Source: Steromphala cineraria (Eukaryota; Mollusca; Gastropoda; Trochida; Trochidae). Taken from it: DNA of 64,000 nt. The notes under the pieces were generated by a model. The model made no database searches. It was given only the letters and a program-made list of their open reading frames with translations, and was not told the origin of the DNA. The position numbers and the translations under genes are program-made. Shown here piece by piece: positions 1 to 64,000 of this stretch. Within the stretch, counting starts at the first letter, position 1, and each line of letters starts with the position of its first letter. Location of the stretch: NCBI GenBank assembly GCA_916613615.1, contig OU744720.1, positions 71,688,471 to 71,752,470 on the forward strand, given 5' to 3'.

Positions 1-40
1 ATATTTTTGTATGGAAAGCCAAATTCGTCATTCACAAAAA

Positions 41-121
41 AAGCGACATTTCGGTATTAATCCTAATAAGTGTTATAGTGTGCTTGAAAACGGCATAAGG
101 ATCTATACCAAAATGTCGCTT
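41..121. repeat. short inverted repeat at the left edge
   Basis: aagcgacatttcggtat(41-63) and its near complement (99-121) form a 23-bp stem with a few mismatches. It may be a small MITE remnant. Confidence 0.55.
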
Positions 122-1170
122 ATATTTGAATAAAGAAGTTAGATATCCACTCAAATCCTGAACTTTGAGTTCGCATTTAAAGACATATTTACATCAGTTT
201 TAACTTACTATCGTAAACAACATCTTAATCTTAAAAATAAAATCAATGATACTTGACATAAATTTAAAATCATTGTAATTTTAAGTGTCTTTATTTATAA
301 AAGAAATGTTCTTTAATGCAAAAAACAAGGCAACTCGAGGATGGGTGGGGAAACAGTAAGACAATCTCAAATCACTTACGATATTAATCACGATGCATTA
401 ACGGTGAAGTGGGCAGCGACAGCTCGCATATCGATAACTCACTGATTTACGACGTCGAAACGCGATGATATTACCGCAGAAAATGACTGAACAGTCGCAA
501 CGGAAGACGTCCTAAAAAGAGGATACGATAATTCTATCAAGAACAAGCATTAGCGAGCTTCCGCCACCAAACTGTAGGGGAAGATGTAGCCCATTTTAAG
601 ATATTATCTGTCACATTTAAATTTCACCTTTTGATCCCCGTACCGCAGACATTGTTTTGGTAACTAACCACCAAAATTGCTCACCGGAAATGATTATAGT
701 GCGCGAGCTTTTATCTCCCGTAATTGGCGACCAAAGCAGATCTCTTTGCCTACCTCCTTGGATATCATTACTCAAATATATTGAATTTCCTTCATCATTA
801 GCCACATTAATATAGTTTTTGTGATGGATTCGCAAAAGGAAACTTGGCAGCAATTAGCATGTTATTTAAGATTGTTTGATAGATTGACTTTGTCACGAAA
901 ACGCAAAGGGGGATAACTCATGAATCAGAAACACGAACTGCATACCGCTTATTATTTAGAAAATTCCAGCTAGTTCAGACCTAAGCGTTTTGAATATGTA
1001 CGTACTATGTGATAATTACAATAATATGAATTTGTTTTATCAAACATGACTCCACTTTAAAAGGTCACCTTCAATACGTTAAACGCATGTTTACGTGGTG
1101 TATCGGCAACATCGTTCAGTTTGTACAAAACATCAACATTGAGAAGTGAAGCCATTCATCAACTCTACGT
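122..1170. other. no gene recognised
   Basis: AT-rich sequence; the short open frames have no recognisable product and no repeat is identified. Confidence 0.5.
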
Positions 1171-1519
1171 CATTCTCTTCCCACAGAGGCAGATCAAGTC
1201 ATGTTGATTTAGCCTCTGTTATATTACGCCGACTTTGTGGGATAGAACGGGAGATTCCTGATTGGAGGCAATCAAAGTAAGTTGTGCAATCAGCGACGCT
1301 GTTCTAAAATCATCAGTTTGGCTACTGAAACAAGGCAAAGGCATTGTGATATGAACCACCCTTTCCATGCGAGAAGCGTTGTCATTTGATAAAGAAATTC
1401 AAAAGTATTGTGATGAAAGTTTTTTCCGCCAGGCGAAACTGCCGGAACCCACGGATTTCGGCGTAATAGAACAGAGGCTAAATCAACATGACTTGATATG
1501 CCTCTGTGGAGATAGAATG
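1171..1519. mobile_element. cattctc-type MITE, copy A
   Basis: About 60-bp terminal inverted repeats (cattctctTcccacagaggc ... gcctctgtggagatagaatg), including 'tcatgttgatttagcctctg'. Flanks actctacgt / accctacgt look like a 9-bp target duplication with one change. Internal text: cctgattggaggcaat, ttgtgcaatcagcgacg. Confidence 0.83.
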
Positions 1520-1628
1520 ACCCTACGTGTGTAGCTATACAGCATTACAAGGCAAAAGTTGTTCAGACAAATCAATTCGCAATAAAACGTTACACTACGT
1601 TAAGTTTAATTTCCAATGAGAAGTAAAT

Positions 1629-1823
1629 CTATTTTATTGATACGTAATGAGAAGTAAACTTGATAAAAGCATTTTTGTGACATTTTTCTGAGCCCATAAG
1701 ATCACGGGATCGGGGGTCTTTAACCCTAACTTCGCGGCACCCAAGCACTCGATTGAGACAATTCTGGAAACCCGTGATAATGTCATCAAACTGTACCAAA
1801 TTGTACTGGTTGACAGGAGGCAC
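1629..1823 (-). CDS. possible terminal coding segment, unidentified
   Basis: On the - strand a frame reads ...YNLVQFDDIITGFQNC, LGCREVRVKDPRSRDLMG, NAFIKFTSHYVSIK and stops at a TAG overlapping AATAAA. A possible acceptor (CAACCAG) precedes YNLVQF. It could be a terminal exon or a decayed transposon fragment. Not recognised. Confidence 0.22.
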   Translation of the reverse strand: MPPVNQYNLVQFDDIITGFQNCLNRVLGCREVRVKDPRSRDLMGSEKCHKNAFIKFTSHYVSIK

Positions 1824-2155
1824 ATTTCAATGAAACCTCTTGAAAATACTATATATATCATTACCTCAGTAGAAGTTGATCTCCAGAAAATCTTGTTTTC
1901 ATTGAACAATCAATTTCAAAATATCAGTTTCTTATCTTCCAAAATGTTGTATTATATTGCATAGTAATAGCCTGGGGTTTACAGTGGTTGACGATAAATA
2001 TGATTTTATGTTTTAATTGTCCCAACTCTCCTTAGGAAATATTATATTGTACAATGTTATTGGACTGAACGTAGTATATATAAATTTGTGTCAATGTTTA
2101 AAGAAAGATGTTTGAAGAAAGAGTTGTATCATAAATTTATGCCCATCCTCTTTAA

Positions 2156-2511
2156 AGGGGCAGTAGCACGTTTTTAGGGGGAATATAAGATGATGTCAGG
2201 AAAATGAAAATAAATGTTTCCAATTGAAAGACAATGTATTCAAACTAAATGAAGCAGTACTAATTCAAATATATAACGTAAAGTTCAGCCATGCGATTCA
2301 TTTATCTTACAAAAATGAATTAAAGGTGTTCACACAAAAATGGCCGCCAATGGATTTTATGTGAAGCCTCATACTTTGTCCTCTGATTATGGGTGATTGC
2401 CTTGTGTAATGAGATTGTTGACACTGTCAATATGATACATTTAGCATTTACTTACAATTATAAGTGAAATATTGAAAATGTAAAATTATCAAAACACGTG
2501 CTACTGCCCCT
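2156..2511. mobile_element. TTAA-type MITE, copy 1
   Basis: Termini AGGGGCAGTAGCACGTTT and its complement ...ACACGTGCTACTGCCCCT are flanked by TTAA at 2152-2155 and 2512-2515. Internal landmarks shared with the other copies: gatgtcaggaaaatga, gtgttcacacaaaaatggcc. TTAA duplication is typical of piggyBac and Kolobok superfamilies; which one is unresolved. Confidence 0.85.
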
Positions 2512-2669
2512 TTAATTATACTATTGAATTCTTTATATTCCTGACTTAGTCAAATTTGAGATTCATTGACAATTTCGATTCAAAGTCTAAGGGTTAGACT
2601 AATGCAAGACTGCACACCATTGAATATGTGGACGAGAAACAATATTGTTCAAGTCTAAAATAAACGATT

Positions 2670-2858
2670 TTATTTTTCTTCATCGTCTTCATCCACTTCT
2701 TCCTCTTCCTCTTCTTCTTCTTCTCCTACTAGTAATGTTGCACATGTATCTCTTTGACGGTTTTCCCACGGGGATACCACCCATTCGGATTTATGTTGTG
2801 TTTTCTTAACAGTCTCCTTACAATGGGAATAGCAAACAGGCTCAATCTTATAAATACG
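2670..2858 (-). CDS. possible terminal exon of an unidentified gene (acidic C-terminus)
   Basis: On the - strand, after TCTCTCACAG (a good acceptor), a 62-codon frame reads RIYKIEPVCYSHCKETVKKT..., then SEWVVSPWENRQRDTC, then nine Glu and VDEDDEEK before TAA. The stop overlaps an AATAAA. The frame is open a further 20 codons upstream, so the boundary is uncertain. I recognise no family. The acidic tail could be a chance product of a GAA repeat, but the preceding 40 residues look protein-like. Confidence 0.3.
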   Translation of the reverse strand, partial: RIYKIEPVCYSHCKETVKKTQHKSEWVVSPWENRQRDTCATLLVGEEEEEEEEEVDEDDEEK

Positions 2859-5190
2859 CTGTGAGAGAATTGGTATTTTCAGTTCCCACCTTTTGAGATA
2901 AAGTGGGATTTTTTATCAAATTCCTAAAGGACACTGACAACACTGTCAATTTAAATCGCCTATCGTATAAAGGCCCTTGGCCAATATACATGGATATATA
3001 ATGTTATTTACATTATAGGCTACCGTTTTACCGATTTGTGTTGGAAAATTGATACAATTGTAACAGTGAGACCCTCAATGCAATGTGTGCAGTGACAAGG
3101 GAGTGTGAAGATAATAAAAAATAGGTATTACACTCCAAAACCTAGTTTGTTTATAAAGATGGTGATATGAAATATTTAATAGATAATATGTGTTCATTTG
3201 TCGTGTTCTTGATTTCCTTCTTAAGGTGTTTTTACAAATTGTGTGTTATCAAAATTAAGCTTTGAACAATACGATAAATAAGTTATATAGTTGTGAAAAT
3301 AAAAGAACTATGTTAATACTGTTTGTGTTACCTTATTCAAAAAACAAAATATTACATTGAGAAAAATATGTTTTTCTCCATACTTGACTGATACCTCATT
3401 TATTAACTGTTTGTTAATTTCGCATGTATGTAAACAGAAATCTCAATACAAATGTATGCTACGATGTTAATGATACGTATATCTTAACGGAGATAAAAAA
3501 CATGACTTGAAATTAACAGTTAGAAAAAAAACATGTTTAATTCGTTGTTTATCACTTATGGGTTTCAGGAATAGTATCAAATTACGTTCATATTTTCTTT
3601 AAAATAAATATGAAATAATCGTAATAGGTGTGAAAATGTGACACGTGTATTGCAAAGTATAAAAAAAACAGAAACACGTGTTTGACCAGATGCAGGAAGA
3701 GGAAATTTATTATATAATCTAGCTGAATATATCAAAATATATTTTTCATAAATTACAATAATAAGAATTGATCTGTAACCATCGTTAAACTTTCATTTAA
3801 TATAGAATAACATCTTTAAATACAAGTTTTCAATATTGATAAATTTCTCAATGATCATCTGGGGGAATATATGATAAGTATCCCAAAATCTTTGTCCAAT
3901 ATAGAGAGAAAATAAAGAAGAAGCGAAAGAAGATTATTTCATTCACGCGTCACGCTCTTAAAACTGTCTACAAAAAAGACCTATGAAGATAGTAATTAAT
4001 AAAAAATAATTATATAATCTATCTACAAAACACGTAAAGTATACAAGCACATTAATATAAATAACTATAAAGGTTTGGCCAATCAGCAGTCCTTTGTCTT
4101 AAATGACATTAAAATGCAAATTTATTAATTCTTAAACCCCCATTGGATGTTCAACGATTTTACGACCATATCAATATAAAACTGCATAACTCTGGTATAC
4201 ACGCACATTTATAATGTAACTGTTTAGCACGTAGTATAGGTCTACAAGCGCATTTATATAACATACACGGCAAATCAGCGCTATTTGTCCAATATGACAT
4301 CGATTGGGTAATTTATTAATTCTTATACACCCTGCTTCATCACAATAAAGGAACTAACTATCTTTGCTGTAAGTCCGCTATCCATCCAATGTTTCCCATA
4401 CACCTACGGCGGAGCACAAGAAGCGGGTTTAAGTGAAGGATGACTTAATGAGCTGAGTGAGGGGTGGGCGGTAATGCGCCTATTGAACCCACGTCAACAA
4501 GTAATGGCTTAGTTTGTTTAGTAATCAATGTCTATTTGCATTTGACACCCATACAAAGGCAGCGATAATTTTCCACAAAAACTGTTTTCGGTAGCATTAT
4601 CTGAAGCTGTCAAGGCTCGCGATTAATTTGTTCGGGTTGATTTTACCATGGAAATATATGTTAATCATGGCCTAACCGTGTAAATTAGTACATGTGTATG
4701 ATAATATTTCGTTATTGTTACGGACTATATCGCATTACATAAAAACATTTATTTTGATATCATAATTATTATGCTTTTAATATATGAAACGTTAAAACAA
4801 AAAATTGGTATGATATTGAAAAGGTGAAACCATGTATATGTTTTTTTATGGAATTATGGAAGATATGGTGTATGCATTGGTATATCCATCAAATTTAAAC
4901 TAAGTTTATAAAAGCGCTCAAAAACAAATGCACGTGGGCAGAACTACTCATAATCACAACCTTGTCTCACCCACATCTATAATTCGCAACTGGTACCAGT
5001 TAGTTATTATCTTATCAACATTTGTACATTCTGTGATATATTTCTGCGATTTTACTTTTAATCTTTATTAATGCATTTTACTTACGTGTTTGTTCGTCCT
5101 ATTGAAGCCCATCATAATAATTGTGTATTCGTGTGTATTTATACCATGTACTTTCATGCATGAAACGTTAATGAAGAATTCATTCATCTT
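2859..5190. other. no gene recognised
   Basis: AT-rich intergenic sequence. If the 2670-2858 exon is real, this would be its upstream intron. No second exon could be identified. Confidence 0.45.
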
Positions 5191-5194
5191 ATAA

Positions 5195-5751
5195 AGGGGC
5201 AGTAGCACGTTTTAGGGGGAATATAAGGTGATGTCAGGAAAATGAAAATAAATGGTTTCAATTGAAAGACGATGTATTTAAACTGAATAAAGCAGTAATA
5301 ATTCAAATATATAATGTAAAGTTTAGCCATGCGATTCCTTTTTCTTACACAAAATGAATTAAAGGTGTTCACACAAAAATGGCCGCCAATGTAATTTATG
5401 TGAATCCTCATACTTTGTCCTCTGACTATGGGTGATTGGCTTGTGTAATGACATTGTTGACACTGTCAAAATAGTACATTTAGCATTAACTTACAATTAT
5501 CAGTGAAATATTTGAAATATAAAATTATCAAAAAACGTGCTACTTCTTACACAAACTGAATAAAAGGTGTTCACAAAAAATGGCCGCCAATGGATTTTTA
5601 GTGAATCTTTATACTTTGTCCTCTGGCAATGGATGACTGATTTGTGTTATGAGATTTCTGATACTATCAAAATAATGCATTTAGCATTAACGTACAATAA
5701 TCAGTGAAACATTTAAAATACGAAATTTTCAAAAAACGTGCTACTGCCCCT
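5195..5751. mobile_element. TTAA-type MITE, copy 2, with internal duplication
   Basis: Same family as 2156-2511 but 557 bp long. The right half (from 'gaattaaaggtgttcaca' through 'aaaaacgtgctact') is present twice, at about 5356-5545 and 5558-5751. Left flank ATAA is one change from TTAA. Confidence 0.85.
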
Positions 5752-7887
5752 TTAACCTCAATTTGATGAAATAACAAGGTATGATAAAATATTCATTGTC
5801 ACAATTCGTTTTTAATTTCGTTTGCCAAACTTCTTATTCATTCTCATTATAAACACAATGAAGACTATAATCAGTGACAATGGCTATTAACTCACATTTC
5901 ATTCCCTCCCATGCCAATGAACAAAATGTGGCCTAAAAATCAAATATAACACAAGATTCATAAGTTCAACATTGAATCATATTTATGTTACTTCGATAAA
6001 TTTTTAACTACATTCTATAACAATATTGGAACTGAAGTATATATAAACTTCCGCTGCAACTGAGGCAACTACATTTCTTTGTGAATATAATTTCACATTG
6101 CCCTTTACAAGTAAAATAACTTAATATGAATAGAGTGCAAAATAAATAAAAGATATTTCTCACACAGAACATGTTATTGACGATAGACTGTAACGGACAG
6201 TTGGTATTCATGTACTGTCAGTACATATTCCGGTCTTACTATCTGAAACAAAGACATATGGACCACAGCAGAAAAAACACCTCAGGATGCAAAGTTCGAA
6301 AAATTGTTTGACATGCATGGTTAACATATATTCACACTACCCTAAACGTCTTTTTAAGACTGTGTGTCAGCTCAAAGATCTATCGTACAAAGCTCAGACT
6401 AAAATGCTACCCGTTTTAATTTCGAAGAAACGAACTAACTGTTGATAATTAGTAATAGGTATATCAACTCAGAGTGAAGATCATGCATAACCTCTCTAAA
6501 AGTTTTTTGTTTCAGTTAGGTGGTTTATTGATTTTTCATATATGTTCCACAAATTTCCACAGCACTGTAAACATTAAAGATGATTGTTTATTTATTGACC
6601 TACGTGAACATGCAAAGAAAATGGCCTCGTTGTCTTTCTTGCTAACAAGCCCAACAGTAACGGGTTTTTTTAGATATAAGTGCATGAATTTTAATTGATG
6701 AGTTATTTATGAATTTTAAGGTCATGTTTAGCGTTACTGGGAGATTCTCTGAAATCATAAAAATATGTATTTGCCTTTGAGCCGAAGTGTTTGCACTTTG
6801 GTCTTTTTAAGTTTATGAAGACTTCTGTAAATACTGTTCGAAAGAGATACAATCGCAAACCTGGCCCTGCAGTCTTAAACTTGATGACATCGTCATTATT
6901 TTATCAATATGTGTTCAAAATGCGATGATATCAAAATTATTGCATCGCCTGTCATAACAATGACACCGTCAACATTTCAGGTTTTATGACATCAATATGT
7001 TAAGACATGTTTATTTTTCAATAAAACTTAGGATGAAAAATGAAACCACCCCTATGTGTCTCCAGATACCAAATATTACTACTCTGTGTAAGAAAGTATC
7101 TATGTATATCTTTTTCCATATTTTTATATTGCTATATCATTTTAGCGCGTTTAGCTATTTCAAACTTCGTCTTAGTGCATAAGCCATTTTTAGCAAGACG
7201 GCTTGTTATATTTGCTGTATATCATAACTTGTTTCAAGCATGTTCGCTGCGTGACACTTAAATAAAATAGCATTCTTCATAACCTTCTTGTATTATTTGA
7301 TGTTGTTCATTTTATAAGAATAGATTTGGTGAAAATTGTTTGACCCACGCCTTTTTTCAAATAGAATATATCAGTTTCCATTATACACTCACTGCACGGA
7401 AATCAACGCCGACATGAGCTTAAAAATAAAGCAAAATAACAAAACAATTAAAATCAATACGAAAAATATAATTGTAAATTTATTTTAAAATTAATACAAG
7501 GGAAATTATCAGAATGCATGTATTCCGTTTAGAATGATAAATATAAACCTAACACTTTCTAGACCTATACTCTGACAAATTATCAGAACCTTTACTTTTA
7601 TCAATCCATAACATAACTGAAAAATTGGTAATATATATCAGATAAAATATCGATAAAAGTAGTGTGGATATACGTATATGCAAAATAATAGTTATTGGTA
7701 TATTTTTCGTGTTTAGGCAACATGATGATACAATCCATATATGACTGTGGACCAAATGTGGTTAATTTTCTTATTTGTTATACATACATTATTTCATTCC
7801 CTCTTCCTCAATTCAAGAAAACATATTAAATTAATTCCTCTTGATGGGACAATTATGGTGAGTTTATACAGAAGAAGAAGGAATACA
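5752..7887. other. no gene recognised
   Basis: AT-rich; several short open frames of Phe/Leu/Ile-rich character that look like chance products. No repeat family seen. Confidence 0.5.
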
Positions 7888-7935
7888 TTCTTCTTCTTCT
7901 TCTTCTTCTTCTTCTTCTTCTCCTTCTTCTTCTCT
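7888..7935. repeat. (TTC)n triplet tract
   Basis: About 15 TTC units with one interruption. It is preceded at 7871-7881 by GAAGAAGAAGG, which could pair with it. Confidence 0.95.
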
Positions 7936-8484
7936 TCGTTATTATGAGTTTCTACATTAATACACTTTTGTTATTCAATTTGATATACGTTTTATTATTG
8001 TAATTCATAACATTTTCACCTCCCGCAGAGTACTTTTCATGCCGTTGGTCGGTAAATACCCAATAATAATGCATGATTTAAAACAACGCTTGTTTTAGTT
8101 CAAGTCTTAGTAATTGTTCACCTTTATGCTTGAAAGCCCCTACGTCACTACAATGAATGCTTTTCTAAATCGTTTTCGTGTACACAAGGTCATGTGTATT
8201 GAATAGAAGCCTCTCATACAGTCTAGGCCACCATCCAGCATGTCTAGATATGACTGCCTGTACGATGTCCTATATGAAATAGAAAGCATAATGAAATACA
8301 ATAACCTGGATGAAGGTATGGTTATAGTTTAGAAATTGCCGAGACATTCCATATTCATTATAATTCAGTCTCTTGTAATCTTTTTTGATGGCTGGCTGTA
8401 AATGTTTCTTTTTAAATATTTGTTTTTGTATTAATATTTATAAATGAGAGGTGAGACTATGATATAAAAAAACATCTGTCTGTG

Positions 8485-8602
8485 TGTCTATTTTGGTCCA
8501 ATCTCATTGAAATCCAACTAAACCTATCACTCGTTACCGCTCAAGGAACCAGCGAAGGGTGAGTGATTATTTCGGCTGGTTTCAATGAGATTGATTTTGG
8601 TC
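8485..8602. repeat. short inverted-repeat element
   Basis: 'ggtccaatctcattgaaatc' near 8494 and the near complement 'ggtttcaatgagattgattt' near 8578 bound about 90 bp. Confidence 0.5.
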
Positions 8603-9100
8603 TAGGGTAAACAAACTTAGTACCTGTGAAAAGCAAACTTGAGGATTTATTGGGGCAGTTATCTCCGTATATGTTCTTATCTAAACTGGCACGGGTGACG
8701 CACTGCGAGAGTCACTATGGTAAAGCCGTACAATCTGGTAATTACAGAGTTATCGGTAATTGATGGGAGGAGATGGGAGAGTGTTAGCTCTAGTATTAGC
8801 GCCTGTCAACTGCCCATAGTGCTCGTCCTGTGGGATATGCTTAATTACAACACGCCTGATAGAGAGAGTGAGAAAGGGAAAGGAGAGAGAGAGCAGGAAA
8901 TGGAAAGGGAGAGAGAAATAAAGAAGAAAAGACAATATTATTTATTTCTGCATTATCAGAGACTATCAACTTCCCATAGTGTTCGTCATGTGGGATATGC
9001 ATAATGACAAGAAGCATGATGAGGAGAGTGAGGGGGTGAAAGAAGAGAGAGAGCGAGATAAATGGAAATGCACAAGTTTTTTTCATTTCTTCTACCTTAG

Positions 9101-9145
9101 TATAAGCGCTAGTCTGTCAGCCAGACCCTAAAATTAAATAAAAGC
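9101..9145. repeat. dispersed repeat, inverted partner at 27556-27594
   Basis: gtctgtcagccagaccctaa plus 'ataaaagc.taag' is nearly the reverse complement of 27556-27594. The core gggtctgg.tgacagact also appears in the 61.5 kb duplication. Confidence 0.6.
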
Positions 9146-9288
9146 CTAAGCAAGTCTATAATAAGGCTTGAGAGCTCAATTAGAAATCTCAGTCTCCTTT
9201 TCATTATATTTATTGATTTTTTTTCAAATTTCCGATTTATTGAAAAAAAAAATCATTTCAGAGTCTTATTGTTAGACTATATAAGCGC

Positions 9289-9314
9289 CTGATCTGCCTC
9301 TGTGGGGAGAGAAT
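9289..9314. mobile_element. cattctc-type MITE, terminal fragment
   Basis: ctgatctgcctctgtggggag... matches the right terminus of the family over 26 bp; nothing else of the element remains. It sits within the GA-rich satellite. Confidence 0.6.
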
Positions 9315-9687
9315 GCTCTTAATGTGGGATATGCTTAATGACCACACTCCTGATAGAGAACATGAGACAGGGAACAGGACGGAGAGTAAAAGAGAGAAAG
9401 AAAGAAAAGACGTATCTCTTTCTTCTTTATTTATTATTATTAGCGCATGCAAACTGTTCATACTGGACGTCTTGTGTGATATACTTATTGACAAAAAGTA
9501 CTGATTTAGTCTGAGACTGAGAAAGAGGAGATTGAGAAAAGATAGGAATGGAAGAAAACAAAGAGAGAGAGAGAGAGAGTGAGACATAGCTTAAGAGAGA
9601 GAGGGAAGAAATAGAATAAAGAGAACTTAAAATGAAATGGAAAGGAAGTGAGAGAATGAGACATAGCGAATGGAGGAGTGAAGACCA

Positions 9688-9816
<129 letters not shown>

Positions 9817-10159
9817 GGGGGAGAGGGAGGAAAGTGAGGGAGAGTGGAAGAGAGACATACAGAGACAGGGGATGGAAGCAAGAGAAGAGATAAGAAGAAA
9901 GAAAATGGGAAATAGACAAGGAATGTTTTGGAACGAAAAGAAAAAATAGAGGGAATTAGAAAGAGACCGACAGGGGAAGAGATTGTCAAGAGAAAGAAGG
10001 GATGGGTTAAAATCAAGGGCTGTAGAAGTATCGAATCGAATGTATCGAATGGGCTATACCATTGAAGGGCTGGTGTCATAGATATCAACAAAGTGACTGG
10101 AGGAGAGGTAAAAGGGAGAGAAAGGGAGATAGAGGGGAGAGAGAATATGAAAGGGAAAG

Positions 10160-11209
10160 GAAGGGGGAGACAGAATGATGAAGGGATAAAGCGGATAGTG
10201 AGATAAAGGCGTGCGACAGACGGTCAGACAGATGTTCTATTTATTTCTCACTTGCTTAACTCACACATTCGAAATAGAGAAAGATACGATTTAATATCAA
10301 TCTAGATTGGGTTTAATATATGACCAGTTACATGTGTAAATGCAAGCAGGAATATCCTACTATTTCAGAGAGAAGCCAAAATAAAAATTGTACAATCACA
10401 CTATCTGTGAACTTATATATGCAGATTAAGGCAAAGACTGCGATCTATGATAACATGGATAAACATTTCATTACTCGGTGTCTATCACCTTCAACGGTCT
10501 TCGTTCTTTACCAAAAGGTCACTCCCTAGAAACCTTCGTCCAAATGTAAAATTGATTATAATTTCACAGCTTTCGAATACTTGATATTGATGTCAGGAAT
10601 AAAAAACTAATTAAACAGTAACGGCACGATATAGAGACAGACATGCAATTTCAAACCTCTTAATTCAGTTGATTGCTTCAAAGTTTTGGGACTATAATTA
10701 TACGAATTAAAAGATGAAGAGTATGCAAGTTATCTAACGTTTCACAGGAATGACCAACACCAGTCTCTTTATGGTATAGCAAATGAGGAGATTGAGAAGG
10801 AAAAAGGGGGAGGGTGTCATGTGAAGTGTATTATCATCATGAGAACATTATGTTATGTTAGTTAATTTCAAGTCTATAATACCTGGTTTGACATACGCAA
10901 TCCAGGATCAAATCTCTCCCCCATTGAGAACTTGTGCGGAGATTTTGAAGGAAAAAAACCCCTTTCACTTAAATTTTCCAGGGGTGACATGTGACAAAGG
11001 GCATTAGCCGTGGGGTGTGAACTAACGAAGTTAAAGACTTGTATCGACTTCACAAGAGGCCAGATTATACCAGTATCCCGTAGTGTCGCTGTATGGAGCT
11101 TTATTCAACGACAATCATTTCATTTCTTCTGTAATTCTGTCTTGTTTCAGAAGCGGTGCGCTCAAGCTCTTGACAGGGCTTCGGGAAACAGGATCCGGGT
11201 AATTAGCCC
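10160..11209. other. hbn upstream flank
   Basis: No coding segment. It begins with the end of the purine-rich tract; the remainder is unique-looking AT-rich DNA. Confidence 0.5.
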
Positions 11210-11461
11210 CGCCCCTTAGATCGGGATGCCGCTAAAATCAATGTACGGGCTGAAGTTACAAATTAAGCTCTAAGTGTAGCAAATGAGATCACTCGTGACC
11301 GTTCAGCGGGAGGCAGGCATCAGCCAATCAAATAGCTGCTGTAACTGATGCTTAGCCAATGAGCACGGGTTTAAGTAAAGATTGCTTCTTGACTCGCTCT
11401 GTAAACAAACATTTGATTAGCAGATTAGCAAAGCACGACTAATTACATTAACAAAGTATTT
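11210..11461 (+). promoter_or_regulatory. putative hbn promoter / 5' UTR with twin CCAAT boxes
   Basis: Two CCAAT boxes on the same strand lie at 11324-11328 and 11356-11360, 32 bp or about three helical turns apart, roughly 100-140 bp before the start codon. TAAT-core homeodomain-type sites (gattagcagattagc, ctaattaca) lie between them and the ATG. No convincing TATA box is seen. Assignment as promoter is inference from position and motifs. Confidence 0.4.
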
Positions 11462-11747
11462 ATGATACGAATTGACACGACACGCCTGATAAAAGCAATC
11501 GCTGTTGATCCTAGCATCATTCCAAACTCGACAAGCGTGCTATACACATCGTTCGCAGACATAACTTCTTTGTTAGGCACTTTACACAGACATCAGTTGT
11601 TCATTGGGATGGATGGACAATCTAACACGGAAGGCAACAGCCAGTTTCTGCAACGAAAGATGAAATCCTACAGTATTGATAGTATTCTTGGAAATAACTC
11701 TGCCAGGAAAAATACTCCAGAAAAAGATCTGGATCTTCAAATTGAAG
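11462..11747 (+). CDS. hbn: hbn coding exon 1
   Basis: Encodes residues 1-95 plus the first base of codon 96. It holds the YSIDSILG repressor-type octapeptide (residues 70-77) and ends at the donor AAG|GTAGGTG. An alternative donor four bases downstream is weaker and would break the frame with exon 2. Confidence 0.88.
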
Positions 11748-14700
11748 GTAGGTGAAAAATACGTTTTTAGCTATTAATGTAACTACTTGTTTTAAAAACT
11801 CGGCATTTTTAGGTGTTCCAATAGGAACGAAATCAAAAGATATGTTCATGTTTTACTCATTGAATACAATTTCTAGATAGGCCTATAACTTTTCAAACGA
11901 ATAGTGACATAATTATTCATTAATTACATTATGCTTCACAGAAATAATCTCGGTACAATATTAGTTAAATATACCCCAAGTTACTTTAAACCTTAATCTC
12001 TGTAAAGATGATTTATCCAATTATTTCGATTTAGAGTATTCTTGCTTTAAATATGAAATGTGCATTTATATGTTTTTCATGTAAAATAGTTTTGACACTA
12101 AGTCATTGGATTATTATAATTGTAAAAGTGCCTAATTAATGCCCCAAAAGTTATAACACGTAGTAGGGATTGATTCTCGCGTATTACCAGGGTAGAATTC
12201 TTGCTAATTGAACAGTTGAATAGTTTTCGAAATTATTTGCAGACATGTCAACAACCAGGGATTTTCTAGTTCTTTCATTTATTCTCTATTTATAAGAATT
12301 TGCACCGGATGTTAAAGACGATCAGTGATTGTTATATTTATTTTTTTATCACACGTGCATTTACAGTGAAACACGTCCTCATCAATTTCGGCATTGCTTA
12401 TTATGTACTACTGATACACTATTTCATTTCTTTCTCCATTTTTAATGTCATTATATAGTTGACATCAATGTTTATCACAAATACAGAATCTTGAAATTCT
12501 CCACCTCGTGAGACACTTCTTTTATTCTATCAAACTCAAACGCCAATAGATAATTCATGTAATCTTCTATCACCATAACTCAACTTTATATATATTTTTT
12601 TTTTTGCGTGCAAATCTCCAATCCTGGAGGAGCTAAAGACACTCACTCACTCACTCACTCACTCACTCACTCCTCGTATTTAAAACAATGTGATTTACAT
12701 TCATAAAAATAATATCTTCTTGTCTAAGTCGAAAAGCTAGTGGCGGTAATATTAGAAAAGCGTGCCAGTTGCAATTTCAAGTTAGTCATTTTTATCTCAT
12801 ATCTGTATTTGTTTTTCCAATAACTTTGTTTCTCGTGACAATTCGCGACATAAGCTTATAAAGCATCTTATTGAATGAAAGACTAAGTTTTCATTTAATC
12901 TTCAATCAGTATTTATTCGGAGTTATTATCATTATATTATTTATACAATGAAAAGCATTATAGATTCAATTTAAGTTTAATTTTAACTGAAATAAACCTA
13001 AATTGTCATAGCCATTAACTATTGTATGATTTTATTTCATTTTGATATTAAAGTATGTTTGCTTGTCACCAATTTATGTTTTCTAAAAATGTACATGTCA
13101 CATCTCCGACCATTTGGTTACCAGAAAGGAAGCCTTGTACTTCACAAAATTAATCTTCAAATTAAAAATCAATCTTCAGAGTATCGCAATTTACTTTTAA
13201 TTATTTTTAGTCTCACCACAATGTATTCGTCCATAATTAAGCAACATTTTAATACTAAATCATAAACTAAGCATTTATTAGAAGCATTCATAATACGGCA
13301 CTATTTCCAAAATAAAAAAGCTTATGTAAAAGGAGCGCATTTCAGAGAAAGCCTTTATCCCTCATCAGATGGTATAATATGAGTGATGGGTAATGGGTAA
13401 TTGGTAATGGGATATGGGTAATGGGTGATCAAGGTATACGCAAAAACTTTGCGTATTTTCACGCTAAAAGGGGTGTACTCTGGACAATCTTTCCACTTCT
13501 ATGAATGCTTTCCAAGGATTTTTAAAGATTTAAATTAAGCTCATGTTAAACACCGAAGACTATGAATTGAATGTTTTGAAATCATTGATAATTAAAGAAG
13601 TCGAATGATTTAGTAATGAATTTCACATTCAGTGTCATCACAACCATTCTGAGCCTTATTTTAGAATCCCAAACGAAACATTTACTTCAAAACACTGATA
13701 AACATTTGGAATAAGCAAAAGTAAGAGGTGCAAGTAGTTTCCAAGAAGTATATTGCTTTCTATATGAATATCAAATCCATATATTTATCACAAAATAACA
13801 ACTTTATTTACCCTTTGATTCAGAATCTTCCCCAAGCAAATGTCTCACTGACTCAGAACTCCACAGCCCTGATACCCTTCACAGAGACCAGTGCTTTCCC
13901 TCACCCCCCAGGGAAGGGGGTCGGGACTACTATGGGTCCCCCACCATTGACGGGAGGGGCTATGGATCCCCCAACGGGGAGGGAGAGGGGTATGTATCTC
14001 CCAGACGGGAAGAACACCTAGAAGAAATGGATGATGTGAGGGGTCTTGATGCCGCCAATTCCGAAAACGAAGACAATGGGTCCAAACCCAGAAAGATCAG
14101 ACGAAGCAGGACAACGTTCACCACCTTTCAGCTGCACCAACTGGAAAGAGCTTTCGAGAAGACCCAGTACCCGGATGTATTTACCCGAGAGGAACTGGCC
14201 ATGAGGCTGGAGCTGAGCGAGGCGAGAGTTCAGGTAAATATATTTACCATTTTTAAGAAGAAAAATCCATTACAAAATATGTTAGAAATAATGTATTTTT
14301 TGTCATTTGTATTTTGTTAAGTGTTCTTAAAACTTATATATTTAATTATTTCTTCTAGAACAATTATTCAACATTTTAAAAACAAATGATCATATCACTG
14401 AACCTTCCCTTAGCTTGAGTGAGGTAGGAATATCAAAATTGATTGAATATTTAATCAGTGAATATTCCCCCTTTCGTGTCTAGTTAAAAGAACGTAGTTC
14501 CTGGATGAACTCCCGATTTCAATTTAAAGTAATTGATTGTTGTTATCAGAAACTTTTGAAAAATCTTTTACATAAGAAATATCTTAATTGTCATTTACCC
14601 ATCAATAAATTAGTATAACTGAAAGATAGTTGAAATATTGAGTAAACAATATTGACAAAATATACGGAATTTTACTGATAGGAGTGTATTAAGGATCGAA

Positions 14701-17700
14701 ACTATTGTATCGCTTAAATAATTCGCATGAGTTTTCAACTGAAAAGTTCAACGATGACTACACATGGTCAAATAAAATTACCAGGCTATAATATCATCAA
14801 TGCAAAATTATTAACATGCCCAAAAACTGCTTGGCATTTCGACGTCACTATTTCACTTAATTCCTTCTAAATTTATAATTCATAAAACGTCGCAGAAATT
14901 AAAAAACGTGATCAACCATGAGACCGGATATCAAATTATGTAAACTTTAAGTTAAATCGGTTCTTTGTTTAGAACAGGGTCGACGACAGTTCATAGAAAA
15001 CAAGCATAAAGTAATTACTGTTTACAGTCTTCATAACGCTGCGAATTGGTTTTATATGGAAAAGGTAATTATTTATTAAAGATAACAGTCTTAACAAACA
15101 AGGAATGGCGTAAACAACAAGTATATGAAGAGTTGAAAATCATTATTTGATTTTCTCAATATAAGCCGTATACTTAAAAAGGATGGGCTCATATTAATAT
15201 TAATATCTAAAGATTAAAAAAACAAGGTTTAATTACAATATCACCTGCATGTCATGGGAACGAACAATGCATACCTTTATAGCATAATTAAGCAACAATA
15301 ATGAATTTCTTTAAGAACCAATCACTATCAACCTTTCTAAGAGGTATTTGTATTAGAATATAAGTGATAAATCCTGATGACCAAGTTGTGATGTCGGTGT
15401 GGCGCCCAACCGTAGAAGAAGAATATATTTATTTGCGTCTCACTTGTACACAGATAGTATCTTAAAACATATATACAAACTAAAGTTGCTTAAAATCGTA
15501 TTTTCAGCTAACAATAAATAACAACAATAAAACATTTCTTGAATCAAATCCTCAATTAACTTCCTTCGGGTTTTTTGGTATCAAGAGTATAATAACAAAA
15601 ATACTTATTTACAAGTATTGATATCGTAATAACGCCCTACCCCAAAATTCAACCTGTGCATAATTAAATAGCAGAAATATATGTTTTGAAAATCAAACCA
15701 CTTCAAACTTCTTTTAGAGTTTTTGGTATCAAGTATATAAAGAGAAATCCTCATTTTCAAGATGTGATGTCAGATTAACGTCTTCCCTAAATCAAACCTG
15801 TGCATAATTAAAAAGCCGTCACATTTTTTAGGATTCTAAACTAGTACCCGAGGCATTTGTGTTAGAATATAAAGAGAAATTTATTGAAGAATCAAGAATA
15901 CTATCAACTTCGTTGAGAGGTATTCGTTTCAAGAGAAATCCTCATTACCAAGTTCCAAAGTCGCAGTGTCGCCCCACCCCTAATTCCACCGACCCCCTCC
16001 CTCCTAACCTCCCCCACCCGACCCCACCCACGGTTCTCAAAGCCCTGGGGTTCCTCACACTTCATAGCGTTAATCATCTAATTGAGGACTAACTACTGCT
16101 TCTCTTGCTTCAAGAGGCACCGCGACCCCCTTTCACTTGTGGGTATTGTTCTGCAAACCAATCAGGTTATTCCGGGTGGATTCCCCCTCTTGTCCCCCTT
16201 CCTCCCCAGCAGGGTGGATCATCTAATGAGGGGGCTCAGTATCCGATTCTTTGTAACGCCCACTTCAAATCCCACACTACCTCTTAATTTACTCCAGTCG
16301 CGATGTCTACAGACAGGCCCAATTAGGTCTTTTAGTAATCATTATGTACAATGAATGAAAACATTCAACTGCTGTGAGCCCCTAGCCATATTTTTATCAA
16401 CTTGTTTGGGAACCTTTGGGAACTTGTTAATGAAAATGTATATTTTTGACACATCGTATTGTAATTTCGATGTTTCTCTCCCGCAGTAGCATGCCAAATG
16501 TAATTAATGCAATTTAATTAGCTCTCTCTGTGTTCTGATGCGTCTTAGAGAGTCTGGTCTGGGATTAAAGCTTTGTGCGACAAGCCAGATTTCCCACAGT
16601 TCTTTACGATATCCGGTGGCAGGGGGAGTAAAGGAAAGGGTAACCCTGCCCAAATTCTCTGGAAATTATTGAATGAAATCCCAATAAGCCGTTTACCACA
16701 ATGGCATCTCCCCTATGGACCGCGCTGAAAGTTGACTTTGCACGAATCACTGCAAATTAGCTACATTTGTCTTAAACATTATTGATTTATTGAAAAGCTC
16801 AAATCCGCTTTAAGTAAACGCAAGATTTGTTGGGCAGCGCAATTTAGCTCCGCTCCAAATAACACTTGTCAGGATGATTTCGAGAAAAAGCTAAACACCA
16901 AAAAATGCGCTTATATCTATGACATTTAGACCGGAATAATTGATAACAATGAAGTTGTTTTACTCAGAAATCTAAAGATTTTTAGTTTAAACATCAAACA
17001 TTACTGCAGCGCTGGGTCATCTACCTGCATTACCCACGGGTATATTTAACGATATATTTTCTAGTTTATGACTTGTATGGACAAAGTGACTTTATGGTCA
17101 CATGTGATTGGTATGTTAAAGTTTGACATTTGACTAAATCACATCCTTCTTCTTTATAAAAACAATACAAAAGGGCTTTACATCTGATTATACAAACTTA
17201 TTCACTTGAAAACTTTTTAGATAACGATCGATCATTGACAGTTATGTTTATACCCGTTTTCGTAAGTCAATGTCTTAAAGATAAAAGTGACACGATAAAG
17301 CAAAATGTAGATTATCTAAATGATAAAAAGTTTTGGAACCTTATTTAACAGTCCTACATACTGATACTCATGTTATGTAATCTTTTATCAAAGGTTATTT
17401 ATGTTCTAGATTGAATTGGTTAAACAATAATAATTTCATCATGTAACTTGTGAAACTGACCAATGACAAACAGTACAACATATAGAACTGTGATTAAGAA
17501 CGCCAAATTTCAATACGAGATTTCATACGAGAAATTCAATATTTAACTTTCTGCTTAGATGTTGTATTTGTTACGAATAAATCACAAACATAAATCATTT
17601 TCAAATGTATATTTCTTTTGAAATAACTTCAAATATAACATAGACAGTGTTATTAAATTAGTTACTTATAATTTTGTGATAAGTAAAAACCAATAAGCCA

Positions 17701-19318
17701 CGCATTAAAGAGAATTCAGAAAAATGTGTTACCATACACAATCCTTTCAAAATATGAAAAAGCTATCGTATTAAGATTTATTTTCTTATGATTTGAAAAA
17801 TACATATGAATAAATCGACATAAAGAGTTATAACATCAAAACTCATTCCAAAAACAACCACAAAGATTTACTAACGTATTTTACGCCTTAATCCCTTAAC
17901 AATATTGAAAGCTAATGGATTTCAAATTATCTTTAAATTACTTCAAATTTCAAAAATAAATCAAAAACGAATAATGAACAACCATGATTCAAATCAGAAG
18001 ATTACCAACCATGAGATAATTCTCCTAACAATTATATCATCAATCCGTATGCGAGAGGGTTAGCATGGCAATTCTAATAAGGTGTCTGTTCGTCAACAAT
18101 AATGAGGGGAAGGCGAGGCAAACTGCCAGTATTGACTCAGCTCAAAGTGGCCTAGGGAAGCGTTTGCCAAGTGATTGGATTTGCTTGGCCACGTAATTGC
18201 TTCTGAAGTGAAGAGCTTGTGTCTTGTTAGTGGAAACAAGATTGATAATGGAACGATCATGCCTCTTTGCTACCGAATGAAGAGCCAGTTAATTTTACAT
18301 TAGATTATTCGATGGGCGAATGACAGTTTAAGTCCTTTAATTAACAATGTTATCTTTTTCTTAAAGTTATTTTTCTTAAAATGCATTGTTGGTTAGTTCT
18401 TAATACCATGCGGCGTAAGGAATGGATTCAATTATGTAATCGTTAATAGTATTTTTATTGATTTCCTGTGAAACAAATCACAACAGGTCTGGCGGTGAAA
18501 GCCCGTGTTCATCCCAGCTGTTCTGTTTTGCTTTCTAGAATTTTAAGTAGTTTAAAGTAATATGTCTCTGTAATCCTTTTCTCCGTAATTTGTTCCCTTT
18601 CTGTGTTAAGGCTGTCTTAAAGAAAATATATGGAATTAATTTTCCAATTTGCATCAATTATTGGATCAGCCGTAGTTACACAGGATCACCAAGAAGGAAT
18701 GAACCATTGGGTGCCATCTTAATCTCTCACTTCCGCCCCTGTCGTAACTAGAATTCCTTCGTCCCCGACTTATCCTCGCTTTATCCTTTACAGGTTTGGT
18801 TTCAAAATCGTCGTGCTAAGTGGAGGAAGCGAGAGAAGGCTTTAGGACGTGAGAGTCCTAACTTCCTGTCCGGAGAACCCTCCCAAGGACTGACCGAGCT
18901 ACCCCCTCTCGGACCACCCCCTATCGCCCTCCAGCCCGGACTTGACCCCTTCTGGTCAGCAAGATTCTCCAACTTGACCGGACTAAGTCCAATGCTGGCT
19001 CTCAACCAGATGGGCGCCATCCCTACTCAGTACTTCCCTAGCAAATCAGTGAACCCCTTTGGAGGATTTCTCTCTAACTATATGGTGGCTGCAGGGGGCA
19101 TACCTGTCCAGAATATGTTCATGGGAACGCAGCTTTCCGCCATGTCTTCTCCCTTAAATCTCGCGCCGTCTCGTGTCTCGCCCGAGAAGGAAAGTTTGGA
19201 CATGCGCAAATCAAGCATCGACTCACTGCGACTAAAAGCAAGAGATCATTCTGTCTCAATCACGGATCAAAGGTCATTTCCGGGTATCCCGCACCACCAA
19301 GAGACGACGTCATCGTGA
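11462..19318 (+). CDS. hbn: homeobrain (paired-class homeobox transcription factor), 3 coding exons
   Basis: Joining 11462-11747, 13824-14233 and 18794-19318 gives a continuous 406-residue protein; donors (AAG|GTAGGT, CAG|GTAAAT), acceptors (TTCAG, TTACAG) and phases (1, then 0) all agree. Visible parts: octapeptide/eh1-like YSIDSILG at residues 70-77, an acidic and Gly/Pro-rich linker, a 60-residue homeodomain at about 187-246 with L16, F20, W48, F49, Q50, N51, and an OAR motif ([13 protein letters not shown]) near 370-388, 20 residues from the stop. The [19 protein letters not shown] segment and the [10 protein letters not shown] start match homeobrain better than Arx/Alx, which carry a YQLEELE-type helix 1 and, in Arx, a longer C-terminus. 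The intron at homeodomain 46/47 is the classical paired-class position. Family role: nuclear regulator of anterior brain development in protostomes and cnidarians, and a member of the HRO cluster. The start is the first Met after an in-frame TAG at 11426; an internal Met at 11610 is a possible alternative. Confidence 0.93.
11748..13823 (+). other. hbn intron 1
   Basis: AT-rich intron of 2,076 bp. It contains an (ACTC)8 tract at 12641-12673 preceded by a T-run, and a short run of near-identical 'atgggtaatgggtaa' units near 13385-13430. No further coding segment is recognised. Confidence 0.85.
12641..12673. repeat. (ACTC)n microsatellite
   Basis: Eight perfect copies of a 4-bp unit in hbn intron 1. 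Confidence 0.95.
13824..14233 (+). CDS. hbn: hbn coding exon 2 (linker and homeodomain residues 1-46)
   Basis: Follows a pyrimidine-containing acceptor ending TTCAG. Its phase-1 frame reads a Ser/Pro/Gly/Glu-rich linker with repeated GYGSP-like pieces, then a basic KPRKIRRSR stretch and homeodomain helices 1-2, ending exactly after ARVQ at CAG|GTAAAT. Confidence 0.92.
15322..16010. repeat. diverged tandem repeat, four units
   Basis: Four imperfect units begin near 15322, 15545, 15700 and 15860. They share the order 'atcaac.tc.t..gaggtatt', 'aagagaaatcctcatt.ccaag', 'tgatgtc...cgcc' and 'aacctgtgcataattaaa'. Spacing is about 150-220 bp and identity is modest, so the array is old. It sits in hbn intron 2. 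Confidence 0.6.
16480..16900. promoter_or_regulatory. candidate regulatory element in hbn intron 2
   Basis: Non-repetitive, higher-complexity sequence in an otherwise AT-rich intron. Two homeodomain-type TAATTA sites lie within 25 bp (near 16503 and 16516), followed by a GC-balanced block without open frames. A role as enhancer is inference; cross-species alignment would decide. Confidence 0.3.
18030..18480. promoter_or_regulatory. candidate regulatory element upstream of hbn exon 3
   Basis: A unique-looking stretch with balanced composition. It contains TGACTCA (AP-1-like, about 18134), a CACGTAATTG element (about 18190) and several TTAATT cores, and has no coding frame or repeat signature. 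Only motif content and composition support it. Confidence 0.28.
18794..19318 (+). CDS. hbn: hbn coding exon 3 (homeodomain helix 3 to OAR)
   Basis: Starts [18 protein letters not shown] right after TTACAG and runs to TGA at 19316-19318. After the homeodomain come a Pro-rich stretch ([14 protein letters not shown]) and an FxxxLxGLSPML segment, then the OAR motif. It is an uninterrupted 174-residue tail. Confidence 0.92.
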   Translation, partial: VWFQNRRAKWRKREKALGRESPNFLSGEPSQGLTELPPLGPPPIALQPGLDPFWSARFSNLTGLSPMLALNQMGAIPTQYFPSKSVNPFGGFLSNYMVAAGGIPVQNMFMGTQLSAMSSPLNLAPSRVSPEKESLDMRKSSIDSLRLKARDHSVSITDQRSFPGIPHHQETTSS

Positions 19319-20760
19319 TTACGTCAAACATGAACTTACAGATTGCACGCAAGTTTAGCTATTGAACTGAACGTTTTCTAGTATTTATAGTGCGCTAGTA
19401 TCCCTTGTAAAGACGAAAAGTGGGTAAAAGAAGCATCCCTCCGTCTTACAGATTTTCACACTTTTTAGTGAAAGCAAGATGTTAAAATTGTATGAAGGTG
19501 CATTTGGTTACCGTGGTAAGAAATCATATTTGTGTACAAATTTTAGAGGTTTATTCCGCGATTTGCTATATCATTTGTACAGTGCAATGAAGTGTTTGGA
19601 TATCATTCTAGAATTGTTCGGTGTAAAGACGACATAGATATTTATAGATGAACAACTTCTTTATTTTCACAATATGAATATCATAAAAATAAAAAGTTGT
19701 TCATCCATATGATATCATTTTGTTTCTAAGTGCAATGAAGAATGAATATATGTTCTCTGATGGTCTGGCTCATATAATTTTTACATATGGATAATTTGAA
19801 AAAATCCTTTGGTCAGACATTGGAGATATTTTCAGGAATAAAGACCATGGCAGGAATGGTTTTTATTAATGATTGAAAGGACTAGACGGAATAATTTGAG
19901 CAATGGTGCTATGAAATGAAATGTAAAAAGGGCACTTGATTCAATTAAATAAGCATGTTTCGCACCATTTAACTAATATAGAAAATACGGTTTGATTAAC
20001 ATATCCTTCACAACAGAATATCAAATAATTGTTGTGAAGAAACTGCGAATCACCCGATTAAGGTTATGTAAATGCCTTTCCACTGAAAAAGTTTAAATAG
20101 AATTGACATTAAGTATTAACTTACAATCTTAATGGCTAGACATTCTCTGAAATGACGTCAACGATGTTGAGACATTAAGTCGTCACTCTCCATTACGTTA
20201 CACAGGAAACAATTATGTGAATTGTCAATGAACATTGTTCTCGGTGTGTTAAATGTATAATAGAAATTGGTTTTGTGATTTTTATAATTTCAATATTTAT
20301 GAATATCAAATAGAACATTAAATTAAAAGCTGAAAATAGTTGCAGATCTGGAAATAAATATTTCATTATTTTCACATATTAATCATTGCTATTTATACCA
20401 AAAAAACGTGATATTGTGAAGAATTTACTACAATTGATATTGCATTTTTATATTTGAAATTCTTGAAATTGTGCATACGAGATATATATAGAGATTAGAT
20501 ATCCAATTTAAAACCATTTTAGATCAAGCTTATAAAACATTAATTTACACTGCATGAGTTTAAGGTCAGAGAAGGGAAATCTATATTTTCTTCATGACAA
20601 TATTGTAAGTACTTGCCCTATACTATTGTGCTGATTCCCAAAAATATGTATATAATTATTGTTTATTTGTTTGTTAATATCATGAATTGTTGAATATTAA
20701 TAGTTGTTGAATGTAAACATGTCCATTCCGGTGTCAATAAAAGATATTTGGAAATTTCAA
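19319..20760 (+). other. hbn 3' UTR and downstream flank
   Basis: No gene. Possible poly(A) signals are AATAAA near 19688 (inside a hairpin), 19840 and 20736; I cannot tell which is used. The stretch is AT-rich with no repeat family recognised until the MITE at 20.8 kb. Confidence 0.5.
19647..19705 (+). other. hairpin in hbn 3' UTR around a poly(A) signal
   Basis: Left arm gatgaacaacttctttattt and right arm aaataaaaagttgttcatc pair over about 20 bp with one bulge or mismatch and a loop of about 19 nt. The right arm contains AATAAA, so the signal would be partly in a stem. Confidence 0.6.
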
Positions 20761-20812
20761 ACTATTTTTCTTAACAAACGTAGTTTTATATAGTAAACTA
20801 ACTGTGAACGAC

Positions 20813-21177
20813 ATCCTCTCCTAACAGAGGCAGATAAAGTCATGAACTGTTGATACAGCCTCTGTTCTATTACGCCGACTTTGTGGTATAGAATGGGAGA
20901 TGCCTGATTGGAGGCAATCAAAGTAAGTTGTGCAATCAGCGACGCTGTTCTAAAATCATCATTTTGGCTACTGAATCATGGCAAAAGCATTGTGATATGA
21001 ACCACCCTTTCCATGCGATAAGCGTTGCCATTTGATAAAGAAATTCAAATGGATTGTGGTGCAAGTTTTATCAGCCAGGGGAAACTGCCGGAACCCAGGG
21101 ATTTCGGCGTAATATAAGTTATAACAGAGGCTGTATCAACATTTCATGACTTGATCTGCCTCTGTGGGGAGAGAATG
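20813..21177. mobile_element. cattctc-type MITE, copy B
   Basis: Same family and internal orientation as 1171-1519. Flanked by perfect 8-bp gtgaacga on both sides. Lies 1.5 kb downstream of hbn. Confidence 0.85.
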
Positions 21178-21179
21178 GT

Positions 21180-22418
21180 GAACGAGGGAATGCACTTTGA
21201 ATTAAATTAACTTTTAAATGCACTCAGTTAGATGGTGGGTCTCATGATGTGTACTTTTGTGAGAATGGTGTCATTTTATCAAACATGATCGACTGTTGGT
21301 GAGGGGTATCACTTACAAATTAATCGATTAAGTAGATTGATATTATAGAAGGTATAAAAATATTTTGATCGAAAACCACACAAGACATTTGCTCTCGTCG
21401 ATTTTGGAACTTAACCTTATAAGATAGAAGTTTGTTTCGGGGTTGAAAGTTTATTAAATGCAATTTTATGCAGCTAAATGATACGATGATTTGCAAAGTA
21501 TAAATCGGACGTTTGGTTTCGGCGTCTGTCCAAATTGAAGGCTATGCTTCGAAATCCATTTAAAACTAGCATATACTTTTTTGAATTTTGAATTCATGGA
21601 ACCAAAAACTGTATTTTGGATCAATATTAATTAGGAAAATAGTTTTGAAAATAAAAGATTTATACATTTTAATTGATAACGGATCCAAAATATTGTTATG
21701 GTTATAACTTGGCTCCTGGAAAGTCAGTTTGCTCGCAAACTGTTACAGTGAAGGAAACGCAGCCTATGTCTGTGAGAGTCCTCTTGCTTTGATTAGTTTT
21801 TTTTGCGATATTAATTAAGAATCATTAATTACAGCAACACGATATGAACTTCCAATGGCTTCTTGGTGTTGAAGGATAAATTGAAACTGCATAAATTAAA
21901 CAGATGTATACATAAAATCCAACAACGATACGTTTCTCGTCTCGTATTATTATTGCTTTTCCGGAACTTGATTTTAAAAGCTCTCAAGGGATAGTCGTAA
22001 ATTCCGTACATGATCATTTTCCTACGATGATAATTGCAGTTGGGGAGGTTCAAAAGTCTAGGTTTCTTACATGATGATAAGATGAATAAATCATATCTTT
22101 ATCATATCTTAAGATGAAGGTATATACTCCTTCAAGACAAACCAAATTCTCCTCGTAATGTTTTTGAATACTTCTTTAATCTAGAATAAGGTTTCCAATA
22201 AGTTCCAATAAGCCTTTATTTAGCATGTTATTCATTTCAATAACATTGTATTATACAATTAGCTTATGCAAGCTTGAATGCAAGTTAACATAACCACCAT
22301 GATATTATATTGGTTTTTGGAACCATTGTATAATAATACAATAACCAAAAGGAACATAATACGACGACAACGTGATGTTTATTTCTTCAATTAAAAAACC
22401 CGCTCAGCATAAATAGTC
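21180..22418. other. no gene recognised
   Basis: Between MITE copies B and C. Contains 'ttttgatcgaaaaccacaca' (about 21363), related to sequences near 34080 and 38540 ('gatcgaaaaccggacaa'). Confidence 0.5.
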
Positions 22419-22767
22419 AATTCTCTCCCCACAGAGGCAGATCAAGTCATGTTGATTTAGCCTCTGTTCTATTACGCCGAAATCCGTGGGTTCCGGCAGT
22501 TTCCCCTGGCGGGAAAAACCCGCATCACAATCTATTTGAATTTCTTTATCAAATGACAATGCTTCTCGCATGGAAAGGGTGGTTCATATCACAGTGCTTT
22601 TGCCTTGATTCAGTAGCCAAAACGATGATTTAAGAACAACGTCGCTGATTGCACAACTAACTTTGATTGCCTCCAATCAGGCATCTTTCGTTCTATCCCA
22701 CAAAGTCGGCGTAATGGAACAGAGGCTAAATCAACATGACTTGATCTGCCTTTATGGGGAGAGAATG
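22419..22767. mobile_element. cattctc-type MITE, copy C (inverted core)
   Basis: Same termini, but the core (tttccggcagtttcccctgg ... caatcaggc) runs opposite to copies A and B. Flanks share only about six of seven bases. Confidence 0.83.
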
Positions 22768-22991
22768 AACTAGTAAAGTGTTTTAAAGTGTCTAAAGACC
22801 AGAAACATTTTTGTAATCAATAAACTTTCCTTGTTGTTACCTCAAGGTTTACGTCTTGTGAAATTGACTTTTATATGATTAAAACACAAGTTTAAGTGCA
22901 CCATGCTACAACAGCGTATTTCTTATCTTTTTAACCTGCTCTTACAATATAAGTATATCAAAGAATATATATCCACATAGCTCCCATCATA

Positions 22992-23060
22992 CCTGACGGG
23001 ATAGCCGGGTTAGCGCGTTCGGCTTCGGCTAAGGAGGCCGGGGTTCGAATCCCGCCAGGA
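22992..23060 (+). repeat. tRNA-derived SINE head / tRNA-like pseudogene
   Basis: A-box-like TAGCCGGGTTAGCGCG at 23002 and a perfect B-box GGTTCGAATCC at 23042-23052 lie 40 bp apart. The ends pair as CCTGACG / CGCCAGG with one mismatch. The T stem and anticodon arm do not fold cleanly, so a functional tRNA is unlikely. The following ~260 bp may be SINE body. Confidence 0.65.
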
Positions 23061-23320
23061 TATTGGAGATAGAGAACTGAACTGTTCTACACGAAGTAAG
23101 GTTTGGTGCAATGCCTCACTGCAATTCAAAGCCATATCACAAATGGTTCGCTAGTCCAAGCCGATGCTCGCAGGTTTCACTGAATTGCATTACCATTATA
23201 ATACCGCGGGCTTTCTCACTGCAATAATGCTAGCAGTCGTAATATAAGTGATATACACGTGAAAGCGACGATAAAGCCCATAGCACCAAACCTCCCGTCA
23301 CAGGCTACCCTGATATCTTC
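23061..23320 (+). repeat. possible SINE body downstream of the tRNA-like head
   Basis: Contiguous with the tRNA-like head. It has internal short repeats (cactgcaa, ctgaattgca) but no clear poly(A) or repeated tail, so the end is uncertain. Confidence 0.3.
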
Positions 23321-23592
23321 CACAGTAAATGGCTCGTATCATGGTAGATAACCAGCCAATGAAAGTACATTTATTCGAGAAATGTTGGCAGTACCCGAAT
23401 GAGAGGACCGTTCAAAATTATTTTCTTCAGGCACATTGCAGGACGACATACCTTAACGAATATTGGCTTAAAAAAATACATGCCATATGCAGCGATTAAC
23501 AATTAGCTGACAGCGATACGATGCATTTGCCATCTCCTGTAAGAGTTTCGAGTATACGAAGAAACTGTAGTAACAAGATAACTTTAATGTCA

Positions 23593-23654
23593 AACGAAAG
23601 AGATAAGGTTTTCAACGAAAGAGATAAGGTTTTCACACCCCCCCCCCCCCCCCC
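23593..23654. repeat. 21-23 bp tandem duplication followed by C17
   Basis: aacgaaagagataaggtttt occurs twice in tandem, then an uninterrupted C-run at 23638-23654. Confidence 0.9.
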
Positions 23655-24039
23655 TTCCAGTCTAAGACTCATCCATTTATGCAAAGCAAAGAACATCAAA
23701 ACAATATCTAATTTCCAATAAACGAACTCCTTAGATGAAAACCTCGACCGTTCCCCTGTCGACCTTACGCTTTTGACTTTTGAACAAAACTTTAACGCAG
23801 TACAAGAAAGTTGATAGATAATTTTAGAATGGGGAGTGAGGTAACTTTATTGGTGTGAGTCCGGCGGAAGGGGGAAGGCTGCATACATCGGTTAGAAGAC
23901 GGGAATGAGGTCGGAAATGCATGGGGTGCAAGTTAAAATTTGGATGGGGAGGTTCTGCGAGGGTTCTTACAGTGGGGGTTAAGAAAGGGCGGGTTGCTGA
24001 GAAGAGAGATGCAGCTCATGGCGACAGACTGGCTAGCTA

Positions 24040-25065
24040 TCGACCGCCTGTAATCAAATCACTTTCCTATCATTTTGTATTCTTGCAATAATGATGATAA
24101 TTCCGTGTGTTTAGCTCGTTACTCGTCTTTTACAAGCGTTTACGATGAAATGGCTTGTTAATGAATGGTGACAACAAAGGGTAATAATGTTAGTCTAATG
24201 GACGGAGAGCCGCTATTGTAAAGCGATAAACGAAGAGTTATCATCACCCAGCAAATAAGCTAAAATCGTTACAGTGAAAATATCCCACAAATAACAGCCC
24301 TTATTAGATTATCACAGACAGACTCGGCAGTGACGTTAAGATGGGGGCCGATTTATTTCATATAATAGACTGCTAATCAAGGGCTCTCGCTCAATCTCCC
24401 CGGGCCCATAATCTATTATGTACTGTAAATTCACAAATCTCGGTATAAATATTGTGAAATGAAGGAATTACATTCTTCAATGCAGCTAACGAGCGTGCTG
24501 ACACTAGCAGTACGGGATGTCAGAGGGAATTACCCCCTCACTGTCTGTCTCGCCCCGGGGGTAAGGAGAAGGGCCCGGGGGTAAGGAGTTCACAGACTAA
24601 ATCAGATCTAATAGAGGCACGTGTTCACTCCATCGATTGAATGTTATTGACGAGGTTTTTGCTATTTTAACAACAATATCTCTCCCTTAACGTGGGTTAA
24701 AGTTTCTTCCCAACTTGAATGAAAGTAATTGAGCAATTATTGACACACTGTTAGTGCAGAGAGTCGGCGTTTGCCTCCCCTGTGCGGAAATGATCACTTG
24801 CTGGCGGAAAATAGCAGGAATTAGAAAGATGCTTACCGTTTAATGAACTCACAGAAACTCGCAAACTTTCGAGCAGCGCGCTATTTAGTTGAGATAGTAT
24901 CAATTGAATGAATATAATTTGAGATTTTCAGTCTGTTTGTGAACGAGTTAATAGTCCACGCGTGGCTATTACTCAAAGAAACGAGAATTGAAGAATTTAC
25001 CACAATTTGATATTAAATCTGCAACTGTCCAAAGCGTTAAATTATCACAGCGCTTTGATTATCAT
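24040..25065. promoter_or_regulatory. candidate conserved non-coding stretch downstream of hbn
   Basis: About 1 kb of non-repetitive, balanced-composition sequence without open frames, 4.7 kb beyond the hbn stop. It contains TAAT-rich sites and a duplicated 'cccgggggtaaggag' at 24553-24590. A regulatory role is inference. Confidence 0.25.
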
Positions 25066-25185
25066 AATGATACCACAACATCAACTTCTCCATTGAGACA
25101 ATAAGGAAGTTAATGACAATGTAGTTAATGAAGAAAAAACATTTTTCTTCGATCTTCCCTTACAGATTTTATTCAGACACTCAGA

Positions 25186-25668
25186 ACAACACTGTTTTCT
25201 ATCAACATAAGTAGGTCAAGTCATCCTGCTCTAACCTCTGGTTGAATAAGCCACGTTTACTGGTTAGAAAGGGAGAAGCCTGATTGGATGCAATTAAAGT
25301 TTGTTGTGAAATCAGCGACGCTGTTCAAAATTTATTATTTTGGATGCTGCATCAAGGAAGCGCGATTCCCATGCGAAAAGTATTTTCATTGGCTAAGATT
25401 TTTCAAATGGTTTTTGATGCAAATTTCTTGGAACCTGCCGGAAACCTGGGAACTGGGTCTTAACCAAACAGAAGTTAGACCAAGAGGACTTTAGCTACCT
25501 TTAACCGTAGAGAATGCTTATTATCCCCCGCCGCGCCTTTCCATGCGAGAAGTGTTGTCGTTTTCTAAAATCATTCAAACGGTGCAATTGTTTGCCTCCA
25601 GGGGAAACTGAACAGAGGTTGGATCAACATTTTATGACTTGTAATACCTCTGTGGGGGAGAGAATAGA
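25186..25668. mobile_element. cattctc-type MITE, copy E (diverged)
   Basis: Recognisable by 'ggtcaagtcat', 'agcctgattggatgcaatta', 'aatcagcgacgctgttc' and the right end 'tacctctgtgggggagagaat'. It is much more diverged and about 130 bp longer than the other copies. Confidence 0.65.
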
Positions 25669-25724
25669 TTTTCCTTACTTCCTGGTTTAGCACAATGGTA
25701 TATTTGATTTTAGAACCTGTCCTG

Positions 25725-25900
25725 TCGACTTCCGGCCCGCGATCGTGTTCATCTGGGGAATGTCACGATGAACCCCTGTACTTTGATCAATTAACGTTTT
25801 AAAAAAAACAATATGTATTTATATAATATCAACACATTTCCAAAGGCTTTATGATAAGACTGAAAAAAATTGCCTTGTAATGCACTCTGTGTATGCATCA
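25725..25900. repeat. dispersed repeat family copy (also 35722-35880, 37290-37460)
   Basis: Copies share 'ttccgg...cgcgatcg.gtt.atct', 'gaatgtcac', 'tatt.ataa...taacacat' and 'tatgataagactgaa.aaaa'. Similarity is low but collinear in three places. Confidence 0.4.
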
Positions 25901-26575
25901 TTAACTTGGTCGTTTCATATTGAGAAGAAGGCAAAACGAGGATTTGGCTCTTATACACCCGGAATCTGATATCTGACAGTTAATCCTTTCAATATACTGC
26001 TCAAAAGAGAAACGCATAGCCAATATTTTACCATGTGATATTTTCACAATGAATCACACGATTGCAGCTAAGCACTGTATCTATGATGAACGTTTGCTCA
26101 AACCATTTCCGAGCTTGAATAAGTTTTGATTGATTCATTCATTCCAAGGTGCATTGAAACATGATTGTTTAATAATTACAATAAAACACAAAATTAGACA
26201 CGTTATTTTGCAAACACAATCAAAACTATATTCTCAATGTAACCCAGAGGTTCTGGTGGTTTGAACGTGGGCTGTCATTTGTGACAAGGTCATGCCTAGA
26301 AGTTAAACAGAACAATGCCACCAATCATTTCGCCGAGCTGAGGACAACCAAGGATTGCAAGAGTATATTGTGTTCTAAGGTACCTTATGGAGGTTTTGGC
26401 ATTGGTTTCAGCAACAAACAACAACACTTGATTGTCCTTGGTAACGCTGACTTTGGATGACCACACCCATATTGGTATGTATTGGTGACTTATATAACAT
26501 GCTAGGTAGCCTAGGGGAAGACTATCAGAAAATTTCAAGACATCGTAATAGATGTGTGTCCAGTCTATGGGAAAC

Positions 26576-26741
26576 CATTCTCTCCCCACAGAGGCAGATC
26601 AAGTCATGTTGATTTAGCCTCTGTTATATTACGCCGAGTTTGTGGGATAGAATGTGAGGTGCCTGATTGGAGGCAATTAAAATTAGTTGTGCAATCAGCG
26701 ACGATGTTCTAAAATCGTCATTTTGGCTACTGAAACAAGGC
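26576..26741. mobile_element. cattctc-type MITE, copy D (truncated)
   Basis: Intact left end and left half of the family, identical in long stretches to copy A. Homology stops after 'actgaaacaaggc'. The right half and right end are missing. Confidence 0.8.
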
Positions 26742-28302
26742 TTTCTTTCGTTTGAGGAGTTTACATTTAGTATTTTGTACTCGCTAAAGATTAAAATCAA
26801 GCGTATTTGCAACCTTTATTCACGAAGATGTCGCATTTCCGGAGACCGCTTATCTCCATTTAATCATCAATACGCTTATTTGAATTCAAAGCATTCAAAA
26901 CGTAACTTTCACTCAACTTGTGCCCATTCAACACTGTAGCAGTAGAAAAATGTTGCCATGAAACGACGGATTCAATACTGAGACCTGTAAATCAATGGAC
27001 AATATCCCGATAAAGGACTGTACAAAGTTTTGCTGATGAACAGTTTTCTCGGGAAACCAACCGGACATACAGAACAACCGCTATGTACCCCTTCCTACAT
27101 CGTAAAGAGCTATCATAATACCCAATCTCATTGAACTCAGAGAGAACACGTGTATCATTCCTTTCTGATATGAGTAGTATACTCTTTAAGGCTCCGCCAG
27201 GTGGCTATATACTCCAACCAATCAGCAACTGAGGTAGAAGAAAGTATTGGGGAATATAAATTTCAGCGGGCTACTTAAAAAGGTCACAGTCATGCATGAT
27301 CTCCTTTGAGTTCTCAAATCAGAAATGTAGCTAGGTACGAGTGACAGTAGTCTTGCTTCATGGATTTGTATTAAATAGGGACCTTTAATACGGTTTAGAT
27401 CCTCATTCAGCAAGTTTAGATTTGACTGAATACACAACTATTCTTGCACGGCTCTGATATAAAATCGTCATGAGAATTAAAATTTCACAAAGTAGAAATT
27501 AGTAAAATGAAAAGGAGACTATTTCTTCTAACTCTTCTTGTACACTTACTTAAGCTTTTATCTTATTTTAGGGTCTGGCTGACAGACTTTTGGTATAACA
27601 TCCATTTAATATACATATAACGTTAAACGTTTATGTAGCGTGATTTATTGATGAAATGAAAAGTCGCATGAAATAAAATGACATGGATGAAGGAAGTTAT
27701 GATTTAATATTTCAAGTAATCTATTTTAGAGGGATAGCTTCTGGCTGATTCCAGTAAGATTTAACTATACTCAAACTACGAAGAACAATGTAGTAATTCC
27801 GTTTGTCTTCCGCCTTCCTTTGCGGTTAGTTATACACAATATCGGTCCACATCAATTCAATTGTTGACTTTGAACTTTTCGAAAAATTTCTTTTAAATTG
27901 AAAATAAAAAGAAAGACTTTGACCTTTTCTAGAATTGGGATCAATTAACAATTAAAAGTAACTTTTTGGATGTGTGTCTTTTTAATTAACAATTGGGATC
28001 AAAAAAATTATCTAGGTGAATGATCATTTTGTCGTCGGTACACAAAGTGATTTTCCGACATTCCGATTCCTTCATAGCGTTTTTACAGAGTTCAAATCCT
28101 TGTATCTGATGCGAATGCTTTCCATGGTCAAAAGCTCGACTTGGAACAGAGTTTTTTTGTTAACTCAGTCTAAGTTTTAAAAAATTGGTTTTTGTTATAC
28201 CTGTTGGTTCTCTGATAGTGACCTGATATAATATTATTTTACCGGAATCATGGCCTATGAATCCGTAACGTATCTTGGTGCAAGTAACGGATTCCATGAT
28301 TC
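26742..28302. other. no gene recognised
   Basis: AT-rich intergenic sequence up to the LINE tail, containing only the short dispersed repeat at 27.56 kb. Confidence 0.5.
27556..27594. repeat. dispersed repeat, inverted partner of 9101-9145
   Basis: 'cttttatcttattttagggt' and 'ctggctgacagact' match the 9.1 kb copy on the opposite strand. Confidence 0.6.
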
Positions 28303-28821
28303 AGTGTTTTTTTGTTGTTTTTTTGTTGTTTTGTTTTTGTTTTTTTATTCCTGGAAAATTGTACAGCATGAATGGTATCTATCGAAACAGTAATACAGTA
28401 CCGGTAATACAATACCAGGATTTACAAACAAGAAAGGAAAAGAAAAGGGGGAAAAACAAAAAAAACATCATTCACACACTTTCACCCGCACACTACATAC
28501 AGGCTAGAAGTAGAAGCTTTGTAGACAATTAAAGTTGAATGAAATTAGAGAAGATTTTCATAAAGAGCCCATTTCTGAAAGAATTCGGTGTGTTTTGATT
28601 TGCAAAAGTGTCTAGTTTTTTCTATCTGATAGTAGAATTTCACATAGTTTTGAAAATGTTTAATGTAAGGTGGACTATTTTGCATTTTACATCTATATAT
28701 ATGGAATTTAGCTAGTAAAAGTATCAAATCCAGGATAGTATCACTTTCAAAATTTGGAGAATATCCAAAAAGGATTAAGTTTACAGTAAGATTTATGTTA
28801 CAAGCATGTTGGCACTTTGAT

Positions 28822-31395
28822 TCAATCCATTCTGAAAAAATTGTTCCAAAAAGTTTGGCTTACCCTACAGTCCCAAAAAAGGTGTTTTATAGTTTCTGGT
28901 TCAGCTTTGCAAAAAGTACATAAGTTGTTGTCAACAATGTGCATCTTAATTAAGAATGTATTAACAGGTAGAATTCTATTGAGCAATCTGAGCTGAAACC
29001 ATCTTAGTTTAGGGTCTGGGGTAGTTTTATGTGCTTTGACAAAAAGGCTTGGCCAGTTTACAGTGATTAAGAGATCTTCTTCCCATTTTTCAATGGCTTT
29101 AAGATTATCCTCGGTTTGAGGTATGACATAATAGTATTTCTTAGAACCTTTTTTGCAAGCAAAGAGATTACTTATAGAAATATTTGTGACATTTTTTGTG
29201 TCCAAGTTAGAATCCTTTTTAATACCAAAATATGTCAGGTATTTATTTACTGATCTTATAATTCCATAAAATTTCAAGAAGTTTATATTAAAATACTTAA
29301 TGCAAAATTGCATTTTATGAAAATAATTTACATAACATATTTAGTTTGCTTAACACTGATGTTAAGCAAACTAAATATGTTATGTAAATTATTTTCATAA
29401 AATGTTTTGTTAAAGAAGGATTTTCTATTTATAGAGATATGTTTATCATACATTAGGGGTTCTCTGAGGAACTCTTCATAGGTTTTTGGTTTTATTTTGC
29501 TACTGTAACTTGAAAAAGCTACAAGACAATCTCTCCAAAAGAAGTTGTGTTGTCTTTTAGCAAGCTTTAGTGGGAATTCACTTCCAAAAGTGAGTATTTC
29601 ATAAGAATCTGGAGTATTTTTTGTCATTAGTTGTTTCCACTTCTTTTCGAAATCAACATTTACCAGCTTCTTTATCCAAATTATTTTCATAGCATCAACA
29701 TATGCAAAAATATCTATCATTCCAAGTCCCCCTTGGAAGATGGGTTTACAGGCAACAATTCTCTTTATTTTATCAGGTTTGTTATCCCATAAAAACTTGA
29801 AGAGGATAGAGTTGATCTTTTTTAGGAATTCATCAGAGGGATTAGGGAGGGTAAGGAGAAGGAAGTTTAGTTTTGAAATGAGCATTGATTTAATTATTGC
29901 AATTTTACCTAAGGGCGTAATAATTCTGTTCATCCATCTCTCAATTATTTGTTCAATTTCATAAATTTTGCTTTCAAAATTAAGCTTTATCATTTTTTTC
30001 ACAGTTAGTAGAAAAAATTATGCCAAGAATTTTGAAAGTTTCAGGGTTCCATTCTAAGTTTAAATCTGGTTTAAATTTAATATAACTGTTCTTTTTGGAG
30101 CCTATCCAGATTACCTGTGATTTATCAAAATTTATTTTTAATCCAGAAATCTTTGCAAAAGTATCAAGAGTGGCTATAGTAGCCTCAAATGATCTCTTAG
30201 AGCCATCCAAAAGGAATTCTATGTCATCCGCATATTGTGCAATTAAATAGTCTATATTGTCAATGGTTAAACCTTTAATATCTTTATTTTTTTTCTCACA
30301 AGAGCTGCAAGAACTTCAGCACATAGAAGAAAAATATAGGGCGATAATGGGTCGCCTTGCCTACAGCCACGACCAACTGGTATCCAAGGGGACATGTTCC
30401 CATTAATTATTAAACTTGACTTTACATCTTTATACAGTATAGAGACCCATTTGGAGATACTTTCACCAAATCCAAAAAATTTGAGGGTTTTGAATATGAA
30501 AGACCAGGAGACAGAGTCAAAAGCTTTTTCAAAATCTACTAAAAGTAGCATACCAGGTATTTGTCTAGATTCTGTGTATAAAAGCAAGTCATAAATCAAG
30601 CGAATATTGTCTCCAAAGTATCTTCCAGACATGAACCCGGTTTGGTCTTCACTAATAATTTGTTTAAACCTATCTGAAATTACAGAAGATAAAAGTTTAT
30701 ATATGGAATTTAAAAGGGTAATAGGGCGCCAATTTTGTATGAATTGTCTAGGTTTATCTTTTTTAGGGATACAAGTGATGATTCCTTGCTTCTGTGTAAT
30801 TGATAGATGGCCAGTCATTTAACTTTTGTGTATTGATCTAAGTATAAAATCTCCAAGATCAAGCCAGAAATTTTTTAAGAATTCATATGAAAATCCATCT
30901 GAACCTGGACTTTTATTGTTCTTAGATCTTTTAAGAGCTGTTAATAGCTCAGCCTTAGTAATAAGTCCTTCAATAAGATCAGATTCAGCTTTTTCAAGTT
31001 TAGGGACATCATATTCTGTGAATAATTCATCAAGGTTAATATCATCAATAAAGTCATCTCTGGAAGCATACAGATTTTGGTAAAAATTGGTTGCTTCATT
31101 TATAATATCCGTAGTATCATTCAATATAGTTCCTTCCTTTGTTTCCAATTCTTTCATGTTTTTGCTGATATAGTTTCTATTTTCAAGGTTACAGAAGTAT
31201 TTGCTTATAGTTTCACCTTCGTCAATCTTGCCTTTGATCTCACTAATATGCCATCTAGTTTATTTTTCCGAATTTGTTGCAATTCATTCCTCTTACTTTC
31301 TAGAACAGAAACACTATCTTCATCATAAATGTTTTCTAAAACTTCAATTTCTGCTGTTAAATCATTCTCTTTTTTTAACCTTTCCTTTTTTTTAA
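28822..31395 (-). pseudogene. LINE ORF2 pseudogene (reverse transcriptase)
   Basis: Reading from 31395 downwards: a helical linker (VLESKRNELQQIRKNKLDG), then EGETISKYFCNLENRNY, SPGSDGFSYEFLKNFW, the RT block with FEKAFDSVSW, GRGCRQGDPLSPYIF and QYADDIEFL, thumb-type sequence, and a C-terminal CTFC...H....C knuckle. Breaks: a frameshift near 31235, an in-frame TAA at 30819-30821, frameshifts in A-runs at 30286-30294 and 29993-29999, and a palindrome-associated stop near 29328. It is inactive as it stands. Confidence 0.9.
29311..29404. repeat. perfect 44-bp inverted repeat, 6-nt loop, inside the LINE
   Basis: Arms 29311-29354 and 29361-29404 are exact reverse complements around the spacer actgat. 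The second arm interrupts LINE ORF2 and introduces its stop codon. Confidence 0.95.
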
Positions 31396-31545
31396 AAGAT
31401 GAAATGATTCAATGTTGTATTTTTTATATATCGCTTCACAGAGGGAATGGCATTTCCAATGTGGGTTATCTTGAAAACTTTCCTTTTTCATATATTATTA
31501 TCTTTAAACAAATTGTTTTTAATTTCCATTGATAGTTTCATATTT

Positions 31546-32899
31546 CGCGATAAGGGTTGATCGTGTTTCTGTATATGTTCTTTAAAATGTCACGTGGTTA
31601 CGAAACACGTGTAGGAAACAAATGAAATAACTTCACGTCATTGCAGACGTGTGTTCAACTGATTTATTAATCTTCACCGTGACTTTAGAATCATGGACTG
31701 AATGGTTGAGTTGGAGTTGCACGCCACATGAGCAATACTTAGAAAAATTCTACATTTCTATTGAACACAGAACTACAGCGTATATATTAATTTCATTTCG
31801 AGTACGTTCTGACATGTACCATCGCCTTAATCAAATTCATGATAATCGGGAGTATTTTCTTAAAATAAACATGTACCGTTAAACGTTAAATTGCAGCTTT
31901 AAGACCAAACGCATCAGAAGTGTTAAGATTAAGTTTAAAAACTAAATTTGAATGTTAGAAAATATGATCAAAATGAAAAAGATTTTTCTAAGTTTGCTCG
32001 TACAAGGACATATCTTTTTCACAACATGCCACGCCTTACTTCGAAATAACATAGGTATATACATATATAATAATATAAACCATTAGTATAGGATTTGCGT
32101 CTGGTATACGAATGTAATTTTACATCCCTTAACGTTGGTTGTTTTAAAAGAGTCATGTTTATACAGGTCCCGTAATCATTTAACTCGGACGTTTCACTTC
32201 AAATTAGGCATATGTCGAAGGCCGTTGTTACATTTTGATCAAAAGAAAGTGTTGAATAAACGACAATTAATACCTGTATTAATGATATTTGAATTTTTAA
32301 GAATCATTTGTCATTTGGTGCAGATCAAAAACTAACAAAATGTCTTTAAATATACATTATGTGAGTTCAAAATATCAGTGAAATGTCAGGAAAAGTAACA
32401 TTAAAACAACGAAATTGTTCTTGAATTCAAAGCACATTTCAAAGCTGAAGAAAGTTAATCTGGGTTCTAATCCAGTCAAACATCTGACCGTCCAAATCGA
32501 CGGGGAGCCATCATTGTTTTTATTCAGAGGTTTTGCCCAAGAACGATTTTAAGTTTTCGATGTTGAAATGATTGACCTTTAAACAATTTAAATCTGAATA
32601 TTAATTCTGAACATATTTTACATCTTCTAATTCTCCTCTCACTTGGAGTACAAGTCTGTACAAAAGGAACAAACCATTTTCCTTAAAATCAGACTTTCCT
32701 TGAAAGTCGAGACATCGGAGAAGGGGTTGTCGGAGATTTAAAATTTATGAAATAGGCAAAAGTTTGAATAATTAAATATAGGACGTAACCAGGGCTATAG
32801 GTCATGACATAACTACACCAGACACGACATGACTGATTAGCTAATTATAATTAATGACTTCAAGCAAATATTTAAAACGAAAACTAAAACTGTCGCTAT
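31546..32899. other. no gene recognised
   Basis: Sequence beyond the truncated LINE 5' end; AT-rich, no coding segment or clear repeat. Confidence 0.5.
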
Positions 32900-33480
32900 T
32901 AATGAGAATAACACATTTTATTCCAGACCTTATTGGTCTGTAAACTCTCTCACAAAGCGAAATTGATTGCCCCGATTGGAAGCAAAGCCGATTAATTTCA
33001 CACTGGCATCAGAAAAAAATGAAATAAGCTTGCGAAGCGGTGACTGGCGATGCTAGGGGCGCGCAAGCGACTTCCGTCTTAACGGCAGAGTAAGTGGCGA
33101 GCGCTCAGAAGAGGTCCTCAACGTTCTGCAATAATGGCGACTCGGCAGAACACGGCGAAGCGGTAACAGCCCGGAGCAGGGGAGAATTTATTAAGTTTGT
33201 GATCCAAATAGCTTACCAATAATTACAGATGTGCTATGAATGAGGCAAATTCAATATCATGACGGTCAAATTGGAGAGAGAGACTTAATACAAGCCGGCT
33301 TCTACTTGACTAACTCTTCACTGAATCATTAGCCTGAAGAGAAGCCAGTTCGGCTCGCTTCATCACCGCAAGCAAGTCATACAATGGGAGATCACATATT
33401 GAATTACAGTGTAATGTCCCGCTAAATTGTCAATATTTACATTTAAATAGCGCTAATCAGTATCTAAGCGAACTATTTTC
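32900..33480. promoter_or_regulatory. candidate CpG-richer non-coding block
   Basis: Locally GC- and CpG-rich (33030-33190: repeated 'gcgaagcggt') in AT-rich surroundings, non-repetitive, no coding frame. It could be a promoter or an enhancer. Confidence 0.25.
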
Positions 33481-35309
33481 TGTTCGAGAAATGAAGTTAT
33501 TGGACCAAAATTGGCCAGTAACTTTATTAATCAAGTTTCTCACAAATATTTGCCTTGGGCAGAACAAATAACAATATCCTCCAAATCGCCCATTAAGACA
33601 TCGCATCTCCCCCGGTCTAAATTTCCTCATAAGGAGTCCAAATTTCTCCGCTTTTCTGCACAGGTTTGGTTAATTTTTGAATTGACTTGTGAGTGATCGT
33701 TGAGCGGATATGGCTTGCTTCTTTGATCAGAACGAGGCCTTGCCACTTGGCTAACTAGTGCGCATGTGCAAAGCAAGTAAATGGCTGAAAGTTGCCATTC
33801 AACTTTCAGGAAAGGCACATGGTAATGTTATTCGTTATAACGTTTCAAAGTGAGTTCTTTTTTAATATAAATGTATAATAATTTACATCAACATAAAAGT
33901 GAGTGTTTGGGTTATTGATTTCGTCGTTTGGCTGATATATATTTCAGCGATTATATATAAACGACGTGTCAACTCATTTGATACAGACTATTTTATTGAG
34001 GGTCAAATGTATTTGTTGAACGTTATTAATGCTGAAATAGTATCAGGCTATTATATTTTATACGATTCAGTCATGATTTTTTTCGAAAACCGGACAATGT
34101 CAATGACAAATATAATTTTGGAAACCTTTCAATAAAAAGCACGCAATGGGTTGGTAATGTTGGACAGTTCATATAAAAAAAATGGGACTTGTATGTCAGC
34201 TACTGAACATTACGTTATTAGGACTTTTTACCAGCATTAATTATTCAAGATTTGCCTTGCTAAAAACAGGAGTTTGACGTCATTAAAACCTGGCATGACG
34301 AATCAGTCTTATGACGTCATATATGTTGAGTTCACACCCATGGCCGCTTATGAATACATAAAGTGCCTACTTCACTTTCTGAGTATTTTCATTTAGTAAA
34401 AAACCTCAGTGCATTATGAGAGTATACTTTTAAATTGAAGAATCGAGTCCTGTTGTCTGTCGTGTACTTAAGTCCATTGTTACTCGAGTATACTCTATAG
34501 GTCACGTCTAATAGTTTGTACATTTTAATCATTGGACATCCAAATTTTATATAAACAACGTGGAAACTGTAAACCTATTTTTTAGTAATCGCTAAAAACA
34601 AAGATCTCATTGTGTGAATAACACGTGACCAGATCACGTTTTCGAGCTTGGTAACTATGGATTATTGATATGAATAATATTGTTAACACTATGTCACGTT
34701 TCCAATATTGAGTGCCTATTTGAAGAGGAAAATTATATTTTAATTTTGCACACAGAAAATATATCAATCCCATTGTGAGACCAAGCGGGGTCATCTAAGA
34801 GATCGTTTTCAACACGTTTTACATGATAAAATTTATTGTTACCAAAACATTTAGGTATTTTTACAAGAAGAAACACGTCATCGAAAACCCAGAGTTAACT
34901 TTCCAATAGAGGAGGTTTTCATTTTGTAAATCAGATCATCATAGCAAGGTTATTTACAATATGCATTTAAAGTTTATCAAATCATGTCAAATATAGAACA
35001 TACTCGTAATAAATGGAAAACACAGAACTCGATATCGTTCTTTAGTCTAACTTCATTGTTGAAGGCTTGGTCCGAAATGATTAAAAAATGACGTCAAAGA
35101 CAATTTTCCAATTAACTTAATCGGATTGTTTTCATAGTTTATTACAAGTTTGTAAATAAAGATGCAAATACATGTAGTCCTATGTTTGGTCCAAAACCTA
35201 ATAAATCAGTCATTTTGACTCTCCTTTACTTTTACCTGGAACTAATCTTTTTGATGGAAAGAATTGGTTATTGAATTGAATATGTAGGCCAATATACACG
35301 AAATATTAA
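33481..35309. other. no gene recognised
   Basis: AT-rich; two TGACGTCA/TGACGTCAT motifs near 34276 and 34312; no coding segment. Confidence 0.45.
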
Positions 35310-35666
35310 AGGGGCAGTAGCACGTTCTTAGAAGGAAAATTAGGTGATGTCAGGAAAATGACAATAAATGGTTCTAAATGAAAGGCAATGTATTTCAACT
35401 TAATGAAACATTAATAACTCAAATATATAATGTTCAAATAAATATAAGTTCAGTCCGTTTCTTACAAAAAATGAATTAAAGATGTTCACACAAAAATGGC
35501 GGCCAATGGACTTTATGTGAATCGTTATAATTTGTTTTCTGGCTATGGATGATTAGTTTGTGTAATGAGATTTAAGACATCATCAAAATAATACATTTAG
35601 TATTAACGTGCAATTAACAGTGAAAAATGTAAAATATAAAATTGTCAAAAAACGTGCTACTGCCCC
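35310..35666. mobile_element. TTAA-type MITE, copy 3
   Basis: TTAA at 35306-35309 and 35667-35670; termini ggggcagtagcacgttct / aaacgtgctactgcccc; same internal landmarks. Confidence 0.85.
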
Positions 35667-38600
35667 TTAAAAAAACTAGGACCAAAAAACCAGAGGCCCT
35701 TTGGTCATTTTCAAAAAGAGCTTTCCGGTACGCGATCGTTTTTATCTTTGAAATGTCACGTTGAGATTTGATTTATTTAAATTGTTTTTGAAAATGAAAT
35801 AGTTGTATCGAAATAATATGCAGAAATAGAAAATAATTAGTGATAAAACTCATCAAAATGCCTTCTAATGCCGCAGCACACTCATATATATAGGTGGCTT
35901 CACTTCTTACATTGTTATAGGGTTTTTATAACGAGTGAGGTATCTATTTTATAATGTTGTTGAATTAAATCAACCAAAGTGTTAACTTCAGTTCCATGTT
36001 TCAACTCTGTTGTGTTATAATATTTTACTTATAAAATAATATGTTTTAATTTAAATGTTCCCTTGAAATTCGTTTCCACACAAAAATACGCCGATAGGAC
36101 TGTACTTTTAGAGATTCCATATTTCCTGGGTGTAAAACAAAGGTTTTGAGACGACCCCCAGATTCCAACGATTTATAGTGACAAAGTTTACAAAGGGCGG
36201 GACGTTTAATCATAGTTTTTCCTGTGACAACGACTCTAAAATTGAACATTTTGATATTATTTGATTGTAAAAGTCAAGTCGTTATTTGGAACCAGCTAAT
36301 GCTGTCGAGAAATTTCAGAACAAAATTAAAGGCTATAAATTTTAGGCAAAATTCTATCCTTTGAGTTTTAATCCTGATAGTCAAGTATTTGACTTATACT
36401 TAGTATTTGACTAAACTGAGGGAGAATATTATCTATATCAAAACGCTTAATTTCGATTTTGTTATTACAAATATGGTTTTCACGCTATTGTTTCCCCCTT
36501 TGATTCAAATTCAAATATAGAATAACCATATTTTATTGCATAAAAAACGTAATCTTTAATTTGTTAAATGTTGTTGCAACAAAACAACGGGGACATTGCA
36601 ACCACCTTGTCGTCACATGTTTTTGCACGTGAAGTCAATGGTTGGATTTCTCTTTATGCAAACTGTGATATTGTAGTTCACTTAAATACGATTTTCGGAA
36701 ATAAAACCTCTCCTTAAAAATATGAATTCACGTTTTTTTCTGCACGTGCTGTCTGTTAATTGAGTTATAACTGTTCAGTGTAAGCTGTAAACACATTTTC
36801 AATAAAAAATTCAATTAGCTATTTAAAAACGTGTCTTTTCTATGTTAATAGCTAACAGCATATATTTATTGAAAACCTGTTCACAGCTTTTACTGAACAA
36901 GGAATAACTTAATAAACTGACATATTTATCACTACAAAAACCAATCAATGATAATTAGTCGATTAGATATTTCGCACTTCTAATACAAACTAATTTTCCA
37001 TAAGCTTCTTCTACAGCCGGAGTTGAAGATTGGGACTTCGACTGTCAGTCGTTTGACGTTATTGCCAATATACATTTAATTTCTTTTTGTTATATTATCT
37101 ATTTAAAGTTCTTGAAAAAATATACCCAAAGTAAAAATGCATATTTTATCTAGTACATATTTCGAAAGAAAAAGGTTTGATTTCGACCGAGCTCGGGCTG
37201 CAATATGCTTTTAAAAGAGACATTCAAGGTCGAAAAATCAATAGGTTGAAGTGTCCCGGTAGAAGGCGCGGCGCGATTTAAAGACCTTTCCCAACAACTT
37301 CCGGTCACATGTCTCTTTCGTTTGTGGGGAATGTCCCAAAAACGGAGTATACTAATATAAATGTTACTGCTTATTGAAAATTAACTTTATGTATTGATAA
37401 CATATCTACACATTTACATGTATTAATGATAAGACTAAACAAAAACATTCAAAAAATACCGTAGTGAGGCTTGTCACGCTCATAGTTGTTCTTTTTTCAT
37501 CTACTGTGCACTCTTTATCAAGTTGTCAAATATGAAAAAAAAATTATATTTCAGTAACATGTTTCAACTGGATTGTATTATCTAGGTCGTCCCGTTGAAT
37601 TCCAAAATACAACGATAGGATTGCCCCTTGAATGCAACGTTGCATTAATTAATTTTTTGTAAAATTCAAATATAATCTGAATGAGTTGATTCTTGCAAAT
37701 AAACTATATTGCAGATGGTTTAACAGTGATAGATACTAATACTAAGACACTAAGCGTAATTAACGCATCAGATGATATCAGTTCATACGGTTCCATTTTA
37801 GCTCATCTGGCATGAAAGGCCGGGTTGGCTTATGGCATGGCGTCCGGCGTCCGTCCGTCCGTTTACTTTGAACGACTTCTTATCTAGAAGCACAAGTCCC
37901 AGAAAGCTCAAACTTTGAACTTAACTGAATTTCAAAAGGGAGGGGGAGGGGGGTCAAGACCCCCTGAACCCACCCCCACCCCCTGGATCCGCCACTGCGT
38001 TTACACCATCTAACCAAAAACATATAACGATATGCAACTAACAATATCAATAACAAATATGTGCTTCAATTTTCGTGAATAACATAGGTGCCCTGGGCCG
38101 CTTTGGCCGTGTCATTACCAACTTCTCAGCAAAAACAAATCATATTCTAGTGATATTACACATTATCTAGTAGCGTAGTAACAAACCCCACCTTCGCAAA
38201 TAATAAGCATTTGGTCTAAGGATACAGTACTGGCGTAACTACAATGACATTGCAGCTTTTCAAAATGCATTTACAGTTACTTCCCCTGTTGTAGCGACGT
38301 TGACAAGTGGTCCATACCTTTTGAGTGTTAAATAGAAAAAAACAATGTTTGCTTGTGTACTACCTTTGTTCTTCAGGTATCAGGCCTTAAAGAAACACAG
38401 AGTATGTTGATAGGATCACATATGTCAAATTTTGAAATCGATGTTATTACATCGGGAACCACTAATTGTTACTGAAAATAACAAGTTAAAGGTCAATCAG
38501 TACATTAGAGCGAAATTACGGCCATTCAAAGTCGTGATTTTGATCGAAAACCGGACAAAGTGGCTCGAGTAGCGCGCGCAAATTCGCCAAACGTAATTTT

Positions 38601-40519
38601 GAAACCTTGTCATAAGCTGACAGGAAGATATATTCGATTCGAAAGTGTTTATTAGGTATTGTAACTAATATATAGGTAGATTAATTGGATGCATAATTTC
38701 GAATATTAAACGTATATGAGATGTTTTATTGATTTTCCCATTAAATCAAGCATTTTAGAGATATTATGCATAAATGGATATATTTGCAAGTCCAATGATG
38801 AGATATGAACTTCAATCAGCATATTAGGTATTTTGAAGCTTATCAAAACCAAATAAAATTTTAAGAAAGTTACTCTGTGTCACTTTAAAGTCCCTTCAGA
38901 TGCATCTTCTTGGTCGATCAACATCGACGTGAAAGACTACGATGGGCGTCACAATATTCATATTTTGTAATGGCTAGGCTGTTTCCTTGACACTAACCAA
39001 ATAGAGCAACTGTGGGACCTTCTTGACAGACAAATACGGATCGTCAGCGGCCGTCTGTCACTTTAAATTCCTATGGTAAAATTGCAAATATTTTCAACTA
39101 ACATAATCAGAGAAAAGACGTCTTCGATTAGGACACTTATCAATACTTGCACCGATGCAAAAGGTGGACACACAAGCTATTAAAATCCGTTGTGTAACGT
39201 TTGAGAAATTTTATAATCAAACACTTCGATTTTGAAATCGCTAAAAAGTTCTATGAGCGACCACTAATATTGTGAAAGTTTTATCCTAATGTGCTAAAAC
39301 CATTCGTTTGTAAAAACCAAACAGTAGACTGAAATTGTATATTTTTTTTCTTTATAACTCTTTAAACCCGACCTATAGCCTACTTTCCTTTCTGCAAAGT
39401 TGAGCTTGCGATTTGAAACTTTGCAACGTGCATGCAGGAATGGGAATTCCAAGTACACAAATAACGATGACATAATGGATTTTGGGTTCGTTTTTAGCTA
39501 GGCAAGATTTAGAGTATGATACCGTAAACAATCGTTGGATTGTTTTGTAAGCATATTGTTGAATGATTTTCAAACGGATCTTATCTAGTGAGAGAAGCAT
39601 CTTATTCAAATGCGTTGATCGGAGTACAAATCTGAATATGCCTTCTCTAGACAAATAACGCTCTTAACATAGTGTTAAAGTTTGTCCATAAAATTGCTTT
39701 CTCGTAAAACCATGTTTTCTTGCTATATTTTTCTTCACTTCTGTTACAAATATGGTTTATTGATGTATGCTGTCTTTCGGCTGAGTTTTAATAAACCCGG
39801 AAAAGGGGACACTACTGTTAAACTACATTGCATTTACAATGATTTTTCTTGATTTTCAAAAGTTTGACGATATACATTTTATATCAGGTTAAATGTTAAG
39901 ACCAACAATAATGCGTCCCACTTTCTATAATATTGATGGTCAAAGATAATCTCTTTGGTCAAACAAAATGACCTTTCAGTGTGGTAATGAAAACATGTTG
40001 ACAACTTTCTTCAACACTGAAAATCTATATGATTTCTGACTTGTATTTCACAATTGTCTTTAATTGAAATTATTTTGTTCATAAGAGAAAATCCTGTTGT
40101 TGATAAGGACCTTGCCAGATGGAAATAGACCTAATCCTCACAAATTGTTTATCAAAGTCCTAAGGAGTGGTAAAAGGATTAAAAAACTATTATCTTTGCC
40201 AGTAAGAAAGTTATTTGATAGAATTATAACATGTTGTTCCAGTTCATCAAAGTTTAGTGGGATTGAAGGGTCAGTCTTATTCATTCGTTCCGCTGATGCA
40301 TTGTCTTTTACCGATTTCAAAATACCTTAACAAATCTTTACAGCTCATTTAGCCATACTGCACTTTATATGTGATTAAAACAAATTAACCTTTATCAATC
40401 TAAAACAATTCGTATTTCAATTCTTTTAAATAAAATGTTAAAACTATTAAAAACGGAAAACGTAATCAATAAATTTCGTATACAGTAGGTGGACCTATGA
40501 TGTTTCACATGTGCATTTA
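35667..40519. other. intergenic, repeat-derived in places
   Basis: Holds the dispersed-repeat copies at 35.7 and 37.3 kb and the 37.8 kb repeat followed by a 'ccccctggatccgccactg' tag, also present at 57.39 kb. No gene recognised. Confidence 0.5.
37795..37930. repeat. dispersed repeat ('ttttagctcatctg...gtccgtccgtccg' type)
   Basis: 'tccattttagctcatctggc', 'ggcgtccggcgtccgtccgt' and 'aagtcccagaaagctcaaac' are typical of a molluscan dispersed repeat. Confidence 0.5.
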
Positions 40520-40612
40520 TCATGACAAGACCTTTCAAAGAGGTCATAACTTTTGACCTTTTGACCTTGACCTTGGCGTCGGGGGCATTGGTGTTTCGCA
40601 AACACATCTAGC
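40520..40612. repeat. fragment of the 63.5 kb dispersed repeat
   Basis: 'gacctttcaaagaggtcata', 'gaccttgaccttggcgt' and 'gggggcattggtgtttcgca' match the 63465-63720 repeat in the same orientation. Confidence 0.65.
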
Positions 40613-40763
40613 TTGGTTTGTTCATTTTGTTAAATAGAGACTTTGTTATGCTCTTGCAAAAGTAATAACTCAATTACGTCAACTGACGCCGTTGACTGAA
40701 AATCTCATCAGTACCACAGGCCCCTGGATAAAAAGATCCCGCTGCAAAACCCCCCCAAAAAAA

Positions 40764-41096
40764 AGTTTTGAGATGACCCCTTGATTTCAACACCTTCATA
40801 GTTATATGGTGTAAAGAAGGTAAGAAGCTTGTACCTAATTGTACCTACCCCATTCGCCTTTTTCGTCGACTGCTATGGTTACGTGACATGCAATCGATTA
40901 AAAGTATATGCCAAAATAAACCTAGATGTTATATCTTTCAATTACAACTCATGGATCCTACAAATATTATGTAGTTATTTATGCAAATCGAACGAAAGTC
41001 AATTTTAAGTGTAGCAAGGTGATAGGGTAGGTACAAGCTTACGACCTTCTTTGTAACTTGAAGGTGTTGAAATCAAGGGTCACCTCAAACTTTTTT
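40764..41096. mobile_element. inverted-repeat element (~330 bp)
   Basis: About 75-bp imperfect inverted ends: ttttgagatgaccccttgat, ttcaacaccttca, aagaaggt, aagcttgtacct on the left, mirrored at 41027-41096. A related sequence ('ttttgagacgacccccagattccaacg') occurs at about 36150, so the end belongs to a dispersed family. Confidence 0.7.
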
Positions 41097-41291
41097 ATCT
41101 TACTTTTATTGCAGCTGAAACGATTTGGAACTTTTAATGACCCAGGGTCCTGTTTCTGTACTGCTGTAATGAAAACGGTACATAAGAGAGGGCTTAGAAT
41201 ACAACCTTGTCTATAGAATAAAATAATGACCACGTCAAGCAAGAGATAGTTTTATAGGAGTTAACAATAAAGACAAGGGAAGGTTGTTCTT

Positions 41292-41381
41292 CAATCTAAA
41301 TAAATTTAGATCAACAGATTTTTTATTTTGTCAACAGTATAACCAAATATAAAACCTGTTGATCTAAATTTATTTAGATTG
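41292..41381. mobile_element. ~90-bp hairpin MITE with 10-bp duplication
   Basis: Perfect 26-bp inverted arms at 41292-41317 and 41356-41381 (caatctaaataaatttagat..., itself partly palindromic). The direct repeat ggttgttctt lies at 41282-41291 and 41381-41390, so the last G is shared. Confidence 0.8.
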
Positions 41382-43468
41382 GTTGTTCTTATATTGTACT
41401 TACTCATACTGTACAGAACAAATAAGAAGGACATGACTCATAAACATGCATAAACGAATTGTGAACGACAATAACTTTGAGTAATTTCTTATAATAACAT
41501 ATACATTCCTATTTAAGGATTTTCTATCTGTTTATCAAACCAAACAATTTATAGAAGTCACTGAAAGCAGCATAAACTCGATCATGTTTTTGTTTTTCAT
41601 GTCTCATCGTTTTCTGGGTATGTGTTATTTCAAATGCTGCTCAGTTTTAATTTTCTTAACAAAAATGATAGATTAAGAACCGAACAATCTGATTTATCGG
41701 GTGGGATTTGTTGACGGGTTAATCTTTTCTGATATTGTGATGCCATGAAATGTAAAACTTGTGTAAATTTTTGCTCATTTTTGTTGTTTTTTTAATTGGT
41801 CGTGACTACAATAATATGCATATACCTTGACGAAGTATTGCATCACCAAGTTTTTTCTGGTTAAAACATGGCACATAATGTTAACCTGAACTATGTTGCC
41901 GCACTGTATAAATACTCCTTTTTTATCTAAAATTATCACTTTCACAGTAGAAAATACAAAAAGTGCAAGTCAATGATTTACCTGTTGTATACATACTTTC
42001 TATCACTAAAACTTTTAATATTATATTATATATGTTTATATCATTTCCAAAAAAAAAAGAAATTATATTTTTACAATTACATTTTATTTTCTCAGAGTTA
42101 CTACAATATATGTTTTGTTGTTAATCTGGTACTCTTTCACATGTTCAATCTGTTGATTGTCAGTCTGAAAAGGAAAAAATAATTGTTGTTATGAACGTGT
42201 TAGAATCATTGTATCGTTATTAAAATACATAAAAGGAAATGTTCACTGTAAAACATGCATGAATTACGTAAATCTAGTATTTTGCAAAACGTTTTTGAAG
42301 GGTTGAAATACATACGTTGTGATAATGTGTGCATTGTTATAATTAAAATCATACCCTACTGTTCAATTAATGGAATGGACTTCTGTAAATTACTTCAATT
42401 GTTCAGATAAAAGGAATCTTTGTTCAGATCCAAATACGGGATTTCACAGTCGACCTTATCTGGAAAGCAACTGGACGACTGGGATTTTTGGGATTTTTTC
42501 ATATCTAAAATCCGCGTGATTTTGTCCCGTTAAATTGTAATCTTGTATCTTTAAGATTAGGTGTGAAAGCTAAATACTTATTGACAATTTAATGAATGCA
42601 AATATAGAGTATATTTTCACCTAGACACAATTTTAAAATCAAAACGTGCGTTCCTTATATAAGCTATAGGGAGTATGTAGCCCAACTAACCTTTAAAGTT
42701 TAGGAAACATTGCTAAAAGGATAAACATATCACTAGATATCAATTAAACATCGAATAGGCAGCGCGGACGCATTCGCCATTTTGTTTCGGGTTTCTTTTC
42801 GGTACGAATTCCCGATGAGAAAATCTTGGGTACGAATTCCCCTTCAGCAACTATGACCACAATGCCTTGCGCGTGAAAGTAATGAACATGTTCTATTTTT
42901 AGCCTGAGGAAACACCTCTACTAATTACTTGGATTTTTCAACTTATTTTAGATCTAACAAATGCTGATGATTTTTGTGTATATGTTTCAATGAGATAGAA
43001 TTTTCGCAATAATTTTACATTTGTAATGAAGCACTTAATGTCTCTTTAACTTTGGGTAGTTTACAAACGTAACAACTGGGTTCTTTAAATTGAAAAAAAT
43101 GCCACTTACTGAAGGGTCCTTTTCTTGTTATATCTTTAGATATGTTTTATCCAACACATTTTAATTTGAAATAGATCCTTCTTAAAATTAAACTTATGAA
43201 GCAGGTATTCTAATACATTAAAAAGTCTCAACTCGGTTAGTAAAAAACATTGGAACCATTGATAAGTCATTATTTATTCAACATTTTTACTTTTTCAAAA
43301 TCGATTATGTTACAGAGGTAATGATTGAACTAGACAACATGTTTACGAACGACTCTTAACTTATCGAATTGCGAGTGTATTTTCATTGCAAGTTTATAAT
43401 TTTCTAAAAAAGAGTTTGTCAATCCATATTTGAAAAATACACGATTATTTCGGAATTCAGTTTAATGA

Positions 43469-43482
43469 GGGGGGGGGGGGGG
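43469..43482. repeat. G14 homopolymer
   Basis: Uninterrupted G-run in AT-rich sequence. Confidence 0.95.
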
Positions 43483-43802
43483 TCACTATTTTAAGAATAT
43501 ATTGATAACAAGCATCGCATGAATACAATTTCCAATTGTTAAGATAACACGATGTAACAGTCATACTAATAATCAGATACAAGGAACGTACAAGGCTTAC
43601 GTTTTACCTGGGCCTTATCACGTTTTCGAGCACGAGGCGCCAAGTTAATCGTAATTAAATGTGAAAATAGTAAAACTGTCTCTGTTTATTTATATCTAGA
43701 ATGTGTTAATTAACAAAAGGTTATCACACTTTGCTTGTCTTTATTGTGATATTAATATCATTATTTTGATTCTAGAAAATTGAAAATAAAGATAAACGAT
43801 AA

Positions 43803-43823
43803 AATAATAATAATAATAATAAT
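43803..43823. repeat. (AAT)n tract
   Basis: About seven AAT units. Confidence 0.9.
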
Positions 43824-45676
43824 GTTGATAACTGGTTCCTTACAAATTTTGTCCGATTAACAATCCGGACGATGACGAAACTGGATTTTTATTCAGTTCC
43901 GACGAGAGCCGTTAAGCAAAACCTCTACTGTACAAAACAACAACATTTCAATATTTGTTTAAATAATTTTACTGTTTTCCTTGATGTTTTTGAAAAATTA
44001 TGCCACCAACCTAGGGAAACGTGGACAAAAATTCATTGAATAGGAGATTATTTACCAAAATGACCGAAACGGCAGCCGACGTGAAGGCAAGTGTGGTCAT
44101 CTCACAACTATCGGTTTCTTAATATACGCTAAAAATCCCGTCTTTGTCGCGCATGAATAGATTTTATTTTCTTTATTTCTCCGAATAGGGTATTCTTTGC
44201 TGCCAAAGTTGATACCCATCGAACCGAATACGGTACTTGAGACACGGTGTAAGTCCTACACGCATAATGATTACGTTACCGAAAGCGGGTGCGTTAAACG
44301 CTATGGTCTTTTTACAGGGGGTACTGTGCTTTGGGCGTCGAAATAAGTATGTTATTGTTGATGAAAAAAATTAAATATGATATCAGAATTTCGACGAAAG
44401 ATGTTTCTACCTTGTGATGTATTTCTATTCCCAACAGCTAAATTTCATCCCGAACTGCATACTTTTGTATATTTTGTTATGTTAAAGTTGTACAATTGTA
44501 AAATATTTTATTGACGCTTCAAATGTGTACATTGTATACTGTGTACATGTAAGTTGTGCCCCCTTACTGAAATAAACTTACTGTATTCTAAACAATATAT
44601 CCCGATAGTTCAAAGCAGACAAAAATCAGACGGAAATACAAAGAAACCCAAACGGTTCGGTTTTTTTTATCGTCACTGCAACTAATAAATTCCAATGAAT
44701 GTCATAATAGACGTCATCCTATCAACAGAATTGTCCACGAATTTCTTATCCAGGAAAATACCTCCCTTTATTCGTATCTAAAGCCTGTGTTAAACCATTG
44801 TTTCGGTCGTCACCGGTGAAACCACTTGCGGTGATACTAATTGCCTCTCGACTAATAATACAACGCTAATGAACCTGAAACGATTCTCCAAATTAACAAG
44901 CATCCCAAACGATTATCGCATTGACGGCTTTCATCGTCACAAAGGGTACACCAATGAATGTTGATTGAAGTCATTACTTTATGTAACGGCAGATAACAAG
45001 ATTTTCGGGGAACAATTCAATAGGCGGACTGTGTCAATGACAGGTTAAGAAGACAAAACAAGCATGAGATCAAGTTACACCAATCAGGTTGTATGAAGCA
45101 CGAATAATATCATCAACATTAAAGATATAGTGACACATCTTTTAGCAATTTTAAATTTTAACAAATTAATATTAGTATATGCCAATTTTGTAAGGCATTT
45201 TTTGCTTAGTCAGGTCATCTTAAATCAAATGTGAGTATATCCCATAAATAGCCTACATATTATTGATTTTTTTTAAATAATTGAAGAAAGCACAGCATTT
45301 TTTTTTTTTTAAATTGTCCAAAACTCACCAGAAGCCTTTATGTTTGTCCCTTTTACAAGCACAAAGTATACACGATATAATAATGATATACAAACATTCC
45401 GTCTCATGATGTGTGTATAAAGACCGTTTGTATGTTTTTATCTACTGTATTTATTTCGTTACGTTGACACGACAAGAGACCTTTGTTACGAGGACTTAAC
45501 CCTTTAAATCCTGAATTCGCCACGTTTTTAAAGAGTCAGTGTTCGTATAGGTGAAATTTTCCTTCAAACTTCTAAAATTACCCTCAATCTAGAGAAAAAT
45601 CCTCGTCTATATGCGTTGATGCTATCTTATATGTTTTGGCAACATGGGAAATATCTCTATTAAGGCGCCTTGGGTC

Positions 45677-45749
45677 CAACCTGGTTCCCGGGCCCTCTTC
45701 CGCCTGCGCTAAGGTAGCGCACGCGGAAGAGGGCCCGGGAACCAGGTTG
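45677..45749. mobile_element. 73-bp GC-rich hairpin element with 9-bp duplication
   Basis: Perfect 27-bp arms (45677-45703 and 45723-45749; caacctggttcccgggccct...), plus an inner tgcgct/agcgca stem. Flanked by the perfect direct repeat ccttgggtc at 45668-45676 and 45750-45758. GC-rich in an AT-rich setting. Confidence 0.85.
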
Positions 45750-46160
45750 CCTTGGGTCTCACTATTTTGTTAATGAGTGTTCAGACGGTCGAACATCCCA
45801 TTATTCAACCGTATCATCTGTAGTATTAAACGAAAACGTTAAACGGTCATTTTTGTGCGAACATATTGTAATCATACAGAGAGGGAGAAATAAAAGAGAG
45901 AGATACGATCAAATTTGTTAATTGTGTGTATAGACTGTTGTTTAACCACATCCTGCTACATCAGTGTTTATGTCTCCGCGTAATGCTACAACCTATCCCC
46001 TGATATCCTCCTATAGTATTCTGCCGTATCGGTATATATAGCAAGCCAATCAAATGATGCCCTTTCAGCGATAGCGGCAAACTGGTTTCTTGACTTCGTT
46101 CCGCTGCTCACCTCGTGATTCAAATTAACCAATGGGAATGCTATTAGATAATAAATAGAG

Positions 46161-46270
46161 AATCTCACCCAAGTGTCTTCTGATATCAAATATATCAACA
46201 CGAGAATATATTTTTACTTTAATCAACGAGTGTTGATATATTTGATATCAGAAGACACGAGGGTGAGATT
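46161..46270. repeat. 41-bp inverted repeat inside the 46 kb element
   Basis: Arms 46161-46201 and 46230-46270 (aatctcaccc..gtgtcttctg..., tatcaaatatatcaacac) match with two changes around a 28-nt spacer. Confidence 0.9.
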
Positions 46271-46364
46271 TTATTTATCATCCAAATCATTTTTCAACAG
46301 TTATTAGCAAAAGAATGAACATATTTGAACACGAAACTGCCATTAGACTTCTTGAGCAGTGAGG

Positions 46365-46440
46365 TCATTGCATTGTGACGTCATCAGCATTATGACGTCA
46401 TAGCATTGTTACGTCATGAACTTTGTGACGTCATAGTATT
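46365..46440. repeat. cluster of TGACGTCA (CRE-like) palindromes
   Basis: Imperfect ~20-bp tandem units give three perfect TGACGTCA palindromes and one TTACGTCA within about 75 bp, with related gtcattgca/agcattg spacers. The array lies within the 46 kb element. Confidence 0.85.
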
Positions 46441-46514
46441 GTCTTAGTGTTCTAAGTGTTGCCAAAGCCTTGTGATGTCATTTAACTGATGATGTAATAG
46501 GATTATGACGATTT

Positions 46515-46590
46515 GATTGTAGCGATATCTACAATGTAGATATCGCTTGTAGATATCGCTTGATCTCAGAAAAGCGATATCTACTGTGGT
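46515..46590. repeat. agcgatatctaca inverted repeat cluster
   Basis: Four copies of agcgatatctac or its complement in alternating orientation, able to form alternative hairpins. Confidence 0.8.
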
Positions 46591-46797
46591 AGCCACTTTT
46601 GGATGATAAATCTGATTCTCATTGCAGGTTCCCGGTAAGATCCAAATCACGCTCACTTTGACTGAAAACAGACAGGCTATAAAAAGCGCCGATGAACCAC
46701 CCGTCAGCGATAATGCTGAATACCAGAGGAGGATATCAGGGGATAGGTTATAGCATAACGCTGAGACAAATACGCTGATGTAGCAGGATGGTTTACC

Positions 46798-47838
46798 CAT
46801 TGATTAGGCTGTTGTCAATTAAAGATTACAATGTGTGATTGAACAGTGTCGATTATGTAAACCAACAACCTGTTGTGGTATTGACAGACACATTCTACTG
46901 TCATTTTAACATATAATCCGTCTCTTAAACATCAACTAACCTCGACTTTACCACTTCTCGATTTTCGTTCAAAGATTTTTCAAAAAAATAAAAACTGGGC
47001 TTTATTTTTGTTAATTTGTCCAATAAACATCTTTAATCAGCCTTTCATTAAGACAGCGTAATTATCGGCTGTGAAAACCCCACCTGGGTCAGGGGCCATA
47101 AAACTCGCGCGGGTGTGACGTAATAAGCAGACTACACAGATTAACGTATCATTATTTGAACTGAAATACTGCCTAAATAATTGTTTAATTACCATTGATG
47201 TGGATATCTTTTTTACACCAAATGCTTAGTAGTGTTACATCGTAAAATGATTGATCTAACTGGTCGGAAAACATTTTCTGAAAATCGTTAATTATTTGGT
47301 CTTTTTCTGTGGTATTGTTATGATAGATTATAGATATAACGAGACTACTTCTGCTTATGACGTCACAAAAAGGGGGTGTAACCAGTGACGGGCAGTCATG
47401 CATTCACTGGTTTGTGGCCAGATAGGTCTAAGCGGTCCATCAAAAGTGGCATTCAAAAACGGCTTTCATTACCAAACTGAACACATTTGAGTAGCGACCT
47501 TAGGCGCGCTATACAATATTGTAATCAGACTTTAATATATTTCAAAGAAAATAGTGAAATATGTTTGTGGTTATATGAGCTTTAAGCACGCACAGAGCCT
47601 TAAGAATTATGACAGGCAAATTATTTAAACTATATATGCTGTTTGCCGATCACGTCACTGATTTTTGTAATATGTTTAAATCATATGTAGTCAAATGGAT
47701 AGTATGTGTGTGTAAACAGGGACAGTAATTTGGATGTTGAATATAATGTAAGAACTTTGATCGATTTTCAAGTCACGGATAACCCCTTATTTTGTTTACT
47801 ATTTACAGATGAATATGACAAAATAGTGATATGTTAAA
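46798..47838. other. no gene recognised
   Basis: Between two transposon remnants; nothing recognisable. Confidence 0.5.
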
Positions 47839-48655
47839 TAGGGGAGACCGGGGCCGGTACGTCCCCTTAACACCAAAACAGAGATAATGAGTTGTTCTCC
47901 AATAATTATGCTTTTAAGACGACGAGTTGAAAAACCGAACATACCCCGCAGGTTCGGCAGGTTCGGCAAACGTTTAGAACAATCAGAACATGTTCAGCTT
48001 ACAACAATTAAAGAGAGATAAGACTTTATTCGTAGTATTCGATATTTTGGACAGAAAAAAATACTATATTACTTTACAAATATATTTTTTATAATGATGT
48101 GGACTCAGTTAACTTTGTATTACGAAAAGGATTCCGATTTCTTTCCAACTAGAGGAGCCTACTCTTCAAAGACCTTCAAGAGGCTCCTTTTGAGGAGATT
48201 GACCTTTAGTTTTGAGGAGGACCTTAAAAATTCTGTGACCGTCCTCACTGCCGAATGTGGGGCCTGTAATGACTGAACGTACCCCACAAACTATGATTGC
48301 TCTTTTTTTCTATACTGCGAAAATACACAGCCCTCACACCAAATTTACTTGTTGGTTACACATACGTCTTGGCATGTTGGTTTATGCTCACTTAATAACA
48401 TGTTCCTAAACATAGTCAACTTTTGTCAAATACAAAGTGAACTGAGGTCGAATAAATTACTCAGCTGGATGAAAAACGGATTTTCTTCCACAGTTTGTAA
48501 AGAACATCTTGTACTGTCGCCCTTTTAAAGCCAGTGTGGGAGTAAAGTCAGGTTTTATCTTAGGAATTGCCAATTGAAGTTAAAGTAGCCACCGAACAAA
48601 AATACAGAGAAAAGACGAACATGCCCCAGGGCCGTGCCTGCCCCGGTTTCCCCTA
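47839..48655. mobile_element. DNA-transposon remnant with GGGGAGACCGGGGC-type ends
   Basis: Left end taggggagaccggggccggt and right end complement taggggaaaccggggcaggc match over about 20 bp. Subterminal 'cgaacatacccc' / 'cgaacatgcccc' recur. A TA duplication is possible but not distinctive. An internal 60-codon frame (48094-48276) is not recognised. Confidence 0.65.
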
Positions 48656-49682
48656 CTAGTAAGTAAATTTTGCATTTGAAATCTCTCAAAGCCAGATGCA
48701 ATTTCACTGTTTGTTTTCATTATTCAATGTCACATTTACAATTTACAATTCACAATTTTATAAAACATTGAATAGAAGCTTTCATGAAGATAGGGATAAA
48801 TTATCAAGTGTTTAAATAAAACTGAAAGATGAGTTGCTTAAATTGGCGCTGAAGAAGGGATTTTACGGCGCTTCGTTTAATAAATAATTCAGCATAGAGA
48901 CGCAAGCTGTAATAAGACCTAAGCAGTCTACCTGTGGTAGCGTGAATATGGATCTCTCTATAGATTTGTCCAAAATGAACTGTCAATAAATAACCTTCAA
49001 TGTATAAAGAGGCAGTATCACGGTGTTTTGAATAAATCTTCTTCACATTTTGCCCAGAAAATGCAAAATGCATATGTACAACTGCCACTATTGGTTAGAA
49101 ATTATCTTCATATTGGACACTTTGATAAGTGATACAAGATGGTTCAGAATTTAGAAGTTAAGAAACTTAAGTCAACAGGATTATTCATCATCGAATTACG
49201 GACAACGAATCCATATTGTGCATGTAACGTTGTACTATTGAAACAACCAAAACTCATTTTCATTTCGGTTTTCATTACACTTGGAATGTAATTTTCAAAA
49301 ATAAAATAAGAAATAGAAACAGAAGTGAGGTTTATATATACCACGTTTTCTAAGAGCATGCACCTCCTTAATACATTTTGCGCATTTAAACATGCAGCGA
49401 GTTACTACTTTTACTTCTAATGAACTTCAGATAATATGTTATTAATATGTATTCTGTCTATAAAATGGAACATATAGTTTTCTCTACTTAAAGTGTATAT
49501 GCCTGTCTTACATTCAAACATATAATGGATTTCATTTTAAATCAGATTAAAGTTACTCATGTAACACTTCGAAAATTACAGTGCATGTAATCATAATAAA
49601 CAAAACATTCTTCTGGTTGATAACTTATCAATAGATAATATTCAAAAACGATTTAACTGTTTTTTATTATTTAAGATGAAAT

Positions 49683-49870
49683 CAGTCTGAATAAAATCGA
49701 CTGTGATTCGAGGGAAAAAAGTGTAAAAAAAATATTGTCTCTAGGGGGGTTCGAACTTCAACCAGCACGGCTTTCCTCTCATTCACACTATCCAGACTGG
49801 TTCGAACTCCGATAAATACAATATTTTTGATATATCATTCCTCGGAGCACGGTCGATTTTAATCAGACTG
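49683..49870. mobile_element. CAGTCTG-type MITE, short copy
   Basis: Termini CAGTCTGAATAAAATCGACT / ...GTCGATTTTAATCAGACTG; flanks agatgaaat / acatgaaat (8 of 9 match). It contains 'attgtctctaggggggttcg', shared with the 59.5 kb copy. Confidence 0.85.
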
Positions 49871-50379
49871 ACATGAAATAGACTTTTGTACTTAGCCAAT
49901 AATATGACATTATATGTGTTTATTATTATCATCAATCCGACATCGAAATATCGAATTTCATGCATGCATGTAATTGCATAAATGAATAGCATTTGAATTC
50001 AATAATATCATTTTAATGAATTCAAGTTGGCCCTATATGATCTTATCTTAATTTTCTATTGTATTTCCAAACTTTTGGATCTAAGGTATTTTAGACATAA
50101 AATGATATTCCAATAACCTATTAATGTATCGACACGATCAATTTTTTTATAAACTATTACTATTAGTATTACTTTATAAGAGATGCTTGTCAAACATATG
50201 TTAAAAATAAGAAAATATACATAGGCCTAAGTGAAATTGTTAAAAGAATAAATTTGAGTAATATCACTCTTAATCATTATTGCTCACTAGAATTGAGGTT
50301 AATAAGGCGCAGTCAATCACGCACGTAAAGAAACGGTTATTTCAATCATTGTTTTTTTTGGGTAAGAAACTATTTTTTT

Positions 50380-50560
50380 ATCCTGAAATGACACAACACT
50401 GAAACAGGAAGTCGACAGGATGGGCTACTCAAGGGAGATAACTATAGCAGCCTCGAGTTGGAATCGGGAAGTCCCGGCTGACCGAAGTTCTAGAAAAGTG
50501 ATTTTGGTGTTGTTTATAACGATGGAGCCAATTTCCACATTTGCCAGATTAATATTTTCA
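50380..50560 (+). promoter_or_regulatory. possible upstream promoter / 5' exon region of the TIR-RHIM gene
   Basis: A locally higher-GC, non-repetitive stretch 1.7 kb before the first recognised coding exon. It carries a perfect consensus kappaB site (GGGACTTCCC on the - strand, 50466-50475) and an Ets-type CAGGAAGT. The upstream exon required by the acceptor at 52194 has to start somewhere here or further left. The link to the gene is inference. Confidence 0.28.
50466..50475 (-). promoter_or_regulatory. NF-kappaB-type site
   Basis: GGGACTTCCC fits GGGRNWYYCC exactly. It lies upstream of an immune-type adaptor gene; a single 10-bp site can occur by chance. Confidence 0.35.
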
Positions 50561-51264
50561 TAAATATGTCAAGATTAGCGTTTGCGGTACCATTAAGGAT
50601 TTACTAGGACCATGTATAGCTGTTTTGAAACAAGAGTGATAGGTATCTCGATCGGAAGTTAAGAAATTACCACTAGATTCGACGTGTTCGATACGAAACC
50701 GAAAGTTAGAAACATTGTTGATGGCATAATATCCCAGGCGGAATATGACACACACACAAACATAGGTATGTAGACACTAGCATGTATGTACAATTGTACA
50801 TGTATATTTAGTTCTAGTTTGTCTATAACAGTGATAATGAAATGATCCACAGTACAGTAGTGAATTGAAAATGATGTACAATGTATCTTTCTGTGGTGAT
50901 GGAATTAGTTATATCATCTTGAATTAATTTGTATCACAATATATCACACGGTTTGATTACAATGCAAAGCAATATCCTCACCAACAACATATTTGCAGTG
51001 GAATATTTTGTTACTGACATTGATTCTTTTTCTACATTTATAATCCTAAATGTTATCAACATTGTCATTGATTTTACATGTATGATGTACTGTCAAAACA
51101 TGAAATTCTTGATCCCTTCATATTATCCACATTGTACAAATGTGTTTATTTATAAAAAAATAATGTATTTGTTTAGGCCCGTTCCACACAACGTCCAATT
51201 TTCCATGCGATGTGTCATGTGTTGAGTTCAAAATGTAAAGTCATGTGTTCTGTTTTCTAACATT

Positions 51265-51490
51265 TATTATTATCCCCTGCCAAGACGTGAAAGGGGGATA
51301 TAGGTTTGGGCTCTATCCGTCTGTGTGTCCATCAATCCATGTGTCTGTTCACCCGAGTTCTCAGAAACCTTTCTACATAGGATAACAAAATTAGCTAAAT
51401 TTCTTCAGTATTACTGAAATCTTTATGATATACCTTCATGAAGAAAATCAGAAAAATGCAGTTATGTTTTACAGAGTTATGGCCCTTTTT
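51265..51490. repeat. dispersed repeat ('cccctgc...gggggatat' type)
   Basis: 'tatcccctgccaagacgtga', 'gggggatataggtttgggct', 'ccgtctgtgtgtcc' and 'agttatggcccttttt' are features of a repeat widespread in molluscs. This judgement is from memory. Confidence 0.5.
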
Positions 51491-52233
51491 CCCTGATTTT
51501 GGACTATATATGATATGATATTGGGAGTTATAATGAAAACCAATTTAGTGAGAGATGTTGATGACTTTGTTATCTTGTTAAATTACATTATTGAGTTATT
51601 CATGGAGGTTGTATTTGTAATGTCACATTCACATTATCTACATTGTAAATAATATGTCTTTTGTGTAAAGAGCAGGTCATAGTGGCGTTTTGTCTGTCAA
51701 TTAGATTCTTTGCATGAATTAAAGAATCAAGATAAGCTACATGTATTCATAGTCTAGATTATCCACAAATTTACAAATAATTAACGATAAAATTAATCAG
51801 CAATGCATTGTCATCCTAGAAAGGTCATAACAGTTGTAGCTTAATATCTTTGAGAGGCTAATGACAGCATCTTCAATACTAAGCAAATTCATATTTCTTA
51901 CCGACAATTTTTTATCTGCTTTTGTAATTGAACAAGTTGAGTATGAGTTTCTCTTTGCATTTCAGCTGTGATATATATGTCACCACATTTTACCAAGTAA
52001 GGGTAAGGTTTATTCAACGGCAAAAAACAAAGGTTATAATGTTTGAAATTCAATAATTCTATGCAAAATCTGATTTTTTTTTTCCAAATGAAAAAAGATT
52101 GATATTTCAGTGATTGACAATTTGCCCAACATTCATAAATAATATCCTTGCAAAACTGAGACTTGACCTTGAGCAATTTCTTTTTTATTTCAGGATATCT
52201 GTGCTGTATGGGACACACCTGAATCAAGTCAGA

Positions 52234-52318
52234 ATGTCACAGTTGCCGAGCCAAGTGTCCACGGATGCTGATCCTAGTGAGGAACAAGCTCCTGGGCAGC
52301 TCTTGCAGCAACATCAGG
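52234..52318 (+). CDS. TIR-RHIM gene, first recognised coding exon
   Basis: The exon itself runs from 52194 (after the acceptor TTTATTTCAG) to the donor CAGG|GTGAGG. Coding is taken from the ATG at 52234 (MSQLPSQVST). An out-of-frame ATG at 52208 opens only a four-codon upstream frame. Because an acceptor precedes it, at least one exon lies upstream. Confidence 0.7.
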
Positions 52319-55300
52319 GTGAGGAGTTCATAAATGTCAATTTATGAACAAACGCAATTAGAAGAGTATTGTTAATATTCTATTGGTCTAGTTAGGTCAA
52401 GACGTATGTACATAGAGCAGGATGGAAAGCATTGTTTGGTCTCATATAACTCGACCGGAGTGGGGTATAAGTCAAATATACAAACACTTCCCTTGGTGCA
52501 TCACTCAATACACTCAATCACTCGGCTTCCATACACTATGCCTCGGACCCACGATTCAAACAGGAGGTGTGTATAGCGATGCACCTCTGGAAGTGTGGGT
52601 ATATCTCTCACTTATGTCTTATTGGATTTTCCTCTAATGGGCTTTTCATGTCACAGTTATCACCAAAATGTGAGGTTTGGGCATATTTTGCGCATGTAAG
52701 ATGTGGCGAGGTACTGTTAATTCATACGGAAACCATATATACATGCAATTTAAATATCACTGCAGTACATATTTGCATTTGTAGTCTGATTTATATTCTA
52801 CAATCTATGTATTCTATATTCTCTCAGTTTAAGACATCATGCATCATTCTTTAAAGGGAACAACTTCTCAATACGTAAAAAGTCTATTGACATGCATTAC
52901 CGTACCTTTATATGTAAAAAATTGCTTGAATGTTGACATTTAGTGTAAAGAGAATAAGACGTTGTTATATTAAGAGAAAAGGCGATGTATATTGTGATTT
53001 GAATTTGGGATTTTACAAGTAACTTACAACTAATACATCTAATTTAAGTTGTTTTCTATAACATTAAGACCTAAATGGAAAAATCGACATGCATGAACAT
53101 CCTCAAACTGTGGTTAATGTATGAAAACTGAGTGAAATTTGACACAAAGCGGGGAGCCCGTTTACCTTGTGCAGCGATTTTTAATATGAAAAATTAATCC
53201 TATTGAAATTACAACTATCCCAAAATATTGATATTCCTTCCCGCTACTTGATAAAGTATAATATTTGATAATGAAGATCATTAACTGTATTTTCGCAGCC
53301 GATTATGTGTCCGAATTAGCCTCCATATTGGATTTTTGAGAGAGAAAAGCAGTTGTCACAAAGAGAAAAGGCTGATTACTCACAGAAATGGATGATTGAT
53401 TACCCCGTGTAAACATGTGAGAAAACAGTCCAAGGGAGATAACTCCCTGAAGATGAGATTTGTTGTGTTACATTGTCAGTCATAAGGTATTGGCTTATAA
53501 AAGCTGCAAGTTTTCAATTATGATAACTCTGTTACAAAGACTGAAATGAGGTTTCAGTCACTTCTTCTTTTTGAACACAAAATGTCAGGTCTCTTTGTAA
53601 GAACATCACTTAGTGTGTTGTTGAGTTGCCAAAAGAAACAGTTAACTTACAAAAGATGCACTGTTTTCACCAAGAAGTGACCTGTGTTTTTTTTCTTTTG
53701 TACCTTGAATTTAGAGTTTATTTGTCAATAAAAAGGCCATTGTAAATCAATATGAATACAGAGCATGAGCATAAAGAAGATGCAATGTTCTTCTTCACAT
53801 ATATGTTTTCAGCAACAGTTGATTTTAATCAGACAGGGTTATTGTCATAATCGTGAATGCGATTGTTTTGTTGTAGGGAATGGATCATCAAGGACCCCTA
53901 GACCAACAAGACCGGTTCCCACAGACATAAGTAAGTGACGGCAAAATATTGAATGTGTCTTCAATGCTGCATGCAAGGAGAAAAATATATCTTGTGCATA
54001 TTTCTTTCCTAGTGACCTTCACAAGTAAAGTGTTGTGCAGGTTCCTCAGAATTACAAAATATGTATAAGATCCTCATGCCCTGATCAAGGATATCTTTGT
54101 CATTTTTTTATGAGCCTAGGTTATGTGAAGCATTTAAGAATGATACATTGCATCAGTGTATGAAACAAGCCCCCCTCCAAGCTGTAATCTGGTTGCTTTT
54201 GTCCCGACTGGAAACTTTTTGAATATTATGTTTTAAATCGTAGCCTGTCATTGGCAAGGCAAATTTCGAATCTCTTATGCTGGTTTAAAGCTATAGTGGA
54301 CTTTTTAGAGAGAATACTAAATAAGTAATGAGCTTTTGGAAAATATGAAAACAGGGTTTAGCGATATCTACAATTATAAGGAAGGGGTATTATCTCAGTT
54401 GTAGACCAGTTGTCTAGGTTTTAGATATAGTCTAGTCATACTCTTATCCTCATCAAAATATAACTGAAGGGTTGAAATAAAACAGGTTTATGTTGAGACA
54501 GTACACTTGTACTGGCTGACCATTGCTCGTCATAGTCAATGTTGCATCAGTCCACAACTGTAACTTTGGATCACGTCCAGTGTAATACCACATGACTTTT
54601 GCAAAATTACTTGGTTAGCCTTGGCTTAAGACAGCAAGGCGGGAGCTGTATAGTTTGAACTTCAATGAAGACGCAAAAATCTGAATAATGTTGCAAACAG
54701 CAGAGGAAAGATTCCTGTAAGAGATAAACGATTTGCCTAAGGTGCATTCATAATTGCCTTGAACAATCATATAATTTTACATCGAACATGAAAATTTACA
54801 AATCATACTTTCATGCTGATTACATTCAGGCATATTTCATACATTGATTACATTCATATATTATTACAGGGTCAGTGGACAGTGGCTACTGTGAGACCAG
54901 CACATCCGATCAAGGATCGTTATCCCAAGACGCAGTCCCCTCAAATCCCTCAAGCTTGTCCTCATTGGATCTGAATCCACCTCCATCATCCAGCAGTGTT
55001 GGTCAAGTGAGCTCTGGACCGTCCAGTTCAGGACATCTGGACTCTTCCCAATTTGTCAGCCAGTCTCAGTACGGGTCAAGTCAATTTGGCTCAAGTGTTG
55101 ATACAGTTAGTGATATCCAAGAACATCTGGTTCACAGGATCAATAGAGCTGTTGGAGGAAAGGGCAAGAAGTTTGAGGAGGAAGATGACTCCTCATCAAA
55201 GCCTCTGCTTCCAATAAGCTCCAGTTCAAGCTCCAGTTCTAGTTCTAGTTCCAGTTGTGTCCAAAGCTCGAGCTCAAGCTCCTCCTCAATGCCCTGTGAT

Positions 55301-58300
55301 GATGCTGACTCTGTGACTGATGCTGATATAGATGCCTTGAGGAAGGAAATGCCTTATCAGATGAGGGTTGACTTTCAAGATGCCATGGTTCTGTTTTGTG
55401 ATGAGGATCGGGAAAAAGTGGACTTGTTTATGGAAAATTTTGAAGGAATGAAACTGTTTGACAGAATTTCACCAAAAGTTATGCTTTATGATGATATGGC
55501 TGTTGCCATAGGATCTCAAATTAAAGCTCTAGAATTTGGTATTGATAGATGTACTTATGTGTTTCTATATGTAACCAAACTGTTCTGTGATGATGCATGG
55601 TCAGAATTTTCAAGTGAAACTTGTTTGATGGAAGCAATTCATAATCCATCCAAGAAGTGGTGTGTTGTGCCTGTGTTCACTGAACCAAAACGAAATGCTA
55701 GTTTTAGAGTGCCTCCATCCCTCAATTCTTTGAAGGGAATCCAGTACTGGACAAATGATAAATTTTTCAAGGACTCTGTGAAAAAGCTTTTGCAGGAGAA
55801 GTTATTCATACGGAGAAAAAATGAAAAAGAGCTCACCAGAAAGAGGAAGGAATGGGTAGTGTCTCATCGAGTTGAGAAGATGAAAGAGGAGGTTCAGGAC
55901 AAAGAAGAGATGGTGGCTCGACAGAGGAGAGAGCAAATAGCACGAGAAGAAGCGATGGCTCAGCGATGTGAGTTGGAGAGAAAGCAGATTGAGCAGGAGA
56001 TTCGCCACCAGATGGAGTTGCAGAAGATTAAGGAGGAACAGGAACAGAGTCAGGGGATGAAGATGATGATGAAGCAGTTCGCTCAGAGGTTCAATGTACC
56101 GTCATCCTCATCCAAAACAGCTGTTTCTTTTCCTGGACTTAGTTCATCTAAATCTGATGAAGAACTTGTACATCATTTGAGGCGGATGTTTGGACAGCAG
56201 AACAACCCTCAGAGTGGGTTCCCTTCAGGTAATCAAACCCCCAGTAATGTTCATCAGGTGAGTTTAGGTCAAGGAGGCAGCCTGGCTTCTGGAAGAAGTT
56301 TCCAAGAAACTGCTGGTTCCCAAGCAAGTGATGAGGGCAGTACTGGTTTCACTCCTGGGAACATTGGGACAGCAGCTGAAGCATATTCTCAAAATACTCA
56401 GTACTTTAGTCTGCCTTCTCAACCACCTCAAGGTATTTCTCCTGCTTTTCAAAGTCTGCCATCTAACTTACAAACTGCATCTCAACTTGGTAGTGACAGT
56501 TTTTCCAGAGGCGATCTCGAAGAGGATCAACCGCCTTCACTTTATCAACATTCAAGCTCCAGCACTGGCTTGATCTCTGCTAGCCAAGAGGCTTCTATAC
56601 AAAAAGCTCAGGATCACATGAGACATACTAAAGGACATCCATCTGTGCCAGATGCAAGGACATTCAGTGGGGCACAGTCTCAGTCTACAGTTGGGCCTCA
56701 GTCTGTAGTAGGGCCTCAGAATGTTTGTGGACCTCAGTCTACAGGTGAAGCTCAGTCTATAGGTGGGCATCAGTCTATAGCTGGGCCTCAGGGTGTAGTT
56801 GGTCCTCAGTCGGTTGGAGGATCTCAGTCTATAGCAGGTGCAGGAGTTCGGACAGGGCATGTTCCTGATCCTCCTGCAAATGCTAAAGAAATTCACTACC
56901 ATTATCATTATTATGACAAGAACCCTGAACAGTCTCAAACAAAAGGTGCTCCTGAAAAACCTCCAATAAACATTGTTGGTGCTAAGATAGTGCAAATTGG
57001 TGATGGAAACCTGGTGCAAGTTGATGATGAGTTTATGAAGGGTGGAGCAGAGACACAAGTACGTGCAGGAGATGCTGACAGCAGTGATGAGGAGGTACAG
57101 CAACACAAGACTAGTCAACCTGGGTGAGTGCTACAGTCTTTACTTATTTACTGTGTAGTTTTCTGCTGTTATACTTCAATCGCTGATTGCTTCTCCTGGT
57201 ATGCTTCCTTTAAATAGAAAGATTGTGTTTGACTCTCAACTTTCAAGATTTAAATGTGAAATTTTGATGTCATTCTATAAATGCTTTTAGACCTATGCCT
57301 CAATTAAAAAATAATGAAGAGTTTTATTGGCAAATCCAGGAATTTTGAATAGGGGGATTTTTTAAATTAACTTAGAACCCTTTCCCCCTACCCCCCTGGA
57401 TCCGCTGAAGATATTCGACATAATTCTAATCAAATATGTTATTGAGCATGATAATTATGTGAAAATTAAACTTAATAATGCATAGTTAGGCTTATTGTCT
57501 GTCTTATTTTCATTGCAGAACTGCCTCAAAGCCAGTAGTATCCATCCCCAGCCAGCCCCCCTCAACTATCTACCAGGACAACCACCCATCAGTTCCCTAC
57601 AGGGGCTCCTCCCCTAGACCAGTGCAGCTGCCCACCAGAGACAAGGACCAGGGTCTGCCTCTTCATCCCTCCAGACCTTCAGCTCATCCTGCAACTTTTG
57701 CTGGAAATCCTGCAGCGGCCTCCTCTCCTGCTGTTGCTTCAGCAATGCCTCATGGATCTCACATTCTGCCTCAAGGAACAGTTCCAAAAGGCCCTGCTTC
57801 TGCAACAACTGTCCCAAAGGTTGCAGCCTCCTTGACAACAGTACAGACTCCTCTAGAAGGTTCTGTTGGTCCACGAACATCAGCACAAGGTTCCTTTGTA
57901 TCAGAAGGGCAAACATCGATTGTTGGTCCAATTTCTTCTGGACCAATGGCAGGCCTGGCAAATGATCCATCAAGCGCAAGTCATCCTGGTGGGCCCCAGA
58001 TAGCCCTAGTTAAGCCTATGGGAACTCAAGGACTTTTAGAAAGGGGACGTGAGGAAACAGCAGTGAAAGGTGTGGCTGCACAAAGCAGTTCCTCCCTTCC
58101 TCCACAAACTGAGTATGATTCCATAGCCTCACAGACTGCTGCCAAGGGTCTAGAAGAGGGGGATCCCTGTGAGGAACAAACACTGGCTAAGATGCGGGCT
58201 CTTGAGAGTGTAAGTACAATGACCTCTTTCTTTTGCTAAATGTTGTTTGGGAAATTGGCCTTTAAAGAGGTACTGTGTGATGATTTTGATGGATAGTTTG

Positions 58301-60123
58301 AATTCGATAATTCTAGAATGCTTTAAAACAGCTCAAGAAGCGATTGACTGGACAAAAATGAACAAAATATACTACAAAGGGTTGCAGAAACATACCCCTT
58401 TGTCTCCTAATTAATCACCTATGAAAAGGATGCACAAAATTGTCCTTTGAAGCAAAAATCCTTCAAATGAAAGATATGGCCAAGATATATTCCAAGATCA
58501 AATCCACGTACATGTACATTTCACAGTCTGTCAGACAGCCATAGAGGCAGGTTGAACTGGACTGACTGCCTGAAGTAGTTATTATATAATATGTATAGAT
58601 TTCTTTCACTGCTGGCATCTGCAGACAATGTACATAATTTGGCTGTGAATATTTAGCATATTTACCTTCTTTTCTAAAAAAAGAAAATGCTTTGCCCGTT
58701 TATCCATATATGTGATATTGATAAATAAATGTGAAAATATTCTTTTCAAAATCATATATCACATTTATTGCAAAATGCTTAATCACATATATTGTAGTCT
58801 CTATTGTTAGCAAATTCATAGCAGGCTACGTTTGAATTGAATCAAAAATTTCTCTCAATAAGAATTTTTGTGTTTGTCCTAAATATACATTGTTCAAATA
58901 GGGTTTCCATGTGGCAAAAAGTTTTGAGTCTGACCCCAGTCCTCTAAATTGTTATGTGTTGTCAATAGATCATGTAATAGTTTTCAGCGTAGATATTATA
59001 CACATTTGTGCTGACTTAAATATGGTTTTATTAAGTAAATTTTGACACAAACGTCTTGATCTTAATTATAATCAAACTTCATATCACAGTAGGGCTGCAA
59101 CGATTCACTACGATGCATCGAAAATCGATTCAGATTTATAATATCGAAAATCGATTCATGATTCAAAATTTCGATTCGATTCACTTTTAATTTTTCTTGC
59201 TAAAAATAATCAAAATTTTGCCTAAATTAGATCTTGATATATTGCATTCGCGAGTGTTAACAAGTCACGTAAAGTTTTTAAACCGGAAACCAAGTCTACA
59301 ATATGTCAATATGTCTACAATATGTAACGTAATCAGTGATTGGTTAATATCCTCATCCTCGAGGCTCTCGGCCAATCAGCGTGGTTTATACATTTGCCTT
59401 AGCAGCGCTGCATGGCAACAGTCGAGCAATATGGCCGAATCGAATCGAAATAAATCGAATCGAGCTGTAAAAAATAAAAAATCGAATCGAAGTTGTCTAG
59501 GTGAATCGTTGCAGCCCTAATATCACAGGTAAATGCCAGTCTGATTAAAATCGACCGTACTCCGAGGAATAAAATATCAAAAATATTGTCTCTATCAGGG
59601 CTCGAACCAGCCAGAACATCCTCTCCGTCTCGGTCTGAATGCACCCACCTCTGTCGCATGTTCCTATGACCAGTTTAGCGCAGACAAACCCAGTCATAAG
59701 CTATCCAATCACATCCTCGTTTTTAAATAGCGTTTAGCGGTGATTATGTATAACGAATGGTACACTAGAGTTACCTGCCCCTGCATGATATCGAAGCTTT
59801 TACTGCGCCCCTTGCGATTGGCTAGATGAGCTTGCAACACAACATGCTGGTAATAGGGGTGCCTTCAGACTGTGAATGAGATTAAAGCCGGGCTGGTTGA
59901 AGTTCAAACCCCATTAGAGACAATATTTTTACACTTTTTTCCTCGAATCACAGTCGATTTTAATCAGACTGAGGTAAATGCCTAAAAAAAACAGTGAGGT
60001 CCCCTTTTAGAATCCTCCAAAAATATGGATGTGAGTCTAGCTGGTGCGGACTCATCCTCGGGCACCTGAACACAGCGAGTTCGCCTGATTATTTGTTTTT
60101 TTTGCTTTCAGGAGATCGACTGA
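52234..60123 (+). CDS. TIR-coiled coil-RHIM adaptor (TRIF/TICAM1-like), 5 coding exons
   Basis: Exons 52234-52318, 53877-53930, 54870-57123, 57519-58209 and 60112-60123 join in consistent phase (1, 1, 2, 0) to give 1031 residues. Order: Ser/Gln-rich N-terminus with poly-Ser runs (about 161-189); TIR domain (about 207-355: DAMVLFCDEDREK, then VFLYVTKLF, then CDDAWSEFSSETCLM, then CVVPVF); charged coiled coil (about 358-445); Ser/Gln/Gly-rich region; hexapeptide repeats (about 649-708); IHYHYHYY; RHIM core VQIGDGNLVQV (754-764); Pro/Ser/Ala-rich tail. The TIR resembles TICAM adaptors around the AWxxFxxxTxLM stretch. The position of the SARM1-type catalytic Glu is Ser, so NADase activity is unlikely. 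Known family role: TIR adaptors relay receptor signals, and RHIMs recruit RIPK-type partners through amyloid assembly. The start is the first in-frame ATG in its exon, but the frame is open to the upstream acceptor, so extra N-terminal residues are possible. Orthology to TRIF versus convergence is unresolved. Confidence 0.88.
52319..54869 (+). other. TIR-RHIM gene introns 1 and 2
   Basis: The 1,558-bp and 939-bp introns flank the 54-nt exon. No repeat family or coding segment is recognised. The sequence agcgatatctacaa at about 54362 matches the repeated unit of the 46.5 kb inverted-repeat element. Confidence 0.75.
53877..53930 (+). CDS. TIR-RHIM gene, coding exon 2 (54 nt)
   Basis: A short exon between TTGTTGTAG and the strong donor GTAAGTGA. 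It reads NGSSRTPRPTRPVPTDI in the frame joining exons 1 and 3. It is basic and Pro-rich, with no domain. Confidence 0.75.
   Translation, partial: GMDHQGPLDQQDRFPQT
54870..57123 (+). CDS. TIR-RHIM gene, main exon (TIR, coiled coil, repeats, RHIM)
   Basis: A single 2,254-bp exon after TTATTACAG, ending at CCTGG|GTGAGT. It carries all recognisable domains: TIR in 55,350-55,800, Lys/Glu/Arg coiled coil in 55,800-56,060, hexapeptide repeat in 56,677-56,853 and RHIM in 56,970-57,030. Its open frame of more than 750 codons is by far the longest in the window. Confidence 0.92.
57519..58209 (+). CDS. TIR-RHIM gene, coding exon 4 (Pro/Ser/Ala-rich tail)
   Basis: Begins after TCATTGCAG, completes the split Gly codon, and reads 230 further residues of low-complexity Pro/Ser/Ala/Gly/Thr sequence ending LAKMRALES at the donor GTAAGT. 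No domain is recognised. Confidence 0.82.
59090..59520. mobile_element. hAT-like non-autonomous element in TIR-RHIM gene intron 4
   Basis: Termini TAGGGCTGCAACGATTCAC / GTGAATCGTTGCAGCCCTAA and a perfect 8-bp duplication tatcacag (59082-59089, 59521-59528), the hAT signature. The interior is rich in repeated 'aatcgattc' and 'cgaatcgaa' blocks. No transposase frame. Confidence 0.92.
59537..59971. mobile_element. CAGTCTG-type MITE in TIR-RHIM gene intron 4
   Basis: Inverted termini CAGTCTGATTAAAATCGAC with a perfect 10-bp duplication aggtaaatgc at 59527-59536 and 59972-59981. Same subterminal text (ccgaggaataaaatatcaaa, attgtctcta) as the other copies. A 9-10 bp duplication suggests a MULE- or Merlin-like mobiliser. 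Confidence 0.9.
60112..60123 (+). CDS. TIR-RHIM gene, terminal coding exon (Glu-Ile-Asp-stop)
   Basis: After a strong pyrimidine tract and TTTCAG, the phase-0 frame reads GAG ATC GAC TGA. Only three residues come from this exon; the rest is 3' UTR. Read-through of the exon 4 donor would instead add VSTMTSFFC and stop at 58237-58239. Splice consensus and phase favour the short exon. Confidence 0.6.
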   Translation, partial: EID

Positions 60124-61340
60124 ACTAAGCAATTAAAGATGTCAAGATGGGGACAGAAAATGAAACTGCCTTATCAACTTCAGGAGCTGTGATATGCAAG
60201 GTTGTTTATTCGGACTGATAATTTGTTTGAGTGATGAATGTATAAAGGCATTATAATCTTGCAAAGAAATAATTTATTCAAGAAGAGGAGGATTAATCCA
60301 TCATCGACACATTGAGTTGGTCAGTGGAGGAACACAAGAAACAGACTTTTTGTTTTAAGTTTTCCAGCTCAGACCCAATGAGAATGTTATGGACAGACAT
60401 CCTTCTTATACAATTAATATAAAATGCTCCAAGCTATGGTAAAGATACCTATATTCATGTGTTGCCACTATTTAAAATTCGGTGATTTATTGCATATCGG
60501 GCCTTAAAGGGGCAGTAGCAGTAAATTAAAATTAATGGTTCCCATTGAAAGACAATGCATTCAAACAAGATGGAGCAGTAATAATTCAAATATATACTGT
60601 GAAGTTTAGCCATGAGATTCCCTTTTCTTACACAAAATGAATTTAAGGTGTTCACACAAAATGGCCGCCCATGGATTTTAGTTGTATCTTCATACTTTGT
60701 TCTCTGACTATGGATAATTGGTTTGTGTTTTGAGATTTTTCACACTTTCAAATTAATACATTTAGCATTAATGTACAATTAACAGTGAAAAATTTTAAAT
60801 ATAAAATTGTCAAAAAACGTGCTACTGCCCCTTTAAGCCAAACTTAGCTCCATACATTGCCCATTGTCTGTTATCTGAAAACTGTTGACACTTAAGTTCT
60901 TTTCAACCTTATTATCTGAAATTTTGCTATGAGGTACCTTACAAAGTTAGTTTATTGGGTCTGACCATCCTGCTTCCGGCTTCTGTGAAATGAGAATCCA
61001 AATGATATTTAACTCTGAATAAAAAATAAATAGGCATGTTTGTTCTGGGTACCATAAATTAGGCTGCTATTAGAAGAAGGGGTTCAATTAGTTGGTAATT
61101 TAGTCAAACTAGGTCACAAACTTTAATCCTTTTTTATACATCTCATTAAGAGATTCATGTTACAACTTATTGAAATATTTTGAAAACATACTATCACAAA
61201 CGTAAATAATAATTTGTTTACTTTGTGGCTGTCTTGTTTACAATAGTTATCACATATGCATTGTTTTGACATATGGAATATGTTTTATCTATTGACATGT
61301 AAGTAATGAACATTAGAAATAAAAATAAATCATTACCTAG
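60124..61340 (+). other. TIR-RHIM gene 3' UTR and flank
   Basis: Non-coding sequence after the stop. AATAAA-type signals occur near 61021 and 61319. A TTAA-type MITE (60508-60832) lies inside, so it may be transcribed as 3' UTR. Confidence 0.45.
60508..60832. mobile_element. TTAA-type MITE, copy 4
   Basis: TTAA at 60504-60507 and 60833-60836. The left end is shortened just after AGGGGCAGTAGCA. It lies in the putative 3' UTR of the TIR-RHIM gene. Confidence 0.83.
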
Positions 61341-61520
61341 TGAGCTGCAGAGCACATGGCTCTAATATTTCACATGCAAGTCTTCATACCTAACCTGATT
61401 AGCTGTAGCAACATTTAGTCCCAATATTTTTCAATATTGACAGTATTTTTAAACAGTTCATGTATAATAAACAAAATGGAGCCCAGAAGAAGCTTAGATG
61501 AGGGATGTAGACTTGCTATA

Positions 61521-61945
61521 CTTTGGTAGACTTGGTTGGTTGTCATTTGAATATTTTGCTCTAGGGTCTGGATGACAGACTAGTTGAGCTGTAGGTTTAT
61601 TGTTATAGCTTGTGTAAAGATGAATGAAAGTTGAGAAATTCTTTGAATTGAAATCTATGTCTTTGGTAAACTTGGTTGGTCGTCATTTGAATATTTTGCT
61701 TAAGGGTCTGGATGACAGACTAGTTGAGCTGTAGGTTTATTGTTATGACTTATAAGTCTATGTTTCTACTATTGTTTGGATCTCGCAGGAGTGTGTTCAT
61801 GGACGTGTACTTATTGAATTACCGGTCAGTATTCTTCGGTGAGACAAATGATCAAACAGTTCAACTCAAGGGTTGAAGTCATATTGGAAAAAGTTCTGTG
61901 TAAAAGATGAATGAAAGTTGAGAAATTCTTTGAATTAAAATCCAT
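61521..61945. repeat. local tandem duplication, ~140-bp period
   Basis: 'ctttggta.acttggttggt', 'gggtctggatgacagacta' and 'gttgagctgtaggtttattg' occur at 61521 and again at 61661. The tail 'gatgaatgaaagttgagaaa' occurs again at about 61906. The two main units are nearly identical, so the duplication is recent. Confidence 0.85.
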
Positions 61946-62207
61946 TTCTATCAAGTGAATAAGTTTGAAACCAATTTGATCCTGTTGCCAGGGAGTCACT
62001 CTAAAATATAAAATATTGACAGAAAAGTAAAAAATTCGAACCCTTCTTTTTTTTCATGACAATTACTATGTTTTTCTCAATTAGTAAGGTAAGTTTATGG
62101 ATTTGTAGGTTTTTAAGTTAAGTTTTAGGTTAAAAGGTCAGGAAGGATGGAAGTAAGCATCCTTACCAATGTAGACTTGGTAACTGTCGCCTAAAAACAT
62201 TATATTT

Positions 62208-62233
62208 AATATATATATATATTATATATATAT
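62208..62233. repeat. (TA)n tract
   Basis: Two TA runs separated by one break, self-complementary. Confidence 0.9.
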
Positions 62234-62537
62234 GTTACAACGTGATAAGCTACATACAAACTATTTGTTGAGCACAACCATGTAAAAATTGCTGAGGAGA
62301 AACACATTGTTGTATAAGATTGTGAATTTTGCCCAGTTTGATGTGATAAATGATTCCTAATTGAAGTCATAATACCGGTGTAATAGGAACTTGGTCTTTG
62401 TAGTTATGGCACATTTACTCATATTTGCTCCAATGTACACTTGTTCTACTGATTGTTAGTATGACAGATATAGTGACTTTGAAACAATAGATTTCTTAAT
62501 TTTAATAAATATCAATCATCACCAGATGCTATGGCAA

Positions 62538-62937
62538 CAGTCTGATTAAAATATGCCTAGTCCCGAGGAATAAATTTTTTGAAATATTAACTCTGTGGGA
62601 ATGGAACATGATACATCGATAGGTATCCTCTCCACAGAGTCAGCCCAGTAAGTCACATGTTCTGGCGTTTACTCAGCAAACCAATCACAAGCCGCCGGCA
62701 AAAGTCATCAGTATTAAGCTAGGGGCAAGTAACTCCTGTAAACAATGCTTTGAACATGATCGGGGCCCGCGGTGTTATAAGCAAGATGATGTGATTGGTC
62801 TGCTAACGACTGGGTTTCGGTATAAACACACGAGGTACAGGGGTGCGGTCAGACCTAGTGTAGAGGATTTAATATCTCCGTGCAGTTTAAATTTGCATAT
62901 TTTATTCCTCAGAACTCGGCTGATTTTAATCAGACTG
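62538..62937. mobile_element. CAGTCTG-type MITE, third copy
   Basis: Same termini; perfect 9-bp duplication ctatggcaa at 62529-62537 and 62938-62946. Subterminal 'ccgaggaataaa' and 'ttattcctcagaactcggc'. Confidence 0.9.
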
Positions 62938-63464
62938 CTATGGCAAAGGAATCCATAAAGGTTTAAAGACCAGGGTATGTAATGGAGCAGCAATAATCTT
63001 TTTGTTACAATCATCATTTTCATCCATTGTCATTGAATGTGCCTGCTATTTAAGTAAAAAGGACATAAAGTATATTTCAAAACATTTTATCTGGATTAAA
63101 TGCCTACAAGAATAGCATGAATACTAATCTTCACAATAGCACACTCACACACTTAGTTTGAGAACAATTGTCATGTGGGTTTCTTACTCCAATGTGCCAT
63201 AATTGACTTTGACTGCATATGTTATTGCTTGCTTGTTTGTTGACTGTTGATTTTATAAATGATGTGAAAATGTAAATAATGCATATTCTTACTGCAAGTA
63301 GAATAGATTGTATATATGAATCATTTGGATATAATTTTGCACATGACATGTCAGACATGATGATTTTTCTTTGAAGAACTTGAAAGTTTTCAAAGACTAT
63401 GTGATTCTAGAGCCATGTTGATGCAAACACATAGTATGAGATTCTCGTAAACATCATAGATTAA

Positions 63465-63720
63465 TATTTTTATGCCCCCGAATCGGAGATTCTGGGGGTA
63501 TATTGTTTTTCACCTGTCCGTCTGTCCGTTTGTCCACAAAAACTTTAACCTTGGTCATAACTTTTGATTGGTCAGAGCTAGGTCTTTGATACTTGACATA
63601 TGGATCCCTTGTGATGAGACCTTTCAGATGACGCCATGACATTTGACCTTGTGACCTTGACCTTGACACAGCGAGCAGGATGCATCCGGGGGCATTCGTG
63701 TTTCACAAACACATCTTGTT
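63465..63720. repeat. mollusc-type dispersed repeat
   Basis: Begins 'atgcccccgaatcggagattctgggggtat' (palindromic), has 'ctgtccgtctgtccg' and 'catttgaccttgtgaccttg', and ends 'gggggcattcgtgtttcaca'. A fragment of the same repeat lies at 40546-40612. Assignment to molluscan repeats is from general familiarity. Confidence 0.6.
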
Positions 63721-64000
63721 CTTCCATCATAAGTTACTCCAATCATTTTTTCCCTGTTAACCTCTGTTTCAAATTGAACACTTTCGAAAGAGAAGATTTC
63801 TAACTATTCTCATTTTGAGGAAAGAATTCAACTCGATACCTTTCATCTTGCCATGGGTTGATGGGGCTGAATCTTAATCGGTCGCAATCAAAGCGAGTTG
63901 TACTTTCCATAAGGTTTGTTCTAACTGAACTGCCCATTACTGTAAATGTCAAGAAAACTTGAGTGTCTTCACCTTTGTGGTAAGCACATATTTCTTACAT

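What the first reader, a model, noticed from the sequence alone, without database searches (positions are those of the whole stretch)
52234..60123. An invertebrate TIR-plus-RHIM adaptor with TRIF-like domain order
Seen: a spliced 1031-residue frame with a TIR domain, a coiled coil and a C-terminal VQIGDGNLVQV segment. Known: TRIF (TICAM1) is the vertebrate TIR adaptor with a C-terminal RHIM that recruits RIPK1/RIPK3; outside chordates this combination is not something I know to be well described. Inference: this gene could connect Toll-type or nucleotide-sensing receptors to RHIM-driven amyloid signalling in a mollusc-like animal, by common descent or by convergence.
Basis: partly seen in the sequence, partly recalled or inferred. 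Interest (0 to 1): 0.9.

Follow-up and report, generated by a model that had tools for sequence, protein, structure and literature searches.

The report
Snail TRIF-like TIR–RHIM immune adaptor gene
A top-shell snail gene, with relatives in abalones, clams and scallops, joins a TRIF/TRAM-like TIR signalling domain to an amyloid-type RHIM motif, a pairing that published surveys place in chordates, which suggests that this route of immune signalling may be much older.

Summary
Five GT-AG exons close a 1,031-residue frame; TIR and RHIM lie in one exon (54870-57123). Scaffold lengths identify the genome as Steromphala cineraria. The TIR models at pLDDT 90.7. A mollusc TIR profile finds TRAM in the PDB at E 6.5e-11, TRIF 0.025, MyD88 0.27. 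A small tree puts human TICAM1/2 with these TIRs at 100/99, long branches noted. The RHIM is weak alone (14.6 bits, cut-off 20), but third of ten RHIM matches genome-wide. A RHIM-like module recurs in 16 of 25 mollusc relatives, canonical in 6. A TIR paralogue in the genome has the same TIR, His-tract, RHIM order. Survey passages that I saw call TRIF/TRAM chordate-only or absent from molluscs. TRIF's N-terminal domain, pLxIS and TRAF6 patterns were not found here. Best reading: a non-enzymatic TICAM-type adaptor coupling TIR receptors to RHIM proteins. Function is untested.

The parts
52234..52318 (+). exon 1, from ATG
   Evidence: N-terminus matches Haliotis models
53877..53930 (+). exon 2
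   Evidence: AG acceptor, GTAAGT donor, frame kept
54870..57123 (+). exon 3: Ser-rich N-terminal region, TIR, charged stretch, His-tract and RHIM together
55370..55819 (+). TIR domain, residues about 214-363
   Evidence: TICAM2 top; TIR fold; range from the VIA alignments
   Evidence: sequence; a helix is modelled over residues 358-384; coiled-coil pairing not tested
56894..56914 (+). His/Tyr tract HYHYHYY, residues 722-728
   Evidence: a His-rich tract before the RHIM is seen in 14 of the 16 relatives with the module, not in P0019 and P0020
56960..57010 (+). RHIM, residues 744-760, core VQIG at 56990
   Evidence: Pfam PF12721; RIPK3 RHIM is the best PDB hit of RHIM profiles
57519..58209 (+). 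exon 4: disordered-looking tail; residues about 803-824 hold the most conserved 20-residue windows after residue 450 against Haliotis
60112..60123 (+). exon 5, last 3 codons and stop
   Evidence: C-terminus ESEVD in Haliotis

Best explanation
This is the mollusc member of the TICAM (TRIF/TRAM) class of TIR adaptors. Its TIR domain lacks the Glu used by NAD-cleaving TIRs (position recalled) and most likely works by docking: it is recruited to TIR domains of Toll-type receptors and polymerises. The charged stretch may help oligomerise it. Clustering raises the local concentration of the RHIM, which then nucleates a cross-beta (amyloid-type) assembly with partner RHIM proteins. Candidates in the same genome are a locus with RHIM and Death-domain exons, and other RHIM genes; published work also reports a RIPK1-like kinase with RHIM in another mollusc. 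The likely output is NF-kB and/or caspase signalling, as reported for amphioxus TICAM (NF-kB), and not interferon. Shown: gene model, TIR fold and family affinity, RHIM-like module, its recurrence in relatives, the second gene, the other RHIM exons. Inferred: receptor docking, assembly, partners, output. The TIR is most likely homologous to chordate TICAM by descent; that the TIR-RHIM fusion itself is equally old is likely but not proven.
For: TIR: profile of 8 mollusc TIRs against PDB: TICAM2 6.5e-11, TICAM1 0.025, MyD88 0.27; a 6-gastropod profile gives TICAM2 2.9e-7, next families 0.006 and 0.038. Tree: human TICAM1/2 fall with 24 mollusc rows against 12 other rows at 100/99, and the 8 other rows left stay apart at 100/99 after six rows were removed; AU rejects TICAM with the Toll/SIGIRR/MyD88 rows (p 0.006) and with MyD88 and L047 (p 0.003). 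Model pLDDT 90.7, pTM 0.86; the first three structures are TRAM, TRAM, TRIF, tied with MyD88. RHIM: third of ten PF12721 matches in 1.27 Gb; a module in 16 of 25 relatives. Gene 2: TIR related to this one (hhalign 96.4%, E 1e-9); exons read by eye join in frame to a His-tract exon and a RHIM exon (sequence; RHIM 19.3 bits). Partner: RHIM exon and Death-domain exon (E 1.5e-10) about 7 kb apart on one strand. Published: amphioxus TICAM activates NF-kB by binding RIP through its RHIM and induces no type I interferon (PMC6043800, passages); zebra mussel has a RIPK1 homologue with RHIM (PMC12119088, passages).
Confidence: 0.72

Rival explanations
1. Convergence: a mollusc-specific TIR adaptor that gained a RHIM independently of TRIF, perhaps by shuffling from another RHIM gene in this RHIM-rich genome.
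For: Ten RHIM matches at E<=10 in the genome, five of them in apparent exons of different genes; no TRIF N-terminal domain, TRAF6 or pLxIS pattern in this protein; the TICAM1 link is much weaker than the TICAM2 link, and TRAM is reported to hold only a TIR domain (PMC9440496, passages).
Against: The same order, TIR then RHIM, in two mollusc TIR groups and in TRIF; amphioxus TICAM reported to act through a RHIM (PMC6043800, passages). PMC9440496, however, reports no RHIM domain in Leptocardii.
Confidence: 0.25
2. The VQIG segment is a chance or decayed motif with no amyloid role; the protein is a plain TIR scaffold.
For: Sub-threshold Pfam score, and RHIM reported in 2 of 18 relatives scanned; changed tetrads in 10 of 25 relatives and no module in 9 of 25; VQIG also occurs at unrelated places in P0004 and P0012.
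Against: Identity to Haliotis over residues 716-765 is 48-52%, against 24-25% in 451-715 and 30-35% in 766-1031; 57 of 20,000 shuffles carry the 7-residue core; canonical in Ruditapes P0019 and in P0020; present in gene 2. The 9 without it are shorter models (342-746 residues).
Confidence: 0.1
3. An enzymatic (NAD-cleaving) SARM1-like TIR with a RHIM as a clustering device.
For: TIR fold; clustered TIRs can be NADases (recalled).
Against: Four residues after the conserved Trp, where Toll-type and SARM1 TIRs carry Glu (recalled), the window has Ser; of 25 relatives 20 have Ser, 4 Ala and 1 Gln (read). SARM1 is not among the PDB sequence hits at E<=10.
Confidence: 0.04

Closest known systems
TRIF / TICAM1 (vertebrates)
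   Same: TIR followed by a RHIM; TIR in the same profile and tree group; the TRIF residues before its VQLG are PLIIHHAQM, also with His (PMC9182532, passage)
   Different: No TRIF N-terminal domain, pLxIS or TRAF6 pattern in the window protein; long charged stretch between TIR and RHIM; about 270 residues after the RHIM; direct TICAM1 sequence match weak (E 0.025)
TRAM / TICAM2
   Same: Closest TIR of known structure by sequence (E 6.5e-11) and first by structure, tied with others
   Different: TRAM is reported to contain only the TIR domain (PMC9440496, passages)
amphioxus bbtTICAM
   Same: Reported to activate NF-kB by binding RIP through a RHIM, without type I interferon (PMC6043800, passages; the original paper is not held)
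   Different: Chordate; sequence not compared here; PMC9440496 reports no RHIM domain in Leptocardii
arthropod Imd pathway (Imd: Death-domain adaptor)
   Same: Gene B of this genome has a RHIM exon and a Death-domain exon
   Different: Gene B is a possible partner, not this gene; orthology to Imd not tested; PMC9835746 (passages) says that Imd had not been found in molluscs or brachiopods
RIPK1-like RHIM kinases of spiralians (zebra mussel, Lingula)
   Same: RHIM proteins in lophotrochozoans; the zebra mussel C-terminus was tested in an NF-kB assay (PMC12119088, passages)
   Different: Kinases; none found beside the two RHIM loci examined here

Membership tests
TICAM (TRIF/TRAM) TIR adaptors | TIR domain | tested here: met
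   Pfam TIR_2 over cut-off in relative P0019, no TIR model reported in the window protein itself
TICAM (TRIF/TRAM) TIR adaptors | TIR groups with TICAM1/2 and away from MyD88/TLR/SIGIRR | tested here: met
   18 of 25 relatives and 14 own-genome rows used besides gene 2; long branches (warned), root not proven; SARM1, MAL and amphioxus rows missing
TRIF (TICAM1) | RHIM downstream of the TIR | tested here: met
   Pfam score at or below cut-off
TRIF (TICAM1) | TRIF N-terminal domain | tested here: not met
   RHIM is the only Pfam family reported at E<=10
TRIF (TICAM1) | pLxIS and TRAF6-binding motifs | tested here: not met
   no match in the window protein; of 11 relatives scanned, 8 have a TRAF6-type pattern and none pLxIS (the patterns are recalled)
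TRIF (TICAM1) | binds TLR3/TRAM and RIPK1/RIPK3 | not testable with these tools
   needs experiment
RHIM | core tetrad (V/I)Q(V/I/L/C)G and following N | tested here: met
   VQIGDGN at residue 754; tetrad consensus from PMC9182532; the last position, M/L/I in the motif of PMC9440496, is V here
RHIM | Pfam RHIM above curated cut-off | tested here: inconclusive
   14.6, 18.5 and 20.0 bits by context, cut-off 20
RHIM | forms amyloid | not testable with these tools
   needs assay
SARM1-type NADase TIR | catalytic Glu 4 after the conserved Trp (recalled) | tested here: not met
   Ser in the window; 20 Ser, 4 Ala, 1 Gln in 25 relatives

The most novel reading that the evidence does not exclude
The TIR-RHIM adaptor of the TICAM class is a bilaterian invention, not a chordate one. 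Molluscs keep it, duplicated, at the centre of a RHIM amyloid network that also holds a RHIM-Death adaptor, a RHIM-bearing SAMD9-like NTPase and other RHIM genes, so receptor-to-RHIM necrosome-like signalling predates vertebrates and interferon.
Probability: 0.5. Interest if true: 0.85.

Novelty: new variant of a known kind. Interest (0 to 1): 0.73.

Why it matters
[quoted passage not shown] this gene is a concrete candidate. If its RHIM assembles, RHIM-driven signalling from TIR receptors would date to the protostome-deuterostome ancestor, would be separable from interferon, and would be testable in abalone, scallop or clam cells.

Tried and rejected
RIPK-like kinase next to the other RHIM genes: motif patterns over a 100-kb stretch reaching upstream from gene A and one from gene B, minus-strand frames of 20 residues or more. 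The first pattern set would have missed the RIPK1 form, so it was widened; no frame then matched the catalytic-loop pattern, and the scattered matches to the other patterns were not convincing. A Pfam read of the nearest 10 kb of each and of two of three frames of the next 10 kb of gene A gave only RHIM and matches below cut-off. This does not exclude a kinase further away or split inside the motif.

Single-sequence RHIM search of the PDB: nothing. Profile with two other RHIM genes of this genome included: RIPK3 7.1e-5, RIPK1 0.007, with an unrelated protein at 0.099; with seven TIR-RHIM motifs only: RIPK3 0.019, then an unrelated protein at 0.042.

The TICAM2 search of the whole genome did not complete. 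Instead TICAM2, TICAM1, MyD88 and SIGIRR pieces were scored against the 34 held TIR rows: TICAM2's best three are TICAM-like bivalve-group rows (34.5 to 33.2 bits), the fourth a Toll TIR (32.9); TICAM1's best is a C32 paralogue at 17.4 bits; MyD88 and SIGIRR prefer Toll-type rows.

In the PF12721 genome search the 14 control genomes gave one hit, under the cut-off, so they do not calibrate it. SARM1 appears low in the structure lists; no weight was put on any absence from those lists.

Full report
WHAT IS THERE. Exons 52234-52318, 53877-53930, 54870-57123, 57519-58209 and 60112-60123 on the + strand have GT-AG borders and close a frame of 1,031 residues. The genome is Steromphala cineraria: contig C1 is 98,775,408 bases and C7 is 70,748,747, exactly the longest scaffold and the scaffold N50 given in the genome note (PMC11074690, passages). 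Haliotis proteins (P0001-P0003, 71% identical over the TIR region) share both ends of the model and hold TIR and RHIM in one protein. In this gene TIR and RHIM are encoded by one exon, so splicing cannot part them unless an undetected intron lies inside it.

THE TREE. In a tree of 38 rows, human TICAM1 and TICAM2 lie with 24 mollusc rows against 12 others at 100/99. Without L037, SIGIRR, L042, L043, L048 and P0012, the 8 other rows left stay apart at 100/99, but that call warns of long branches meeting at MyD88 and at the TICAM pair. The order among human TICAM, the gene-2 group and the main mollusc group is not resolved (76/7 and 66/0 at the fork that joins the two mollusc groups). AU tests reject TICAM with the Toll/SIGIRR/MyD88 rows (p 0.006) and with MyD88 and L047 (p 0.003); these groups were named after the tree was seen. 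Rows used: 18 of 25 relatives, gene 2, and 14 own-genome TIRs, of which five (L036-L040) came from the list of matches to this TIR; L040 fell with the Toll rows. At least 150 TIR_2 matches exist in the genome.

THE RHIM. PF12721 is the only family reported: 14.6 bits over the protein, 18.5 in a 99-residue piece. In a six-frame scan of 1.27 Gb at E<=10 it is the third of ten matches, at 20.0 bits. The seven-residue core occurs in 57 of 20,000 composition shuffles, the nine-residue form with V allowed at the end in 14. Pfam at E<=1 reports RHIM in 2 of 18 relatives scanned, both under the cut-off, and not in P0003, P0004, P0019 or P0020. A profile of seven TIR-RHIM motifs puts the RIPK3 RHIM first in the PDB, but at E 0.019 with a chance match at 0.042; a profile that includes two other RHIM genes of this genome gives RIPK3 7.1e-5 and RIPK1 0.007. 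So the motif is convincing by place and recurrence, not by score alone.

RELATIVES. Twenty-five relatives were found in three searches, the last two of which scored only the 8,000 or so candidates sharing most words, so the list is a sample. Six have a canonical tetrad in the module (P0001-P0004, P0019, P0020), ten have the module with a changed tetrad (P0005 VMIG, P0006 LMMG, P0009 VMVG, P0011 VIIG, P0012 SQIG, P0022 VVVG, P0023 and P0024 VMIG, P0025 and P0026 VVIG), and nine shorter models lack it (P0008, P0010, P0013-P0018, P0021) (P0012 read by eye). A His-rich tract precedes the module in 14 of the 16. VQIG also occurs at unrelated places in P0004 and P0012, so the tetrad alone is not diagnostic. 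Identity to Haliotis is 74% in the TIR, 48-52% over the His-tract and RHIM (716-765), and 24-35% on either side; the best 20-residue windows after residue 450 are at about 803-824, not in the RHIM.

A SECOND GENE. A TIR paralogue on C32 (24054176-24054673, minus) lies upstream of another of the ten RHIM matches (24049930, 19.5 bits). Read by eye from the sequence printed, its exons join in frame from TIR to a HHYHH exon, to a RHIM exon (INIVNCNNVQIGSGEINI) and on to a further exon, phases 1, 1 and 2. Its TIR matches the profile of the first at hhalign 96.4%, E 1e-9; against this, Pfam finds no TIR in it and it has no PDB match better than E 1.7. The two genes are diverged paralogues, so they are not independent gains; that both keep the same order makes a chance pairing unlikely.

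POSSIBLE PARTNERS. Gene B (C39:47.688 Mb) has a RHIM exon and, about 7 kb downstream on the same strand, a Death-domain exon (E 1.5e-10); the splice between them was not traced. Gene A (C39:45.928 Mb) has an exon that ends in a RHIM and a stop. A RHIM exon lies about 1 kb upstream of SAMD9-like frames ('SAMD9-like' is my reading of SLFN_AlbA_2 and STAND NTPase matches below cut-off). No kinase was found near genes A and B.

MECHANISM. The most likely role is a TIR docking adaptor that clusters and seeds a RHIM assembly leading to NF-kB or caspases. Amphioxus TICAM is reported to activate NF-kB through RHIM and RIP without type I interferon (PMC6043800, passages). TRIF's RHIM forms amyloid and co-assembles with RIPK1 and RIPK3, depending on its tetrad (PMC9182532, passages); TRIF's own NF-kB activation, however, was not changed by RHIM mutation in one study (PMC12119088, passages). 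Zebra mussel and Lingula have RIPK1 homologues with RHIM (same passages). The pLxIS pattern is in none of 12 proteins scanned and the TRAF6 pattern is absent from the window protein but present in 8 of 11 relatives, Haliotis included (patterns recalled), so a TRIF-type interferon arm is unlikely while TRAF binding stays open. All steps from docking onward are inferred.

WHAT IS IN PRINT. TICAM is described as emerging in basal chordates (PMC9440496, passages; PMC6043800, passages). TRIF and TRAM were not found in Aplysia (PMC9334734, passages) or in the Sydney rock oyster (PMC4892480, passages). A Mytilus edulis survey noted 'one weak hit for TRAM' and cites cnidarian TRIF and TRAM (PMC3308963, passages), and a review's figure legend lists TICAM2 in a scallop (PMC12521104, passages). 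PMC9573974 (passages) finds RHIM only in vertebrate RIP kinases, in conflict with PMC12119088; PMC9835746 (passages) found no RHIM in two nemerteans. A bivalve TIR-protein survey that I recall (Gerdol and colleagues) was not read. In ten searches (nine on this topic) I saw no report of a mollusc TIR-RHIM protein; only listings and the passages named were seen, and most subscription papers are not in the library.

Noticed in passing
G000 C32:24049930-24054997 (L018, L005), minus strand: Second TIR + His-tract + RHIM gene in the same genome; used in the argument.
   Followed up: yes
G000 C39:47.68-47.69 Mb (L002, L034), minus strand: RHIM exon (INIINSQNVQIGHHNQM) followed about 7 kb downstream by a Death-domain exon; possible Imd-like or RIPK1-like adaptor.
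   Followed up: partly
G000 C39:45928149-45928193 (L001), minus strand: Best RHIM match of the genome scan (23.5 bits), just before the stop of an exon whose other exons were not identified.
   Followed up: partly
G000 C32:21905345 (L006, L019), plus strand: RHIM exon about 1 kb upstream of long frames with SLFN_AlbA_2 and STAND NTPase matches below cut-off: possibly a RHIM-bearing SAMD9-like protein.
   Followed up: partly
G000 C32:4401617-4407273, plus strand: A 1,574-residue open frame with six matches to this gene's TIR, and one more in a neighbouring 251-residue frame.
   Followed up: no
G000, whole genome: 150 TIR_2 matches listed, all over cut-off (150 of 325 candidates scored), many in 700-900 residue frames: a large TIR expansion; this gene is not among the 150.
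   Followed up: no
relatives P0023-P0025 (scallops): Weak C-terminal UBA match (15.7 bits at best, cut-off 22.4); a similar stretch is visible by eye in Mytilus P0011; none reported in the window protein.
   Followed up: no
window 13799-14320 and 18752-19318, plus strand: Two exons of a paired-type homeobox gene: Homeodomain and OAR motif over cut-off; Arx/Alx-like by recall.
   Followed up: partly
window 28822-31259, minus strand: Frames that look like a broken non-LTR retrotransposon (reverse-transcriptase-like by eye).
   Followed up: no
window 59090-59530, intron 4: Repetitive TCGAATCGA-like sequence, perhaps a mobile-element end (by eye).
   Followed up: no
relative P0004: Long repeat of about 11 residues (VGGHQNMPTTV) between TIR and RHIM; the window protein has a shorter VGPQS-type repeat before its RHIM.
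   Followed up: no
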